64,000 nucleotides of DNA. Source: Nitratiruptor tergarcus DSM 16512. GTDB taxonomy: Bacteria > Campylobacterota > Campylobacteria > Campylobacterales > Nitratiruptoraceae. A program made the translations under genes and the position numbers. The notes under the pieces are model-generated. The model was not told the origin of the DNA, did not search any database, and saw only the letters and a list, made by a program, of their open reading frames with translations. Of the stretch, positions 1 to 64,000 are shown piece by piece. Where the stretch lies: the NCBI RefSeq assembly GCF_027946175.1, contig NZ_AP026671.1, positions 868,001-932,000 of the forward strand, in the 5' to 3' direction. Every line of letters begins with the position of its first letter. The first letter of the stretch is position 1.

Positions 1-2
1 TT

Positions 3-206
3 GCGCTTTTGATATTTACAGGATTTACCAAGTATATGCGGGTATACTTGCCTCTCTTGGTTATGCATACTATATTGGTATTGCTAGCATGGGGGAATTA
101 CTATTTATATCTTTTTGGCAAAATGCAAAAACTTTGGTTTATTTTTGCCCCGATACTCTCCATCGGGGCATTTTTTTTACTTGGGTATACTGTCAGTTCT
201 TTTTAA
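3..206 (+). CDS. C-terminal end of an integral membrane protein (5' end outside window)
   Basis: This reading frame is open from the window edge to a TAA at 204-206. It encodes about 67 residues dominated by two hydrophobic stretches (around TILVLLAWGNYYLYLF and FIFAPILSIGAFFLLG) separated by the basic loop GKMQK, as expected for the last two membrane helices of a larger protein. The stop overlaps the end of the convergent gene by 4 bases. A complete terminator hairpin lies inside this frame (146-178), which is unusual. An alternative is that the upstream gene ends at the TGA at 10-12 in another frame and this frame is chance. Family not recognised. Confidence 0.45.
   Translation, partial: ALLIFTGFTKYMRVYLPLLVMHTILVLLAWGNYYLYLFGKMQKLWFIFAPILSIGAFFLLGYTVSSF
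146..178 (+). terminator. Rho-independent terminator
   Basis: A perfect 9-bp inverted repeat, TGCCCCGAT / ATCGGGGCA, with a 7-nt loop is followed directly by eight T. This is a textbook intrinsic terminator for + strand transcription entering the window. It ends 25 bases before the stop of the convergent gene on the other strand and would stop transcription running into it. Confidence 0.8.
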
Positions 207-2779
207 TAAGGAAACTCTTCTGCTACTGTAAAAGTACACTCTGGTGTAACTTCTTCATAGCCACTTTGGATACGATATGTCTGTCCTCCTTCTTCTACCT
301 CCTCATAAGTCGGCTCTGGATAAATACACATTCTCACTTTACCATTGCCGTCTGTTTTTTGTATAACCATTCTCCCATAATCTGTAAAAGTTACACAAGG
401 CAAAGAGAGAGGCGTAAAATAGTAATCTCTAATTTTATCCATTTTACATTTTACTGCAAATCTTGAATATTGCAGATGTTTGTTAATCTTTTCAAAATTT
501 ATCTGTACAATCTGTGAACATGGAGAGGTGCTACATTTGAGTAGTTGTGGTTGTGCTAATTTTATACCAGTCAAAGTCCTTTTAAAACTATTTCCCTCTC
601 TTTTTATACCTTCTCCAACATAAACTCCTATAAAAATATCTTTACCAGCAAAAAAGGTTGGATAAAAGAGTTTTATCTGCACTTGTTGATTTTTTATGAT
701 ATATTTTCCATATTTATGATCAAGGAAAATGGTAGCTATAGTATCTTTAACCGGATTGAATCTTTGTTCATTTCCTATAACAAAGGAAAGTCCACTCTCA
801 TGGAAATTGTAGTATTGTCGAAGATAGAGCTTTCCACCGATCGTGTCTATAATATCCCAATTGCCAAGATAAGTGGCACTATTTTTCTTAAAATTAGGAA
901 GTATGAGCAATCTATCATCATTTGGCACAGCGACATCTAAATCATAGCGAGAGCTTTGAAAGAATGTGTATCCAAGACTCTGGTTACCTTCCAAAATTCC
1001 ACTATTTGGCTCATTATCAAGCCCATCATAATAGATAAAGGGGTTTTCTTCATCAAAATCATAAGAGAAAAAGTTTTTATAGTAATATTCATTATCTATT
1101 TTGGGATTGATCGCTGTTACATGCAAGATTTGCCCTTCGTATGATGGATCTTTAATTTTTATGGTATATGTATCGATAAAAAAGCCTGTACTTTCATTAT
1201 ATTCAGTTCCAGCATATTCTAAGCCTATTTTATTGTCGTATGTATAATCTACATTAGTAGAAATGAATTTTGTCAATGTTTTTCCATTCTGCAAATTTAC
1301 CGTAACTTTAAAAGTTGCTAATCCTCTTTTTTTACCCATCACAAAGAAAAAGCCGTGACTTTGTATATACGAAGTTGGAACAAAGTAACTTTTCACTTCA
1401 CTTCCATTCATATCAATACATACTGCATTTGGCGATGTCGCATTTATTTCAATACTTTTAATCTCTTCAGGAAGAATATAGTCGTTAGTAGAGGGTGAAA
1501 GAATAGTATAATTGAGATAATCAGCTTTATTAATTATAAGATTATCATGATCAAAAGAGAGTAACAGTTCATAACTTACATTTGGCAATTGTGAAACATT
1601 AATAAAAAATTCTCTACTTATCTCTTGTGTCTTTTCTCCATTTTTTATTGCAACTTTTATTTTTATAGGGACATTATCAGACCTTTCAAAACTTCTCAAA
1701 ACTATTTTTCCATCTGCTTGTGGAGAAGATATAGTATATTCATTGTGCAACGTGCCATTAGAATCTTCTATTTTAACAACTAACCCATTATATGATTTAA
1801 TAAAGAGAGATTGAAGATACTGCTCCTCTATCTCGTTACCATATTTATCAACTATTTGATAAATAATCTCTTTTTTATCATTTGTTTTCAAAAGAAAATT
1901 TCTATCTTTTGTCAAAATCAATATTTTATATAGATTTGCTAATATTTCTTCTTTTTTTTGCTCTATATTAATAGTAAATACCTCTTTTATCTCTTGTACA
2001 ATACCGCTGCTATTTTTTATTTTTGCATCTATCTCAATCTTTCCATCACCTGTTCGTTCAAATGCTTGTAGTACAATCTGGCCAAATGAGCTCTTTAGAC
2101 CATCTATTTCGCTTACTGTCTTTCCATCTTTCTCTAATGCAAGTATTGTCCCATCTAGTGTCCTTACTACAACCTCTTCAATACTCCTATTAGATATCTG
2201 CCCATTTCTATTTTTGATCGTATATACAAAGCTCTTCTTACCCGCTGTCACAATCGTATTGTTTCCATCTCGTGAAACAAATGTTATACTGTAACTTTCT
2301 GTTGATACTGGCTTTTTATTGAGCAAGGTTATAGATTTAATTTTTTCTTCTTTCTTTCCACTATATGTTTTTCCATTGACTGTAACTATATTTTCTATAA
2401 TTTTTTTTGCTGAAAAATTTATTTGATTAACTATACACTCATTTTGTAATGTAGCAGTAAAAGAGATATTTTCCATATCGTTTATAAGTGTATTATTTTG
2501 TAATGATATTTCTTGAATATTACAATTTGGTGCTACAAGCACTATATTAGAGATATAGAAATTCTTTTTCACACTATTTGTATTTATTGATTTATTTTGT
2601 CCGATATTCACACGACACTTAATATGTGTTGGATCAATGTAGTAAAAATAATTTGTATTAATCGCTATAGAAGTATTCTCTTTTATAACATCGATATTTT
2701 GTGACATACCTTGAGGAGTGCTAATAGAGAGAATAGTAGCAAAAAACATTGATAAAGTTGCAGCAATACTTTTAAACAT
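203..2779 (-). CDS. Large secreted protein with tandem Ig-like repeats
   Basis: The 858-residue protein starts with a basic residue and a hydrophobic stretch (residues 4-20), consistent with a Sec signal peptide; SD-like AAGGGA precedes the ATG. Residues about 162-275 and 283-395 form two related repeats: each ends in a similar block (GQIVLQAFERTGDG and GKIVLRSFERSDN, then a basic strand and FTINIEQ or FFINVSQ), resembling bacterial Ig-like or filamin-type beta-sandwich modules. A third, more divergent module may follow at 396-520. The C-terminal third has no recognisable domain but carries several cysteines (KCSTSPCS, CIYPEP, ECTF) that could form disulfides in the periplasm or outside. No sortase, autotransporter or type IX signal is visible. 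Probably a surface or exported structural protein; function unknown. It is monocistronic. Confidence 0.75.
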   Translation of the reverse strand: MFKSIAATLSMFFATILSISTPQGMSQNIDVIKENTSIAINTNYFYYIDPTHIKCRVNIGQNKSINTNSVKKNFYISNIVLVAPNCNIQEISLQNNTLINDMENISFTATLQNECIVNQINFSAKKIIENIVTVNGKTYSGKKEEKIKSITLLNKKPVSTESYSITFVSRDGNNTIVTAGKKSFVYTIKNRNGQISNRSIEEVVVRTLDGTILALEKDGKTVSEIDGLKSSFGQIVLQAFERTGDGKIEIDAKIKNSSGIVQEIKEVFTINIEQKKEEILANLYKILILTKDRNFLLKTNDKKEIIYQIVDKYGNEIEEQYLQSLFIKSYNGLVVKIEDSNGTLHNEYTISSPQADGKIVLRSFERSDNVPIKIKVAIKNGEKTQEISREFFINVSQLPNVSYELLLSFDHDNLIINKADYLNYTILSPSTNDYILPEEIKSIEINATSPNAVCIDMNGSEVKSYFVPTSYIQSHGFFFVMGKKRGLATFKVTVNLQNGKTLTKFISTNVDYTYDNKIGLEYAGTEYNESTGFFIDTYTIKIKDPSYEGQILHVTAINPKIDNEYYYKNFFSYDFDEENPFIYYDGLDNEPNSGILEGNQSLGYTFFQSSRYDLDVAVPNDDRLLILPNFKKNSATYLGNWDIIDTIGGKLYLRQYYNFHESGLSFVIGNEQRFNPVKDTIATIFLDHKYGKYIIKNQQVQIKLFYPTFFAGKDIFIGVYVGEGIKREGNSFKRTLTGIKLAQPQLLKCSTSPCSQIVQINFEKINKHLQYSRFAVKCKMDKIRDYYFTPLSLPCVTFTDYGRMVIQKTDGNGKVRMCIYPEPTYEEVEEGGQTYRIQSGYEEVTPECTFTVAEEFPY

Positions 2780-2818
2780 TTTTTCCCTTTTATGAGGAAT
2801 TTATTTATTTTAGCACTA

Positions 2819-3304
2819 TTATCGTAAAAAATCTTTTAAAATTGACCAAGCTTGAACCTTTTGCTGTAATATCATTTTACGATATGCAGGGGATGGAGAA
2901 GGAAGGTAAAAAGTAGGGATTGAAAGATGTGAAAAATATTTTGAAAAAAGCTTCTGTGCCTTTTTCCCAGTAAAAAAAATTGCCTTGATATTGGGATATT
3001 GGTGTAAAAGTTTTTCAATATCATTAACTTCAATATCTTTTAAAGATGTATCTAGGGAGTTTTCTCGTTTGCAGCTGCGAACCATATCCCATAGTGCAAT
3101 ATGGTGCTTTTTAAGAAAAGATATTTTCTCTTCAATAGTCTGTGGAGTTTTTTCGTCAAAAAGCGTAGCTAAAATTTTCCAAAACTGATTTTGTGGATGA
3201 CCATAATAAAAGGAGTTTTCAAAAGATTTAATGCTTGGGAATGATCCTAATATAAGTACTTTAGAATTTTTATCTATGATAGGTTCAAAAGGATGTTGTA
3301 GCAT
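2819..3304 (-). CDS. Hypoxanthine/uracil-DNA glycosylase (UDG superfamily, HDG type)
   Basis: The 161-aa protein matches the small HDG (family 6) branch of the uracil-DNA glycosylase superfamily. Motif 1 is GSFPS at residues 20-24, followed by YGHPQNQFW at 34-42, LWDM at 71-74, a central strand AIFFTGKKA near 108-116, and the C-terminal motif LPSPSPAYR at 134-142, which contacts DNA. These enzymes remove deaminated bases such as hypoxanthine and start base-excision repair, useful in a hot habitat where deamination is rapid. Length is normal for the family. The substrate (deoxyinosine, uracil or mismatched bases) cannot be settled from sequence. It stands between the secreted-protein gene and dnaK. 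Confidence 0.75.
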   Translation of the reverse strand: MLQHPFEPIIDKNSKVLILGSFPSIKSFENSFYYGHPQNQFWKILATLFDEKTPQTIEEKISFLKKHHIALWDMVRSCKRENSLDTSLKDIEVNDIEKLLHQYPNIKAIFFTGKKAQKLFSKYFSHLSIPTFYLPSPSPAYRKMILQQKVQAWSILKDFLR

Positions 3305-3321
3305 TAGTAGACTAAAATGGT

Positions 3322-3348
3322 GAGTAAACGAGCCTTGCTCGTTTACTC
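3322..3348 (-). terminator. Strong hairpin at the 3' end of dnaK
   Basis: A perfect 12-bp inverted repeat (GAGTAAACGAGC / GCTCGTTTACTC) with a 3-nt loop overlaps the dnaK stop codon at 3343-3345. On the - strand it is followed by ACCATTTTAG, so the T-tract is weak. It probably terminates the heat-shock operon or protects its mRNA 3' end, with some read-through to the glycosylase gene possible. Confidence 0.65.
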
Positions 3349-5238
3349 TACTTCTGCATCGATGACATCTTCATCTCCGCCGCTTTTTTTCTGTTCAGCA
3401 CCACCCTGTTCAGTACCACCTGCTTGGCCTTGCTCTTTTTTATACATAGCCTCAGCAAGTTTGTGGCTTACTTGGGTAAGCGCTTGAACTTTTGCTTCAA
3501 TTTGCTCTTTTGTAGCATTTTCATCTTTTAGAACAGCTTTGAGATCATTAAGAGCTGCTTCAATTTGAGCTCTTTCATCAGCACTTATTACATCGCCTGC
3601 CTCTTTGAGGCTCTTTTCTGTTTGATATGCCAAAGCATCTGCTTGGTTACGAGTTTCAATAAGTTCTCTTCGTTTTCTATCCTCTTCTTTATGCGCTTCA
3701 GCTTCTTGGATCATTTTTTGGATCTCTTCTTCGCTGAGTCCACTTGAACCAGTAATTTTAATTTGTTGCTCTTTACCTGTCGCTTTATCTTTTGCACTTA
3801 CTGTCAAGATACCGTTTGCGTCGATATCAAAAGTTACCTCAATTTGTGGCACTCCTCTTGGAGCTGGTGGAATACCTTCGAGTGTAAATTGACCGAGAGA
3901 TTTGTTATCTTTTGCCATTTCACGTTCACCCTGCAATACATGGATTGTTACTGCAGGTTGGTTATCTTCAGCTGTACTGAAGATTTGAGTTTTCTTCACA
4001 GGAATTGTTGTACCTTTTTCGATGATTTTTGTCATTACACCACCAAGAGTTTCAATTCCAAGGCTAAGTGGTGTAACATCAAGAAGTAATACATCTTTTA
4101 CATCACCTTTAAGAACTGCTCCTTGAATTGCTGCACCAACAGCTACAACCTCATCTGGGTTAACTGATTTATTTGGCTCTTTACCAAAGAATTCTTGTAC
4201 TTTTTTCTGTACTAAAGGAATTCTTGTTGAACCACCAACAAGAACCACTTCGTTTACTTCACTTTTGCTTAGACCAGAGTCTTTAAGCACATTCTCAGCA
4301 ATTTGAATAGTTTTATCTACAAGATCTTCAATGAGACTTTCAAATTTTGCACGTGTGAGTTTTTTCACAAGGTGTTTTGGCCCAGTCTGATCTGCTGTGA
4401 TAAATGGCAAGTTGATCTCAGTCTCCATTGCTGAACTGAGTTCTTTTTTCGCATTTTCTGCTGCTTCTTTGAGTCGTTGTAATGCCATAATATCGGATTT
4501 GAGATCAATTCCAGTCTCTTTTTTGAACTCATCTACAAGCCAGTCGATGATTCTGTTATCAAAGTCATCACCACCTAAGAATGCATCACCGCCAGTTGCG
4601 AGAACTTCTACAACATTATCACCAGTCTCGAGAATTGTCACGTCAAATGTACCACCACCAAGGTCATATACAACGATCTTTTCAGACTCTTTCTTATCAA
4701 GTCCGTAAGCAAGGGCTGCTGCTGTTGGCTCGTTGATAATTCTTAATACATTCAGACCTGCAATAGTACCTGCCTCTTTTGTCGCTTTTCTTTGTGCATC
4801 ATTGAAATATGCTGGTACTGTAATAACAGCTTCAGTGATCTCTTGACCAAGATAAGCTTCAGCATCTTCTTTGAGTTTCATCAAAATTTTTGCACTTATC
4901 TCTTGTGGGGTATAGACTTTACCATCTACATCCACCGCACAAGCACCATTTCTATCAACTATAGTGTAAGGAAGTCGTTTTTTAGCCTCTTGCGCTTTCT
5001 CTTCATTACACATCATACCCATAATTCTTTTAACAGAATAAATTGTTCTTTTTGGGTTTGTGATCATCTGGCGCTTAGCAGGATCCCCTACAAGTACTTC
5101 ACCTTTATCTGTAAAAGCTACAACTGATGGTGTAGTATTTTTTCCCTCTTTATTTGGAATAACTTTTGCTTCTTTTCCTTCATATATTGCCATACATGAG
5201 TTTGTTGTTCCTAAATCTATTCCTAATACTTTACTCAT
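3343..5238 (-). CDS. dnaK: Molecular chaperone DnaK (Hsp70)
   Basis: This cytoplasmic ATP-dependent chaperone binds exposed hydrophobic peptides and works with GrpE and a J-protein. The 631-aa product has the Hsp70 signatures: GIDLGTTNS at the N-terminus, [13 protein letters not shown] near residue 190 and [13 protein letters not shown] near 330, then the interdomain linker [18 protein letters not shown], a peptide-binding beta domain, a helical lid and the acidic tail DVIDAEVE. An upstream in-frame start at 5265 is open, but the ATG at 5238 is preceded by AAAGGAGTGAAA and matches the usual DnaK N-terminus, so I use it. It is the last gene of hrcA-grpE-dnaK. No dnaJ is adjacent. Confidence 0.98.
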
Positions 5239-5310
5239 TTTCACTCCTTTATATACATTTTTCAAAATTTTACTTTATTGGACTAAATTTTTCTGCTACT
5301 TTTGTAGCAC

Positions 5311-5862
5311 TTATTCTTCTTGCCCTTTTGCCACACTTACTTTTGCAGGGCGAAGGATTCTCTCTTTGTATTTATAACCTTTTTGAATTACCTGTACAAT
5401 TTCACCTGCCTTTTTCTCGGCATCTTCTACCTGCAACAAAGCTTCATGGAGATGTGGATTAAACTCTCCCCCTTCTTCAATCTCAATTACTTCTATTCCA
5501 TGTTTATTAAAAGCTTTGATAAATTGATCTATTGTAAGCTCAATTCCCTTTTTAAGCTCCTCTACTGCTTGGGCTGCATCAAGATTGTCTCTGCTCACTG
5601 CTGCCAAAGCCATATCAAGACTATCGAGTGCTGGGAGAAGATCTTGTGCAAATTTTTCTAGTGAATACTCAATTGCTTGAATTTTTTCTCTCTCCAAACG
5701 CTTTTTCGTATTTTCAAAATCTGCATGGACACGTAGATATTTCTCTTCACACTCTTGCAATTTCTCTTCTAACTCTTTACAATCATTTTGTGATTCTTTG
5801 TTTTCTTGTTGCTCTTGCATCTTTTGTTGAGCTTCTTTATTCTTTTTCTCTTTTTCACTCAT
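5311..5862 (-). CDS. grpE: Nucleotide exchange factor GrpE
   Basis: GrpE dimers open the DnaK nucleotide cleft and release ADP. The 183-aa protein has a charged coiled-coil N-terminus (residues about 1-60, rich in K, E and Q), the helical segment LRVHADFENTKKRLEREK, and the C-terminal beta domain containing GEFNPHLHEALLQVED and GYKYKERILRPAKVSVAKG, all typical. AAGGAGTAAAAG precedes the ATG. It lies 3 bases downstream of hrcA and 72 bases upstream of dnaK, the standard gene order. Confidence 0.97.
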   Translation of the reverse strand: MSEKEKKNKEAQQKMQEQQENKESQNDCKELEEKLQECEEKYLRVHADFENTKKRLEREKIQAIEYSLEKFAQDLLPALDSLDMALAAVSRDNLDAAQAVEELKKGIELTIDQFIKAFNKHGIEVIEIEEGGEFNPHLHEALLQVEDAEKKAGEIVQVIQKGYKYKERILRPAKVSVAKGQEE

Positions 5863-5865
5863 CTT

Positions 5866-6657
5866 TTACTCCTTCATAAGATTTTTTATACATTTATGGT
5901 AATTTCTATAGAGCCTCCCCATTAAAAGCATTTCTCCCTTGAGATTTTTTGGAAGGTCTATATAAAATTTATAGCTCAAAAACATATGAGAAAAACGTAA
6001 TCCTACATCTTCTTGCAACAATTTTTGCCCACTATAGATAGCATAGAGATTAGCTTTAGCCCAAGAACTATCCTGTTGAGCCATTGCTATGATTTCACTA
6101 TCATTATAGATTTTAAAATCTTCTTGGATAAACTCCTTGAGCCTCTTTCCCACTGAAACATAACCTATATTGGTAAAAAAATTAGCAATATCAAAAGCTC
6201 CCAAGCCAATCATCTTTTGTAATTGTTGCTCTACTTTTTTATTATACGGTAAAAGAAACTCACTATCTTCAAAAAGGGCTATAATATATTTATTTTTATA
6301 GTTATCAATACTTTTTAATAATGGATTGTTATAGATTCCATATTCATAAAATATCTCTTCACACTCATCAATTTTTTGTAATCTTTGTGCATCATTCACT
6401 TTAACACTTTTCTTTTGCAGCTTTTTAATCCAATACATTTTGAGTGCCATTTCGCTTGGTATACGGCCACTACTCACATGCTGTTTTAGTAGATACCCTT
6501 TTTCAGTAAGTTTTTTAAAATAGTAACGAATAGTAGCACTAGAAAGCTCTGGAATACAATGCTCATGAAGATATTTTGAACTAATTGGAACAGGATTATC
6601 TATATACTCTTCAATCAATCCTTCTAAAACATATTGACTCTTGTTTATTTTTAGCAC
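5866..6657 (-). CDS. hrcA: Heat-inducible transcription repressor HrcA
   Basis: HrcA represses class I heat-shock genes by binding CIRCE operators. The N-terminal winged helix contains STIRYYFKKLTEKGYLLKQH followed by SSGRIPSE, matching the family. At about 263 aa it is the short form seen in Campylobacterota rather than the 340-aa Gram-positive type. The frame stays open to a TTG at 6681, but that codon abuts the -10 hexamer of the operon promoter and would not be transcribed properly. I therefore choose GTG at 6657, which also gives a family-like N-terminus (MLKINKSQYVLEGL). No clear SD precedes it. First gene of hrcA-grpE-dnaK. Confidence 0.9.
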   Translation of the reverse strand: MLKINKSQYVLEGLIEEYIDNPVPISSKYLHEHCIPELSSATIRYYFKKLTEKGYLLKQHVSSGRIPSEMALKMYWIKKLQKKSVKVNDAQRLQKIDECEEIFYEYGIYNNPLLKSIDNYKNKYIIALFEDSEFLLPYNKKVEQQLQKMIGLGAFDIANFFTNIGYVSVGKRLKEFIQEDFKIYNDSEIIAMAQQDSSWAKANLYAIYSGQKLLQEDVGLRFSHMFLSYKFYIDLPKNLKGEMLLMGRLYRNYHKCIKNLMKE

Positions 6658-6677
6658 TCTATATCTAAATTTGCTGA
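6651..6677 (-). promoter_or_regulatory. CIRCE-like HrcA operator, one arm perfect
   Basis: The consensus is TTAGCACTC-N9-GAGTGCTAA. On the - strand the downstream arm GAGTGCTAA is perfect (6651-6659), the spacing is exactly 9, and the upstream arm TCAGCAAAT (6669-6677) matches at 5 of 9 positions. It covers the expected transcription start and the GTG start codon of hrcA, so bound HrcA would block initiation. This implies autorepression of the operon. Confidence 0.7.
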
Positions 6678-6681
6678 GCAA

Positions 6682-6711
6682 ATCATATCATATTGAGTGG
6701 AGTATTGTCAA
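6682..6711 (-). promoter_or_regulatory. Housekeeping-sigma promoter of hrcA-grpE-dnaK
   Basis: On the - strand TTGACA (6706-6711) is a perfect -35 and TATGAT (6682-6687) a good -10, 18 bases apart, with an extended-10 TG at the right place. The transcript should start near 6675, leaving a leader of only about 18 bases before the hrcA GTG. The operon is therefore probably driven by the housekeeping sigma factor and controlled by repression. Confidence 0.75.
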
Positions 6712-6868
6712 GTTTATTGAGATTATATATTTATATAAAGATGCTGGCAAATCAAAATGGCAATATTAATCAATAATAGTTGATTATATACGGAAGTGGA
6801 AAATAATGAATTAAATAACAAAGAGAGTATAATAAATGCAGATTTGTGATTGTAAGCAGGAAGAGGAG

Positions 6869-7138
6869 TTATCCTCTAATTCCTAGCTCACCAATGAGTT
6901 TTGTATACTTTTCGTAATCTTTTCTTTTAAGATAACGAAGAAGTCTTTTTCTCTGTCCAACTAACTTCAAAAGTCCAAGTCTGGAAGAGTGATCTTTTTT
7001 ATGTTCTTTCAAGTGATCTGTTAAATAGCTGATTCTTTCACTTAAAAGTGCTATTTGAACTGCCGGACTTCCGGTGTCACCTTCATGCTCTGCGAATTTA
7101 GAGATAATCTCTTGTTTCTTCGCCGAATCTAAAGCCAT
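6869..7138 (-). CDS. rpsO: 30S ribosomal protein S15
   Basis: The 89-aa protein is the standard length for S15, which binds the central domain of 16S rRNA and nucleates platform assembly. Diagnostic blocks are [42 protein letters not shown] and the final [13 protein letters not shown] strong ribosome-binding site, AGGAGGCTACA, precedes the ATG. It is monocistronic, with its own promoter at 7177-7205, immediately beside an inserted IS element. Confidence 0.98.
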
Positions 7139-7176
7139 TGTAGCCTCCTGATTGGTCTAAATTTTTGTGGAGTGAC

Positions 7177-7205
7177 ATTATAGCTAAATTTATAAGATTT
7201 GCAAA
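7177..7205 (-). promoter_or_regulatory. rpsO promoter
   Basis: On the - strand TTTGCA (7200-7205) and TATAAT (7177-7182) are separated by exactly 17 bases, 38 bases upstream of the rpsO ATG. The IS element ends at 7211, five T residues upstream of the -35, so the promoter survived the insertion intact. Confidence 0.75.
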
Positions 7206-8260
7206 TTTTTTGTATAAGTCCAATACATATGGCACTCATAATGATTTTCAAGAAGGTATTGTACCGGAGATTTAAAATTAAGAGAAGAGTGTGGTATTTT
7301 GGTATTGTAATCGATGAGCCATTTTGCTAATTTTTTATTGAATTCATCCAAATCTGTAAAGAGTAAATCTTCATAGTATTGAATAAATTGTTCTTGAATT
7401 GTTCTATTAAATCTCTCATTGTGTGCATTCATTTTAGGGCTCCTTGGATATGTCCAGTAGTGTGTAAAGCCTTTTTGTTCAAGCAGAGCATCAAACTCTT
7501 TTTTAAATTCACTGCCATTATCTGAAAGAATTGCAAGTTTACGTTTTTGTTTGATGGAAGTTATTCCATCAATTAAAGCTTCAAGAGCATATGCAGTATG
7601 TCTTGCTCTTTTGGATGGAATCGCCACTGCGAATGCAATACGTGTGAGTGGGTCAATCATAGTAAGGATATATCGTTTTATACCGTTTGATACTATTTGG
7701 ATGGTATCGACTGCCCAGAGTTCAAATGGTTTAGATTTGAGGTTTTTTGGTTTTCTGTTTTTTTGTGTCTTCTTTTTTGGTTTCACTTTTCCTTTTGTAT
7801 CGATGCGGTAGGGAAAAAGTCTCATTGTATCTGGTGCTTTTGCGATTATTCTTCCTATTGTGGATTCCGAGGGAGTTTTAAGTTCTTTTTCTTCACAAAA
7901 AGGTTTAAGCAGGTGGTAGAGTTTTGCTTTGCCGATGTTGGGATATGCTTTTCTTAATCGTTTTATCTCTTTAATAACTTCTATTGGAACTTTTGACTCT
8001 CTTACTCTTTTTGGTCTTCGTGATTTTGGATTTAAGGCTTTTATATCGCCATCTGCATCATTGAAACTCTTTTTCCATCGAAAGAGTGTTCTTCTGCTTA
8101 CTCCAAAAGCTTCAGTTGTTGCTGCTAGTCCATATTTTTCCCAAAACTCCAATATCTTTTTTCTTCTTTTTGCCTCTTCGCTTATCATAAGCGAATTGTA
8201 GTATATCCTCTCTAATCTTTTATATCCTTTGAGCCCTGGCAACGTGTATTTGATTTGCAC
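7190..8260 (-). CDS. IS481-like transposase, copy 1 (intact)
   Basis: This 356-aa DDE transposase has an N-terminal helix-turn-helix (EKYGLAATTEAFGVSRRTLFRW, about residues 41-62), a second HTH-like region near 90-140, and an rve integrase core. The catalytic triad is visible as D185 (LWAVDTIQI), D247 (LSDNGSEF) and E282 (NAHNERFNRT), with the D-35-E spacing expected. A single ORF without frameshift fits IS481 better than IS3. The stop codon lies outside the element: the last six residues (KNLQIL) and the TAA are encoded by host DNA within the rpsO promoter region. It is 98-99% like the neighbouring copy over the shared part. Confidence 0.85.
   Translation of the reverse strand: MQIKYTLPGLKGYKRLERIYYNSLMISEEAKRRKKILEFWEKYGLAATTEAFGVSRRTLFRWKKSFNDADGDIKALNPKSRRPKRVRESKVPIEVIKEIKRLRKAYPNIGKAKLYHLLKPFCEEKELKTPSESTIGRIIAKAPDTMRLFPYRIDTKGKVKPKKKTQKNRKPKNLKSKPFELWAVDTIQIVSNGIKRYILTMIDPLTRIAFAVAIPSKRARHTAYALEALIDGITSIKQKRKLAILSDNGSEFKKEFDALLEQKGFTHYWTYPRSPKMNAHNERFNRTIQEQFIQYYEDLLFTDLDEFNKKLAKWLIDYNTKIPHSSLNFKSPVQYLLENHYECHMYWTYTKNLQIL
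7211..7237. repeat. Left terminal inverted repeat of IS copy 1
   Basis: It reads TGTATAAGTCCAA then TACATATGGCACTC and matches the complement of the right end (8279-8306) with one gap and three mismatches. Only copy 1 retains this end; copy 2 lacks it. Confidence 0.8.
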
Positions 8261-8278
8261 TCCTCACTCTCCCTCTCG

Positions 8279-8306
8279 GAGTGCCATATGTGTTTGAACT
8301 TATGCA
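8279..8306. repeat. Right terminal inverted repeat of IS copy 1
   Basis: It begins GAGTGCCATATGTG and ends TTGAACTTATGCA. An identical 28-base copy ends IS copy 2 at 9299-9326. Confidence 0.85.
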
Positions 8307-9280
8307 GAGTGTGGTATTTTGGTATTGTAATCGATGAGCCATTTTGCTAATTTTTTATTGAATTCATCCAAATCTGTAAAGAGTAAATCTTCATAGTATT
8401 GAATAAATTGTTCTTGAATTGTTCTATTGAATCTTTCATTGTGTGCATTCATTTTAGGGCTCCTTGGATATGTCCAGTAGTGTGTAAAGCCTTTTTGTTC
8501 AAGCAGAGCATCAAACTCTTTTTTAAATTCACTGCCATTATCTGAAAGAATTGCAAGTTTACGTTTTTGTTTGATGGAGGTTATTCCATCAATTAAAGCT
8601 TCAAGAGCATATGCAGTATGTTTTGCTCTTTTAGATGGAATTGCTACTGCGAATGCAATACGTGTGAGTGGGTCAATCATAGTAAGGATATATCGTTTTA
8701 TACCGTTTGATACTATTTGGATGGTATCGACTGCCCAGAGTTCAAATGGTTTGGATTTGAGGTTTTTTGGTTTTCTGTTTTTTTGTGTCTTCTTTTTTGG
8801 TTTCACTTTTCCTTTTGTATCGATGCGGTAGGGAAAAAGTCTCATTGTATCTGGTGCTTTTGCGATTATTCTTCCTATTGTGGATTCCGAGGGAGTTTTA
8901 AGTTCTTTTTCTTCACAAAAAGGTTTAAGCAGGTGGTAGAGTTTTGCTTTGCCGATGTTGGGATATGCTTTTCTTAATCGTTTTATCTCTTTAATAACTT
9001 CTATTGGAACTTTTGACTCTCTTACTCTTTTTGGTCTTCGTGATTTTGGATTTAAGGCTTTTATATCGCCATCTGCATCATTGAAACTCTTTTTCCATCG
9101 AAAGAGTGTTCTTCTGCTTACTCCAAAAGCTTCAGTTGTTGCTGCTAGTCCATATTTTTCCCAAAACTCCAATATCTTTTTTCTTCTTTTTGCCTCTTCG
9201 CTTATCATAAGCGAATTGTAGTATATCCTCTCTAATCTTTTATATCCTTTGAGCCCTGGCAACGTGTATTTGATTTGCAC
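8300..9280 (-). pseudogene. IS481-like transposase, copy 2 (C-terminally truncated)
   Basis: It is nearly identical to copy 1 through residue 325 (one visible amino-acid change, R220K) and keeps D185, D247 and E282. The fusion to copy 1 replaces the last 30 or so residues: the reading frame runs into the right end of copy 1, which supplies one alanine and a TAA from its TTATGCA terminus. The missing C-terminal tail and missing left inverted repeat make independent transposition unlikely, although the protein could still be made and might act on other copies. Confidence 0.8.
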
Positions 9281-9326
9281 TCCTCACTCTCCCTCTCAGA
9301 GTGCCATATGTGTTTGAACTTATGCA
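8307..9326 (-). mobile_element. Insertion sequence copy 2, left-truncated, 1,020 bp
   Basis: This is a second copy of the same element in the same orientation, offset by exactly 1,020 bases. It lacks the first 76 bases (the equivalent of 7211-7286), including the left terminal repeat. The junction shares the short sequence AGAGT with copy 1. Copies differ by scattered, mostly synonymous changes (for example around 8429-8435, 8578 and 8622-8642), so they have diverged slightly since duplication or came from two related donors. Confidence 0.85.
9299..9326. repeat. Right terminal inverted repeat of IS copy 2
   Basis: Identical to 8279-8306; ends CTTATGCA and is followed by six T of host DNA. 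Confidence 0.85.
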
Positions 9327-9443
9327 TTTTTTATATAAACCTATACCATATAGTATGCACTCAAACTGCAAGTATAAAATCTTGTACTAATCCTCTTTAA
9401 AAAAATTAAGTTTTTATCCCAATTTTAATTAGGAGAAATTTAG

Positions 9444-9449
9444 TATAAT
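9444..9449 (+). promoter_or_regulatory. -10 element of the Rrf2-DHH operon
   Basis: A perfect TATAAT lies 33 bases upstream of the rrf2-type ATG; no good -35 is visible at the right spacing, as expected if an activator or repressor is involved. The 155-base gap between the IS end and the gene also holds a near-palindrome (ATACCATATAGTAT, 9343-9356), which could be an operator but is too far upstream to be certain. Confidence 0.5.
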
Positions 9450-9481
9450 TAATCAATTAAAAGTATGGAAGAAGGTAGATT

Positions 9482-9886
9482 ATGCTGTTTACAAGGGCGA
9501 CAGAATATGCTCTTTTGGCATTGGTGATAATTGCACGAGAAAACAAGCCATTAGGAACCGATTATCTCTCGAAAAGACTCAATATATCAAGAAGCTTCTT
9601 AGCAAAAATACTCCAAGCTCTTGCTAAAAAAGATATTTTAAAATCTTACAAAGGGGCAACAGGTGGATTTATGCTCGCAAAACCTGCTGAAAAACTCTCT
9701 ATCAAAGAGATTAGCCAAGCAGCAGAAGGCAGAAGAATTAATATATTTGATTGTTCAAGTGCTCAAGAGCTTTGTCCAAGCAATCAAGGAGATTTTTGTA
9801 CTCTCTGGCCATTTCTCAACAAACTTCAAATAAAAGTAGATACTTTTTTAGATAATCTAACTCTTAAAGATATAATGGAGCCTTAA
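9482..9886 (+). CDS. Rrf2-family [Fe-S]-type transcriptional regulator
   Basis: The 134-aa protein opens with the Rrf2 winged-helix pattern (LFTRATEYALLALVIIA, then YLSKRLNISRSFLAKILQAL and the wing GATGGFMLAKPA). Three cysteines, C91, C98 and C106 (DCSSAQELC and FC), sit in the cluster-binding loop used by IscR, NsrR and RsrR to hold an iron-sulfur cluster. It therefore probably senses oxygen, NO or Fe-S status. IscR, NsrR or another subtype cannot be distinguished. The stop codon overlaps the start of the DHH gene by one base (TAATG), so the two are translationally coupled and the regulator may control its own operon. Confidence 0.88.
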   Translation: MLFTRATEYALLALVIIARENKPLGTDYLSKRLNISRSFLAKILQALAKKDILKSYKGATGGFMLAKPAEKLSIKEISQAAEGRRINIFDCSSAQELCPSNQGDFCTLWPFLNKLQIKVDTFLDNLTLKDIMEP

Positions 9887-10905
9887 TGGATTTTTATCAT
9901 CTCTCACACACAGATCTTGATGGCTATACCTGCCAATATATCACAAAACATATTTATCATGAAGGATTTTTTGTTAATGCTAATTATGGAGAAGAGGTAA
10001 CCGTACGTATAGATGAGATACTTCACAGAATAGAACGCTCTATGAAAGAGAATGTCTTCTTTCTTATCACAGATCTTAATCTGAGTGAAGATGAAGCAGC
10101 TTATCTTGATAATGAAATAAAAAGATTTAAAGAGAAAAATATCAAACTACTACTTCTCGATCACCATGCAAGTGGTATAGAAACAGCAGAAAAATTTGAT
10201 TGGTATCATCTCGATGTAACAAAATCTGCTTCAAAGATCACATATGATTATTTCAATAATGGTAATAACATCTCCCATCTTGAAAAGTTTATAGATGCAG
10301 TCAATGCAGTTGATATATGGTTGCAAGAGGATCCACTCTTTGAGTTTGGAAAAGTACTCATGCGCCTTGTAGATGAAGCAAAAGAGATCAATAGATTTAC
10401 TTTTAATTCTGCACATATCCGTTATAAACATACAATGCTCTCAAAAGCACTTCCCTACATTGAAAAAGAGCATAACTACATCCTTTTAGATGATGATATA
10501 TGCAAAATCAAGAAGAGTTTTTTCATAAAATCAAGCAACGATACATTGGATAATCTCGTAACCAATTACATTCTTGATCTCATTGAAGCAAAAAAAGAGG
10601 AGATGACAATATATTTCCAAGGCAATAAGGGTATCCTTACTTATGGAATTCAAAACAGCTCTATTGTCGGGAATGGCTTTTTACGCCTCAATCCAGATTA
10701 CCACTTCTTTATGAATGTAAGTCCACGAGGAACTTTTAGCCTCAGAGCAGATAATAAAATGGACGTATCAAAAATGGCAGAGCTCATTGCAGGCGGTGGT
10801 GGGCATCCAAATGCTAGTGGCGGTAAGCTTAAAGAGTTTAAAGAGTTCTTTATCTACGATGAGCTAAAATCTTTCATAGAAGCACTCTTGAAGGATAAAG
10901 AATGA
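9886..10905 (+). CDS. DHH/DHHA1-family phosphoesterase
   Basis: This 339-aa cytoplasmic protein has the DHH metal-binding motifs SHTDLDG (residues 7-13), TDLNL (62-66) and LDHHASG (91-97), and the C-terminal DHHA1 substrate motif GGGGHPNASGG near residue 305. Members hydrolyse phosphodiesters such as nanoRNA, pAp or cyclic dinucleotides in a Mn2+-dependent reaction. The closest type by organisation is an NrnA- or Campylobacterota-specific DHH protein; the substrate cannot be read from sequence. It is coupled on both sides, to an Rrf2 regulator (1-base overlap) and to a small acidic protein (4-base overlap). Confidence 0.88.
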   Translation: MDFYHLSHTDLDGYTCQYITKHIYHEGFFVNANYGEEVTVRIDEILHRIERSMKENVFFLITDLNLSEDEAAYLDNEIKRFKEKNIKLLLLDHHASGIETAEKFDWYHLDVTKSASKITYDYFNNGNNISHLEKFIDAVNAVDIWLQEDPLFEFGKVLMRLVDEAKEINRFTFNSAHIRYKHTMLSKALPYIEKEHNYILLDDDICKIKKSFFIKSSNDTLDNLVTNYILDLIEAKKEEMTIYFQGNKGILTYGIQNSSIVGNGFLRLNPDYHFFMNVSPRGTFSLRADNKMDVSKMAELIAGGGGHPNASGGKLKEFKEFFIYDELKSFIEALLKDKE

Positions 10906-11159
10906 AAAGCGATAAAGAAAAACTCGACGAAGCGGAGTTTGAAATAGAAGAGCTAGCCATGCAATTAGCAGATATGCTTGGAGCAGCACTCCACTATGCA
11001 GGAGTTCCTGATAGTAAAATGGCTCAAGCGGTAGAGGCCTATCTCAATGGAATTGATGAAGTCTTTGGTGATGACTTAGAGGGAGAGATGGGCTACGAAG
11101 AGGTCATTAAAGTAATAGAACATCTTAAAAAAACAAGACCAGAGCTTTTTAGAAAATAG
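10902..11159 (+). CDS. Small acidic conserved-type protein, function unknown
   Basis: An 85-aa, strongly acidic helical protein whose ATG overlaps the DHH stop by four bases, so translation is coupled. It contains EIEELAMQLADMLGAALHYAG, then a KMAQAVEAYLNGIDEVF helix and a basic end (KKTRPELFRK). There is no signal peptide, membrane segment or cysteine. Its position suggests it helps the DHH phosphoesterase. I do not recognise the family. It is followed one base later by the end of the convergent cmoA. Confidence 0.6.
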   Translation: MKSDKEKLDEAEFEIEELAMQLADMLGAALHYAGVPDSKMAQAVEAYLNGIDEVFGDDLEGEMGYEEVIKVIEHLKKTRPELFRK

Positions 11160-11867
11160 TTATTTCCTCGCAAAAAATGTAGCAAAGTTAGCCCAGCGAA
11201 ATATGGGCTCTACAAAACGAAATCCAGTTTGTAAAAGCATCTCTTCGTTCTCTTTGAGAGTATAAGGAATAAGTACATTTTCTAGTGCTTCTCTCTTTTG
11301 TGCTATCTCATAATCACTATATCCCTGCTCTCTTTTAAAATCGTAGTAAATATCTATGAGCTGCTTGTTGAGTCTCTTATCTTCAGTAATAATTTTTTCA
11401 CTAAAAATAAACACGCCTTCATCTTCCAATTTTTCATAGATTTTTTTTACAAATTTTTCTCTTTTAAGCGGTCGAATAAATTGCAATGTATAGTTGGCTA
11501 TAAAGCAGTTAGCTAGTGAAAAATCGTACTCCAATATATCAGCATAAATAAATTCAATATCGACTCCAAAAGCTTTTGCCTTATTCTTTGCTCTTTGTAG
11601 CATTGCAGCAGAGTTATCAATACCTTTAAGGTAGAGATTTTTATCACTCTTTTTTGCAATCTCTATGAGAAGTGTTCCTGTTGAGCATCCAAGATCATAA
11701 ATAGTAGCATCTTCTTGAAGATTTTTTATAACAAGATCCCGCACTAAGGCTAAATTCTCTTTGTAAAAAGGGACTGAGCGTCCGATCATATCATCAAATA
11801 CAGTTGCAACCTCTTCATCAAACTCAAACTGCTTGGAAATTGGCTTTTTAAAAATCTCGTCTTTCAC
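11160..11867 (-). CDS. cmoA: Carboxy-S-adenosyl-L-methionine synthase CmoA
   Basis: CmoA makes carboxy-SAM from SAM and prephenate; CmoB uses it to modify U34 of tRNA to cmo5U. The 235-aa protein has the class I methyltransferase motif DLGCSTGTL at about 58-66, [12 protein letters not shown] and the characteristic IANYTLQFI and [13 protein letters not shown] blocks, with the conserved C-terminal [10 protein letters not shown]. It is the last gene of the rppH operon, overlapping the thioredoxin-domain gene by 4 bases. CmoB is not in the window. Confidence 0.88.
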
Positions 11868-13882
11868 TTCAGAGCCTTTTTACTCCATTTTCCACTACTT
11901 TTTTGCTGGAGAAGTTTTTCAATCTTCTCTTTAATAACAGCAAAATTATCACTTTCAGCAAAACATGTATCTATTTTGCAAGCTAAAAATTTTTTATCCT
12001 TACTTTTCTTTGTTAAGATATAAGGATAGCGTATAAATGCGATCTCTTTGAGATAGTTTTGAATTTTTTGCGACTTTATTACTACATCACCTATTAAGAT
12101 ACGTAAAAATGCCCTTGTGGCTGTTGGGTAGTAACCAGGATCGTGATATATAAGTGCAGATTTTTCATACATACTCTTTTTTGCAAATTGATAGAGTTTA
12201 AGATCTTCACTAAGCATTGCAATATCAAGCATCGCATGATAGAGTGTTGCTAAAGCACTCGAGTAGTAGCTATCACTCAAATCTGCAGGCAATTCTATAT
12301 CTTCTTGACTAAAATACCAAACCCCTTTTTTGAAAAACTTCTCTTTTGCTTTTTTGAGGAGCTCTTTTGCAGTTTCTAAATACCTCTTTTTGCCACTGAG
12401 CATATATGCATCATTCAAAGCTTTTATGAGATACGCATAGTCTTCAAGTAAAGCCTCTTTTGTAGGAGGATTAGAAGACAATTTTTGATGGTAGAGATTA
12501 CCGTGAATATACATTTCTTGCAAAAGTCTATCTAAAGAGGCAAGAGCTTCATTTTTATATTTCTCATCAAATATAAATGTATGCATTTTTGCATCTATAT
12601 ACATCGCATTCCAAGCAGTAATTATCTTTTTATCAATAAAAGGATATTTTCGTTTTTTTCGCATTTTTTGTAAAAGTTGTACAATTTTTTCATCTCTTTT
12701 TCCAACTAATCTTGGATTTGAGAGCACAGAATCAAAATTTCCATCCTCTTCAATGCCAAGATTGCTTAGAGCCTTTTGCGCACGGTTCTTTGCCACTCCC
12801 TCTTTTAATAAATAGCGCAGTGTCTCATCATAATCATAGAGAAAATAGCCACCCTCTTTACCTTCACTATCTGCATCGCTGGCGCTAAAATAGAGGCCCT
12901 CATATCCAAAACGGCTGTCAAGCTCTTTGATCGTCTCTTGCACTACTCTAGCAAAAAGAGGCTCTTTTTTAATAGTATATGCCTTGGCATATACTCCAAT
13001 GAGCTCTGCATTGGTATAGAGCATCTTTTCAAAATGGGGAATTTGCCACTTCCTATCTGTGGTATAGCGAAAAAACCCTCCCTCAATTTGATCATATATG
13101 CCACCCTTTGCCATAGACTCAAGGCTTTTTTTTGCCATTTGCCACGCTTTTTCTTCATGAGTTATCAAGTAAATATCCAAAAGCAGAGCAATGGTACTTG
13201 CTTGAGGAAATTTTACTCTTTGAGAAAAGCCTCCATAAATGGAGTCGAAACTTTTTTCTATTTGCTTGAGCGCTTTGTTTGCTAGCGAGAGATCTAACTG
13301 CACTGGAACGTACCTAGCATGCAGTACCTCATTAACAAGCTTTAAAACTGCTTCACCTCTTTTTTGCAGATACTCTCTTTTTTCTTTGTAGCCTTGCGCT
13401 AAAATTGGAAGAATTGTTTTAAGTCCTTTGACACCATAACCATCTTCTGGTGGAATATACGTTGCGCTAAAAAAGGGCTTTTTATCTTCACTCATAATGA
13501 TTGTAAGAGGCCACCCACCACTTCTACGATGCATTACTTGGAAAACTGTTTGATAAAACTTATCAAGATCGGGGCGCTCCTCTTTATCTACTTTAATGGG
13601 AATAAAGTTTTCATTAATAAGTTTTGCAATCTCCTCATTTTCAAAGGACTCTTTCTCCATTACATGACACCAATGGCAAGTACTATAGCCAATAGAGAGA
13701 AATATTGGTTTGTGCTCTTTTTTTGCCTTTTCAAAAGCCTCTTTGCCCCAGGGACACCAATTAACAGGATTGTGGGCATGCTGACGCAAATAGGGAGACT
13801 CTTCATGAATGAGGGCATTAGTATACTTTGCACCAAAAAGAAAGAGTGTAGTAAAAATGATGCCTAAAAACTTTTTTAGCAT
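11864..13882 (-). CDS. Exported thioredoxin-domain/DUF255 protein (YyaL/SSP411 family)
   Basis: The 672-aa protein has an N-terminal hydrophobic signal (residues 3-19) then the family opening [20 protein letters not shown] and a thioredoxin-like domain with the redox motif CHWC at C69-C72. The rest is a six-hairpin glycosidase-like (alpha/alpha)6 barrel, with PHFEKMLY and SASDADSEG in the expected places. Most relatives are cytoplasmic; the apparent signal peptide here would put it in the periplasm. Substrate and reaction are not established for the family. AAAGGATATACA precedes its ATG. It overlaps ribF by 7 bases. Confidence 0.85.
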
Positions 13883-14709
13883 TGTATATCCTTTAAAATC
13901 TCCTGCGCTTTTTTTATATCATCTTCTATCTGTTTTTTAAGCTCATGTAAAGAGTCAAATTTTTTATTTTTGCGTATAAAAGCAGCAAACATTATACCTA
14001 TTTCATCACTCCCTTCTGTAAATTCTTCCAAAATATATGTCTCAACTGCAAAACTCCCATCAGTCACATAGCGATGCCCTATAAATGTAACACTTCTATA
14101 TTTTTTTTGAGCTATTCTTGTATATGTAGCATAAACTCCCTCTTGTGGTAAAAGAAAGCGTTCTACTTTAAGATTCATAGTTGGTACCAACTCTTTACTC
14201 CCTATCCCCTGCCCTGCAACTCTTTTGCCAACGATTTCATAGCATCTGCCAAGAAGTCTATTTACCTGAGCAATTTCGCCTTTTTTTATATACTCTTTGA
14301 TAATTCGAGAATGCACTGAAACTCCATCAATTTTTACTTCATCCACAATTTCCACTTCCCCATCAAAATAGTTATGAAGATCTTGTGCTTTATACTTCCT
14401 ATTTTTTCCAAAGGCAAAATCGTATCCAACGACTATCTTTTTTAGATGAGGAAAATGTTTTTTCAGTAGAGCAATAAAACCTGCAGCATCTAGATGGCGA
14501 ATCTGCTGCAGTTTTAAAAAGAGGCAAGGATAGTGAGTGTACTTACAGCGTAACTCTCCAGGCGTAAGCAATGCATCCTCTTTGTCTATAACTACAATTG
14601 CACCTTTATCTCCTAGCCTTTTAAAGAGTTCTTGATGGGCTCTATGCATGCCATCAAACGCACCTATGGCAATCGCTTCAGCACTTTTCAAAGAGATAGA
14701 CCCACTCAA
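13876..14709 (-). CDS. ribF: Bifunctional riboflavin kinase/FAD synthetase RibF
   Basis: RibF phosphorylates riboflavin to FMN, then adenylates it to FAD. The N-terminal nucleotidyltransferase motif is [14 protein letters not shown], followed by [14 protein letters not shown]; the C-terminal kinase shows [20 protein letters not shown] and VPTMNL, as expected. The frame extends to a TTG at 14730, but TTG at 14709 has GAGG six bases upstream and a better N-terminus ([16 protein letters not shown]), so I use it. Overlaps tlyA by 32 bases and yyaL by 7. A non-ATG start plus deep overlap suggests translation coupled to tlyA. Confidence 0.93.
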
Positions 14710-15382
14710 TATTTCCCTCTTTTCCTGCAATTTTCGCCTGCTCTTTACGAAGCTCTCTCCACCCTAGCTTCTTGACAGCCTCTTCAAACTTCTCTATAGC
14801 CCTTTGCACCGCTTTTGCATCTTTTACCACACCTCTTTTATCACGTTTTACATCTTTACCTACTTCAAACTGCGGTTTAAAAAGGGTTATAATATATCTT
14901 TTTGCTAGTCGATCTAAATCTTTAAGAATATGATGTAAACTAATAAAACTCACATCACAAGTTACAAGTTCAAAAGGCTTAGCTGTAAATGAGCGGATAT
15001 CTGTTTGGCTTTTATCTACTACTTTTGTATGGGTTTGCAAAGTAGGATGGAGTTGACCTTTTCCAACATCAAGCGCTACCACTTTTTCAGCCCCAAATTC
15101 GAGTAACACCTGCGTAAACCCTCCTGTAGAAGCTCCTACATCCAATACTTCCATTCCGGCAGGATTAAAGCCACTGCTTTGCAAAAAAGCTTTGAGCTTA
15201 TATGCAGCTCTACTCACATATAAATTTTGTAAAAGCGTAATATTCTCATCCCCAGTTACTTGCATAGCTGGCTTTGTAGCTACCTTGCCATCGACTAAAA
15301 CCTTTTTTGATCGAATGATCTCTGCTGCTTTATTTCTTGAATCAACTAAGTTTTGTTTCACTAAATAGCTATCAAGCCTCAA
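14678..15382 (-). CDS. tlyA: TlyA-family rRNA (cytidine-2'-O)-methyltransferase/hemolysin
   Basis: The 234-aa protein has an N-terminal S4 RNA-binding domain ([21 protein letters not shown], then KKVLVDGKV) and an FtsJ-type methyltransferase fold with the SAM motif [15 protein letters not shown] and the [10 protein letters not shown] block. TlyA methylates ribose at 16S C1409 and/or 23S C1920 in other bacteria. The frame is open back to 15511 inside ligA, but TTG at 15382, with GAGG spaced six bases, gives the conserved family N-terminus. It overlaps ligA by 11 bases. Confidence 0.93.
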
Positions 15383-17354
15383 GACCTGCCTCTTTAAGAA
15401 GTTCCCACATCTTCTCTTCAGGCAAGAGTGGTACGCCCAGTTTTTGTGCTTTTTCATATTTGCTACCAGGGTGCTCACCATAAAAAACATAATCTGTATG
15501 ATGTGAAACACTATTTGTCACATGTGCCCCTGCACGCTCTAGAAGCTCTTTTATTTTACTGCGCGGTAATCGCATCTCCCCTGTGAGAACTACAGTTTTA
15601 TGTGCAAGTGGTGAGTTTTTTACCTCTTCCTCTTTTTGTGGCTCAGTTGGCTGAATATATTCGATAAGCTGCTCAATTTTATCTTTGTTAACCTCTACAA
15701 ACTCTTTGATAGATTTAACCATCTCCGGCCCAAACCCTTCAATTTCATAAAACTTTTCAGGATCTACTTTGTACCAATTAAGTCCAAATTTCTCACATAT
15801 TTTCTTACTTGCAACTTCACCAATATGCTCTATGCCAAGGGCATTGACAAATCTCCAGCACTCTACTCCTCTTACACTTTGAATTGCATCTATGAGATTT
15901 TGCGCCTTTTTTTCTGCAAAGCCTGGAAGTTTCAATAGATCCTCTTTTTTTAGCTTAAAGAGATCCACTACATCTTTTACTAATCCTTTTTCATATAAAA
16001 GCTTTACCGTCGCTTCTCCAAGACCTGGAATATCTAAGCACTGTTTGGAAGCAAAGTAGATGATAGAATTGACAACTCTTGCTGGGCAGCTGAGATTTTG
16101 ACACTTAATCAAAAGTCCCTCATCCAATACTGGTTGTCCACATACAGGACACTTTGTTGGACGCTCTACCTTTTTCTCTTTTCCGGTACGATACTGCGTA
16201 AGAACCTTTGTTACTTCTGGAATTACATCACCACTGCGGATAACTATAACCATATCGCCAATGCGTATATCTTTGCGCTCAATCTCTGCATAGTTATGCA
16301 GTGTAGCTCGCTCCACCACTACACCTTCAATCTCTACTGGCTCTAAAATCGCTACAGGCGTAATAATGCCAGTACGCCCTACTTGTGGCACAATATCGAT
16401 TATTCTCGTCATCTTCTCCACTGCTGGGAATTTATACGCAACCATCCAACGAGGATACTTGACGGTATAACCTAAAACCTCATGTAGCGCAATTTCATCA
16501 ACTTTTATAACCATCCCATCAAGCATAACAGGAAGAGAGTCTCGCTCTTTAGAGAAATCTTCATAGAGCTTTTGTATTTCATCCTCATTTTCACAAATTG
16601 CACGCTTAAAAGGCTTGATAAAACCTTGCTCATACACAAAATCCATCTTTTCATGCTGATAGCGAAAATTGAGTGTATTGTAGCCGATATCCCAAGGATA
16701 GAAGTAGAGTTTTCTTTGTGCTGTTACTTTTGGATCAAGTTGACGCAAGCTTCCAGCTGCTGCATTGCGAGGATTTGCAAAAGTGGGCTCACCACGCATA
16801 CTTCGCTCTTCATTGAGCTTTTCAAAATCATCTTTACGAATAACTACCTCTCCACGAATCTCAATGAGGCCTTTATACTCTATGCCAAGAGGAATGGAAG
16901 GTATAGTCTTTGCATTTGCTGTTACATCCTCTCCAACCTCTCCATCACCTCTTGTAGCAGCACTCTTTAAAATACCGTTTTCATAAATAATATTGAGACT
17001 TGCACCATCAAATTTTGGCTCTATATAGAAATTAATATCCTCTCTTCCACTATTTTTATAGACTCTTTGGATCCACTCTTTAAGCTCACTCTCACTAAAC
17101 ACATCCTCCATCGACCACATTTTAGTAAGATGGCGCACCTTTTTAAACTCTTTTGCTGGCTCTGCACCAATACGCTGTGTAGGAGATGTAGGATCGATTT
17201 GCTCAGGATGAGCTTTTTCATACTCCTCTACTTCTCTGTAGAGTTTATCATACACCTCATCAGGAACTTCGGGATTATCTAAAACATAATAGGCATAGGC
17301 CCAGCGCTTTAGCTGTTCTACTGCTTTTTTGTACTCTTCATAGTTTGTAATCAT
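15372..17354 (-). CDS. ligA: NAD+-dependent DNA ligase LigA
   Basis: LigA seals nicks in replication and repair using NAD+. In the 660-aa product the adenylated lysine is K114 in EPKFDGASL; domain Ia ([20 protein letters not shown]), an OB fold with [15 protein letters not shown], a four-cysteine zinc finger (CPVCGQPV and [10 protein letters not shown]), helix-hairpin-helix repeats and a C-terminal BRCT domain ([19 protein letters not shown]) follow in the normal order. An upstream ATG at 17372 is in frame, but the ATG at 17354 has AAGGA at proper spacing. It overlaps tlyA by 11 bases. Confidence 0.97.
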
Positions 17355-17364
17355 TTCTCTATCC

Positions 17365-18531
17365 TTAAACATCTAAAACTTTAAAAAGTATCCCTGTAAG
17401 ATAGAGCGAAAATTCATTATTGAGTATATAGGGGTGATCTACATCTTGGAAAAGATACTCAACAATCTCTACAACTTTCTTATTATCAATGCTACTTTGC
17501 ATGATAACTTGCTCTAGATCTTTAAGCCCCACATGATGCGAGCAAGAAAAGAGTGCAATATAACCCTCATTGCGGATTAATTTCATTGCATTTACAGTGA
17601 TATCTTTAAAGCCTTTTAATGCAGAACTCTTTTTTGATCTGCTTTTGGCAAATGATGGGGGATCAAGGATAATAACATCAAATTTCTCCTTCTGTTTGCG
17701 TAGCTCTCGCAAATAATCGAACACATTTGCTACTACAAATTTTCCTTTAACATCATTCAACATAAAATTCTCTTTTGCCAGAGCAATTGCATCTTCTGAG
17801 ATATCTACTAATCGTACATCTGCATCTTTTTTTACTTTTGCATAGAGACCAAATCCACCAGCATGGCAAAAACAGTCAAGGATCTTATCTTTTTGTTTAA
17901 TGTAGCGAGAGACAATTTGGCGATTGCGTCTTTGATCAAGATAGAAACCTGTCTTTTGCGCATCTATGAGATTGACCTGAAATTTTATACCATTTTCTAC
18001 AAAAAAGACGCGCTCTGGTATCTCACCTATTATTTCATTAAAAGGTTCAACCTTCTCTTTACGTAAAGAGTTTTTTTCTCCTTCAATATATACTCCTTTT
18101 GGCTCATAGAGATTAAGAAGAATATCTAATATCTCCTCTTTAAAGCGCAAAATCCCAGCTGTAAGAAACTGCACACTAAGATACTCTCCATACCTATCTA
18201 CTATAAGACCAGGAAGGTAGTCTCCTTCAGAGTGTATAACCCTACAAGCATTATCAAAAAGCTTTACTCTCTTTGCTGCTGCACGCAATATACGTGATTT
18301 AAAAAAACGATAATTGATTGGCTCATCTTTTAATGAAAGTATGCGAATTGTAATAGTGCTCGCAGGATTAATATATCCTACTGCCAAAAATTGTTCATTT
18401 TCATCAAATATTTTTACGAGCTCACCAGCTTCATACTCCTCTAATGGACTTATAATATCACTCTTATAGACCCATGGGAAAAATTCATGAACCTTTTTTG
18501 CTGCCTTTTTATTGATAATACATCTTTTCAT
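17365..18531 (-). CDS. rlmI: PUA-domain rRNA (cytosine-C5)-methyltransferase, RlmI/RlmO type
   Basis: This 388-aa cytoplasmic enzyme has an N-terminal PUA RNA-binding domain (GELVKIFDENEQFLAVGYIN) and a Rossmann SAM-methyltransferase core: DCFCHAGGFGLYAK (motif I), VRLVDISEDAIALAKEN, and the catalytic DPPSFAKS motif. RlmI methylates 23S C1962; the exact target here is an inference. It sits three bases downstream of folP and ends just before ligA. Confidence 0.85.
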   Translation of the reverse strand: MKRCIINKKAAKKVHEFFPWVYKSDIISPLEEYEAGELVKIFDENEQFLAVGYINPASTITIRILSLKDEPINYRFFKSRILRAAAKRVKLFDNACRVIHSEGDYLPGLIVDRYGEYLSVQFLTAGILRFKEEILDILLNLYEPKGVYIEGEKNSLRKEKVEPFNEIIGEIPERVFFVENGIKFQVNLIDAQKTGFYLDQRRNRQIVSRYIKQKDKILDCFCHAGGFGLYAKVKKDADVRLVDISEDAIALAKENFMLNDVKGKFVVANVFDYLRELRKQKEKFDVIILDPPSFAKSRSKKSSALKGFKDITVNAMKLIRNEGYIALFSCSHHVGLKDLEQVIMQSSIDNKKVVEIVEYLFQDVDHPYILNNEFSLYLTGILFKVLDV

Positions 18532-18533
18532 AT

Positions 18534-19664
18534 CTACCTCTTCAATGCTTGTAATATTTCAATTGCCTGCTTATGCTCTTTTACATCGTGACAGCGTACA
18601 ATATTTGCTCCCTCTTGCAACGCACGCATATGTAAAACCAATGTTCCAGGCAATCTCTCTTCCACTGGAGTTGGAATTATCATATCTATCATAGATTTTC
18701 TACTTGCTCCAATTAATACTTCATAACCAAATTTACGAAACTCGCTTAAATTCTCAATTAAAGCAATATTGTCTTCTAGACGTTTGCCAAAACCGATTCC
18801 CGGATCAAGTATTATAGCATTGATTCCATAATGCTGTGCTCTTTCGATTCTTTTAGCAAAAAAATCACTCACTTCTACCACTACATCTTCATAGTATGGG
18901 TTTTGTTGCATCGTTTTAGGATTACCCTTTTTATGCATCAATACAACTGTAGCTCCAAACTCTGCTGCAATTTTTGCATTCTCTTCATTTTCAAGTGCAG
19001 TTATATCATTGAGTATCGAAAAGCCACGCTCTAAAGCATAACGTGCAACCTTTGGCCTATAGGTATCTATACTCAGTTCCACTTTAAGATTTTCTTTTTG
19101 CAATGCATCCACCAAAGGCTTAATACGTGCAAGCTCCTCTTCTTCACTTACCTCTTCACTTCCAGGTCGTGTGCTCATGCCACCAATATCTATAATATCG
19201 GCTCCCTGCACTATCATATCTTTTATTACTTCGACTGCTTTTGCACCTTGAAATCTACTTCCTGGATAGAAGCTATCATCTGTTGCATTGACAATACCCA
19301 TTATTTTCGTAGGATAATCTTTAAAAGAGAGATATTTGCGCAGCTCTTTGGCAAGCTCTTTGAGTCCATAAGGTTGTGCCATCTCCTTTTTTGCCAAAAG
19401 TGCTATGTGCTTTTTTGTACCAATTAAAAGTGCATCAACCCTTTTAAATTGGCAAGTAATAGTGCCATTTGGCACAGCAAGATCTGCACCAACACTCAAA
19501 GCATCTTGCTTTAAAATATTTGCTGCACCAACATGAAGATCTCGTAAATAAAAAAGCATCACCTCAGCTTTGCGAGCCATAATCTCTATTCCAGGATGAT
19601 CAACTCCCAGATTTTGCATGATGGAACACACATTAGCCTCAGATGAAATCTTCTTTATTTTCAT
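18534..19664 (-). CDS. folP: Dihydropteroate synthase FolP, long form
   Basis: FolP joins p-aminobenzoate to hydroxymethyl-dihydropterin pyrophosphate in folate synthesis. The TIM barrel begins near residue 120 with KIMGIVNATDDSFYPGSRF, followed by DIIDIGGMSTRPGSEEV, LSIDTYRPKVA, ILNDITALE, ILDPGIGFGKRLEDN and IGASRKSMI, all diagnostic. The 376-aa protein has an extra N-terminal region of about 115 residues that is usual in Campylobacterota but absent from E. coli FolP; its role is not known. It overlaps holB by 4 bases. Confidence 0.95.
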   Translation of the reverse strand: MKIKKISSEANVCSIMQNLGVDHPGIEIMARKAEVMLFYLRDLHVGAANILKQDALSVGADLAVPNGTITCQFKRVDALLIGTKKHIALLAKKEMAQPYGLKELAKELRKYLSFKDYPTKIMGIVNATDDSFYPGSRFQGAKAVEVIKDMIVQGADIIDIGGMSTRPGSEEVSEEEELARIKPLVDALQKENLKVELSIDTYRPKVARYALERGFSILNDITALENEENAKIAAEFGATVVLMHKKGNPKTMQQNPYYEDVVVEVSDFFAKRIERAQHYGINAIILDPGIGFGKRLEDNIALIENLSEFRKFGYEVLIGASRKSMIDMIIPTPVEERLPGTLVLHMRALQEGANIVRCHDVKEHKQAIEILQALKR

Positions 19665-20269
19665 CGTTTCTTCTTTTTGTGTGTTAATAATATAAGTCCT
19701 GCTGTAATAATGACATTTGCTGGATTTGTATTGAGATCTATAAGCTTCATAGCATCTCCAAAATAGGCTAGTTCCCTCTTTGAAAGAGCAAACCCTGATT
19801 TTAGAGCAAATTGGAGCATATTTTTGATAATTGCTTTTGTCTCATTTTTAGTAGCTCTTTTGTACTTTGTAGCGAGTGAAACCAATGTTTCAAGATCAAA
19901 TGAACGAAAAATCTCTATATTTTCCTCGCTCTTTTGCATCTGCACCACAGGGAGCCTTGATAAGATAGTAGGTAGAAGAAGCGTTTTTGAGCGTACAATT
20001 ATGACAAAAACAGTATTGTGTGGCGGCTCTTCAAGGATTTTAAGGAGTGCATTTTGTGCATAAATATTGTAACGCTCTGCTGCAAGGAGCATTACTTTTG
20101 GCTCTTTGGATGCAACATAGGCTTTTGCAATCACCTCTTTGGCATCTTCAACTTTAAACTCCTCCCTAAAATAAGAGTGAAGATACTCTTCACTCAAAGA
20201 GAGTGCGAACTCTGCTTTTACTTCTTCCCACTCCTGTGCTACTATAATCTGGCTCTTTAATTCAAACAT
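19661..20269 (-). CDS. holB: DNA polymerase III delta-prime-like subunit (short form)
   Basis: Delta-prime is a clamp-loader subunit. The 202-aa protein retains AERYNIYAQNALLKILEEPP, the family hallmark, followed by VFVIIVRSKTLLLPTILSRL with the SRC-like region changed (SRLPVVQM, so no arginine-finger cysteine motif). It lacks the N-terminal P-loop and zinc module of full-length HolB, as do Campylobacterota homologs. The stop/start of hobA and this gene share a base, so it is coupled to hobA. It overlaps folP by 4 bases. Confidence 0.85.
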   Translation of the reverse strand: MFELKSQIIVAQEWEEVKAEFALSLSEEYLHSYFREEFKVEDAKEVIAKAYVASKEPKVMLLAAERYNIYAQNALLKILEEPPHNTVFVIIVRSKTLLLPTILSRLPVVQMQKSEENIEIFRSFDLETLVSLATKYKRATKNETKAIIKNMLQFALKSGFALSKRELAYFGDAMKLIDLNTNPANVIITAGLILLTHKKKKR

Positions 20270-20817
20270 CAGGTAAATTCCACATCTCCAAAAATTGCTG
20301 CATCAAGACTCTTTTCAAAAAGTCTATAGAGTTGCAATAGCTTAATATCAAGAAGTTCATCATAGGATTTGAGTGTAAAATTGTTTTGGATATCTGTATC
20401 CATAATCCATAAAAAACTGTCATCGCGATATTTAGCGATATTGACATAATGAGAAGCACTCGATCTTCCTATATACCAAATAAAATAACTTTCAAAAGAG
20501 ATATCAAGCATATCAAAAAGCATATCAAGCTCTTCTTTACCCATATTTTTTTTTGTAGCAGGAATGAGAGTTTTAAGATTATAGAGAGGAATAAAGGGGC
20601 GATTTTTTGTAGATTTGTTCAAAGAAGTAACAATATAGTGTGCGTACCAATCTCTTTCATCATCTGTTAGAAGCAAAACAGTATAACCATTAACAATTCG
20701 CTGCAGTGCATCAGCTGCTAGAGGAATCCACTCATAGCGGCGCTCCTCTAGCCAGTTCATCATACTTTTATCATAGCGAATTGTCTGCAGCGTCCACTGG
20801 TCAAAACTCTTACTCAT
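20269..20817 (-). CDS. hobA: DnaA-associating initiation factor HobA
   Basis: HobA is a tetrameric scaffold, described in Helicobacter pylori, that binds domain I of DnaA at the origin and promotes orisome assembly; it is a structural analogue of DiaA. The 182-aa length matches H. pylori HobA (180 aa). Recognisable segments are FDQWTLQTIRYDKSMMNWLEE at the start (first 20 residues shared), DALQRIVNGYTVLLLTDDER, and FLWIMDTDIQNNFTL. This gene is the strongest single marker of phylum. It overlaps lysC by 4 bases and is coupled to holB. Confidence 0.93.
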   Translation of the reverse strand: MSKSFDQWTLQTIRYDKSMMNWLEERRYEWIPLAADALQRIVNGYTVLLLTDDERDWYAHYIVTSLNKSTKNRPFIPLYNLKTLIPATKKNMGKEELDMLFDMLDISFESYFIWYIGRSSASHYVNIAKYRDDSFLWIMDTDIQNNFTLKSYDELLDIKLLQLYRLFEKSLDAAIFGDVEFT

Positions 20818-22019
20818 TTATCCAACTCATACGCAGCATGCAAAGCACGCACCGCTAACTCTCCATATTTTTCATCAATAATCATAGAGATTTTAATCTC
20901 ACTTGTACTAATCATCTCAATATTGATATTCTCTTTAGCCATTGTCTCAAAAGCTTTGCTCGCTACACCGCTATGCGACTTCATACCGACACCAACAATA
21001 CTTACTTTTGCTACATCTGGATCATACTCTACCTTCTCATACTCATCTTTGAACTGCTCCATCACTTTTTTAACAAGCTCAAGCTCATTTTGTGGAACAG
21101 TAAAATCAAGATTTGTTTTACCATCTTCACCAATTGTTTGGACTATCATATCTACATTAATATTTTCATTCGCTAATGCTTTGAAAATTTCTGCTGCTAT
21201 TCCAGGTCTATCTTTGACTCCGCGCAGACTTACTCTCGCTTGATTTTTATCCAACGCTATACCGCTAACAAGTGGCTTTTCCATAATATCCTCTTCCTTT
21301 GTGATGATTGTTCCAGGATTATCATTAAAACTGCTTCTAGCTTCAATTACTACACCAAGTTTTTTGGCAAGCTCGACACTGCGATTTTGCAGTACTTTCG
21401 CACCAAGACTTGCAAGTTCAAGCATCTCATCGTAGCTAATCTTATCCAGTTTCTTTGCTTTTGGCTCGATTCTTGGATCGGTTGTATAAACTCCATCTAC
21501 ATCGGAGTAGATCTCACACTTATCTGCACCAAGGGCACCTGCAATAGCAACAGCTGTCAAATCGCTTCCTCCACGTCCAAGCGTCGTTACTTGGCCATCT
21601 TCTGTAATTCCTTGAAATCCAGCAACGACAATAATTTTTCCCTCTTTCAAAGCATTTTGCATAGGCTCAGGATTAATCTTTTCAATGCGAGCAACAGTGT
21701 GGGATTTATCAGTTACAATCCCAGCTTGACGCCCAGTCATAGCTACGGTAGGAAAGCCCATCTCATTAAGTGCAATAGATAAAAGTGCTGCTGTAACCCT
21801 CTCACCACTGCTTAAAAGCAGATCCATATCTCTTCTACTTGGCGTTGGACTAAAATGTTTTGCATAATCAATGAGCTTATTTGTTTCTCCACTCATTGCT
21901 GAGACAACAACTACCACATCATTTCCAGCCTCTTTTGTTTTAGCAACACGTTTTGCAACATTTTCTATCCTCTCGAGGCTCCCAACACTAGTTCCCCCAT
22001 ATTTTTGCACAATTAGCAT
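20814..22019 (-). CDS. lysC: Aspartate kinase LysC
   Basis: LysC phosphorylates aspartate, the first step towards lysine, threonine, methionine and diaminopimelate. The 401-aa protein begins MLIVQKYGGTSVGSLERI (kinase motif KYGGTSVG), has GRGGSDLTAVAIA and EIYSDVDGVYTTDPR, and ends with two ACT domains that bind feedback inhibitors. The start is ATG at 22019 overlapping the rppH stop (TGATG); an in-frame TTG one codon upstream is unneeded. There is an internal in-frame candidate start for a beta subunit near the ACT region, but I see no strong SD. Confidence 0.96.
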   Translation of the reverse strand: MLIVQKYGGTSVGSLERIENVAKRVAKTKEAGNDVVVVVSAMSGETNKLIDYAKHFSPTPSRRDMDLLLSSGERVTAALLSIALNEMGFPTVAMTGRQAGIVTDKSHTVARIEKINPEPMQNALKEGKIIVVAGFQGITEDGQVTTLGRGGSDLTAVAIAGALGADKCEIYSDVDGVYTTDPRIEPKAKKLDKISYDEMLELASLGAKVLQNRSVELAKKLGVVIEARSSFNDNPGTIITKEEDIMEKPLVSGIALDKNQARVSLRGVKDRPGIAAEIFKALANENINVDMIVQTIGEDGKTNLDFTVPQNELELVKKVMEQFKDEYEKVEYDPDVAKVSIVGVGMKSHSGVASKAFETMAKENINIEMISTSEIKISMIIDEKYGELAVRALHAAYELDK

Positions 22020-22486
22020 CAAAAATACCCCTCTTTTTTAAAATATTCTAATACCTGCTTATAAACCGGTCTTTTAAAAAAAGTGACATAATTAAAAAGA
22101 TCCTCATAAGAGACAAATTTATATTTACTAAATTCTGGCTCCTTTGTATCAAGGTCAATTTTTGCACCAGGCTTGAGTTTGACTAAAAAATATTTTTGTC
22201 TTTGCCCATCAAAAGGATACATCTTCTTTGCAATTCTTTTGGGAAAATCGTAACTGACCCACTCAGGATATTCAGCAATTATTTCGATTTTATCTGTTCC
22301 GATTTCCTCTTTAAGCTCTCGCAAAAGTGCTTCTTTAGGGCTCTCTCCCTTGTCTATTCCTCCTTGAGGAAACTGCCAGGAGTCTTCATAATCGCTCCTT
22401 GCAGCAATGAAAAACTCTACCTTACGTGGATATTCACTTGAAAGCACAATCGCTGCTACATTAGGTCTATATCTCTTATTTGTCAT
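22019..22486 (-). CDS. rppH: RNA pyrophosphohydrolase RppH (Nudix)
   Basis: RppH converts the 5' triphosphate of mRNA to a monophosphate and so starts RNase-dependent decay. The 155-aa protein has the Nudix box at residues 42-63 (starting GGIDKGESP, ending RELKEEIG) and flanking WQFPQGG and RIAKKMYPFDGQRQKYF segments specific to RppH. AGAGGGTAG precedes the ATG at 22486. It is the first gene of the 11-kb operon and is coupled to lysC. Confidence 0.94.
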   Translation of the reverse strand: MTNKRYRPNVAAIVLSSEYPRKVEFFIAARSDYEDSWQFPQGGIDKGESPKEALLRELKEEIGTDKIEIIAEYPEWVSYDFPKRIAKKMYPFDGQRQKYFLVKLKPGAKIDLDTKEPEFSKYKFVSYEDLFNYVTFFKRPVYKQVLEYFKKEGYF

Positions 22487-22508
22487 CTACCCTCTTTTCA
22501 AAAAGCCA

Positions 22509-22539
22509 GACCTAAAACGAAACTATTTCATTTTAGGTC
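22509..22539. promoter_or_regulatory. 31-bp inverted repeat in the rppH/hemW divergent promoter region
   Basis: Two 14-base arms (GACCTAAAACGAAA and TTTCATTTTAGGTC) with one mismatch flank a 3-nt loop. Read on the - strand it lies in the leader of the rppH operon 23 bases upstream of the ATG and is followed by TGGCTTTTTG, so it could act as an attenuator hairpin. As DNA it covers the expected -35 of hemW and could be a repressor site. Both roles are guesses. Confidence 0.5.
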
Positions 22540-22555
22540 ACACTTTTTTACTTGA

Positions 22556-22561
22556 TATAAT
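22556..22561 (+). promoter_or_regulatory. -10 element of hemW, overlapping a divergent -10
   Basis: TATAAT at 22556-22561 is followed 31 bases later by the hemW TTG. The complementary strand reads ATTATA within TATTATAT, so a - strand promoter for the rppH operon can use the same site. The two promoters probably exclude each other. Confidence 0.55.
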
Positions 22562-22591
22562 ACTGACTTACTATTTAAAAAAGGATAAAAA

Positions 22592-23626
22592 TTGCTGTTG
22601 TATCTCCATATACCATTTTGCGACAGCAAATGCAACTACTGCGCTTTCAACTCATTTACAACTAATCATCATTTAAAATCGGAGTATATGCAAGCCGCTT
22701 TACGGCAACTCGAACATGATTTAAACACCTTTAATGTCAAAAAACTCCAAAGTGTCTATATAGGTGGTGGAACACCTTCAACTATAAAACCTCAGCTTTA
22801 TGAGCCTCTTTTTGAAAAAATTCTTCCACTGATCAGTCAAAATACTGAAATCACTGTAGAGGCCAACCCAAATAGCGCAACATTATCGTGGCTTAAGGGT
22901 ATGAAATCTCTTGGAGCAATACGCATAAGTTTTGGCGCACAAAGCTTCGATGATAAAAAACTTAAACTTCTTGGGAGAGCCCACTCCCCTCAAGAAGCTA
23001 TTGCAGCAGTAGAGAGAGCTTTTAAAGTTGGTTTTGAGCATATAAGTATCGATCTCATTTATGAAACAGCGCTTGATAGCAAAACCCTTTTAGAACAAGA
23101 GATTACTCAAGCCCTTAAACTCCCCATCGATCATATTTCAACCTATGCTTTGATTTTAGAACCAAACACACCTTTTGAAAATAAAACCGATGTAAAAGCT
23201 AAAGATGAGAATCAAGGATATTTTATAAAAGAACTCATACCTTTTGAGCAATATGAAGTCTCTAATTATGGTAAATACCGCTCTAAACACAATCTTGGAT
23301 ACTGGCAACTTAAAGAGTATATTGGTATAGGATGTGGAGCTGTCGGATTTGTACAAAATAGAAGATACTACCCAAAAACTGATCTTGCATCCTATATCAA
23401 AAATCCTCTTACATACAATATAGAACATCTAAGCAAAGAGGATATCCGTTTTGAAAAGATATTTTTAGGTCTTAGAAGTATCGTCGGAGTTCATTTGACA
23501 CTGGTGGATAAAGAAAAAGTTGCCATTTTAGAAAATGAGGGAAAAGTGGAAGTAAAAAATAGTAAAATGTATAATAAAAATTTCTTTTTATCAGATGAGA
23601 TAGCCCTGTTTTTACATGATTTTTAG
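22592..23626 (+). CDS. hemW: Radical SAM heme chaperone HemW
   Basis: HemW is a radical-SAM protein related to HemN, now thought to deliver heme to acceptor proteins rather than act as coproporphyrinogen oxidase. The 344-aa protein opens MLLYLHIPFCDSKCNYC with the cluster cysteines at 10, 14 and 17, followed by VYIGGGTPSTI, EITVEANPNSAT, RISFGAQSFDD and SIDLIYE. HemN-specific N-terminal residues are missing. The start is a TTG with AAGGA six bases upstream. It stands alone; the next gene has its own 86-base leader. Confidence 0.88.
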   Translation: MLLYLHIPFCDSKCNYCAFNSFTTNHHLKSEYMQAALRQLEHDLNTFNVKKLQSVYIGGGTPSTIKPQLYEPLFEKILPLISQNTEITVEANPNSATLSWLKGMKSLGAIRISFGAQSFDDKKLKLLGRAHSPQEAIAAVERAFKVGFEHISIDLIYETALDSKTLLEQEITQALKLPIDHISTYALILEPNTPFENKTDVKAKDENQGYFIKELIPFEQYEVSNYGKYRSKHNLGYWQLKEYIGIGCGAVGFVQNRRYYPKTDLASYIKNPLTYNIEHLSKEDIRFEKIFLGLRSIVGVHLTLVDKEKVAILENEGKVEVKNSKMYNKNFFLSDEIALFLHDF

Positions 23627-23712
23627 TTTATTATAAGTATAACAATATTATTATAACTTAATATCGATAATTAAAATTAAATTTACCTACATGATAACTA
23701 CATGGAGGAAAT

Positions 23713-25155
23713 ATGGAGAAGTTATCAACGGGAATCAAAGGATTAGATAAGGTTTTATTTGGGGGACTTTATAAACAAAGATTCTACTTAATATCTGGAG
23801 GTCCAGGAGCTGGAAAAACCACATTTTGTCTCCATTTTCTAGAAGAAGGAGGGAAAAAAGGTGAAAATTCTCTCTTTATAAGTTTAGGAGAAAAAGAGAC
23901 TCAAATACGAGAAAGCGCAAAAAATTTAGGTCTTAATTTACAACACCTGTTTTTTTTAGATCTCTCTCCTTCATCAGATTATTTTATCAATACAGAAAGT
24001 TATGATATATTTTCTCCAGCAGAGGTTGAAAAAGAACCAATCACTACCGCAATCAAAGAGGCAGTTGAGAAATATAAACCCACAAGAGTTGTAATCGATT
24101 CTTTAACACAGTTTCGTTACTTATCTACTGATATTTTCCAATTTAGAAAAGAGGTTCTCTCTTTATTAAACTATCTCTCAGAAAATGGAGCTACAACTCT
24201 ATTCACCTCTGAATCGAGTCATGAAACTCCTGATGATGATTTAAGGTTTTTAAGTGATGGTGTTATTGATCTCTTTGTTACAGAAGAGTATAGATACCTC
24301 ATGGTAAAAAAATTCAGAGGTTCAGAATTTATATCTGGCACACATACTTATGAAATCAAAAACAACAAAGGAATCACTGTCTATCCACGCCTCTCTTTTA
24401 AAGGGATAAAATCAAATATAGAACATTTTAAACAATTCTCTTTCGGTGTTCCAGAAATTGATGAACTTCTTTTTGGAGGAATAGAACAATCGACTATTTC
24501 TGTAATAGCAGGACCTAGCGGAACTGGCAAAACAACATTAAGTATGCAATTTTTAAAAGAGTGTGCTGGAAGAGGAGAGCGAAGTATTGTTTACTCTTTT
24601 GAAGAGCAACCCGAAAAGATCATTGAAAGGTGTGAAAAAATAAATATTCCTATAAAAGCTATGATTGAACAAGGAACTTTGGAAATTAAATATATTCCAC
24701 CTAATATATACACTAACGATGCCTTTGCTGAAATAGTAAAAAATGATATAGAAGAAAAGAGAACCAAAATAGTAATGATTGACTCTACTTCTGGATATAT
24801 CGAAGCAATGATTGGTAAAAATAATTTAACTTATCTATTTAATCTTTGTAAATATCTCTCTTTACATAAAATCACCGTTTTACTTCCAACTGAGGTAAAA
24901 AATATAACAGGAGATTTTTTAGTATCCAACTATGATATAAGCTATATAGCTGATAATATTATATTTTTAAGGTATTTAGAAATAAAAGGCCAATTAAGAA
25001 GAGCCATTGGTATTTTAAAGAAAAGATTGAGTAATTTTGAAAAAACTTTAAGAGAATTTGAAATTACAAAGTATGGCATCAAAGTAGGAACACCGTTATA
25101 TAATTTGGAAAATATCTTAACAGGCGTACCTAAATTAGTATCTGAAAAGGACTAA
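23713..25155 (+). CDS. Double-domain KaiC-like ATPase
   Basis: The 480-aa protein has two RecA/KaiC domains. Walker A motifs are GGPGAGKTT (29-37) and GPSGTGKTT (267-275); Walker B regions are RVVIDS (125-130) and KIVMIDS (about 353-359). The second domain keeps the catalytic pair SFEEQPEKI (E297-E298), whereas the first has LGEKE with glycine in place of the first glutamate, so only one ring may be an efficient ATPase. The end (LRYLEIKGQLRRAIGILKKR and GIKVGTPL) matches KaiC homologs that lack a clock. No kaiA or kaiB is nearby; a REC-like fragment and a diguanylate cyclase follow by 4 bases. SD GGAGG precedes the ATG. Confidence 0.88.
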   Translation: MEKLSTGIKGLDKVLFGGLYKQRFYLISGGPGAGKTTFCLHFLEEGGKKGENSLFISLGEKETQIRESAKNLGLNLQHLFFLDLSPSSDYFINTESYDIFSPAEVEKEPITTAIKEAVEKYKPTRVVIDSLTQFRYLSTDIFQFRKEVLSLLNYLSENGATTLFTSESSHETPDDDLRFLSDGVIDLFVTEEYRYLMVKKFRGSEFISGTHTYEIKNNKGITVYPRLSFKGIKSNIEHFKQFSFGVPEIDELLFGGIEQSTISVIAGPSGTGKTTLSMQFLKECAGRGERSIVYSFEEQPEKIIERCEKINIPIKAMIEQGTLEIKYIPPNIYTNDAFAEIVKNDIEEKRTKIVMIDSTSGYIEAMIGKNNLTYLFNLCKYLSLHKITVLLPTEVKNITGDFLVSNYDISYIADNIIFLRYLEIKGQLRRAIGILKKRLSNFEKTLREFEITKYGIKVGTPLYNLENILTGVPKLVSEKD

Positions 25156-25159
25156 TAGA

Positions 25160-25369
25160 ATGAGTACAGTTTTACTATCTAATAAAAAACGAAAGAATAT
25201 AGAACTGTTGTCATCTTCTTTACATAAATATAACTTTAAGTCATATCGAGCCTACAATCCCAATACTTTGAACGAATACATTGAAACAGGCTCTTTCGAT
25301 ATTGTTCTCGTACCAACGCGTGCTGGAATAGGATATGAAAAAAGAGAAAATTGCTATTTTTTTTCATAA
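25160..25369 (+). CDS. Small REC-like fragment upstream of the diguanylate cyclase
   Basis: The 69-aa product begins TVLLSNKKRKNIELLSSSL and reaches FDIVLVPTRAG, resembling the first half (beta1-alpha1-beta2-alpha2-beta3) of a receiver domain; a proline replaces the phospho-acceptor aspartate. It then runs into an out-of-frame tail. It starts 4 bases after the KaiC-like gene and overlaps the diguanylate cyclase by 35 bases. Removing one T from the T8 run at 25355-25362 would fuse it in frame to the cyclase. It may be a real small protein or the 5' part of a frameshifted REC-REC-GGDEF gene. Confidence 0.5.
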   Translation: MSTVLLSNKKRKNIELLSSSLHKYNFKSYRAYNPNTLNEYIETGSFDIVLVPTRAGIGYEKRENCYFFS

Positions 25370-26189
25370 TAAAAATAATGAAAAATTATTGTATAAATAT
25401 CTTAGCGACAAATATGACATTCTTTTTGATGCAAAACTAAATCAAGATGAAAAAATTGATCTTATTATCATAGATGGTGTCTGCCTCAAAAAATATCAAC
25501 ATCAAATTGAAAAATTGAAAGAGGAAGAAAAACCTGTCTTTTTACCTATACTTCTTGTAACCACTAAAAAAGATATTCATTTTAATAAAAATGAAATCTT
25601 TCAATTAGTAAACGATGTTATTATCGTTCCTATTATCTCTATAGAGTTGCATATGCGACTCTATAATCTTCTTTACATACGAGAACTCACTTTAATTTTA
25701 GAAAAAGAATCTTCTATCGACCCTCTTACTGGTGTTTTTAATAGAAGAGCAATGAATGAAATGCTAATTGCAGAAATAGAAAAAGCTAAAAGATATAAAA
25801 GGCCATTATCTGTTATATTTTTTGACATCGACCATTTTAAAAAGATAAACGACACATATGGACATGATGTTGGAGATCTTGTTTTACAAAAACTTGCTAG
25901 TATTATTCGAAATCATTTAAGGCAAACAGATACTCTAGCAAGATTTGGTGGGGAGGAATTTCTGATAGTCTTACCTGAAATGGATCTGCAAAATACAAAA
26001 ATAGTCGCTGAAAAAATTAGAAAAAGAGTGGAAACAACAGATTTTGAAGAAGTAAAAAAAATAACAATAAGTCTTGGAGTAACGCAGTTAAAAGAAGATG
26101 ACACAAGGCAAGAGCTTTTAAAAAGAGTAGATGAGGCCCTATATCAAGCAAAAAACAGTGGTAGAAATAAAGTTGTAACTGTTTTATAA
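25335..26189 (+). CDS. Diguanylate cyclase with degenerate receiver domain
   Basis: GGDEF proteins make cyclic di-GMP. The 284-aa product has an N-terminal REC-like domain (KIAIFFHNKNN to KKDIHF; D47 in LIIID could be a phospho-acceptor, but the N-terminal acidic pair is missing) and a full GGDEF domain: PLTGVFNRRAM, FFDIDHFKKINDTYGHDVGD, and the catalytic GGEEF at 205-209. The inhibitory I-site RxxD is present as RQTD (196-199), so product feedback is likely. The ATG overlaps the upstream fragment and has AGGA only two bases away, so translation may be coupled. It is downstream of the KaiC-like gene. Confidence 0.92.
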   Translation: MKKEKIAIFFHNKNNEKLLYKYLSDKYDILFDAKLNQDEKIDLIIIDGVCLKKYQHQIEKLKEEEKPVFLPILLVTTKKDIHFNKNEIFQLVNDVIIVPIISIELHMRLYNLLYIRELTLILEKESSIDPLTGVFNRRAMNEMLIAEIEKAKRYKRPLSVIFFDIDHFKKINDTYGHDVGDLVLQKLASIIRNHLRQTDTLARFGGEEFLIVLPEMDLQNTKIVAEKIRKRVETTDFEEVKKITISLGVTQLKEDDTRQELLKRVDEALYQAKNSGRNKVVTVL

Positions 26190-26262
26190 AAATGGTTTTC
26201 ATAAAAATCTGTCATAGTTCAAAATTATAGATATAATATAATGCAATTTTATTGGAGATAAT

Positions 26263-26823
26263 TTGATTTTAAAGTTTTTTTCATACCCTATCAGCCTCCT
26301 TCTAGCTCACGGCTATCTTGCACTTTTTATCTGGAGCATTTTAGAAGGCGAAATCGGACTCATGCTAGCAGGATGGCTTGCACATCAAGGCAAAGTTTTT
26401 ACTTTTGAAAATATTATTATAGTTGCATTTATTGGCGCTCTTATAGGAGATACTTTCACTTTTAGTGTTGGAAGATTTTTTAGAAAAAGAGCTTTGGCTT
26501 GGCTTAATGCACATCCTCAAAAAAAGGATATTGCGCAGAAACTTATTAAAAAATATGGTTCATTAATTATTATTTTTGAGCGCTTTATCTATGGAACGCA
26601 TATTCCAGTTATGTTGACATTAGGAATGTCAGGATATAGCTACGTAAAATTTTATATCTACGAAGTTATCGGTGTCTTTCTCTGGGCAGTAACATTTACC
26701 TCAATAGGGTTCTATTTAGGTGATACTGCAATCCAAATAGTTGTATTACTACAAAAAAAATTACTAGCTCTACTCGTTTTTATATTGTTTGTTCTATGGA
26801 TTTTTAAATTGCAAAAAGAATAA
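26263..26823 (+). CDS. DedA/SNARE-associated family membrane protein
   Basis: This 186-aa inner-membrane protein has the DedA pattern: a re-entrant N-terminal helix with ILEGEIGLMLAGWLA, FIGALIGDTFTFSVGRF with FRKR after it, the second conserved block FERFIYGTHIPVMLTLGMSGYSY, and C-terminal helices. DedA proteins are undecaprenyl-phosphate or phospholipid scramblases or flippases dependent on membrane potential. Start is TTG with GGAG five bases upstream, and a TATAAT about 25 bases before it. Confidence 0.88.
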   Translation: MILKFFSYPISLLLAHGYLALFIWSILEGEIGLMLAGWLAHQGKVFTFENIIIVAFIGALIGDTFTFSVGRFFRKRALAWLNAHPQKKDIAQKLIKKYGSLIIIFERFIYGTHIPVMLTLGMSGYSYVKFYIYEVIGVFLWAVTFTSIGFYLGDTAIQIVVLLQKKLLALLVFILFVLWIFKLQKE

Positions 26824-26998
26824 TTTTTCTTAATAATATAAGGAGTATTTTGTAAAATATAAAAGTGTAATTCTCATCCCCTATATTATTGCTTCTTTTA
26901 TAGCAAAGTACAATAGAACGCACAAGGATTCTATGCAAATGAAAATTATTAGCGAGCAAAATACTTAAATTCTCCAAAAGACTTTTTAAAAGAGTTAG

Positions 26999-27097
26999 AT
27001 GAGCAAAAAGAATCCAAAATTTCGCCCTTATAAAGAGGTCCTTTTCAAAAGAGGGCTATATGATGAGATTTTTGCTCTCGAAAATGAGGGAGCATAA
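26999..27097 (+). CDS. Possible 32-aa basic microprotein before the metal transporter
   Basis: ATG at 26999 opens MSKKNPKFRPYKEVLFKRG and ends LENEGA with TAA at 27095, 11 bases before the transporter start. No SD is clear. The preceding DNA (26862-26996) holds similarly charged but broken frames, so the whole 285-base gap may be a decayed gene. The last 23 bases form a GCTCTC/GGGAGC hairpin (27073-27095). Confidence 0.25.
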   Translation: MSKKNPKFRPYKEVLFKRGLYDEIFALENEGA

Positions 27098-27108
27098 ATG
27101 GAGATAAT

Positions 27109-28383
27109 ATGCTAAATACTACTGCCCCAGCAAAACTATCACTCAAAGAGCGCATACGCAAAGATATTGAAAAGAATCGCGAGCGTATAAAAGAGCTTGG
27201 CCCAGGATTCATTACCGGCGGAGCTGGCGATGATCCAGCAGGAATTGTTACATATACGTTAGTAGGAGCTACGACTGGATTTAGTCAACTTTGGCTCTTG
27301 CTCTTAAGCACTCCTATGATGATCTCCATTCAAAATATGGTGGCACGTATTGCAATAGTCACAGGTAAAAGTCTGCCAGAGATCACAACAGCCTTTTACT
27401 CTAAAAAACTGACTATTTTTATGATCATGGTACTTGCTATAGCAAACATTCTCACTATTGGCGCTGATCTCAATGCGATTGCTGCAATATTACACATTGT
27501 AACTGGATATCCCACAATATATTTTCTCATACCTGTAACTGCCCTTATCGCTTATCTCATCACTTTTGGGCGATATAAGACAATAAAACATGTATTAGTA
27601 ACTCTTACAATTATTTTAGTTGTCTATATAATCTCAGCAATAATGGCTAAACCGCCCCTTTTACAAATACTTCAAAATACATTTATACCTCATATAGAAT
27701 TCTCCTCTACATGGATCTTAGCCGCTCTTGGCCTACTTGGCACTACAATCTCTCCCTATCTGCTTTTTTGGCAGGCTTCAGAAGAGAAAGAGGAGAAAAA
27801 AAGTGTGGTACAAGCAGATGAAGTGAGCTTTGATACATTAGTGGGTATGATATGGTCAAATCTTCTGTCTTATGCAATGATTATCACAGGAGCTGTAATG
27901 CTCTATGGACAGAGTGAAGCAATTGAGGATATAGGTACATTAGCTGTTGCCCTCAAACCTGCAGTAGGAGATTTTGCCTTTGCTCTTTTTGCCATTGGTG
28001 TTATTATCTCAGGCTTTTTAGCTATTCCTGTTCTTGCAGGCTCAACTGCATATGCAGTAGCCGATACCTTTGGATGGAGAGAGGGGATGGATAATAAAGT
28101 GAGTGACGCAAAGGGATTCTATTTCGTTTTTGTCGGCGCTTTGGTAATAGCAGATCTTATAGATATGATTCCAGATATTTCTGCAGTCGATGCACTCTAT
28201 TACTCACAAGTGCTTGATGGTATGCTTATTCCTATACTTATAGCAATTACGCTGCTCATAGCTAATGACAAACGTATTATGGGCGAGTATCTCCCTAGCC
28301 GTTGGGGAAATCTATTTGCTATTTTTGCACTTATTGTCACTATTAGTTTAGTATGTATAACGTTTTGGCAATGGTTGCAATAA
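27109..28383 (+). CDS. Divergent Nramp-family metal-ion transporter
   Basis: The 424-aa protein has about 11 membrane helices and aligns by pattern with a branch of the Nramp (MntH) family. In place of the canonical DPGN of helix 1 it has GAGDDPAGI, and in place of the helix-6 metal motif (AxxMPH) it has TTISPYLLFWQAS. This pattern is shared by a large uncharacterised bacterial group, so the metal (Mn, Fe, Mg or other) cannot be assigned. The N-terminus is long and basic (KERIRKDIEKNRERIKEL). GGAG six bases upstream of ATG. No regulator is adjacent. Confidence 0.82.
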   Translation: MLNTTAPAKLSLKERIRKDIEKNRERIKELGPGFITGGAGDDPAGIVTYTLVGATTGFSQLWLLLLSTPMMISIQNMVARIAIVTGKSLPEITTAFYSKKLTIFMIMVLAIANILTIGADLNAIAAILHIVTGYPTIYFLIPVTALIAYLITFGRYKTIKHVLVTLTIILVVYIISAIMAKPPLLQILQNTFIPHIEFSSTWILAALGLLGTTISPYLLFWQASEEKEEKKSVVQADEVSFDTLVGMIWSNLLSYAMIITGAVMLYGQSEAIEDIGTLAVALKPAVGDFAFALFAIGVIISGFLAIPVLAGSTAYAVADTFGWREGMDNKVSDAKGFYFVFVGALVIADLIDMIPDISAVDALYYSQVLDGMLIPILIAITLLIANDKRIMGEYLPSRWGNLFAIFALIVTISLVCITFWQWLQ

Positions 28384-28407
28384 AAGATTTGAGTCCTTGA
28401 AGCAATT

Positions 28408-29178
28408 TCATTTAAAAAAATTTTCCTCCATATCACTTACACAGCGAAAATAGAAATGTTCACTTTTTGGCGCAGTGGCAACACTTCCTACGGCAAATCC
28501 TACCACATAGACTTCATTTTCCCCAAACTCATCATCACTAACATAGTATTTATGGCGCATGTGACCAAATATTTTTTTATTTACAGCAGGTTTTACATAG
28601 TTGTAATTTACAATAGCATAGAGCTCATCAAGACTTGGGAGTCTCCACTCTCTACCAAAGAGTTTAAGATTTTCACAATAGTGCTGTGCTTCTTCGTATG
28701 TGAGCTTCTTTTTATCGCGCCGTTTCTCAAAAGGCTCCCAATAGATGCTATTTTTATAATCTGCTACTAGGCCGTTAGAGAGTTTTTTGAAATCCTTATC
28801 AAGTTGATGTAATTTTGGATTGTTGGTACATATTACATGCGCTTTGATATTTTTAGGAGTTGGCGTAATATCTCCATCTTGCAGATAAAAGGCAAATGCT
28901 GGTATATCTTTATTTAATACAAATATCTCACTCTCATGGCGAATATTTTTCTCAATTCTTGCCTCTCCCAAAGTATTACCGCTCCAATAGAGCTTATCTT
29001 TTCCAAACCGATCCGTTTGCCCTCGTAAAGGAAAAAGCTCCCAGATTTCAGTAATACGCCACTCTTTTCCAAACTTTTGTTTACACACCTTTAAAGCCTC
29101 TAAATAGGTATATTTTCCTTCTATTTCTTTCATCTGTGCAAAGAGTAGCAGTGGTAGGAAAATAAGTATAATTCGCAT
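28408..29178 (-). CDS. Exported protein with two DUF1566 (Lcl)-like modules
   Basis: The 256-aa protein begins with a short signal peptide (MRIILIFLPLLLFAQ) and carries two copies of the C-lectin-like DUF1566 pattern: YTYLEALKVC with EWRITEIWEL (about 23-48) and LTYEEAQHYCENLKLFGREWRLPSLDELYAIV (around 155-187, block begins with LTYEEAQHYC). Cysteines are placed for disulfides. DUF1566 proteins are often periplasmic or surface. Function unknown. Alone on the - strand, convergent with the transporter gene. Confidence 0.75.
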   Translation of the reverse strand: MRIILIFLPLLLFAQMKEIEGKYTYLEALKVCKQKFGKEWRITEIWELFPLRGQTDRFGKDKLYWSGNTLGEARIEKNIRHESEIFVLNKDIPAFAFYLQDGDITPTPKNIKAHVICTNNPKLHQLDKDFKKLSNGLVADYKNSIYWEPFEKRRDKKKLTYEEAQHYCENLKLFGREWRLPSLDELYAIVNYNYVKPAVNKKIFGHMRHKYYVSDDEFGENEVYVVGFAVGSVATAPKSEHFYFRCVSDMEENFFK

Positions 29179-29272
29179 TTTATTCCTTTTAAAATCTTTC
29201 GGATATGCTACTTTATCAAATTATAATATCTTTTGATGTACAATTTTTCAAATTTCCAATAAGGGACTCTTA

Positions 29273-29644
29273 ATGTTTGGAATGGGTTTTACCGAAATTT
29301 TAATGATTGCTGTTGTTGCTATCATCTTTTTAGGACCAGAAAAACTTCCTCAGTTTCTCATAGATATTGCCAAATTTTTTAAAAGCATCAAACGTGCAGT
29401 CAATGATGCCAAAGTACAATTAGAGCAAGAGGTAAAAATTACTGAGTTAAAAGAAGAGGCAGATGAGTACAAGAAGAAATTTAAATCAGTTGCTGAAGAG
29501 ATGGGAACAATTACTGCTGAGCTTGAAGAAGATCCATTAGCAGAAGTAGAAGAGATTAAAAGTGTGATGAAAGAGCAACCAAAAAGAGAGGTAGTCAAGT
29601 TTAAAAAAAAGATAGATGAAGATAAGGATAAAGTAGATGTTTGA
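29273..29644 (+). CDS. tatB: Twin-arginine translocase subunit TatB
   Basis: TatB binds twin-arginine signal peptides with TatC. The 123-aa protein starts MFGMGFTEILMIAVVAIIF with the TatA/B membrane helix and hinge (FLGPEKLPQFL), then an amphipathic helix and a long acidic tail, longer than a typical TatA, supporting TatB. It overlaps tatC by 8 bases. TatA is not in the window. Confidence 0.9.
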   Translation: MFGMGFTEILMIAVVAIIFLGPEKLPQFLIDIAKFFKSIKRAVNDAKVQLEQEVKITELKEEADEYKKKFKSVAEEMGTITAELEEDPLAEVEEIKSVMKEQPKREVVKFKKKIDEDKDKVDV

Positions 29645-30389
29645 AGAGCTTAAACCACATTTAGCAGAGCTTCGCAAAAGGCTCCTTATCAGTATAGCTA
29701 CAATATTTGTGATGTTTGTAATCAGTTTTGGTTTTTGGGAGCATATACTTGATTGGATGATCATGCCTCTTAAAGAGGCACTGCCCCCTGGCAGCAATGT
29801 AATTTTCACCAAAGTAGGAGAAGCCTTCTTTACTGCGCTCAAAGTCTCTTTCTTTGCTGCACTCATATTTAGTCTGCCAGTCATCTTTTGGCAACTTTGG
29901 CTCTTTATTGCTCCAGGGCTCTATGAGCATGAGAAAAAATTTGTACTTCCATTTGTAATATCTGCTACTACTATGTTCGTACTTGGAGCACTCTTTGCTT
30001 ACTATGTAGTATTTCCATTTGGTTTTAGCTACCTCATCAATTTTGGCTCACAACTCTTTACAGCTCTTCCAAGTATTGGCGAATATGTAGGATTTTTTAC
30101 AAAATTGATGTTTGGATTTGGATTAGCGTTTGAGCTTCCAGTTATCACTTTTTTCCTTGCATCTTTGGGGCTTGTTACAGATGAGAGTCTCAAAAGCTTT
30201 TTTAAATATGCCATCATTATCATTTTTGCAGTTGCTGCACTGCTCACACCACCTGATGTCTTGAGCCAGCTTCTCATGGCAGGACCGCTTGTTATCCTTT
30301 ATGGCGTTTCAATCATTATTGCTCGTATCATAAATCCTGCATCAAAAAATGAAGAAGAGATAGAAGAGGCAGATGAAGAGGAAGCTTGA
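29637..30389 (+). CDS. tatC: Twin-arginine translocase subunit TatC
   Basis: The 250-aa integral membrane protein forms the receptor of the Tat pathway. Its N-terminus FEELKPHLAELRKRLLIS, the LPVIFWQLWLFIAPGLYEHEKKF segment, FELPVITFFLASLGLV and six predicted helices are typical. The C-terminal tail is acidic (EEEIEEADEEEA). It overlaps tatB by 8 and queA by 17 bases. Confidence 0.96.
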   Translation: MFEELKPHLAELRKRLLISIATIFVMFVISFGFWEHILDWMIMPLKEALPPGSNVIFTKVGEAFFTALKVSFFAALIFSLPVIFWQLWLFIAPGLYEHEKKFVLPFVISATTMFVLGALFAYYVVFPFGFSYLINFGSQLFTALPSIGEYVGFFTKLMFGFGLAFELPVITFFLASLGLVTDESLKSFFKYAIIIIFAVAALLTPPDVLSQLLMAGPLVILYGVSIIIARIINPASKNEEEIEEADEEEA

Positions 30390-31404
30390 TCCTACACTCG
30401 TAAGCAGTTATGATTACGAGCTTCCTTCATCAGCCATTGCCAAATATCCAGCCAATCCACCAGATAGTGCAAAGCTTTTGGTATATGAGAGAGAAACACA
30501 AAAAATAACTCATGCTATTTTTCGCGATCTTCCACAATTTTTGCCAAAAGATGTAGCCCTTGTTTTTAACGATACAAAAGTGATTAAAGCCAGAATTTTT
30601 GGGAAAAAAGAGAGTGGCGGAAAAATAGAACTCCTTCTCAATCGCCCAGTAGCAGATAAAAGATTTAGTGTCTTTATCAAAGGACGCGTCAAAAAGGGCA
30701 CAAAGCTGTTTTTTGATGAAGAGCTTGAAGCACAAGTAGTAGAACTCTTACTAGATGGATCTAGAATAGTAATTTTTTATAAAGATGGTAAGGTACTTAC
30801 ATTTGAAGAGTTATTGCCCATTTTAGAAAAAATAGGCCATGTCCCTCTCCCACCCTATATCGATAGAGCTGATTCAAAAGAGGATGAGATTTTCTATCAA
30901 CCCCTCTTTGCTCAAAAGCCTGGAGCCGTCGCTGCACCAACTGCATCGCTTCATTTTACAAAAGAACTTTTAGCAAAGCTTCAAAAAGAACATCCTTTCT
31001 TTTCTGTTACTCTACATGTAGGAGCTGGAACTTTTAAACCTGTTGAGAGTGAAAAAATTACAGAGCATAGTATGCATAGTGAATATTATGAGATTCCCCC
31101 TGCTACTTGTGCAATGCTCGACTCCAAACAGCCTATTTTAGCAGTTGGCACTACAGTAACCCGTACAATAGAGTATTATGCTCGTACTAAAAGATGTTTT
31201 GGGGAGTGTGATCTTTTTTTACATCCAAAAAATCCCCCCATTCGCGTCAATCATCTCCTGACCAATTTTCATTTGCCAAAATCGACGCTCATCATGCTTG
31301 TAGCATCTTTTATTGGGCTGGAAAAGACACTAGAACTCTACGAAATTGCAATAAAAGAGAAGTACCGCTTTTTTAGCTATGGCGATGCAATGCTCATTAT
31401 CTAA
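30373..31404 (+). CDS. queA: tRNA preQ1(34) S-adenosylmethionine ribosyltransferase-isomerase QueA
   Basis: QueA transfers ribose from SAM to preQ1 in tRNA, giving epoxyqueuosine. The 343-aa product shows SSYDYELPSSAIAKYPANPP, VFNDTKVIKARIFGKKESGG, GHVPLPPYIDR, the long QKPGAVAAPTASLHFT block and HVGAGTFKPV, and SKSTLIMLVASF-like PKSTLIMLVASFIG, all diagnostic. The ATG is 16 bases before the tatC stop; GAGG is 3 bases upstream, so translation is coupled to tatC. Other queuosine genes are not present. Confidence 0.96.
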   Translation: MKRKLDPTLVSSYDYELPSSAIAKYPANPPDSAKLLVYERETQKITHAIFRDLPQFLPKDVALVFNDTKVIKARIFGKKESGGKIELLLNRPVADKRFSVFIKGRVKKGTKLFFDEELEAQVVELLLDGSRIVIFYKDGKVLTFEELLPILEKIGHVPLPPYIDRADSKEDEIFYQPLFAQKPGAVAAPTASLHFTKELLAKLQKEHPFFSVTLHVGAGTFKPVESEKITEHSMHSEYYEIPPATCAMLDSKQPILAVGTTVTRTIEYYARTKRCFGECDLFLHPKNPPIRVNHLLTNFHLPKSTLIMLVASFIGLEKTLELYEIAIKEKYRFFSYGDAMLII

Positions 31405-31460
31405 CTTGATAAATTCCTTGAAATTTTCGATAATAGAAAAAAGTATCAAAAGGATTACTT

Positions 31461-31934
31461 ATGCGTATTCTCCTTATCCGTCATGCAAAAGCATTGAGCC
31501 GCCAAGAGTGGGATGAAGATGATATATTACGCCCATTAAGTGAAGATGGAATCAAAAAAGCAAGAGAATTTTTTGCAAAGCTCCCCAAAATCTATCCCAT
31601 AGAAGTAATTATAACTTCAAAAGCAATGCGCGCCATACAGACTGCCAAACTTCTCCAAGAATTCTATCCAAATAGTAAATATTTTGAAACTGCAAGACTC
31701 AATCCAGGAGCATCACCCTTGCGCTATGAAGAGGTAATTGAGAAGTTTCATTGCTATGAGAATATTGCCCTTGTAGGGCATGAGCCTGATATCTCATATG
31801 CAGTGTCACACTTTAGTGGATGTGATATGATGCAAATACATATTAAAAAGGCGAGTGTTACAGAACTCGTAGGAGAGGAGTCTTATACTCTTACTGGTCT
31901 CATTTATCCAAAAATGTTGAGAAAGTTGCACTAA
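31461..31934 (+). CDS. SixA-type phosphohistidine phosphatase
   Basis: The 157-aa protein has the histidine phosphatase signature LLIRHAKA (R7, H8), ITSKAMRAIQTAKLL and the second catalytic histidine in LVGHEPDIS. SixA dephosphorylates histidine on HPt domains such as ArcB in E. coli. Its partner here is unknown. It shares an A with the next ORF (TAATG), so the two are coupled. Confidence 0.85.
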   Translation: MRILLIRHAKALSRQEWDEDDILRPLSEDGIKKAREFFAKLPKIYPIEVIITSKAMRAIQTAKLLQEFYPNSKYFETARLNPGASPLRYEEVIEKFHCYENIALVGHEPDISYAVSHFSGCDMMQIHIKKASVTELVGEESYTLTGLIYPKMLRKLH

Positions 31935-32122
31935 TGGAACTCAAAGCGGGAGATCTAAGTAAAATTTTGATTTTTGCTTTTATTCTGCTTGTAGGCCTTG
32001 TTGGTACCTATTTGGAGTTTCGCAAACCAAAAGAGAGTGAAGATAAATTTGAAGTCGATCAAAAAAGAATAAACAAAGAGATTTTAGAGGAGCTTGAAAA
32101 AAATGAAAATAGCAACATTTAA
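31934..32122 (+). CDS. Small single-pass membrane protein, unknown
   Basis: A 62-aa protein with one helix (ILIFAFILLVGLVGTYLEF, residues 11-29) followed by a charged tail rich in K and E. Its ATG is the TAATG of the sixA stop, and its 3' end overlaps xth by 20 bases, so it is translated in a coupled series. No family recognised. Confidence 0.65.
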   Translation: MELKAGDLSKILIFAFILLVGLVGTYLEFRKPKESEDKFEVDQKRINKEILEELEKNENSNI

Positions 32123-32879
32123 TGTCAATTCTATCAATGCCAGACTTGAACTCATAAAACGCTGGCTTACAGAAAAAAATACCATAGATATTTTATGTTT
32201 TCAAGAGATAAAATGTGAAGAGAATAGATTTCCTTTCAAAGATTTTGAAGAGCTAGGATATCAGTGTGCTGTATTTGGCCAAAAAGCCTACAATGGCGTC
32301 GCAATATGCTCCAAATTCGATTTTGAAGAGATACAAAAAGGTTTTGGAGATCCTTTTTGGGATGAGCAAAAACGCTTCATGCGAGCAAAAATTAAAGGTA
32401 TTCATATTTGCAATGTCTATGCACCCCATGGGGATCTCGATGGTGAAAAGCATATCTATAAACTGCAGTTTTTCAAAAATCTCAAAGAATATCTACGGCA
32501 GTTTGATCTAAAAAAAGAGGATATCATAGTAGTTGGTGATATGAATGTTGCAAGAGAGGATATTGATGTATGGGATGCTGATCTACTTCGCGGAACAATT
32601 GGCTTTATGGATGATGAGCGAGAAGCTTTTGAGGATTTTTTACATATAGGACTCATTGATCTTTTTAGGGAATGCCATCCAGATATTAAGCAGTTTACAT
32701 GGTGGGATTATAAGAATGCAGCTGTTTGGAGAGACGAGGGAATGCGTATCGATTATATATTAACTTCAAATCCAGTTAAAGATAAATGTGAATCAATAGA
32801 AGTAGATATGTGGCCGAGAAGGCGAAGAAGCCCTACTCCAAGCGATCATGCGCCTGTTGTAGCAATTTTTGCAGATTAA
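32103..32879 (+). CDS. xth: Exodeoxyribonuclease III / AP endonuclease Xth
   Basis: This Mg2+-dependent endonuclease cleaves DNA 5' to abasic sites. The product (258 aa) starts MKIATFNVNSINARLELIKR, with CFQEIKCEENRFPF, YNGVAICSKF, NVYAPHGDLDGEKHIYKLQFF, VVGDMNVAREDIDVWD, FRECHPDIKQFTWWDY, RIDYIL and the catalytic SDHAPVVA at the end. Three codons upstream a TTG is also in frame, but the ATG at 32103 has GAGGAGC upstream. With the glycosylase at 2819-3304 it makes a base-excision pathway. Confidence 0.95.
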   Translation: MKIATFNVNSINARLELIKRWLTEKNTIDILCFQEIKCEENRFPFKDFEELGYQCAVFGQKAYNGVAICSKFDFEEIQKGFGDPFWDEQKRFMRAKIKGIHICNVYAPHGDLDGEKHIYKLQFFKNLKEYLRQFDLKKEDIIVVGDMNVAREDIDVWDADLLRGTIGFMDDEREAFEDFLHIGLIDLFRECHPDIKQFTWWDYKNAAVWRDEGMRIDYILTSNPVKDKCESIEVDMWPRRRRSPTPSDHAPVVAIFAD

Positions 32880-33280
32880 TGACACTTTGGACAGATGCCA
32901 CTAAGCATTAAAGAGGTCTCTTTTGGTTTAAATCCTTCAGGGAGCTCTATATCGATAGATTTTGGCTGCTCAACATCATACACATTACCACACTTTTCGC
33001 AGACAAAGTGGCTGTGCTTATGTTTTTTTAATTCAAATTTACTCTTTTTATGCGGTACTTTAATCTCTTGAATAATACCTGCTTCAAGAAGTGTATTGAT
33101 ATTTTTATAGACAGTAGCTAGTGATATAGAGACAAACTCTTTTTTTATCTCACTATAGATATCCTCAATATCCGCATGGCCTTTTTGCTCTAAAATACCC
33201 AGCATCGCTACACGCTGCGGTGTTGATTTAAGCTCTTTTTCTTTGAGCATATTTGTATACTCTACATATCTCTTTTCCAA
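32876..33280 (-). CDS. perR: Fur-family repressor, probably PerR
   Basis: The 134-aa protein has the Fur-family fold: winged helix with LKSTPQRVAMLGILEQKGHADIEDIY and ISLATVYKNINTLLEAG, then a metal-binding domain with the HKHSH histidine cluster (87-91) and structural zinc cysteines C94, C97, C130 and C133. Start is TTG at 33280 with AGGGGG just upstream; upstream in-frame codons to 33334 lack an SD. Pairing with a thioferritin-like gene, plus the four-cysteine zinc site, favours PerR over Fur, but this is an inference; Zur is less likely. Convergent with xth by 4 bases. Confidence 0.85.
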   Translation of the reverse strand: MEKRYVEYTNMLKEKELKSTPQRVAMLGILEQKGHADIEDIYSEIKKEFVSISLATVYKNINTLLEAGIIQEIKVPHKKSKFELKKHKHSHFVCEKCGNVYDVEQPKSIDIELPEGFKPKETSLMLSGICPKCH

Positions 33281-33360
33281 TTTTTCCCCCTTTTTATCTT
33301 TTGCATTTATACACCATAACCAAAAAATTGTCAAACTTTTTTGAAAATAGTTATCAGTTT

Positions 33361-33381
33361 AAGTTTACTTCAAGCAAACTT
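33361..33381. promoter_or_regulatory. Putative PerR/Fur-type operator between perR and the ferritin gene
   Basis: A 21-base interrupted palindrome, AAGTTTACTT-C-AAGCAAACTT, has 9 of 10 arm positions matched. A second imperfect repeat, ATGATT-N8-AATCAT, follows at 33383-33402. The 239-base divergent gap between the perR TTG and the ferritin ATG contains nothing else of note except the promoter below. Binding by the adjacent regulator is inferred. Confidence 0.5.
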
Positions 33382-33474
33382 AATGATTTACATTGCAATC
33401 ATCAATTTTATCCCTCATAACACTTTATAGTTTCGTTTCAATTTAATATCATTAAGCTAGCATAAAGTTGAAAC

Positions 33475-33483
33475 TGATACAAT
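33475..33483 (+). promoter_or_regulatory. Extended -10 promoter of the thioferritin-like gene
   Basis: TGATACAAT contains an extended -10 (TG, then TACAAT at 33478-33483), 37 bases before the ATG. The RBS AAAAGGAGAAATT follows. Confidence 0.5.
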
Positions 33484-33519
33484 ATATTAAAAGAAAAAAT
33501 TTTTCTAAAAGGAGAAATT

Positions 33520-34035
33520 ATGGCACGAAAAGGTATAAGCATCCTCAAAGGGATAGAAGCTGATGAGGTCATAGCACTTTTAAATAAAGCATACGCTGAT
33601 GAGTGGCTTGCCTACTACCAATACTTTATCGAAGCAAAAGTTGTCAAAGGGATTATGAAAGATGGCGTTGTAGCAGAGCTTGAGCAACATGCAGCAGATG
33701 AGTTGAGACATGCCACAATGGTGGCGGATCGCATTTTACAGCTAGGCGGTGAACCACTCTTGCATCCAAAAGATTGGTTTAGTTATGCAAATTGTGCTTA
33801 CGAAGCTCCATCAAATCCAGATGTGCTCAAAGTACTTGAGCAAGCTATCAAAGGTGAACAGTGCGCTATAGATGTATACAGTCGCTTAGCTGAAATCACA
33901 CAAGGAAAAGATATAGTTACATATGATATTGTAAGCCAAATTTTAGCAGATGAAGTAGAGCATGAAGAGGATCTGCAAGCTCTCTATGAAGATATACAAG
34001 AATTTATCGATCAAATAAAAGGAAATATCCAGTGA
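33520..34035 (+). CDS. Thioferritin/Dps-like ferritin
   Basis: The 171-aa four-helix protein has a di-iron centre (E28, E61/H64, E113, E145/H148) in the ferritin pattern EWLAYYQYF, DELRHATMVADRI and ADEVEHEEDL. Two cysteines, C92 (SYANCAYEAP) and C115 (KGEQCAIDVYS), match the conserved pair that defines the Dps-like thioferritins (DPSL) reported from Sulfolobus, Pyrococcus and Bacteroides; they lie near the metal site. These cages detoxify peroxide and Fe(II). Adjacent to PerR, supporting a peroxide-response role. Its stop overlaps the next gene by 4 bases. Confidence 0.82.
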   Translation: MARKGISILKGIEADEVIALLNKAYADEWLAYYQYFIEAKVVKGIMKDGVVAELEQHAADELRHATMVADRILQLGGEPLLHPKDWFSYANCAYEAPSNPDVLKVLEQAIKGEQCAIDVYSRLAEITQGKDIVTYDIVSQILADEVEHEEDLQALYEDIQEFIDQIKGNIQ

Positions 34036-34892
34036 AAAAGTTGCTTCTTTTTAGTCTCGCCATTGCACTTTTCGCTGCCGAACCCTTTATTTCGGCCAAG
34101 TGGCTAAAACAGCATTTAAACGACAAAAATCTCATCATTCTCGACGTCTCAAAGCCAAGTCTTTATAAAAAAGAGCACATCCCAGGTGCCATCAGTGCTC
34201 CTATTGAACTGTGGCGAAAAAAAGTAGAACACTATGCGCTTTTAAAAGATCCTCAAGAGCTTGAAAAAGTGATGCGTTCTCTTGGTATCAAACCAGATAG
34301 CCATGTGGTTTTGTATAGCCATAGATTTGGCAAAGACAAACTTAAAACCAGCTATATCGCTTTTGCAATGGAGGTGATGGGATTTTCAAACAGCTCCATC
34401 CTCGATGGAACCATGGAAGAGTATAGAAAAATCGGCTCTCTTACTAAAAAGATTCCCACCCATCCCTCTTCACATTTTAAAGCCTCTTTTCATCCGCAAT
34501 TCATAGTCGATAAATCGATTGTCCTCACTCATATCGGCAAAACGAGAATGATTGATGCGAGAAATCCAATCTTCTATTTTGGGGCAGAAAAACAAAAGGT
34601 ACTCAAACGCGCTGGTCATATACCAAAAGCAACTAACTATTTTTGGATCTTTAGCTTTCACAATGAAAAGCTTAAAGATAAAGATACTTTAAAAGCAATA
34701 CTCATTGATGGATTGGGATTAAAACCAAATAAAGATGTAATAACCTATTGCACTGGCGGACTGGAGACAAGTATGAACTGGTATATACTTCATCGTCTCC
34801 TTGACTTCAAAAAAGCTAGACTCTATGATGCAAGTATGAAAGAGTGGGCAAATGAGAGTGATACACCTTTGACAAAATATTTATGGGAGTAG
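34032..34892 (+). CDS. Periplasmic two-domain sulfurtransferase (rhodanese)
   Basis: The 286-aa protein has a signal peptide (MKKLLLFSLAIALFAAE) and two rhodanese domains. The first (to about residue 140) has YSHRF where the active-site cysteine should be, so it is inactive; the second carries C240 in ITYCTGGLETS, the persulfide-forming loop. Such enzymes move sulfur from thiosulfate or mercaptopyruvate to a thiol acceptor. It is cotranscribed with the thioferritin-like gene, suggesting a link with thiol or sulfur oxidation in the periplasm. The natural donor is unknown. Confidence 0.85.
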   Translation: MKKLLLFSLAIALFAAEPFISAKWLKQHLNDKNLIILDVSKPSLYKKEHIPGAISAPIELWRKKVEHYALLKDPQELEKVMRSLGIKPDSHVVLYSHRFGKDKLKTSYIAFAMEVMGFSNSSILDGTMEEYRKIGSLTKKIPTHPSSHFKASFHPQFIVDKSIVLTHIGKTRMIDARNPIFYFGAEKQKVLKRAGHIPKATNYFWIFSFHNEKLKDKDTLKAILIDGLGLKPNKDVITYCTGGLETSMNWYILHRLLDFKKARLYDASMKEWANESDTPLTKYLWE

Positions 34893-34965
34893 TAAAAAAA
34901 GCCCATGTTTTGATAAATATCTGGAAAAACTTGGAGCTATATAGTATTAAAATTTAATATCAACT

Positions 34966-36507
34966 CTATGATATAAAGAGGAGTTTTAAAAAGGCGGCGG
35001 CAAACAAAATAACGCCTACGCCTTGCCATACTCCTCCTAGTTCCACCAGCATAATCGCCAACAGCATCACTGCAAAACTCAGCACTATAGGGCGCAGATA
35101 CTCTTTTGTCTCTTTTTTGAGCCACTCAATTTGCAATGGCGACATTTCAACTTGTAAATTTCCTTCACTAGCCTTCTTGATAGTAGTTTTAAAATCCTTC
35201 GCCACATAGGGACTCTCTTTAATCTCTTCAAGTATCATCTCAAAAAGTGAATCTTTATATCCAAGAGCCCTTGGGATATTTTTTTGCAAAATTGGTAAGA
35301 TATCTTTTACGCCATTGAAGTTCTCGATATAAGTAGTACCAAGTCCTTCTATAATTGCGCTAGCACGCAAAATATAAATAGCCTCTTGAGGCAACTTAAA
35401 CGGAAGATCTCGCATCGATTCTAAAAGCTCAAAGGCTAGACGCTGCATATTAATTGCACTCAAATGCTCATCACTAAAAATCTCAAACATATTCTCAACA
35501 AGCTCTGCCATTGCAGCTTTTGGAGCCTCATAAGCAATAACCCCTAGCCTCTTGGCACTAGTAATATAGAGATCATAATTTTTTTCATAGGCTGACTTTA
35601 TCATCTCAATTATGGCTATACGCGTCTCATTATCTATGCGTTTGACCATACCAAAATCGAGCAGAATAAGATTCTCTTTTTTATCAACAAGGAGATTGCC
35701 AGGATGAGGATCAGCATGAAAGAGACCTACAACGAGCATCTGCTCTGCATAAAAATTGATAAGGCGCTCCAAAATGGGATGAAAATCGATACCAAGCTCT
35801 TTTAGTGCTTTTTTATCATCAAAGCGTACTCCATCCATATAGCTCATAACTAAAGCATCTTCGCTGCAATTCTCCTCATAAGGTGTTGGAAAAAGAATAT
35901 TACAGTGAGCGTATGTTTTTGAAAATTTTTTTAAATTATAAAGCTCTCGTGAGAGATCTACTTCTTGGACAATCATATCTGCAAACTCATTGATAACAGC
36001 CTCAATGGAGTTTTTGGTATATTCACTAAAAAGTGGTCGAAAAATAAAATTAATAGAGCGAAGAATTTTAATATCACTTCTAATGCGTTTTTCTATGCCA
36101 AAACGGCGCAGCTTTACAGCTACCTCTTTTCCATTTTTCAGTACCGCTCTATGCACTTGCCCAATTGAGGCACTTGCGATTGGAGTTTTATCAAAATAAG
36201 CAAAAGGATTTTTCTTAAACGCTTGTGTAAAAACAGATTCAAACTCTTTCTCCTCCATGGGAGGTAACTCATCGTGAAGTCTTTTAAGCTCTTCGAGATA
36301 CTCTTCATCAAAAAAATCTGCCCTTGTTGCTAAAACTTGTGCAAGTTTTATAAAACTCGCACCCAATACAATAATACTCTTTCTCATCTCTTTGGGAGGC
36401 AATGGACGAAACCATAAAAATGAGGGCTTCTTTTTAATAAGCAAAAAAAAGGATAACAGGAGAATAAAGATCTTATAGATACGCAGCAGTGAATAGTTAT
36501 TTTTCAA
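34966..36507 (-). CDS. ABC1/UbiB-family atypical kinase
   Basis: The 513-aa protein contains the ABC1 kinase-like domain: KLAQVLATRADFF (KxGQ-like motif with A in place of G), PIASASIGQVHRAVLKNGKEVAVKLR (the QVH and K of the nucleotide site), and GLFHADPHPGNLLVDKKENLILLDFGMVKRI (HADPHPGN and DFG). Two C-terminal helices anchor it. UbiB-type proteins support ubiquinone synthesis; this phylum uses menaquinone, so the substrate here is open. It overlaps the small phasin-like gene by 11 bases. Confidence 0.88.
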   Translation of the reverse strand: MKNNYSLLRIYKIFILLLSFFLLIKKKPSFLWFRPLPPKEMRKSIIVLGASFIKLAQVLATRADFFDEEYLEELKRLHDELPPMEEKEFESVFTQAFKKNPFAYFDKTPIASASIGQVHRAVLKNGKEVAVKLRRFGIEKRIRSDIKILRSINFIFRPLFSEYTKNSIEAVINEFADMIVQEVDLSRELYNLKKFSKTYAHCNILFPTPYEENCSEDALVMSYMDGVRFDDKKALKELGIDFHPILERLINFYAEQMLVVGLFHADPHPGNLLVDKKENLILLDFGMVKRIDNETRIAIIEMIKSAYEKNYDLYITSAKRLGVIAYEAPKAAMAELVENMFEIFSDEHLSAINMQRLAFELLESMRDLPFKLPQEAIYILRASAIIEGLGTTYIENFNGVKDILPILQKNIPRALGYKDSLFEMILEEIKESPYVAKDFKTTIKKASEGNLQVEMSPLQIEWLKKETKEYLRPIVLSFAVMLLAIMLVELGGVWQGVGVILFAAAFLKLLFIS

Positions 36508-36763
36508 GAAGTTTCTTTAACTCTTCAATATCCTTTTTTGTAGCAATACCACTCTCTCGTATTGCTTCTTTTATAATTTTTTTCAATTCTCTCATAACAC
36601 GTTTCTCTTCCTCTTCTCCTTTTTGTTTTGCGGCCTCAACAATTTTTTTAACCTCATCTTTTGAGACTTTGCTTTTATCTACAAGCTTTTGCAACTCCTC
36701 TTCTACTTTCTCTTTTGCTAAAAGTGCACTCCCGATACCAAGATACACAAGATCTTTTAGCAT
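36497..36763 (-). CDS. Phasin-like small helical protein
   Basis: An 88-aa helical, highly charged protein (EKVEEELQKLVDKSKVS, then KKIVEAAKQKGEEEEKR) with a hydrophobic start (LVYLGIGSALLAKEK). It resembles the phasin-like PhaF/I-type family that binds hydrophobic surfaces and often precedes ABC1 kinase genes. No PHA synthase is seen. Function unknown. Its ATG follows GGAG. Confidence 0.7.
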   Translation of the reverse strand: MLKDLVYLGIGSALLAKEKVEEELQKLVDKSKVSKDEVKKIVEAAKQKGEEEEKRVMRELKKIIKEAIRESGIATKKDIEELKKLLEK

Positions 36764-36779
36764 TTTTTCTCCTTTTTAA

Positions 36780-37871
36780 TTATTCTAAAGTAATTTCTAT
36801 ATTTATCTCTCTATTATCGCGCAAAAGTGTTAATGTAACTTCATCACCATGATTATGCTCTTGCAAGATCTCTTGCAACTCTTTAAAACTATTTACTCGT
36901 TTTCCATCTACTGCCACAATGATATCCCCAAAAATAATTCTTCCATCGGGATAGATAATAGTTGGCTTTAATCCTGCCGTTGCAGCTGGTGATTGAGGCT
37001 CTACTGCCAAGACAACTACACCATTAACGCCAAAACGTCTATGCAACAGATGATTGATGCGATCATCGCTCTCTATTCCAATACGAGGTGGAACATATTT
37101 TCCATAGGCTATCAAGGAGCTTACAACTCTATTGACAAGATTGATAGGTATTGCAAAACCTATCCCAGCATTTGCTCCACTTGGGCTATAGATTGCTGTA
37201 TTGACACCAATAACACGCCCTGCACTATCAAGGAGTGGTCCTCCCGAATTGCCTGGATTAATTGCTGCGTCTGTTTGAATTGCACCTTTGATTTTAGCAC
37301 CGCTATCTTCATTAATCACACGCCCTAAAGCTGAAATAATTCCCATTGTCATTGTCCAGTCAAGACCAAAAGGATTACCTATTGCATAGACTATTTGTCC
37401 CACATGCAATTTATCGCTATCACCTATTGCAACAGGTTTCATCACACCAGGAATTGGTTTAATTTTTAAAACTGCTAAATCGTGTGAGGGATCTGCTCCT
37501 ACTAAGATAGCTTTATATCCTAACCCATTACTCAGTGTCACTACAGCTTCGCTTGCACCTTCAATCACATGATAATTAGTGACAATATGGCCAAATTCAT
37601 CCCACACAAAACCACTTCCTGTCCCTCTTGGAACATCAAGCACACTCATATTCCAGTAATCAATTACTTTTTGCAGTGTAGATATATATACAACACTCGG
37701 CTTTGCTTGCTCAAAAATTTTTATATTGCTCTTTTCAAGAGCCATCAAATCCCCACGAGGTGTGATAGGCTTTGGCTTAGAAGAGATAAGCACTTCAAAA
37801 AATGGAAACATCTGCCATAGTAAAAACAGAACTAAACCAGTTATTATTCCAGTTAATAGCGACCTTCTCAC
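36780..37871 (-). CDS. Membrane-anchored DegS/DegQ-like serine protease
   Basis: The 363-aa protein has one N-terminal helix (LLTGIITGLVLFLLWQMFPFF) and a trypsin-like domain with the triad H101 (TNYHVIEG), D131 (SHDLAVLKI) and S209 (NPGNSGGPLL), then one PDZ domain (GIESDDRINHLL to the end). A single PDZ and an uncleaved anchor match DegS more than DegP. It acts in the periplasm on misfolded proteins. It overlaps the 116-aa gene by 4 bases. Confidence 0.9.
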   Translation of the reverse strand: MRRSLLTGIITGLVLFLLWQMFPFFEVLISSKPKPITPRGDLMALEKSNIKIFEQAKPSVVYISTLQKVIDYWNMSVLDVPRGTGSGFVWDEFGHIVTNYHVIEGASEAVVTLSNGLGYKAILVGADPSHDLAVLKIKPIPGVMKPVAIGDSDKLHVGQIVYAIGNPFGLDWTMTMGIISALGRVINEDSGAKIKGAIQTDAAINPGNSGGPLLDSAGRVIGVNTAIYSPSGANAGIGFAIPINLVNRVVSSLIAYGKYVPPRIGIESDDRINHLLHRRFGVNGVVVLAVEPQSPAATAGLKPTIIYPDGRIIFGDIIVAVDGKRVNSFKELQEILQEHNHGDEVTLTLLRDNREINIEITLE

Positions 37872-38218
37872 TGCATACCTTTACATATATTTACTGTTGT
37901 AATTATACCGCTCTGCTTATCTACTATTAAAAGAGTCTCTTCAAATACTAAATAAAAAGCATTACTTCCCTCAAAACATTTTTGCATCTGTGAAATATCT
38001 GCAACACGACTCACAAGAGCTTCTAAAGGTGAAGGTAAAAGCCTCTTTTGCGTATCGCTTGGCACAACTACATCACTCTCTTCGATGATATAGCGTACTT
38101 TGTTGCCATTTTCTATAACCTCTTCTGCTTGGAGTTGACCGCGTGTTATCATCTGAATCACCTGCGCACGGCTCATTTTTTTCATTTTGGCATATTTTCC
38201 AAGAGGAATACGCTTCAT
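37868..38218 (-). CDS. Hypothetical protein with an HTH-like N-terminus
   Basis: The 116-aa protein starts KRIPLGKYAKMKKMSRAQVIQM, which resembles an excisionase/MerR-type helix-turn-helix (MSRAQVIQMITRGQLQAEEV), followed by KVRYIIEESDVVVPSD. The C-terminal half has no recognisable motif and two cysteines. It lies between dprA (shared base) and the protease gene (4-base overlap). Family unknown. Confidence 0.6.
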   Translation of the reverse strand: MKRIPLGKYAKMKKMSRAQVIQMITRGQLQAEEVIENGNKVRYIIEESDVVVPSDTQKRLLPSPLEALVSRVADISQMQKCFEGSNAFYLVFEETLLIVDKQSGIITTVNICKGMQ

Positions 38219-38937
38219 TACTCCCCCTTATACACTATTTTGAAATTTTCTATCGCAATCAATCCATCTATTTCTGCTTCGTAAATACGCTCTCCCCATT
38301 TTTGCAATGCCTCTTCATAACTTGGAGATGTTTTGAGATATTCAATAAAAGGATCACTTTTTTCTACACCACAAAATGCATCTATATCCCAAATCACTTC
38401 TGCAAGTCCCTGCTTCACAAGATCATTTGTTCCCTCACTCTCTCCCATTCTATGAGGCAAAACATAGATTTTCTTACCCATTTTTAACGCAATCTCAGCA
38501 CTACGCATACTGCCGCTCTTTCTATCGGCTTGTGTGATGATAAGATACTCTCCTAATGCCACAACACTTTTATTACGCACAACAAAGCTCCATTTTGTGG
38601 GACGAAAATCTGGCTCAAATTGACTAAGTAGGAGTCCCTCTTTTGCAATTGTTTGCAATAATTCTCGATTTATAGCTGGATAGAGTACATCTATTCCACT
38701 TCCAAGCACTACAATTGTGTTTGCTGCTCCAGCTCCACGGTGTGCTAGGGCATCTACGCCCATAGCTCCACCACTCACAATCACTTTGCCACTTTTTGCA
38801 AGTGCAGTAGCAAGTCTGAGTGTTACTGTCTTGGTGTAGCTATTAGGCCTTCTTGTACCCACAATAGATACTTTGGGTCGATCCAGCAAGGCAAGGTTAC
38901 CTTGAAAATGAAACTGCTCTCCTCCAATTTTAACCAA
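38218..38937 (-). CDS. dprA: DNA processing protein DprA
   Basis: DprA loads RecA onto incoming single-stranded DNA in natural transformation. The Rossmann-like fold has VSIVGTRRPNSYTKT, KVIVSGGAMGVDALAHRGA, TIVVLGSGIDVLYPAIN and KSGSMRSAEIALKMGKKIYVLP. The frame is open to GTG at 38970, but TTG at 38937 has GGAG eight bases upstream and the GTG has no good SD; I use TTG, giving 239 aa. It overlaps the DASS gene by 8 bases. Suggests natural competence, with pilT. Confidence 0.93.
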   Translation of the reverse strand: MVKIGGEQFHFQGNLALLDRPKVSIVGTRRPNSYTKTVTLRLATALAKSGKVIVSGGAMGVDALAHRGAGAANTIVVLGSGIDVLYPAINRELLQTIAKEGLLLSQFEPDFRPTKWSFVVRNKSVVALGEYLIITQADRKSGSMRSAEIALKMGKKIYVLPHRMGESEGTNDLVKQGLAEVIWDIDAFCGVEKSDPFIEYLKTSPSYEEALQKWGERIYEAEIDGLIAIENFKIVYKGE

Positions 38938-40267
38938 TAAAATATCTCCAAAATAGTATTGCTGTAGCACTTACTATAAAAACACCTATAAGATTGATAA
39001 AAAATCCTATTTTAGCCATCTCTTTGATTTTAATGACGCGGCTACTCATAATAATAGCATTTGGTGGTGTAGCAATTGGAAGCATAAATGCATAACTTGC
39101 AGCAATTGTAGCAGTAAAGAGAATAATCTCAACTGGGAGATTATTGCGATGCGCAAATTCATAAAAGACAGGTAAAGATATTGATGTAAGAGCGGTATTG
39201 CTCGTAATTTCTGTAGCAAAAGAGACAAAAAGTGCTACTAAAAAGAGAAGTACAAAAAGCGGTAAAGAGGCAAAATTTGTAAAATATCCTGCAAGGGTAC
39301 TTGCTAGCCCAGTTGCAATAAAAGCTTTAGCTATTGCAAATCCTGCTCCAAAGAGAAAAACAATCTCATAAGGCATATCTTTGGTATCTTCCCATTGCAA
39401 AATCTGTATATTTGGCAAAAAGAGTAAAAGACCAAATCCTAAGAGCAAAAGCTTTTCATTGAGAGCGAATGAAGGAAAGAGGGGTTTAATAAGTGCATTG
39501 AGTAAAAGTAAAAAAACTAAAAGCCCCAAAATCTTTGCAAGGAGATGCTGTTCATAAGTTAATGTTTGTATCTCACTACTTTTACAAGCCAATGGCTCAT
39601 CTTGTAACCCCAAAGAGAGTAACCAAGGAACAACCACTATCATGGTAAATACAATAGGCGCTGTCAAAAACATCCACTCTAAAAAGGTTGGGGCAGCAAT
39701 ATTGATATCATCTAAAAAACCTAAAAGGATTAAATTGGGAGGAGTCCCGATTGGTGTAAAAATTCCTCCAATACTTGCTCCATAAGCTGTAGCAATGAGG
39801 TAGCGTACACGAAGCCTTATATTGCTTGTCATAAACATAGCAATTGGCATAAGCATAATTGTTACAGTCGTATTGGATAAAAATGCACTGAGAGTTGCAG
39901 AAGTAATAGCTAAAGCATAGATAATACCTTTTGCGCTTTTTGGAAAAAAAGAGAGCAGTTTTGCAGCAGTAATCTCATGCAGTCTTGTTTTTTGCATTGC
40001 AATGGCAAGTAAAAATCCACCTATAAAAAGAAAAATAATGTCTTTAGAATAATTGGGAGCAGTAGCTTTTAAATCTATAATACCCAGTAAAGGGAAAAGT
40101 ATCAAAGGGAGCAAAGAAGTTACTCCCAAAGGCAAAGCTTCACTACTCCATAAATAGACCAAAAAAACCACAGCCCCTATAAGTTTTGCTTGCACCATAT
40201 CCATAGCATAAGAGCTGAGAGCAAAACTTAATAGACCCAAACCCACTCCAATAGAGAGTTTTTGCAT
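38930..40267 (-). CDS. DASS/SLC13-type anion symporter
   Basis: The 445-aa protein has about 11 membrane helices. Pairs of signature SNT-type motifs occur: TLSAFLSNTTVTIMLMPIA and TEITSNTALTSISLPVFYEF, with GTPPNLILLGFL and ATPPNAIIMSS loops, as in CitT/DASS transporters of dicarboxylates, sulfate or citrate. Substrate cannot be read. Stop overlaps the start of dprA by 8 bases; shares a base with the deacetylase gene. Confidence 0.88.
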   Translation of the reverse strand: MQKLSIGVGLGLLSFALSSYAMDMVQAKLIGAVVFLVYLWSSEALPLGVTSLLPLILFPLLGIIDLKATAPNYSKDIIFLFIGGFLLAIAMQKTRLHEITAAKLLSFFPKSAKGIIYALAITSATLSAFLSNTTVTIMLMPIAMFMTSNIRLRVRYLIATAYGASIGGIFTPIGTPPNLILLGFLDDINIAAPTFLEWMFLTAPIVFTMIVVVPWLLSLGLQDEPLACKSSEIQTLTYEQHLLAKILGLLVFLLLLNALIKPLFPSFALNEKLLLLGFGLLLFLPNIQILQWEDTKDMPYEIVFLFGAGFAIAKAFIATGLASTLAGYFTNFASLPLFVLLFLVALFVSFATEITSNTALTSISLPVFYEFAHRNNLPVEIILFTATIAASYAFMLPIATPPNAIIMSSRVIKIKEMAKIGFFINLIGVFIVSATAILFWRYFIG

Positions 40268-41313
40268 TACTTTGCCTTTGTATAGAGATCATCTATATAT
40301 ATTAATTGAACATCTTTTAAAATATCTTTAGAACGAGCTAGAGCTTGGAGAGTTTTTTGATGAGGATGACCAATAGCTATAGCATAGCCATTACGTTTTG
40401 CTATATGAACGGCCTTTTTGAGTTGATTACGAATATAAGAGACATTTTGCTCATTATCTAAAAATATATTTCGCGCAATATAGGGATAACCATATTTTTC
40501 TACAACACTTTTCACTACAGTATTTGGCGTTGTACGACTATCTACAAAAATAAATCCATATTTATTTAACAGGGGTATTAAGCGATTCATTGCTGCAGCA
40601 TCTGCAGTAAATTTACTTCCAGTATGGTTATTGATAAATTTGGCATGAGGAAAACGTTCACGTAAAGAAGCAACAACCCTTTCAATAAACTCTTTTGATG
40701 AATTAGTATGCAGTGTATTATACTCTTCGTGAGGAAAATTGGTAGCTTCCATAGGTAAATGGATCATATAATGCCTAAACTCTTTTGCATATTTCCATGT
40801 ATTTGGATGTCTTGGTGTAGGTGGAAAAAAAGATGGAGTGATTTTGAGTCCTAGTCTCTTAATAGCATTTACCTGATAACGATAAGCCACATCATCTAAA
40901 ATAAGTACAAGCTTAGGCCTTTGACCTTTATGGAGGAGGTATGTAGCATGTTTTCTTTTTTTATACTCTTTATGTTTTAAAACTCTTTTTGCGCTACTAC
41001 TCGATTCACTCATTGATGAAGCTGCACTTGCAGCTGTTTTATGAGCATTTTTTTCGAAATCTTCTATTTCAGAGAGTTTAGTATCAGTGAGATGTTTTAG
41101 CGCATCCTTCTCTTTTTTCTTAATAGCAGCAATACTACTTTGGCTTTTATGCAATGCTTCAGTGTATCCGGTTGAAAACCCCAGTTTATAGAGATATACT
41201 CCCAAAACCCCTAAGATAAATAAAATTATAAAAATAAGAAGAGAGAGAATAAGATATTTTTTAGATGAAAAGAAGCTGTCTTTTTTTGTTCTTTTTCGTC
41301 TTTTGCGTGCCAT
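40267..41313 (-). CDS. YibQ-like divergent polysaccharide deacetylase
   Basis: The 348-aa protein has a basic N-terminus, one membrane helix (YLILSLLIFIILFILGVLGV), a coiled, Ser/Ala-rich stalk to about 130, and a divergent NodB-like domain (KLVLILDDVAYR, RHYMIHLPMEA, INNHTGSKFTADA, FVDSRTTPN, AIAIGHPHQKTLQAL). These motifs mark the DUF610/YibQ family, whose deacetylase activity is unproven. It probably acts in the periplasm on cell wall or polysaccharide. It is directly downstream of ilvC behind a hairpin. Confidence 0.82.
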   Translation of the reverse strand: MARKRRKRTKKDSFFSSKKYLILSLLIFIILFILGVLGVYLYKLGFSTGYTEALHKSQSSIAAIKKKEKDALKHLTDTKLSEIEDFEKNAHKTAASAASSMSESSSSAKRVLKHKEYKKRKHATYLLHKGQRPKLVLILDDVAYRYQVNAIKRLGLKITPSFFPPTPRHPNTWKYAKEFRHYMIHLPMEATNFPHEEYNTLHTNSSKEFIERVVASLRERFPHAKFINNHTGSKFTADAAAMNRLIPLLNKYGFIFVDSRTTPNTVVKSVVEKYGYPYIARNIFLDNEQNVSYIRNQLKKAVHIAKRNGYAIAIGHPHQKTLQALARSKDILKDVQLIYIDDLYTKAK

Positions 41314-41323
41314 TTAATAGCCA

Positions 41324-41344
41324 AAGCATAGGAGAGCCCTATGC

Positions 41345-41346
<2 letters not shown>
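41324..41346 (-). terminator. Hairpin overlapping the ilvC stop codon
   Basis: A perfect 9-bp inverted repeat, AAGCATAGG / CCTATGCTT, with a 5-nt loop covers the ilvC stop. On the - strand no T-tract follows, so it is more likely a partial terminator or mRNA-stability hairpin than a full stop; on the + strand it is followed by AGTTTTTC. Confidence 0.5.
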
Positions 41347-42391
<1,045 letters not shown>

Positions 42392-42456
42392 CTAATTTTA
42401 CTTAAAACTTCTTTAGTTTTGGATAAATTTATAACGCAATAGAGTCAGTTTTGTAT

Positions 42457-42464
42457 GTTATAAT
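42457..42464 (+). promoter_or_regulatory. Extended -10 promoter of rnr-holA
   Basis: TGTTATAAT-like sequence with TATAAT at 42459-42464 and TG two bases earlier, 29 bases before the TTG start. It lies between divergent rnr and ilvC; the ilvC promoter is in the same 125-base gap but not clear. Confidence 0.55.
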
Positions 42465-42492
42465 TTCTTAAAAAAATTTAAGGAAATATATT

Positions 42493-44430
42493 TTGAAAGA
42501 GTTTATCTTAAAATTACTTCGTGGTATCGAAAAAAAAGATATCCCAAGAGAGTATTTAGCTCTTGTTGATGATCTTTTACGCCACAAAATTATTAAAATA
42601 GATGGAAAAATCTATAAAATTAGCTCAAAATATCGTGTAGGAAAAATTGATATTGCAAGAAATGGTACGGGCTTTTTAGAAGTTTTTGGAATCAAAGCAA
42701 AAGATCTTCTCATAGAGCCTGAGCATCTCAATGGTGCCACAAGAGGAGATCTCGTAGTAGCTAAAAGGATATTTAAAGGTGGAGGACGTCCAAAAGCAAA
42801 AGTTGTCTATATTTTAGAAAAAGCTTTTCGTTTTAGTGTTGCCTATTTTGATAAAGATAATGGCATCTTTTTTAATATCAAAAATGAGGTGCCACTTGCA
42901 GTCAAAGCGAGTAAAAAATCTCTACGAGATTTACCAGATGGTACGGTAGTAAAAGTGGATAACGAAGCACAAATCATTGTTGAAGTACTTGGTATACTCG
43001 ATGATCCGAGCGTAGATGAAAAGATCTCATTGGCTCTATACAATAAACATGAAGAGTTTAGTAAAGAGGCTGAGCTTGAAGCAAGTGCATATCCAGATGA
43101 GATTTATGTAGACCTCTATCCCCAAAGAGTTGATTTAACACATCTGCCATTTTGCACCATTGATCCTGTCACTGCAAAAGATCACGATGATGCAATATAT
43201 TTTGATAAAGAGAGTAATACACTCTATGTAGCTATTGCGGATGTAAGTGAATATGTTCCTCCAATGGGCCCAATAGATAAAGAAGCAAAAGAGAGAGGAT
43301 TTAGTATCTATTTGCCCCATAAATCGATTCCAATGCTACCAAGAAAACTGAGTGAAGGAATTTGCTCTTTAAAAGAAAATGTAGAAAGACTCGCATTTGT
43401 GAGCAAAATCACTCTTGATAAAAACCTCCAACCTCTCAAAGAGGAGCTTATTGAAGGAATTATTAAGAGTCGAAGAAAGTATAGTTATGACCGGGTAGAT
43501 GAGTTTTTGGCTGGCAGATTTGAAAATATTGATGATACAGACAAAAAGCTTCTTGAGTGGATGCTGCCTTTATATGAAATAACAAAAAAACTGCGTAAAG
43601 AGCGACTCCAAAAGGGTTTTGAGTTTTCCAATCCAGAAATTAGGCTTGTCCTAGATAAAAATGGAGAGCTTGTTAAAACAGAGATTGAGAGAGAAACGCC
43701 AAGCCATGCTCTCATTGAAGACTGTATGCTTCTTGCAAATAAAGCTACAGCAAAGATGTTTGATTACGGAATTTTTAGAACACATGAAGAGCCAGCCGGA
43801 GAAAAGATTGAAGAGCTTCTCAACGAGCTAGCAAATGTAGGTATCTTTACAAAAGAGTACAACACATTGCATGAGCTCTTTTTACATATTCAAAATGAGG
43901 CTGAAAGACTTGGAATCAAAGAGCATGTGGACAAACTTCTCATCCGCACGCAAAAGCAGGCTGGCTATACCGCGGAAAATATCGGGCATTTTGGACTAGG
44001 ATTTGAAAAATATACACACTTTACAAGTCCTATTAGAAGATATAGCGATCTTACATTGCATCGCCTTCTCAAAGCTATCATCAAAAACAATAAAAAGCAG
44101 CTCGATTTCATTTTAAAAAATATAGAGCCTCTTGCTGTGCGCATCAGTGAACTTGAACGAGAGGCAGCAAAAGTAGAATGGGATTTTATGGATAGAAAGT
44201 TTGCAAGATGGGCAGCAAAAAATATAGGGAAGCGTTTCAAGGCAATCGTCACAGATCCTGAATCTACTCCTATAGCGCAACTTGATGATGAGATCAAAGG
44301 TGCCAGGATATTTTTACCAAGAGCTGAAGTGGAGCTTTTTGACAAAGTCGTTATAGAGATTATCGATGTAAATATAGCTACAACAAAAATCTATGCTAAA
44401 GTGGTAGAGAAAATAGATGTACAAAGCTGA
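42493..44430 (+). CDS. rnr: Ribonuclease R
   Basis: RNase R is a 3'-5' exoribonuclease that degrades structured RNA. The 645-aa protein has a short N-terminus, cold-shock domains, the catalytic RNB domain with FCTIDPVTAKDHDDAIYFD (DxxxxxDxDD, around residue 220), and HFTSPIRRYSDLTLHRLL, and a degenerate C-terminal S1-like region. It lacks the long basic tail of E. coli RNase R. Start is TTG with AAGGAAATATATT upstream. It overlaps holA by 14 bases. Confidence 0.93.
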   Translation: MKEFILKLLRGIEKKDIPREYLALVDDLLRHKIIKIDGKIYKISSKYRVGKIDIARNGTGFLEVFGIKAKDLLIEPEHLNGATRGDLVVAKRIFKGGGRPKAKVVYILEKAFRFSVAYFDKDNGIFFNIKNEVPLAVKASKKSLRDLPDGTVVKVDNEAQIIVEVLGILDDPSVDEKISLALYNKHEEFSKEAELEASAYPDEIYVDLYPQRVDLTHLPFCTIDPVTAKDHDDAIYFDKESNTLYVAIADVSEYVPPMGPIDKEAKERGFSIYLPHKSIPMLPRKLSEGICSLKENVERLAFVSKITLDKNLQPLKEELIEGIIKSRRKYSYDRVDEFLAGRFENIDDTDKKLLEWMLPLYEITKKLRKERLQKGFEFSNPEIRLVLDKNGELVKTEIERETPSHALIEDCMLLANKATAKMFDYGIFRTHEEPAGEKIEELLNELANVGIFTKEYNTLHELFLHIQNEAERLGIKEHVDKLLIRTQKQAGYTAENIGHFGLGFEKYTHFTSPIRRYSDLTLHRLLKAIIKNNKKQLDFILKNIEPLAVRISELEREAAKVEWDFMDRKFARWAAKNIGKRFKAIVTDPESTPIAQLDDEIKGARIFLPRAEVELFDKVVIEIIDVNIATTKIYAKVVEKIDVQS

Positions 44431-45373
44431 ATTCGATAAAACACCCAAAAATTTTGATGCATATCTCTTTTGGGGAGAGGAGCCATACTTCATAGAAAAG
44501 TACACACAAGAGATAGCACAAAAAATTGGCAAAGAGAATGCAATGCAACTCTATTTTGATGAATATGATTTTGAGATAGCCAAAAACTACCTCTCCCAAT
44601 CTTCACTCTTTGGTGATATAAACCTCCTTGTTATCAAACATGATAAGGCTCTGTCTAAAAAGGAGCTATCACAACTCATAGCAATTTGTAATAAAAATGC
44701 TAATAGTTTTTTTATCTATGCGCTTTTCTCTACTGATGGTAAAAAAATAGCTTCACTTTTTGATAAGAAGCATAACGCTGTGAATGTACGCTTTTTCAAA
44801 GCAGCTTTACATGAAGCCAAAAAAGAGCTGCAAGAGTTTTGTAAGCAAAACAATATAGAGATTGATACATACGCACTAGAGCATCTTTTAATTATGTTGG
44901 AAAATAATATCGAACTTGCCAAAAGCGAGCTTCTCAAACTTAGCATTTACAATAGAGCAATTGAGACAAAAGATATTGACAATCTCGTCTATCCCATTAC
45001 GCCTCTCAATCTTGAAAAGCTCTACATAGCTATTATCAAAAAAGAGCCTATCGAGGAACTCTTTGCTCAAATAATAGAAGAGGAGCAGAATGAAATGAAA
45101 ATACTGCTCGGTTTTGAGAATTTTATGCAGCAGCTCTTTTTATTTTACAGCTATATTCGCCTCCACGGAAACCTTGATTCTTCTCAAATACTTGGATACA
45201 GACTTCCACGCCATATTGAAGAGCAGCGTGCAGCACTTGCAATGAGGATTAAAAACTACCCAAAAATATTTTTGGAGATGCAAACCTGTGAGTTAGAGCT
45301 CAAAACAAAAACAAACATCGACAAAAGCGCCCTATTACTTTCTTATTTAATAAAAATTCAAGGATTGTTTTGA
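44417..45373 (+). CDS. holA: DNA polymerase III subunit delta
   Basis: HolA opens the sliding clamp in the clamp-loader complex. The 318-aa protein has the family pattern AYLFWGEEPYFIEKYTQEI at the start, LSQSSLFGDINLLVIKHDKALSKKEL, and the helical C-terminal region with a leucine-rich LYIAIIKK. The delta-prime gene lies at 19661-20269. It overlaps rnr by 14 bases. Confidence 0.85.
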   Translation: MYKAEFDKTPKNFDAYLFWGEEPYFIEKYTQEIAQKIGKENAMQLYFDEYDFEIAKNYLSQSSLFGDINLLVIKHDKALSKKELSQLIAICNKNANSFFIYALFSTDGKKIASLFDKKHNAVNVRFFKAALHEAKKELQEFCKQNNIEIDTYALEHLLIMLENNIELAKSELLKLSIYNRAIETKDIDNLVYPITPLNLEKLYIAIIKKEPIEELFAQIIEEEQNEMKILLGFENFMQQLFLFYSYIRLHGNLDSSQILGYRLPRHIEEQRAALAMRIKNYPKIFLEMQTCELELKTKTNIDKSALLLSYLIKIQGLF

Positions 45374-45379
45374 TAAAAT
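45371..45379 (+). promoter_or_regulatory. Extended -10 promoter of rpsF-ssb-rpsR
   Basis: TGATAAAAT: a TG at 45371-45372 and TAAAAT at 45374-45379, overlapping the holA stop. It gives a leader of about 65 bases containing the hairpin described next. Confidence 0.5.
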
Positions 45380-45412
45380 AGCTGCGCTTTTTATACACAA
45401 ATGAAAGCCTTG

Positions 45413-45427
45413 CCGAGAAGTTCTCGG
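45413..45427 (+). promoter_or_regulatory. Leader hairpin of rpsF, possible S6:S18 autoregulatory element
   Basis: CCGAGAA-G-TTCTCGG is a perfect 15-base inverted repeat starting with CCG, 24 bases before the rpsF ATG. A CCG-containing hairpin bound by the S6:S18 complex is known in the rpsF leader of many bacteria. Fold and binding are not proven. Confidence 0.4.
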
Positions 45428-45450
45428 ATATATAGCCAAAAGGAGAAAAA

Positions 45451-45822
45451 ATGAGACATTACGAGACACTGTTCGTGCTCAAACCAACGCTTACAGACGA
45501 AGAGAAGAAAGCGAAGTTTGACTTCATCAAAGAGGTCATAGAAAACAATGGTGGTGAAATAGTAGCCACAGAAGATGTAGGAGTAAGAAAACTTGCATAT
45601 CCAATTCAAAAGTTTGAACGTGGTCACTACTATATCATCTACTTCAAAGCTCCATCAGAGACTGTAAGAGAGCTTGAGAGAATCTATAGAATTACAGAAG
45701 ATGTTATTAGATTTCTCACTATAAAATATGAAACAAACAAAGATATCAGAGCTTGGGAAAAAATGGTTGAAAGAGCTAAAAAATTAAGCGGTCAAGCGAG
45801 CGAAGAAAAAGCAGAGGCATAA
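45451..45822 (+). CDS. rpsF: 30S ribosomal protein S6
   Basis: The 123-aa protein matches S6: [20 protein letters not shown] at the start (MRHYE), [19 protein letters not shown] and [18 protein letters not shown], with a mildly acidic C-terminal extension. S6 pairs with S18 on the 30S platform. AAAAGGAG precedes the ATG. Confidence 0.97.
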
Positions 45823-45823
45823 A

Positions 45824-46279
45824 ATGTACAACAAAGTCATATTGGTAGGCAATCTCACAAGAGACATAGAACTCAAATATACAGGTACCGGAATGGCTAT
45901 TGCAAAAACAGCAATTGCCACAAATAGAAGATTCAAAACACAAGCAGGAGAGCAAAAAGAAGAGGTCTGTTTCATAGACATTACTCTTTTTGGAAGAGCT
46001 GCAGAGATTGCCAACCAATATTTGAGCAAAGGAAGCAAGGTTTTAGTAGAGGGAAGGCTGATTTTTGAGCAATGGACTGATCAAAGCGGCAACAAGAGAT
46101 CCAAACACTCTGTAGCTGTTGATAATATGCAGATGCTAGGGCGAAGTGAAGATCGCTCTTCAAGCACCTCTTATGAAAAGCCAGCCTCATACGCTCAACC
46201 AGCACAAGCCAAAGAGGCTCCTGCAAAAGAGCCTGAAATACCAGAAATCGATATCGATGAAGATGAAATTCCATTTTAG
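45824..46279 (+). CDS. ssb: Single-stranded DNA-binding protein SSB
   Basis: The 151-aa protein has an OB fold (MYNKVILVGNLTRDIELKYT, FIDITLFGRAAEIANQYLSKGSKV) and a disordered tail ending DIDEDEIPF, the acidic tip that docks repair and replication proteins. It follows rpsF by one base and precedes rpsR by 13, the classic cluster. Confidence 0.97.
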   Translation: MYNKVILVGNLTRDIELKYTGTGMAIAKTAIATNRRFKTQAGEQKEEVCFIDITLFGRAAEIANQYLSKGSKVLVEGRLIFEQWTDQSGNKRSKHSVAVDNMQMLGRSEDRSSSTSYEKPASYAQPAQAKEAPAKEPEIPEIDIDEDEIPF

Positions 46280-46292
46280 AAAGGACTAAAAA

Positions 46293-46568
46293 GTGGCAGA
46301 AAAAAGAAGATTCAAAAAAAGAACATGTAAATACTGTGAACAAAAAGTTGAATATATTGACTATAAAGATATAGAACTCATCAAGCATACTCTCAGCGAG
46401 CGTTATAAAATCATGCCAAGACGCCTCACTGGAAACTGCAAAAAGCACCAAGAGATGGTCGAAGAGGCAATCAAGAGAGCAAGACATGCTGCACTTGTTC
46501 CATATATTGTAGATAGAAAAAGAGTTGTACCTAACCCTTGGGAAGAACTGCAGCCAATCTACAAATAA
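46293..46568 (+). CDS. rpsR: 30S ribosomal protein S18
   Basis: The 91-aa protein has the S18 core ([31 protein letters not shown], from residue 24) plus a CKYCEQK N-terminus that looks like a zinc-binding cysteine pair. Start is GTG after AAAGGAC. It forms a heterodimer with S6. Confidence 0.96.
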
Positions 46569-46571
46569 GCT

Positions 46572-48422
46572 TCAGGGGCTTATCGCCCCTTTAAACATAT
46601 TTTGCATGCATTCCACATAGACAAATTTCTGATCTCCAATATCTTCTTTAAAATCAGCTATATCGCAATACTCTTTACCAAAAAAACGATTTATACTATT
46701 TGTAGTATATGAGAGCATCTTCATATGTAAAGTAGGAGACTGCGAATAACTTGGAAAATCTACAATGCTTTTTTGTATAATCTGATAAAGTTTTTCATTT
46801 GTAAAATCGATCATGCTCTCTTTACTATATGTTACAATAATTTTACCTTCGAAATCTTCCCATATTTTCCTAAAATCTTCAAAAAGCTCTGCAGGAAGCT
46901 TATCAATATTTTTGAAAACCATAATATCAAAAATGTCAAATTGGCTGAGACTCATATCTTCATCTGCTAAATTTTCACATGGAACCACACAAAAAGGCAA
47001 AGTGCGAAAGGAGTACTCATCACTATTTAAAAATCGTTCCAAAACCAGATGCGTATAATAGGCATCTTCATATCGTACTGCTAAACGTTGAGCCTCTTTG
47101 TCAAAAATATTCAGTGAACGAGTAAAATATTCAGCATATATATTTTTGCCTAAAAAGTTTTCTATTGTATAAGCTAATGTTGGATATTCACAATGTTTAA
47201 TCTGTTTTTGAGAACCCATTTTATGGAGCTTACTATTTACACTATCTACAATACCATCGAGAAACTCTTTTGCCTCTTTGAGATTAAATCCAAAACGTCG
47301 CAAACGACTTAAAAGAATATAGCCGCTAGATTGATCTTTTGCAAGTATAAACTTTTGTGTCAAGATAGCCAGATATGCTACATATGCAAATTTAAGTTTT
47401 CTCTCACTTAGTGTTACAGGAAAGTTGATTTCTAGCTGTGGATAGAGCATGAGATTTGCAAAAACAAATCCATCATAAATATACTGGAATAATTCAAGTG
47501 TATCTACAAAATAGAGCTTGCATACTTCCAATATATCTGTAGCCACCCGACTCCGCTCTAATATTCTCATTTCAAACTCAAAAAGCTCTTTTGCACTTGT
47601 ATAACTAGCTCCTAAATCGCTATCCATTTTCGCCATCAATACTGCACCTATATAGGACATTGCTAGGAGCGATTCACCCTCTCCTTTAATATCATTAAAA
47701 GGAAGAAGAGGAGCCAGTCTTTTGAAAATATTACTGAGCAAAATATTATATATTTCAAAATCAGCAAAATTGATAAGGTATTTATTTGTAAGATTGATAT
47801 CATAGTGTACATATTCATACACAAGCTCTTTAACCTCTTCAAAACCTAAGCGAGCAATTGCTACTTTTACATCACTCACCTGTGCAGCGCGTGCTCGCTC
47901 AATAGAATTAGCACGTTTGAGAATCATCTCTTGGAGTTTTGGTATCGATGCAATATGGCGCTGAAATTTTTCAATAGTCGCATTAGGATCATCAAGATCA
48001 AGCATTAATGAAATAACGGCCTTGTTTGTTTCAATATCTTTATCTCTAACGACGAGCTCTTTATCAAAAATTGTTTTTGATACAAATTCACTAGTTTTTG
48101 GCATAAAAAGATGGTTTTGAATCAACTCTTGAGATACATCACATTGCAGACAAAAACCAATTTTTTTACTTTGTGGAGCACAAACTTCAGCATCACATGT
48201 AAGTTCAGCAAACTTAAGATCTACAAAATCCCCATATCCCAAATTTGCCTCTTTTACATAAATCCCAACACTTTTTTTAGATATATCTGTTATTTCCCCA
48301 TACTGCGTGGATAGATTTTGGACTATATACCTCTCTTCTCCTCTTTGATTAAGTATTTTTTCTTCAGTAACCTCAACTTCTTCTTTTTTCTCTTTCTTTT
48401 TTCCAAAACCAAATAGCGCCAT
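46572..48422 (-). CDS. PilZ-like/HDOD-domain signalling protein
   Basis: The 616-aa cytoplasmic protein has a short charged N-terminus, a PilZ-like region (RGEER at 27-31, an RxxxR; then DISKKSVG near 47-54, a divergent D/NxSxxG) and an HDOD domain (LDLDDPNATIEKFQRHIASIPKLQEMILKRAN). The rest is a helical region of unknown family (SGYILLSRLRRFGFNLKEAKEFL). HDOD proteins lack phosphodiesterase activity but regulate motility or stress. Only the N-terminal half is assigned. Confidence 0.7.
   Translation of the reverse strand: MALFGFGKKKEKKEEVEVTEEKILNQRGEERYIVQNLSTQYGEITDISKKSVGIYVKEANLGYGDFVDLKFAELTCDAEVCAPQSKKIGFCLQCDVSQELIQNHLFMPKTSEFVSKTIFDKELVVRDKDIETNKAVISLMLDLDDPNATIEKFQRHIASIPKLQEMILKRANSIERARAAQVSDVKVAIARLGFEEVKELVYEYVHYDINLTNKYLINFADFEIYNILLSNIFKRLAPLLPFNDIKGEGESLLAMSYIGAVLMAKMDSDLGASYTSAKELFEFEMRILERSRVATDILEVCKLYFVDTLELFQYIYDGFVFANLMLYPQLEINFPVTLSERKLKFAYVAYLAILTQKFILAKDQSSGYILLSRLRRFGFNLKEAKEFLDGIVDSVNSKLHKMGSQKQIKHCEYPTLAYTIENFLGKNIYAEYFTRSLNIFDKEAQRLAVRYEDAYYTHLVLERFLNSDEYSFRTLPFCVVPCENLADEDMSLSQFDIFDIMVFKNIDKLPAELFEDFRKIWEDFEGKIIVTYSKESMIDFTNEKLYQIIQKSIVDFPSYSQSPTLHMKMLSYTTNSINRFFGKEYCDIADFKEDIGDQKFVYVECMQNMFKGAISP
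46574..46590. terminator. Bidirectional terminator between rpsR and the HDOD gene
   Basis: AGGGGC / GCCCCT with a 5-nt loop lies between the two converging genes and overlaps the HDOD stop codon. A short T-run follows on the + strand (TTTAAA), and AAGCTT precedes it, so both directions have only weak T-tracts. Confidence 0.55.
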
Positions 48423-48423
48423 A

Positions 48424-49101
48424 CTATTTTCCCTTCCATGTCATCAAAACTTTATCCGCTTCTTCACCATATAAAGATATAAAGTCTATATCTATAAGTT
48501 CCAATCCCAACTTCTTCAAAAAACCCATTTCATGATAATACTGTACAATTTCTTCTGCCTCTTTTTTATAGCAGCTATCTCTTTTTTCAAAAAGATAGAT
48601 TTTAGTTATCAATCTATTATCGGCAAATTCAGCATCTATCGCAACAAATTGTTCATCATTATCAATAATTAAAGATCCTTGTGCAATCTCTTCAAATCCA
48701 TAAAGGGTATTCATATCACATATAAAATAACCACCCTTTTTCAAAAGATTCTTCACACAAACGAAAAATTTTGCAAGCTCCTCTTTATCAAGATAATTGA
48801 TAACATCAAAAACTGCTGTGGCTGCTTCATACTTTCTATCCAACTGGCATATGTCACCATGATATACCTGCAATCCTGCTTTCTTTGCACGCTCTACCAT
48901 TACTCTACTAACATCGATGCCTTCAGGCTCAAAACCTGCATTTTTTGCCAATTGCATAAATGCCCCGCTCCCACACCCAATATCAAGAAAATTTTTTATA
49001 CCAAGCTCTGAAAGCTTATCTAAAAAGACCTCATAGAGTTTTTGTTTTTCCTCTTCAAATCCTAAAAGCGGCTCAATTTTCCCATAGAGATCAAGCCCCA
49101 C
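48424..49101 (-). CDS. Class I SAM-dependent methyltransferase, target unknown
   Basis: The 225-aa protein has LDIGCGSGAFMQLAKNAGFEPEGIDVSRVMVERAKK (motifs I and II), a mid-domain FDVINYLD, and a C-terminal strand typical of small-molecule or ubiquinone-type methyltransferases. The acceptor is unknown. It overlaps hisG by 11 bases, and precedes the HDOD gene by one base. Confidence 0.75.
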   Translation of the reverse strand: MGLDLYGKIEPLLGFEEEKQKLYEVFLDKLSELGIKNFLDIGCGSGAFMQLAKNAGFEPEGIDVSRVMVERAKKAGLQVYHGDICQLDRKYEAATAVFDVINYLDKEELAKFFVCVKNLLKKGGYFICDMNTLYGFEEIAQGSLIIDNDEQFVAIDAEFADNRLITKIYLFEKRDSCYKKEAEEIVQYYHEMGFLKKLGLELIDIDFISLYGEEADKVLMTWKGK

Positions 49102-49708
49102 CCAAAGCCTCCTGCAACTGCTGGCGTAGCGCTAAAATTTTCTCTTTCTTATCATAGAAACTATTTTTATTAGCAATAAAATAGGCACTGCTTTGCATAA
49201 TAGTTAAAGCTGGTTTAAGACCATTTTGTTTCATTGTCTCGCCAGTTTCGACAATATCTACAATCATATCAGCTAGTCCCACCAAAGGAGCAAGCTCAAT
49301 AGAGCCGTAGAGTTTAATAATCTCCACTGGAATCGCTTTTTTGCTAAAAAACTCTCTTGTAATGTTCTCCATCTTCGTAGCAACTCTATAACTTGGCTTA
49401 TTAAATGTAAGCTCTTCATCTTCTTTGATACCAATACTTACACTGCAAGCACCAAAACCAAGATCCAGAAGTCTTACGAGATCGAGCCCTTTTTCTTCAA
49501 GCACATCAAGTCCCACAACACCAAGGTCTGCTGCTTGATGATAAACATAGGTTGGAACATCTTGATTGCGTACACGTAAAAAACGAAAATCATCTATCTC
49601 TAAAATAAGTTTTCTCTCTCCAAATCGAAACTCTTTTGCAAATATTTTTTCAAAAAGAGCCAATGAGTCATCACCAATACGCCCTTTAGGCAGTGCGATC
49701 GTTAACAT
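49091..49708 (-). CDS. hisG: ATP phosphoribosyltransferase HisG (short form)
   Basis: HisG begins histidine synthesis. The 205-aa protein is the short form, which lacks the C-terminal regulatory domain and normally requires HisZ. Diagnostic blocks are LTIALPKGRIGDDSLALFEK, RNQDVPTYVYHQAADLGVVG and VGLADMIVDIVETGETMKQNGL. No hisZ is in the window. Overlaps coaX by 7 bases. Confidence 0.96.
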   Translation of the reverse strand: MLTIALPKGRIGDDSLALFEKIFAKEFRFGERKLILEIDDFRFLRVRNQDVPTYVYHQAADLGVVGLDVLEEKGLDLVRLLDLGFGACSVSIGIKEDEELTFNKPSYRVATKMENITREFFSKKAIPVEIIKLYGSIELAPLVGLADMIVDIVETGETMKQNGLKPALTIMQSSAYFIANKNSFYDKKEKILALRQQLQEALGGA

Positions 49709-50316
49709 AAACCTTTCCTTTGTACCAGTTTTTCTAAATGTTTAAAAAGTAGTAATGGATCATATAGCGCTTCAGGAATATAGTGATGGAGCAACTCCCC
49801 ATCACCACCTGTTATATAGATCCTCATATCAAACTGCTTTATTGCAAGAATAATTGGCTTTATAATTCCATAACTTATAGCTGTAAGTGTATTTTGCGGT
49901 AAATGTGTTAAATCTACTTGTTGTAATGTATTAATCGCTAGTCTACTTGAAATCTCTGCAAAATCTCTTTGCAAAAAGCGAATTCCCGGTATTATAAAAC
50001 CACCTTTATGTCTGCCTTTTTCCATCACATCTACTGTTATTGCACTTCCAGCATCTACAATCACACCTTCTTCAACTCCCCAACACAAAGCTTTACGGTC
50101 AACACCTAAACCTCTATAAGATGTATCAAGAGTAATATATTGCTCCAAGTTAATCCAGTTTTCAAACTCTTCTAAAAGCTTTTCTACTTTGGGGTTGACA
50201 TTGATAAAGCAAACTTTTTGCCTCCTATACTGCTCAATTTGCGTAATAGGTATACGCTTAAGTTCTTTTCCATCATAAAATTTTGCAAAACTATTGCCTA
50301 TATCACACAATAGCAT
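49702..50316 (-). CDS. coaX: Type III pantothenate kinase CoaX
   Basis: CoaX phosphorylates pantothenate in CoA synthesis. The 204-aa protein, shorter than the 250-aa average as in this phylum, has LLCDIGNSFAKFYDG (phosphate-binding DxGN), YRGLGVDRKALCW, VIVDAGSAITVDVME and GGFIIPG, the ASKHA motifs. It overlaps hisG by 7 and the next gene by 14 bases. Confidence 0.92.
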   Translation of the reverse strand: MLLCDIGNSFAKFYDGKELKRIPITQIEQYRRQKVCFINVNPKVEKLLEEFENWINLEQYITLDTSYRGLGVDRKALCWGVEEGVIVDAGSAITVDVMEKGRHKGGFIIPGIRFLQRDFAEISSRLAINTLQQVDLTHLPQNTLTAISYGIIKPIILAIKQFDMRIYITGGDGELLHHYIPEALYDPLLLFKHLEKLVQRKGLC

Positions 50317-50626
50317 CTACTCTCCAACCAACCTCTTGCAAATACTCTTTTGCTTTGGAGCAAAGGGGAGCATGATAGAGGAGGTATTTGTAGCGAAATC
50401 CATGCTTAACAGGAAGGCTTTGCACTAATTCCTCATAACTTTTTGCATCTTTAAACAAAATTCTGCTTTTACGATCTACATATACTATTACATAGTACTT
50501 TTTATGAGTATCTAAACCTATATAGATTTCTAAACGCTTTTTAATGCCAAGTTTTTTTAAATCAAGCTTTGTAAATTTTTCAAAAACAATACCCTTTTTG
50601 CGAAAAAAATCTACCAATTCTCTCAT
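50303..50626 (-). CDS. Conserved-type hypothetical protein between coaX and the lipoprotein
   Basis: The 107-aa basic protein includes KFTKLDLKKLGIKKRLEIYIG and YYVIVYVDRKSRILFKDAKS (strand-helix pattern, mixed alpha/beta). No signal, membrane helix or motif is recognised. It overlaps coaX by 14 bases and the lipoprotein gene by 4, so expression is coupled to both. Confidence 0.6.
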   Translation of the reverse strand: MRELVDFFRKKGIVFEKFTKLDLKKLGIKKRLEIYIGLDTHKKYYVIVYVDRKSRILFKDAKSYEELVQSLPVKHGFRYKYLLYHAPLCSKAKEYLQEVGWRVDAIV

Positions 50627-51624
50627 AGTTTTTTGAGTTCGAAATAGTTATTGTCATAGAATATTTTATCTTTGGATGTAAAGATATACTCCTCTATACC
50701 ACTTGGAAATCCAAAGATATTAGAAACACGCAGATCTTTATCAACAGCAATAATATAGCCCTCTTTTTCCACTACATAGATATACTCTCCATATACTGCA
50801 CCTGTAAAATGTGCAAAAGGATATTTTCTTCTCTTCATGATATTTAGTTGCGGATCAGTGAGAATTATCTCTCCATCTTTTGTGAGAAGATATACTCTTC
50901 CTTTTGCATAAAGCACATCACTAAGAGACAAATCCAATGTATTTGAAAATGTTGGGCTTACCGAAATAATTTTATTGGGTGTGGCTGCAATGAGCTTTTC
51001 ATCTATTACATCGAGAAAAATCACATTATTAAAATGTTTTTTTGTACCAACTATGAGAGTGCGAAGCTCTTTGCCTGTAGGATCTACAACAACAAGTTTT
51101 CCATCAAGTGTTGGAAAAACTGTAAGTTGTCCAAGAAAAAAAGGATTAGCTATTTTTGTATCCACAGCTATGCTCTTGCCTTGCTCTGTTGCATAAATAA
51201 CATGTTTGCCTACAATATCGTAAAGCATCAAAGAGTTATCATCAAATACAAGTGCAACTCTTTTATCTTTTGTAATATTTGCTGCAATAGGTGATCGCAT
51301 TGTAAAGTGTTTTTGCAATACTTTTTTATGAGATTTGCTATCAATGATAAGTAGATCACCACACTTATTTGCAGCTATATAGTAACCATTACTCTTATTT
51401 ATAAAAAGATACCCCTTTGGTAATCTATAATTTTCTAAACCATCTTTGGAAATAAACTCTCCATCTTCAAGAGTTGCTCCATCACGCAAAACATCCACTA
51501 TAGGTGCTGGCAATTTCCCATCAAAATCCACATACCCCGCTATCTCTTTTGGCTCAAAATATCTTTTGCTGCTACATCCTACAAAAAGAAGCAACGAAAG
51601 AGCAAAAAGTATCAACTTTCTCAT
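50623..51624 (-). CDS. BamB-like beta-propeller lipoprotein
   Basis: The 333-aa protein has a lipoprotein signal (RKLILFALSLLLFVGCSSK, acylated cysteine C17) and repeated beta-strand segments (for example KLVVVDPTGKELRTLIV and YIIAVDKDLRVSNIF) suggesting a beta propeller of the PQQ or BamB type. In E. coli, bamB sits next to yfgM, and a YfgM-like gene precedes this one, overlapping by 4 bases, so an outer-membrane assembly role is likely though unproven. The propeller is more divergent than E. coli BamB. Confidence 0.7.
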   Translation of the reverse strand: MRKLILFALSLLLFVGCSSKRYFEPKEIAGYVDFDGKLPAPIVDVLRDGATLEDGEFISKDGLENYRLPKGYLFINKSNGYYIAANKCGDLLIIDSKSHKKVLQKHFTMRSPIAANITKDKRVALVFDDNSLMLYDIVGKHVIYATEQGKSIAVDTKIANPFFLGQLTVFPTLDGKLVVVDPTGKELRTLIVGTKKHFNNVIFLDVIDEKLIAATPNKIISVSPTFSNTLDLSLSDVLYAKGRVYLLTKDGEIILTDPQLNIMKRRKYPFAHFTGAVYGEYIYVVEKEGYIIAVDKDLRVSNIFGFPSGIEEYIFTSKDKIFYDNNYFELKKL

Positions 51625-52226
51625 TTTTTTACCTTTGCACCGTAGTGTCCAAGAAGCAGAGCATAAGGATATGCAGTAGAAGATTTATCAATATTTTCGA
51701 TTTTCTTGCGTCCTACAGCTATTGCATCTTTCATGAAATCCATATAAGCACTATCTAAATATGCAAAATCACGTAAAATTGCATCAGAATTATTTGCATA
51801 TCGTTCAAGCGCTTTGCTATCTTTTTTGATAACTGCGATATGGTATTTTGCAAGATCTCCAAGTACTCTATCATCTCCATTTGCAATCTTTTGGAGTGCT
51901 TCTATATCATTTTTCTCTATAGCTTTTTGATAGATATAAAGTGCATATAGTTTGGGATTTTTGTTTTTAAGAGTTTGTAAAGCTTCTTTATCCTGAGGAT
52001 TTTGTAATAGAGAATTGTACGCAGCATTACTTACTTCGAGATTATGTGTTTTCATCATATCGTAACCAACATACCCCAAAAACCCTATAACTACAAGAAC
52101 CACCAGAGCTGTTATCTTTTTTTTATGTTTTTTATAAAACTTTTCTGCTTTTATTACCGATTCTAAAAACTTCTCCTCACTATCCAGCTCTTTTTTTATA
52201 TATTCAATATTATCTTTTGTACTCAA
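51621..52226 (-). CDS. YfgM-like inner-membrane protein with TPR-type repeats
   Basis: The 201-aa protein has a short cytoplasmic start, one membrane helix at about 38-55 (ITALVVLVVIGFLGYVGY), and a periplasmic helical region resembling TPR repeats (AYNSLLQNPQDKEALQTL and so on). YfgM ancillary proteins bind the Sec translocon. Start is TTG at 52226 with AAGGAGTGACA; the frame is open to 52271 without an SD. Pairs with the BamB-like gene. Confidence 0.7.
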   Translation of the reverse strand: MSTKDNIEYIKKELDSEEKFLESVIKAEKFYKKHKKKITALVVLVVIGFLGYVGYDMMKTHNLEVSNAAYNSLLQNPQDKEALQTLKNKNPKLYALYIYQKAIEKNDIEALQKIANGDDRVLGDLAKYHIAVIKKDSKALERYANNSDAILRDFAYLDSAYMDFMKDAIAVGRKKIENIDKSSTAYPYALLLGHYGAKVKK

Positions 52227-52312
52227 TGTCACTCCTTCAATAAATTCACCTAATATTATCAAACAAAACATTATTTTATGGTAAAATACGAAAAATTTTA
52301 CGAAGGTTTGGG

Positions 52313-52606
52313 ATGAAAAAGATCGATGAAAATCTGCTCCAAAGGCTGCAAACTCTCAGTATGATTCAGATAAAAGATGAAAACAGAGATCGCATTCTCG
52401 AAGATCTCAATAAATTCTTAGAATTTGTAGATGTTTTAGATGAGCTTGATATATCTTCATACGCAGCTACGTACAGTCCAATAGAAGCAAGTGCTCCTCT
52501 TCGCAAAGATATTCCGCAAAACCAGAGTGAGATCGGACAAAAAATCTTACGCAATGCACCAAAAAGTGAAGATGACTTTTTTATTGTCCCTAAAATAATC
52601 GAATAG
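52313..52606 (+). CDS. gatC: Asp-tRNA(Asn)/Glu-tRNA(Gln) amidotransferase subunit GatC
   Basis: The 97-aa protein is the small subunit of the GatCAB complex: MKKIDENLLQRLQTLSMIQI, RILEDLNKFLEFVDVLDEL, PLRKDIPQNQ and FIVPKIIE match the family. It is needed to make Gln-tRNA and Asn-tRNA indirectly. gatA and gatB are not adjacent. Precedes pilT by 7 bases. Confidence 0.92.
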   Translation: MKKIDENLLQRLQTLSMIQIKDENRDRILEDLNKFLEFVDVLDELDISSYAATYSPIEASAPLRKDIPQNQSEIGQKILRNAPKSEDDFFIVPKIIE

Positions 52607-52613
52607 GACATTT

Positions 52614-53675
52614 ATGGTAGATATCAACTCTTTACTCAAAACTGTTGTTGCGCATAAAGCTTCAGATCTCCATTTGGTTTTTGGGAGTGAACCGCAAGTA
52701 AGAATCGATGGAAGACTTATCCCACTCAATCTTCCTGTCTTAACTGGCAAAGAGATACAAACATTGTGCTACTCTCTCTTAACTGATAAACAAAAGAAAG
52801 AGTTTGAAGAAAATTATGAGCTTGATTTTGCCTTCAGTATCCCCAATGTTGGACGTTTCCGTGCAAACTATTACAAAACTTTAGGAGAAGTTGCAGCTGC
52901 ATTTCGTATTATTCCACAAGAAATTCCAAGTATTGATGATTTGGGACAGCCTCCTATATTTAAAGATATTATTAAACGAGAAAAGGGACTCATACTTGTC
53001 ACTGGTCCTACTGGAAGTGGTAAATCAACTACTCTCGCTGCAATGCTTAATGAAATTAACAATGTCGAGCATAAGCATATAATTACTATAGAAGATCCTG
53101 TTGAGTTTATACATAAAAATAAAAAATCCCTCTTTTCCCACCGCGAGTTAGGATTTGATACAAAAAGTTTTGCAGTCGCGCTCAAATATGCCTTGCGTGA
53201 AGATCCCGATGTCATATTGATTGGAGAGATGCGAGATCGTGAAACAATCAAAGCAGCCCTCACTGCAGCTGAAACTGGTCACTTGGTATTTGGGACCCTC
53301 CATACCAACTCTGCACCTCAAACTATCAATAGAATTATAGATGTTTTTGGTGGTGATGAGCAACCACAAATAAGAGCACAACTCTCCACAAGTCTTGTGG
53401 CTGTTATATCCCAAGCACTTTTGCCAAAAATTGAAGGTGGAAGAGTAGCTGTTTATGAAATCCTCGTCAACAATCCAGCTATCGCAAACCTTATTCGAGA
53501 AAACAAAATACACCAGATCTATTCACAAATGCAGTTAGGGCAGCAACAAACAGGTATGCAAACACAAACAAAAGTTTTACAAAAACTCCTCTTACAAAAA
53601 GTAATAGACAAAGAGACTGCAATAAAATTCTCTAATAGACCAGAAGAGTTAATGAACTTTATAAAAAATCTTTAA
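52614..53675 (+). CDS. pilT: Type IV pilus retraction ATPase PilT
   Basis: This 353-aa hexameric ATPase drives pilus retraction, with roles in twitching and DNA uptake. It has Walker A GPTGSGKST (131-139), the Asp box EDPVEFIHKNKKS, Walker B DPDVILIGEMRD and the His box GHLVFGTLHTNSAPQTINRIID. The C-terminus lacks the AIRxG-type motif typical of PilT and shows QMQLGQQQTGMQT instead. Adjacent to gatC and cvpA. With dprA it supports natural transformation. Confidence 0.9.
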   Translation: MVDINSLLKTVVAHKASDLHLVFGSEPQVRIDGRLIPLNLPVLTGKEIQTLCYSLLTDKQKKEFEENYELDFAFSIPNVGRFRANYYKTLGEVAAAFRIIPQEIPSIDDLGQPPIFKDIIKREKGLILVTGPTGSGKSTTLAAMLNEINNVEHKHIITIEDPVEFIHKNKKSLFSHRELGFDTKSFAVALKYALREDPDVILIGEMRDRETIKAALTAAETGHLVFGTLHTNSAPQTINRIIDVFGGDEQPQIRAQLSTSLVAVISQALLPKIEGGRVAVYEILVNNPAIANLIRENKIHQIYSQMQLGQQQTGMQTQTKVLQKLLLQKVIDKETAIKFSNRPEELMNFIKNL

Positions 53676-53684
53676 AGGAAATAG

Positions 53685-54314
53685 ATGACGTTTGACTATT
53701 TCGATCTCATCATTGGCGCACTCATTATCTTTTTAGGACTCAAAGGTATCATAGACGGTTTTATAAAAGAGTTTTTTGGATTAGCAGGAATTATTGGTGG
53801 TATATACTATGGCTCACGCTATGCAGAGAGTGTAGGGAATTGGATTAGTGATAACCTCTATCACATAAAAAATGAAGCAGCACTCACTTTCGTAGGGTTT
53901 CTTGCTGCACTATTTGCAATCTGGATCGGGATGGTAATACTAGGAAATCTTATAACCAAACTGACACATGCAAGTGGAATGGGGTTTTTTAACAAACTTC
54001 TTGGCCTTCTATTTGGTTGGGCAAAAATTTTTCTCATCTTCTCTGTCATCATATATGCAATTTCTAGCATTGAAATAACAAAAAAAGTGCTAGAGAAATA
54101 TACTAAAAACTCTATTCTCTATCCTCTTCTTGTACAAACAGGAAGCTATATAATCAAACTTAAACCAGAAGATTTCGTTTCTCCAAATGTACAAAAACAG
54201 GGAAAAGAGTTTACGAAAAAGGTCTCAAATGACGTGCAAGAGAGTGCAGTAGAAACAGCTAAAAAAAGTGCTATAAAAGCAATAGAGCAAAATATATCGA
54301 AGGAGAAGCATTGA
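53685..54314 (+). CDS. CvpA-family membrane protein
   Basis: The 209-aa protein has four N-terminal membrane helices ([22 protein letters not shown], then [19 protein letters not shown]) in the CvpA pattern and a C-terminal charged helical tail ([23 protein letters not shown]). CvpA influences colicin V production or envelope maintenance in E. coli. Its stop overlaps the TTG of lysS by 4 bases. Confidence 0.85.
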
Positions 54315-55825
54315 TATTTGATAATCAATATGAACAACAGCGCATACAAAAAGCCGAAGAACTTCGCAAAGAGGGTATCAATCCTTATGGACACGGCTTT
54401 TGTAAAGAGATAACAAATAAGCAATTTTTAGAAAAATATGCATATGTCAAAGAGCGTGAAGAGAAAAAAGATGAATCGGTATGTGTAAAACTCAATGGAC
54501 GCATCAAATTTTTGCGTCATATGGGCAAAGCAGTATTTGCCAAAATAGAAGATGAAAGCGGTATAGTACAGATATATTTTAATCAAGACTCATTAGGGAA
54601 AGAGTGGTTTAAAAAGGTAAAAAAACTTATAGAAGTTGGAGATATTATTGAAGCAATCGGCTATCCATTTGTAACTAAAACAGGGGAGCTGACCCTCCAT
54701 GCAAATGAACTCAATCTCGTGACAAAAGCAATTGTACCACTCCCCGAAAAATACCACGGATTGCAAGACAAAGAGTTGCGTTATCGCCAACGCTATCTTG
54801 ATCTTATTATGAATCCAGATGTCAAAAAAGTTTTCGTATTAAGAAGCCGTATTGTAAGCCTCATTCGTGATTTTTTTGAAAATCATGGCTTTTTAGAGGT
54901 AGAGACTCCTATGATGCACCCAATCCCTGGTGGAGCAAATGCAAGGCCTTTCATCACCCATCATAATGCTTTAGGAGTTGATAGGTATCTTCGTATTGCA
55001 CCAGAACTCTATCTCAAACGCCTCATTGTGGGAGGTTTTGAAGCGGTATTTGAGATAAATAGAAACTTCCGCAACGAAGGTATGGATGCTACCCATAACC
55101 CAGAATTTACAATGATAGAGTTTTATTGGGCATACCATACCTATGAAGATTTAATGAAACTCACTGAAGATCTTTTTGATTATCTCTTTGAAAAACTTGG
55201 ACTTCCTAAAAAACTTCCCTATGGTGAGCATACAATCGATTTTTCTACACCGTTTGATAAAATTAAATATAAAGATGCAATAGTTGAAATAGGTGATGTT
55301 CCTCAAGAGGTTGTAGAAGATAAAGAGAAGATCATTTCTTATCTTAAAGAGAGAGGTATAGAGCTTGAGTTTCCACATAAAATGAGCTTAGGTGCATTGC
55401 AAGCAGAACTTTTTGACAACTTTGTCGAAGAAAAACTCATCAATCCAACTTTTATCACCCATTTTCCAATCGATATCAGCCCACTTGCAAGAAGAAGTGA
55501 TGACAATCCGGAAATTGCAGAGCGTTTTGAGCTCTTTATAGCAGGTAAAGAGATAGCCAATGGATTTAATGAGCTCAACGATCCATTAGATCAATATGAA
55601 CGTTTCAAAGCACAAGTTGCGAGTAAAGATGTAGATGATGAAGCGATGCATATGGATGAGGATTTTGTAAGAGCCTTAGGACATGGAATGCCTCCAACTG
55701 CAGGAGAAGGTATAGGAATCGATAGATTAGTAATGCTCCTTACAAATCAACACTCTATTAGAGATGTAATACTCTTTCCTGCAATGCGACCATTACCAAA
55801 AGAAGAAAAAGGAGAAAAAGAATAA
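54311..55825 (+). CDS. lysS: Lysyl-tRNA synthetase, class II
   Basis: LysRS charges tRNA-Lys. The 504-aa class II enzyme has an OB-fold anticodon domain, [15 protein letters not shown] (motif 1 region), [21 protein letters not shown] (motif 2 neighbour) and [27 protein letters not shown] (motif 3). Start is TTG after AAGGAGAAGCA, sharing 4 bases with cvpA, and the stop is coupled to glyA by TAATG. Confidence 0.96.
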
Positions 55826-57072
55826 TGGATTTTTTAAAAAATGCAGACCCAGAAGTTTTTAACATATTAGAAAATGAGCTGCAAAGGCAAACAGATCATC
55901 TTGAAATGATTGCAAGTGAAAACTTCACCTCTCCAGCCGTTATGGAAGCAATGGGAAGTATTTTTACAAACAAATATGCCGAGGGCTATCCTGGCAAACG
56001 CTATTATGGTGGCTGTGAATATGCTGATGCTGTAGAAGAACTTGCAATTGAAAGAGCCAAAAAACTCTTTGGATGTGAATATGTCAATGTACAACCCCAC
56101 TCTGGTAGTCAAGCCAATCAGGGGGTCTATTTAGCACTTTTAAAACCATACGACAAAATATTGGGAATGGATTTAAGCCATGGGGGTCACCTCACACACG
56201 GTGCTAAAGTCAATGCAAGTGGAAAAATCTATCAAAGCTTTTTCTATGGCGTCAATGATGAGGGGTGGATCGATTATGACAGGGTATTAGATATAGCAAA
56301 AATAGTGAGACCAAAACTTATTGTTTGTGGAGCAAGTGCATATCCAAGAGTAATTGACTTTAAAAAGTTTCGCGAAATTGCTGATGAAGTGGGTGCACTA
56401 TTGATGGCAGATATTGCCCATATTGCAGGACTTGTAGCAGCCGGTGAGCATCCAAGTCCTTTTCCTTACTGCGATGTGGTAACAACTACTACACACAAAA
56501 CTCTTCGAGGCCCAAGAGGCGGTATGATTATGACCAATGATGCTGATATCGCCAAAAAGATCAATAGTGCTATCTTTCCTGGAATCCAAGGTGGGCCTCT
56601 TGTACATGTCATTGCTGCAAAAGCAGTCGGATTTGGCGAAAACTTGAAGCCTGCATGGAAAGAGTATGCAAAACAGGTGCGCAAAAATGCTTCAACTTTG
56701 GCTACTGTACTCATGAACAGAGGCTACAATGTAGTAAGTGGCGGTACTGACAACCACCTTGTACTTGTAAGCTTTCTTGACAAAGATTTTAGCGGGAAAG
56801 ATGCAGATGAAGCACTTGGACGTGCTGGAATTACAGTAAATAAAAATACTGTCCCGGGAGAGACAAGAAGTCCATTTGTTACAAGCGGTATCCGTATAGG
56901 AAGCCCAGCACTTACAGCTCGAGGCATGAAAGAGGGTGAATTTGAGCTTATAGCAAACCGCATCGCTGATGTCCTTGATAATATCGAAGATGTCAATCTC
57001 CAAGAAAAGATCAAAAAAGAGATGGTAGCACTTGCTCGCAAATTCATCATCTACGATCGCCCTACCTTCTAA
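55825..57072 (+). CDS. glyA: Serine hydroxymethyltransferase GlyA
   Basis: GlyA is a PLP enzyme that converts serine to glycine and methylene-THF. The 415-aa protein has [39 protein letters not shown] and [21 protein letters not shown] (PLP lysine in THKT). Folate coupling with FolP elsewhere in the window. Start shares a base with the lysS stop. Confidence 0.98.
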
Positions 57073-57087
57073 GGGTTCTTACCCTTA
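57070..57087 (+). terminator. Hairpin overlapping the glyA stop codon
   Basis: TAAGGGT-TCTT-ACCCTTA forms a 7-bp stem with a 4-nt loop. No T-run follows, so it may be a weak terminator or processing site rather than the end of the operon; the next gene follows by 60 bases. Confidence 0.4.
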
Positions 57088-57147
57088 TGAAGCTCTCTTT
57101 TAGTAAAATATATTATAATATCTTCTAACTTGCCTAAAGGATTTATT

Positions 57148-57918
57148 ATGGCTAATGAGCAAATGGATAATTTTGAAGATCTTGAAGAGCTTCATACTAA
57201 TGAACTTGATGATATAGTCTTAGAAAAATATGAAAAAAAGAATAAAATCAAAAAGTATTTTCTCATTGGCGGTTCACTCCTTCTTATCTTTTTAATTGTC
57301 CTTAGCGTCGTCAAAATAATTTCAGACTCCTCTTCTGCACCACAAGAGAGTTTGGTAGAAACTCAAGAGGTTCCCACTCAACAAGAGCAATTGTCTGAGC
57401 CTTCTAATATGCAAGAAGTCCCCATTGTCGAAGAAGACACTTTGAAAAAAGAAGAGAGCGAAATATCGCAGGTCATTAATGAAGTTATGAAAAAAGAGAA
57501 AGAGATTGCAGCTACAAATCAAAATGAGCCTCCTCAACGTAAGATTATCCCATCCCACCCTGTTGAAAAAAAAGTGCAAACTAAGCCTGTCGTAAAACCT
57601 AAAAAAGTAGCAAAAGAGACAAAAAAAGCCCTTACAAAAACTCCTCCAAAACATACCAAAAAAACACAACAAATAGTAAAAACTGGCTCATACTATATCC
57701 AGGTAGGCGCTTTTTTAAAATATTATCCTGATAAGGCCTTTTTGAAAAAAATCAAAAAAGCCGGTTTTAACTATATTATCAAAGAGGTCATAAGCAATGG
57801 AAAAAAGATTAGACGCGTCTATATAGGACCATTTCAAAGTCGTAAAGAAGCAAGTAAATACCTCGGGAAGGTACGTTCTAAAATTAGTAAAAATGCATTC
57901 ATTACAAGGATACGATAG
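57148..57918 (+). CDS. SPOR-domain protein with one membrane helix
   Basis: The 256-aa protein has an acidic cytoplasmic start, a helix at about 37-57 (YFLIGGSLLLIFLIVLSVVKI), a long Lys/Pro-rich linker and a C-terminal SPOR domain (GSYYIQVGAFLKYYPDKAFLKKIKKAG through YIGPFQSRKEASKYLGKVRSKI). SPOR binds denuded septal peptidoglycan. Start is ATG at 57148 with AAAGGATTTATT; a TTG at 57130 is weaker. It ends directly before trpE. Confidence 0.88.
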   Translation: MANEQMDNFEDLEELHTNELDDIVLEKYEKKNKIKKYFLIGGSLLLIFLIVLSVVKIISDSSSAPQESLVETQEVPTQQEQLSEPSNMQEVPIVEEDTLKKEESEISQVINEVMKKEKEIAATNQNEPPQRKIIPSHPVEKKVQTKPVVKPKKVAKETKKALTKTPPKHTKKTQQIVKTGSYYIQVGAFLKYYPDKAFLKKIKKAGFNYIIKEVISNGKKIRRVYIGPFQSRKEASKYLGKVRSKISKNAFITRIR

Positions 57919-59331
57919 ATGATTTTTTACCGGCAGTTTATGCTCGATGAGTTTACTCCCATTGCTCTGTATGAAAAAGCTAAAGATTTTTTCAAAAATG
58001 AAAAGAGCTACCTTTTTGAGAGCGTCGTCAATACAAGCGATGGCAACTTTAGCTACATAATATGTGGAGAAAAAGAGGCTATTTGGAGTGAAAATGGCAA
58101 AAGCTTCTATAAAAACAGTGAAGGAGATATTAAAGAGGTTGAGAGTAATCCACTCCTCTTTATGAAAAGGTATTACAAAAATATCAATTTTGCACAATAT
58201 AAAAAGATTTCAAAAGAGCTTGGTGTAGGTTTTATAGACGGTTTTATTGGCTATATCGGATATGATATGGTACAAGAGTTTGAACCTGTACTCAAAAAAT
58301 ATATGCAAAATCTCAAAGATGAACTGCATACTCCAGATTTTTATATGCTTCGTCCAAAACTCATCATCGCTTATAGCCACAAAAACTCCACACTTACACT
58401 GATTACATCAACAAAAGAGATAGAAGAACAGATTTTCCCTCCTATAGAAAGTGCCATAAAAGATAGCTACCAATATACACCTCTAAAAAAAGCAAAGCTT
58501 TTAGGAGAAGCCACATTTGCTCATAGCAAAGAGAAATTTTTTGCTATGGTTGAAAAGAGCAAACAGATGATTCGCAGTGGCGATGTTTTTCAGATAGTTA
58601 TCTCCAATCGTCTCAAGCAAAAAGCGGTTGTGGATCGCTTCAGCTTTTATCGCAAACTCAGATCCCTCAACCCTTCTCCATATCTCTTTTTATTGGAATT
58701 TGAAGATTTTGCGATTGCAGGAAGTAGTCCAGAGGTTATGGTACGCCTTACAGATAGAGAAATCCTCTTGCGTCCAATTGCTGGTACTCGCAAACGCGGT
58801 AATACAGCTAAGAGGGACAAAGAGCTTGAAATCGAGATGCTTAACGACCCAAAAGAAGTGGCCGAGCATGTCATGCTCATAGACCTTGGGCGCAATGATG
58901 TAGGAAGAGTAGCAAAAGCTGGAACTGTCAAGGTGCCAGAAATAATGCGCATAGAGCGCTATAGCCATGTAATGCACATGGTAAGTGATGTAGTAGGTAT
59001 TTTGGATGAGAAGTATGACATGTTTGATCTTTTTATGGCTACTTTTACTGCTGGTACAATGACAGGAGCACCAAAAATTAGAGCGATGGAGCTTATCGCG
59101 GAGTTTGAGGGACTCAAAAGAGGATATTACAGCGGGAGCATCGGCTATTTTGGCTTCAATGGAGATATGGATAGCGCCATTACTATACGCACCGCACTCT
59201 TGAAGGAAAATGAAGTCATTTTCCAAGCAGGTGCTGGAATAGTAGCAGACAGTAAACCTGAGCTTGAGTATCTCGAAGTTAATAATAAACTTGGTGCGCT
59301 CAAAAAAGCTTTAGAGGAACTAGCACAATGA
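57919..59331 (+). CDS. trpE: Anthranilate synthase component I TrpE
   Basis: TrpE converts chorismate and glutamine or ammonia to anthranilate. The 470-aa protein has the chorismate-binding blocks MIRSGDVFQIVISNRLKQKA, RPIAGTRKRGNTAKRD, ELEIEMLNDPKEVAEHVMLIDLGRND and TFTAGTMTGAPKIRAME. TrpE is favoured over PabB by the full two-block pattern and overall length, but PabB is possible. trpG is not adjacent. Overlaps aroE by 4 bases. Confidence 0.88.
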   Translation: MIFYRQFMLDEFTPIALYEKAKDFFKNEKSYLFESVVNTSDGNFSYIICGEKEAIWSENGKSFYKNSEGDIKEVESNPLLFMKRYYKNINFAQYKKISKELGVGFIDGFIGYIGYDMVQEFEPVLKKYMQNLKDELHTPDFYMLRPKLIIAYSHKNSTLTLITSTKEIEEQIFPPIESAIKDSYQYTPLKKAKLLGEATFAHSKEKFFAMVEKSKQMIRSGDVFQIVISNRLKQKAVVDRFSFYRKLRSLNPSPYLFLLEFEDFAIAGSSPEVMVRLTDREILLRPIAGTRKRGNTAKRDKELEIEMLNDPKEVAEHVMLIDLGRNDVGRVAKAGTVKVPEIMRIERYSHVMHMVSDVVGILDEKYDMFDLFMATFTAGTMTGAPKIRAMELIAEFEGLKRGYYSGSIGYFGFNGDMDSAITIRTALLKENEVIFQAGAGIVADSKPELEYLEVNNKLGALKKALEELAQ

Positions 59332-60116
59332 AACTCTATGCAATATTTGGCAACCCTGTAGCACACTCCATCTCTCCAACAATACACAACTATGCCTTTA
59401 TGCATCTTAGATTTCCTGGTTGCTACACCAAAATCTTAGTACAAGATGGAAGTAAGCTCAAAGAAAAGTTTTTAGAGCTGCAACTCCAAGGTGTCAACAT
59501 CACTGTTCCTCATAAAGAGTGGGCTTATAAACTTGCTGATGAAGTTTTTGGCATTGCAAAAGAGGTAGAAGCTGTTAATACCTGGTATAACAAAGATGGA
59601 AAAATTCATGCTTACAATACAGATGCACCTGGATTTTATGAAAGCATAAAGGAGTATGAGTTTTCTAATATCCTCATCTTAGGAGCTGGAGGTACCGCAA
59701 AAGCGATAGCCCTCTATCTCAAGGAGCAAGGCTACGATCCGCAAATACTCAATAGAAGTGAAAAAAGACTTGCTTTTTTCAAAGAAAGAGGCTTTAGCTG
59801 TTATACGTGGGATGAGTTTTCTGTACAAAAGTATGATCTTATTATCAATACCACTTCTGCAGGACTAAAAGATAATAGCTTGCCTGCTCCTCAAGATATT
59901 TTGCTTCCCCTTATGAAGCAGGCAAAATACGCTGTAGATGTTATTTACAATAAACTCACACCTTTCTTAGCCCTTGCAAAAGATCTAGGACTCACTTATA
60001 AAGATGGTACAGATATGCTGCTATATCAAGGGGTTTTAGCATTTGAGATTTTTACTGACTTTGCATACGAAAAAGAGTATATTATTAAACTAATGAAAAA
60101 ATCACTTCAACTTTAA
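59328..60116 (+). CDS. aroE: Shikimate dehydrogenase AroE
   Basis: AroE reduces dehydroshikimate with NADPH. The 262-aa protein shows LYAIFGNPVAHSISPTIHNYAF, NITVPHKEWAY (catalytic K63), AVNTW, LILGAGGTAKAIAL (nucleotide site), NTTSAGL and LLYQGVLAFEIFT. The stop is 165 bases from the first CRISPR repeat. Aromatic amino-acid genes trpE (upstream) and the DAHP synthase (across the array) are near. Confidence 0.95.
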   Translation: MKLYAIFGNPVAHSISPTIHNYAFMHLRFPGCYTKILVQDGSKLKEKFLELQLQGVNITVPHKEWAYKLADEVFGIAKEVEAVNTWYNKDGKIHAYNTDAPGFYESIKEYEFSNILILGAGGTAKAIALYLKEQGYDPQILNRSEKRLAFFKERGFSCYTWDEFSVQKYDLIINTTSAGLKDNSLPAPQDILLPLMKQAKYAVDVIYNKLTPFLALAKDLGLTYKDGTDMLLYQGVLAFEIFTDFAYEKEYIIKLMKKSLQL

Positions 60117-60281
60117 AGAAATTTATATCACTATCTCTTACTTTCTTGCAAAATAAAGCTATCTTAACAATTCAATAGAAAACTATTAATTCTCCAGCCA
60201 CCTTTAACCCAACACTTTTAAAATCACATCTCTAGCGTAACTGAGAGTTTTACTGCAAAAAGTTTTGAAACTTATCAAAGG
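60117..60281. other. AT-rich flank on the aroE side of the CRISPR array
   Basis: This 165-base stretch holds no ORF. It could be mistaken for the leader, but it lacks any clear promoter or repeat-like motif, and the repeat orientation argues for transcription from the other end. It is probably the trailer side. Confidence 0.45.
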
Positions 60282-61720
60282 GTCTCAATCCCCTTCAAAT
60301 CGGGTCTGTATTGAAATTTTTGATAAAGCTGTAGAAGATGAAGCAATAGAGAGAAAGTCTCAATCCCCTTCAAATCGGGTCTGTATTGAAATCTGAGTCC
60401 TATCACAACTCAACCCCTTTGGCAGGTCTCAATCCCCTTCAAATCGGGTCTGTATTGAAATCTTCAAAACAATAGAAGAAGCAAGAGACTACAAGGAAAA
60501 CCAGTCTCAATCCCCTTCAAATCGGGTCTGTATTGAAATAAAGAAAAATGTCTGAAAGGAGTGTCTGATGAGAGCATGTCTCAATCCCCTTCAAATCGGG
60601 TCTGTATTGAAATATAGACGAACTTCCAAAAGAGATTGAAATAGAAGCTGAAGTGGGTCTCAATCCCCTTCAAATCGGGTCTGTATTGAAATAAGCTTGC
60701 GCTGTCAAAGTTGTTAGACTTGATTAAGTCTGTCTCAATCCCCTTCAAATCGGGTCTGTATTGAAATCCCCTTTGTGGTAAACAGAGTAGAAAACGGTGT
60801 GTCTCAATCCCCTTCAAATCGGGTCTGTATTGAAATTCATTACGCCCGCGAAGCATTTAGAACCAGCGGGCTTGAGTCTCAATCCCCTTCAAATCGGGTC
60901 TGTATTGAAATAGTTAGATAAATATGTCAAAGAGCTTAAAGAATGGTTGTCTCAATCCCCTTCAAATCGGGTCTGTATTGAAATTTTGCCGTTGAGGCAA
61001 GCACAAAAGAAGAGTTAGATAGTCTCAATCCCCTTCAAATCGGGTCTGTATTGAAATTTGTAAACTTTTATGCTGCAAGACGTGGAGAGTTTGGTCTCAA
61101 TCCCCTTCAAATCGGGTCTGTATTGAAATAAGTTGAGTATGAAAGAGTAAATACTATGTTACCGCGAGGTCTCAATCCCCTTCAAATCGGGTCTGTATTG
61201 AAATTTGACGCGAAAAACAAAAAACAGGAGGTGCAAAGATGAGAGTCTCAATCCCCTTCAAATCGGGTCTGTATTGAAATTAGAGAGCATTTTAAAGAAC
61301 ACAGAGACTGGGTAGAAACAGTCTCAATCCCCTTCAAATCGGGTCTGTATTGAAATAAAACAAACACCTCTCAAAAAAAGAGAGGAAGGGCGAGGGCAGT
61401 CTCAATCCCCTTCAAATCGGGTCTGTATTGAAATAATTTTATGACGTAACGAACACCAAGAGAACAGTCTCAATCCCCTTCAAATCGGGTCTGTATTGAA
61501 ATTCTTTAAGAGAAGAGATTGAAAAAAGAAAAGAAGTCTCAATCCCCTTCAAATCGGGTCTGTATTGAAATCTTCTAAAAAACCCCCCCAAACACTACCA
61601 AATAGCAACAAGTCTCAATCCCCTTCAAATCGGGTCTGTATTGAAATAGGGCTTCTCCGCTATACAAATCAAAAAGCCCTTTTTGTCTCAATCCCCTTCA
61701 AATCGGGTCTGTATTGAAAT
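60282..61720 (-). CRISPR. CRISPR array, 20 repeats and 19 spacers
   Basis: Twenty identical 36-nt repeats (on +, beginning GTCTCAATCCCC and ending CTGTATTGAAAT) start at 60282, 60357, 60426, 60504, 60578, 60657, 60732, 60801, 60876, 60949, 61022, 61094, 61169, 61245, 61321, 61399, 61467, 61536, 61612 and 61685. Spacers are 32-43 nt (mean 37.8). On the - strand the repeat ends GAAGGGGATTGAGAC, so a stem CCC/GGG is followed by an 8-nt ATTGAGAC handle, the arrangement of Cas6-processed type I/III crRNAs (Thermus type III uses AUUGCGAC). I therefore infer - strand transcription with the leader at 61721-61929. No repeat is degenerate. No cas gene is in the window, so the class is a guess, type III favoured. 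Confidence 0.97.
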
Positions 61721-61929
61721 AGCAACATTAAGTTTTCAAATACCCATAAAATCGATATACTAGTGTAACAGCAGTTTTCTTAAAAATTGCTTTAATACTC
61801 ATATTCTGCACCACTCAGTAGAGTGCAATCCCTTCAGAACGGCACTTTCAGGTTTGTTTAATACTTAAATGAAACTTTAATAAATAGACCTTTTCATACA
61901 CAATTTGAAAGAATATAGGCTTTAAATGA
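61721..61929 (-). promoter_or_regulatory. Presumed CRISPR leader with structured region
   Basis: This 209-base gap between the rhodanese stop and the array is AT-rich and has no ORF. It contains a repeat-like hairpin region at 61812-61846 (next entry). A weak -10-like TAGTAT is visible on the - strand around 61760; I see no convincing full promoter, so read-through from the aroG-rhodanese operon is also possible. Confidence 0.45.
61812..61846 (-). repeat. Lone repeat-like hairpin motif in the leader
   Basis: On + the core CAATCCC-TTCAGAACGG (61826-61842) matches the array repeat CAATCCCCTTCAAATCGG at most positions (one gap, three changes). It lies inside a GTGC/GCAC stem (61823-61845). An overlapping alternative hairpin CACTC-AGTA-GAGTG (61812-61825) shares the GAGTG, so the two folds exclude each other. 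It is 105 bases from the first repeat, too far to be a normal array unit. Confidence 0.45.
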
Positions 61930-62292
61930 CTATTTTTGAAGAGGAAAGCCTGCCGCTTTCCACTCCAATATACCACCTCTTAAATTATAAACCTTTTTTG
62001 CTCCCCAGCTCTCAAACCATCTACTCGCAGTGACACTCCTATTGCCACTACGGCAGTAGACGAGTATTTTTTTATTCTTTATTCCCAAACCACCAAGTTT
62101 GAGATACTGAAAAACTTGAACGGGAACAAGATTTGCTCCCAAAATGTGCCCTTCTTGAAACTCCTGAGGAGTACGCACATCAAAAAGCACAACATCTTTT
62201 TGGCGCAAAAGATTTGCAAACTCTTTAGAATTTACATTTTCAAAGGCAAAAGAGCTTACAATCATTGCACACAAAAATAAGAATGTTCGCAT
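61930..62292 (-). CDS. Periplasmic single-domain rhodanese
   Basis: The 120-aa protein has a signal-like start ([18 protein letters not shown]), VVLFDVRTPQEFQEGHILGA and the active loop LVYCRSGNRS with C80, so it is a single-domain sulfurtransferase of the GlpE/PspE type. It begins where aroG stops (shared base at 62292), so the two are cotranscribed, although a functional link is not apparent. Confidence 0.87.
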   Translation of the reverse strand: MRTFLFLCAMIVSSFAFENVNSKEFANLLRQKDVVLFDVRTPQEFQEGHILGANLVPVQVFQYLKLGGLGIKNKKILVYCRSGNRSVTASRWFESWGAKKVYNLRGGILEWKAAGFPLQK

Positions 62293-63635
62293 TAAAGATC
62301 CTTAAATGTTTCAGCTACCATAAATGCAAGCTCAAGCGCTTGATTAGCATTGAGGCGAGGATCGCATTGCGTGTGGTAACGGCTGTTGAGTGCATCTTCT
62401 GTAATAGAAGCGCTGATACTTCCTGTACATTCAGTAACATCACTTCCCGTCATCTCAAGATGCATTCCTCCAGGTACTGTTCCTTCAGCTTTATGTATCT
62501 GGATAAACTGTTTTACTTCAGATAAGATCTTTTCAAAATCTCTTGTTTTGAGTCCACCACCTGTTTTATATGTATTTCCATGCATCGGATCGATACTCCA
62601 TACCACCTCTTTGCCAGCCTCTTTAACAGTGCGAAGAAGTGGAGGAAAGAGTTCTCCTATCTTCTCTGCTCCCATTCTCACAATGAGAGTCAATCTTCCT
62701 GGCTCATTTTCTGGATTAAGCTTATCAATGAGTTCTAAAAGCTCATGTGGTTTCATAGAAGGGCCCACTTTGACACCAATTGGATTTTTAATACCTCTAA
62801 AAAACTCTACATGCGCCCCATTAGGATCTCTTGTGCGATCCCCAATCCATAGAAAATGTGCACTACAATCATACCAATCACCTGTAAAAGTATCTTTTCG
62901 CGTGAGTGCCTCTTCATAATTGAGAAGTAATGCTTCATGAGAAGTATAGAGTGTGGTTTGCTTGAGTTGTGGTGTATTATCTGGATTTACTCCACACGCC
63001 TCCATGAAACGGAGTGCTTCAGTAATTTTATCAGCCAACTCCTCAAAACGACTCTCAAGTTCATTCCCTTGTAGAAACTCGAGATTCCATTTATGTACTG
63101 CACGTAGATCCGCAAATCCTCCGCGCGCATAGGCACGTATGAGATTAAGCGTAGCTGCAGATTTATAGTACGCTTCAAGAAGCTTTTCTGGCTTTGGCTC
63201 ACGTGCCTCTTCGCTAAAAGCAATATCATTGACTATATCACCGCGATAGCTAGGAAGTTTCACTCCCCCTATCTCTTCATAATCGCTACTGCGAGGTTTT
63301 GCATACTGCCCTGCAATACGGCCAATTTTTACAACAGGCTTACCTGTTGCATACATCAAAACCATATTCATCTGCAAAAGCACTTTGAAAAGATCGCGAA
63401 TGTTAGCTGCATTGAAGTTGGCAAAACTCTCTGCACAGTCTCCACCTTGCAGCAAAATCGCCTCCCCTTTTGCAACTTTTGCGAGATCTTTTTTAAGTTC
63501 TCTTGCTTCACCTGCAAAAATGAGGGGTGGAAATGTTTTAATCTCTGCTTCAATACTGTGAAGCTTATCTAAATCTTTATAAGTTGGTTGCTGTTTTATA
63601 GGAAAATCTCTCCAACTGCTTGGACTCCAGCTCAT
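62292..63635 (-). CDS. Class II 3-deoxy-7-phosphoheptulonate (DAHP) synthase
   Basis: This enzyme joins PEP and erythrose-4-phosphate, the first step of the shikimate pathway. The 447-aa protein is the plant-like type II form: [18 protein letters not shown] at the start, [43 protein letters not shown] and [21 protein letters not shown]-like [12 protein letters not shown]. It supplies chorismate to trpE and aroE products nearby. Confidence 0.95.
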
Positions 63636-63702
63636 AGTTCTACCCTTTGTTGAAATTGCGCCATTATACCAAAAAGTTTCTTCTCTTTTGCAAAACTTTT
63701 AT

Positions 63703-64000
63703 TTAAATTTCTACACGCTCAGCAATAGCTTTGGAAAGGGAAAGTGTGTCCACATTTTCAAGATTTACACCGGTTGGAACACCTTGGGCGATTTTTGTAA
63801 ATTTTATGGCATACTCTTGGAGCTGATCCTCGATATAGAGTATAAGTGCATCATTTTGAATCGAGGGTGTAAAAGCAAAAATAATCTCTTGTATCTTTTT
63901 TATTGTAACGAGATTTTTAAGCTTATCAAGATTTGTCTGGTTGAGTCCTTCAAAGACAAAGTAGAGACCATTATATTCCCCACTCTCCTCGATGATATAG
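63703..64000 (-). CDS. recR: Recombination protein RecR, C-terminal part (start outside window)
   Basis: The - strand frame ending at TAA 63703-63705 is open to the window edge. It encodes the C-terminal Toprim region (YIIEESGEYNGLYFVFEG, then LILYIEDQLQEYAIKFTKIA) ending with GVPTGVNLENVDTLSLSKAIAERVEI-like GVPTGVNLENVDTLSLSKA. RecR works with RecO in daughter-gap repair. The zinc-finger and start lie beyond 64000. A 67-base gap separates it from aroG. Confidence 0.88.
   Translation of the reverse strand, partial: YIIEESGEYNGLYFVFEGLNQTNLDKLKNLVTIKKIQEIIFAFTPSIQNDALILYIEDQLQEYAIKFTKIAQGVPTGVNLENVDTLSLSKAIAERVEI

What the first reader, a model, noticed from the sequence alone, without database searches (positions are those of the whole stretch)
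60282..61720. CRISPR array probably read from the - strand, with spacers mostly antisense to target mRNAs
Seen: on + the spacers total about 63% purine by hand count (13 of 19 are at least 57% purine) and many read as coding sense on + (for example FDKAVEDEAIER, IDELPKEIEIEAEV, VNFYAARRGEF, REHFKEHRDWVET). In AT-rich genomes coding strands are purine-rich. Seen: the repeat on - ends GGGG-ATTGAGAC, a stem followed by an 8-nt handle like those made by Cas6; on + the tail after GGG is 13 nt. Known: type III systems need crRNA complementary to the transcript. Inference: the array is transcribed from - and its crRNAs are antisense to phage or plasmid mRNA, so it serves an RNA-targeting system or one that acquires from RNA (RT-Cas1).
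Basis: partly seen in the sequence, partly recalled or inferred. Interest (0 to 1): 0.72.

Follow-up and report, generated by a model that had tools for sequence, protein, structure and literature searches.

The report
Remote type III-A CRISPR guide array
This is a CRISPR memory bank of the vent bacterium Nitratiruptor, read from the minus strand and storing guides that face the messenger RNA of its viruses; its RNA-targeting (type III-A) machinery is encoded about 170 kb away, so it is a clean but largely known kind of array.

Summary
In detail: 20 identical 36-nt repeats and 19 spacers, 62.7% purine on +, 13 of 19 at or above 57%. The minus-strand reading is well supported. (1) The 170 nt flanking the high-coordinate end are a leader, homologous (71-79%) to leaders of six other arrays in four genomes (this one included), always abutting the same repeat edge. 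(2) The repeat's 3' 25 nt (GACCCGATTTNAAGGGGATTGAGAC) is shared with both arrays of the genome's type III-A locus, 170-190 kb away. (3) Codon statistics of 19 crRNAs antisense to coding sequence. (4) Across 22 arrays with this repeat core, 23 of 284 spacers carry a Shine-Dalgarno plus ATG on the strand complementary to the crRNA and none on the crRNA strand. The genome does carry RT-Cas1, but this leader matches the plain Cas1-Cas2 array, and RT-less relatives show the same bias, so RNA acquisition is not needed. The array is already published as DSM16512C4 of N. tergarcus, and antisense bias in type III spacers is known. New: the orientation proof, the remote dependence, the tie to plain Cas1-Cas2, and an unexplained roughly 3.7-fold excess of translation-start sites among type III spacers.

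The parts
60282..61720 (-). CRISPR array, 20 identical 36-nt repeats and 19 spacers; crRNA-strand repeat ATTTCAATACAGACCCGATTTGAAGGGGATTGAGAC
61721..61890 (-). leader, directly abutting the first repeat; reads leftwards into the array
   Evidence: 71-79% identical to leaders of six other arrays in four genomes (own genome included), each abutting the ATT/GTT edge of its first repeat
61648..61684 (-). spacer 1 (leader-proximal); complement resembles an intrinsic terminator, AGGGCTT...AAGCCCTTTTT
61205..61244 (-). spacer 7; complement holds a translation start, AGGAGGTGCAAAGATG
60985..61021 (-). spacer 10; overlaps spacer 11 in target by 9 nt, together one open frame on +
60912..60948 (-). spacer 11; see spacer 10
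60837..60875 (-). spacer 12; overlaps a spacer of the genome's type I array, shared viral gene (HYAREAFRTSGLDLVMRD on +)
60693..60731 (-). spacer 14; homologous to another type I spacer (IKLALSKLLDLIKS on +)
60540..60577 (-). spacer 16; complement looks like a gene junction: stop TGA, AAGGAG, ATG
60393..60425 (-). spacer 18; 32 of 33 match to Nitratiruptor phages NrS-4 and NrS-5, untranslated region upstream of the leftward operon that includes exonuclease VIII and RecT
   Evidence: same match published in PMC9723563

Best explanation
A remote guide array of a type III-A (Csm) CRISPR system. A leader at 61721-61890 drives transcription leftwards (minus strand). Cas6, encoded about 185 kb away beside cas10 and csm2-5, would cut each repeat after GGGG to leave the 8-nt handle ATTGAGAC, and the crRNAs load into the Csm complex. 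Most crRNAs are antisense to viral mRNA, so the complex recognises transcripts and triggers Csm3 RNA cutting, the Cas10 HD DNase and Cas10 cyclic-oligoadenylate signalling to Csx1 and CARF-RelE. New spacers probably enter through the plain Cas1-Cas2 that serves the array with the same leader, from DNA; the antisense bias is best explained by survival of cells holding functional (mRNA-facing) spacers. Shown by sequence: array, leader homology, shared repeat core, cas genes with motifs, strand bias. Inferred: transcription, Cas6 cut site, loading in trans, choice of adaptation module, selection as the cause.
For: Leader homology to six other arrays, always on this edge. The core GACCCGATTTNAAGGGGATTGAGAC is the constant, handle-side part in 22 arrays while the other 10-12 nt vary. 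Complete type III-A locus: Cas6, Cas10 with HD at 14 and GGDD at 623, Csm2-Csm5, Csx1, Csx20, Csx23, CARF-RelE, Cas1, Cas2. The two arrays at that locus end in truncated repeats on the trailer side, fixing their polarity independently. Strand bias: 16 of 19 here, 188 of 266 in other arrays. Translation-start motif 23 on the complement, 0 on the crRNA strand. Sister-array protospacers in annotated genes of NrS-1 and NrS-2/NrS-4 are antisense to the gene. The 3' flank of the NrS-4 protospacer matches the handle's anti-tag at only 2 of 8 positions, so it would not be taken as self. Selection without acquisition bias is documented for Thermus type III (PMC7515739).
Against: No RNA data. The only protospacer of this array found in a collection is non-coding, so its transcript direction is itself inferred. 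On + the repeat ends ATTGAAAT, which resembles the common ATTGAAA(N) handle, although that half is not conserved among relatives. Three of 19 spacers are called sense. The codon model is partly composition-driven.
Confidence: 0.85

Rival explanations
1. RT-Cas1 at 1.113 Mb (intact RT with FADD motif, maturase-like domain, Cas1) feeds this array with spacers copied from viral RNA, which is why they are antisense.
For: RT-Cas1 is present and intact, followed by its own 8-repeat array with the same repeat core. The leaders share a short block TGGRTATTTGAAAACT. Purine content exceeds that of average coding strand. RT-Cas1 acquires from RNA in Marinomonas (PMC5576922).
Against: Outside that short block the leader matches the plain cas1-cas2 arrays and not the RT-Cas1 arrays of the two genomes examined that have both; the RT-Cas1 arrays have 37-nt repeats starting ATTTACCTATT, this one has 36. 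RT-Cas1-less genomes at least 90% complete show the same bias, 141 of 200. In Marinomonas RT-Cas1 orients spacers only weakly (PMC5576922).
Confidence: 0.12
2. The array is transcribed from + with the ATTGAAAT handle and serves the genome's type I-B system or another system.
For: The + strand repeat ends ATTGAAAT, like many type I handles. A type I locus (cas3, cas4, cas1 and others) exists, and its spacers share targets with this array.
Against: The type I repeat (TTTATATCCCACAATTGGATGCTAATAT) is unrelated. The conserved leader is on the other side. With + transcription most crRNAs would be sense to mRNA.
Confidence: 0.03
3. The strand asymmetry is a composition preference of spacer acquisition (purine-rich strand) and has nothing to do with transcripts.
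For: Purine content on + (62.7%) is above the coding average.
Against: Composition-preserving shuffles of the spacers give 2.3 translation-start motifs against 23 seen, all on one strand; overlapping spacers form reading frames with synonymous differences on +; sister spacers hit annotated genes antisense.
Confidence: 0.06

Closest known systems
CRISPR_DSM16512C4 of Nitratiruptor tergarcus DSM 16512 (PMC9723563)
   Same: Almost certainly this very array: same single spacer match (s18, the same number as when counted from the leader here) to NrS-4, 32 of 33; same total of 79 spacers in four arrays (43+19+10+7 here); subtypes I-B and III-A.
   Different: The main text of that paper does not mention a reverse transcriptase, strand bias of spacers, the leader, or which cas locus serves this array. 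The held assembly differs slightly in length from the one tabulated.
Type III-A (Csm) CRISPR-Cas
   Same: Complete csm locus with HD and GGDD Cas10, CARF effectors, and two arrays sharing the repeat core.
   Different: This array lies about 170 kb from the locus; none of the genome's three cas1 genes is near it.
RT-Cas1 type III systems: clade 2A, mostly Campylobacterota (PMC6013744), and Marinomonas III-B (PMC5576922)
   Same: The genome encodes an RT-Cas1 fusion with an adjacent array of the same repeat core.
   Different: The effector is III-A, a second plain Cas1-Cas2 is present, and this array's leader belongs to the latter. Clade membership was not tested by a tree.
General coding-strand bias of type III spacers (PMC8482600; Thermus, PMC7515739)
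   Same: Same direction of bias; 65% on average there, about 70% of calls in RT-less relatives here.
   Different: Here inferred mainly from codon statistics and translation-start motifs rather than from mapped protospacers; stronger in this array (16 of 19).

Membership tests
Type III-A CRISPR array | repeat shared with arrays at a csm locus of the same genome | tested here: met
   3' 25 nt differ by one base from both csm-locus arrays
Type III-A CRISPR array | complete cas10-csm2-csm3-csm4-csm5 with cas6 in the genome | tested here: met
Type III-A CRISPR array | 8-nt 5' handle produced by Cas6 | not testable with these tools
   sequence compatible (GGGG/ATTGAGAC); needs small-RNA sequencing
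Type III-A CRISPR array | crRNAs complementary to target transcripts | tested here: met
   codon of 19; 2 translation starts on the complement and 0 on the crRNA strand in this array, 23 and 0 in the family; by inference from sequence, not from RNA
RT-Cas1-fed array | RT-Cas1 encoded in the genome | tested here: met
RT-Cas1-fed array | leader and repeat length of the RT-Cas1-linked array | tested here: not met
   leader and repeat length match the plain cas1-cas2 array
RT-Cas1-fed array | spacers acquired from RNA | not testable with these tools
   needs acquisition assays
Type I-B array | repeat of the genome's type I locus | tested here: not met
   unrelated repeat

The most novel reading that the evidence does not exclude
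Type III spacers of this repeat family are drawn to, or kept at, translation start sites: 23 of 284 distinct spacers carry AGGAG/GGAGG + 2-10 nt + ATG on the mRNA strand (0 on the other), against 6.2 expected from the sense strand of phage NrS-4 and 0 of 70 type I spacers from two genomes of the same family. Targeting the ribosome-loading site could give better access to nascent RNA or add a translation block to immunity. Not excluded: targets simply come from regions packed with very short genes.
Probability: 0.3. Interest if true: 0.6.

Novelty: new member of a known kind. Interest (0 to 1): 0.38.

Why it matters
It shows that array orientation can be settled from sequence alone by leader homology plus strand-specific translation-start motifs, without mapped protospacers. 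The genome is also a natural comparison: one Csm effector fed by arrays of two adaptation modules, RT-Cas1 and plain Cas1-Cas2, so whether antisense bias comes from acquisition or from selection becomes directly testable. The excess of translation-start sites, if general, would be a new rule for which type III spacers are acquired or kept.

Tried and rejected
Protospacers: 19 spacers against the phage and plasmid collections gave one real match, NrS-4/5; the other two type III arrays' spacers gave none in phages. Seven IMG/VR scans with back-translated or exact patterns gave no true protospacer; the four hits share only a short peptide. 399 genomes of the order: only short 89-91% matches in two genomes, not accepted as protospacers. 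A tblastn with the merged peptide found nothing in phages. Promoter scan around the array: at chance level, no use. Rfam: nothing in the window and only chance hits at the NrS-4 site. Counting open frames per strand: uninformative. Hairpin enrichment in spacers: significant overall but mostly from one genome, G020; weak in this array. Type I spacers as strand control: the crRNA strand of that array was not established, so only its lower purine bias (51.8%) and lack of translation starts were used.

Full report
What is there. The window holds a CRISPR array at 60282-61720 with 20 identical 36-nt repeats and 19 spacers. It is the only place in the 1.94-Mb genome with this repeat at up to 3 mismatches. 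None of the genome's three cas1 genes is near it; the flanking frames were not formally annotated.

Where it comes from. The spacer totals by array (43, 19, 10, 7 = 79), the I-B plus III-A systems, and the single spacer matching phage NrS-4 at 32 of 33 equal those published for Nitratiruptor tergarcus DSM 16512, array DSM16512C4 (PMC9723563). The relative G010 has exactly the chromosome length tabulated there for strain YY09-18.

Orientation. A block of about 170 nt from 61721 upwards, read on -, is conserved at 71-79% in six other arrays (four genomes in all), and ends where the repeat's ATT/GTT edge begins. That is a leader. The repeat's other half, GACCCGATTTNAAGGGGATTGAGAC, is constant in 22 arrays across the order while the first 10-12 nt vary, as expected for the stem and handle read by Cas6. 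Two of those arrays sit at the genome's type III-A locus, and both have a truncated last repeat on the side opposite the leader, which fixes their polarity independently. The RNA fold of the minus-strand repeat contains the CCC/GGG stem and is somewhat more stable than shuffles (z -1.9); this is weak support.

Which system. The locus at 1.097-1.116 Mb encodes Cas6, Cas10 (HD motif, GGDD at 623), Csm2, Csm3, Csm4, Csm5, CARF-RelE, Csx1, Csx20, Csx23, Cas1 and Cas2 with one array, and divergently an RT-Cas1 fusion (RVT_1, maturase-type domain, Cas1; FADD motif) with another. A separate type I locus with 44 unrelated repeats lies at about 1.428-1.439 Mb. By repeat and leader the window's array belongs with the type III-A locus. 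That the Csm complex uses it in trans is inference.

Strand of the targets. A codon model trained on this window of 19 crRNAs antisense (p 0.004; the model is 84% accurate on held-out fragments, so essentially all could be antisense). In 21 other arrays the call is antisense for 188 of 266 (p 1e-11). Because this model leans on composition, I sought a marker that does not: Shine-Dalgarno plus ATG. Of 284 distinct spacers, 23 carry it on the complement and none on the crRNA strand (p 2e-7); composition-preserving shuffles give 2.3. Overlapping spacers give longer reading frames: 10+11 here, 1+2 in the cas1-cas2 array, and spacer 12 with a type I spacer differing by a synonymous base. In the sister strain's arrays, protospacers in NrS-1 and in NrS-2/NrS-4 genes are antisense to the gene. 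Spacer 18 matches the untranslated stretch between NrS4_20 and NrS4_19; its complement reads in the direction of the leftward operon that starts about 180 nt downstream, so it probably faces a 5' leader RNA, but that transcript is inferred. Its 3' flank has 2 of 8 matches to the anti-tag, so it would count as foreign.

RT-Cas1 or not. Of 22 genomes with the repeat core, only G000, G010, G009 and G042 have full-length RT-Cas1. In G000 and G010 the RT-Cas1 array has a 37-nt repeat beginning ATTTACCTATT and its own leader, whereas the plain cas1-cas2 array has a 36-nt repeat and the leader type seen at the window's array. RT-less genomes at least 90% complete still show 141 of 200 antisense (p 6e-9). 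So neither the leader nor the bias calls for RNA acquisition. Published work agrees: type III spacers favour the coding strand at about 65% (PMC8482600), in Thermus this arises by selection and not by acquisition (PMC7515739), and RT-Cas1 itself orients spacers only marginally (PMC5576922).

What is left over. Translation starts are not only strand-specific but more frequent than the sense strand of NrS-4 predicts (23 against 6.2; 2.2% per window there, 2.8% in its early region), while 70 type I spacers have none. Target regions rich in short genes could explain it. I found no paper reporting it, which is a limited search.

Verdict. The finding is right in its observation and in its main inference, with the RT-Cas1 option disfavoured for this array. 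The array and the general bias are known; the remote dependence, orientation proof and two-module comparison are modest additions.

Noticed in passing
284 distinct spacers of 22 arrays (window, L012, L013, L067-L082): Type III spacers carry Shine-Dalgarno plus ATG on the complement in 23 cases and never on the crRNA strand, about 3.7 times the expectation from phage NrS-4; 0 of 70 type I spacers do.
   Followed up: partly
L069, L070 (genome G020) spacers; also L013 spacers 1 and 2: Many spacers are near-perfect hairpins resembling intrinsic terminators (12 of 36 in G020 with stems of at least 7 bp, against about 3% of random windows), so gene ends as well as gene starts may be over-represented.
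   Followed up: partly
L012 and L013 (G000:C1:1097962-1115960): One type III-A effector with two adaptation modules, RT-Cas1 and plain Cas1-Cas2, each with its own array, leader and repeat length; strain YY09-18 (G010) has the same layout.
   Followed up: partly
L067 (G010) against L012/L013: RT-Cas1, Cas1, Cas6 and Csx1 are 76-94% identical between the two strains but Cas10 and Csm3-5 only about 24-47%, suggesting that the effector cassette was swapped; cas6 in G010 matches in two pieces, possibly a frameshift.
   Followed up: no
window spacers 5, 12, 14 and L014 type I spacers 32, 36, 40: Type III and type I arrays of the same genome hold neighbouring or overlapping pieces of the same sequences, so both systems target one virus lineage not found in the collections.
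   Followed up: partly
L012 about 7850-7965; L067 about 17990-18100: A shared repeated element (GTGAGCGAGGGCAAAACG...AGTCCTAAAATC) abuts truncated repeat fragments at the trailer ends of type III arrays in both strains.
   Followed up: no
window 61823-61852: Inside the leader a stretch TGAAGGGATTGCAC (on -) resembles a decayed copy of the repeat's 3' half; the aligned relatives' leaders lack it.
   Followed up: no
L045:2930-3180 (phage NrS-4): The protospacer of spacer 18 lies in an unusually GC-rich, structured-looking intergenic stretch next to a palindromic operator-like sequence; no Rfam family matches.
   Followed up: partly
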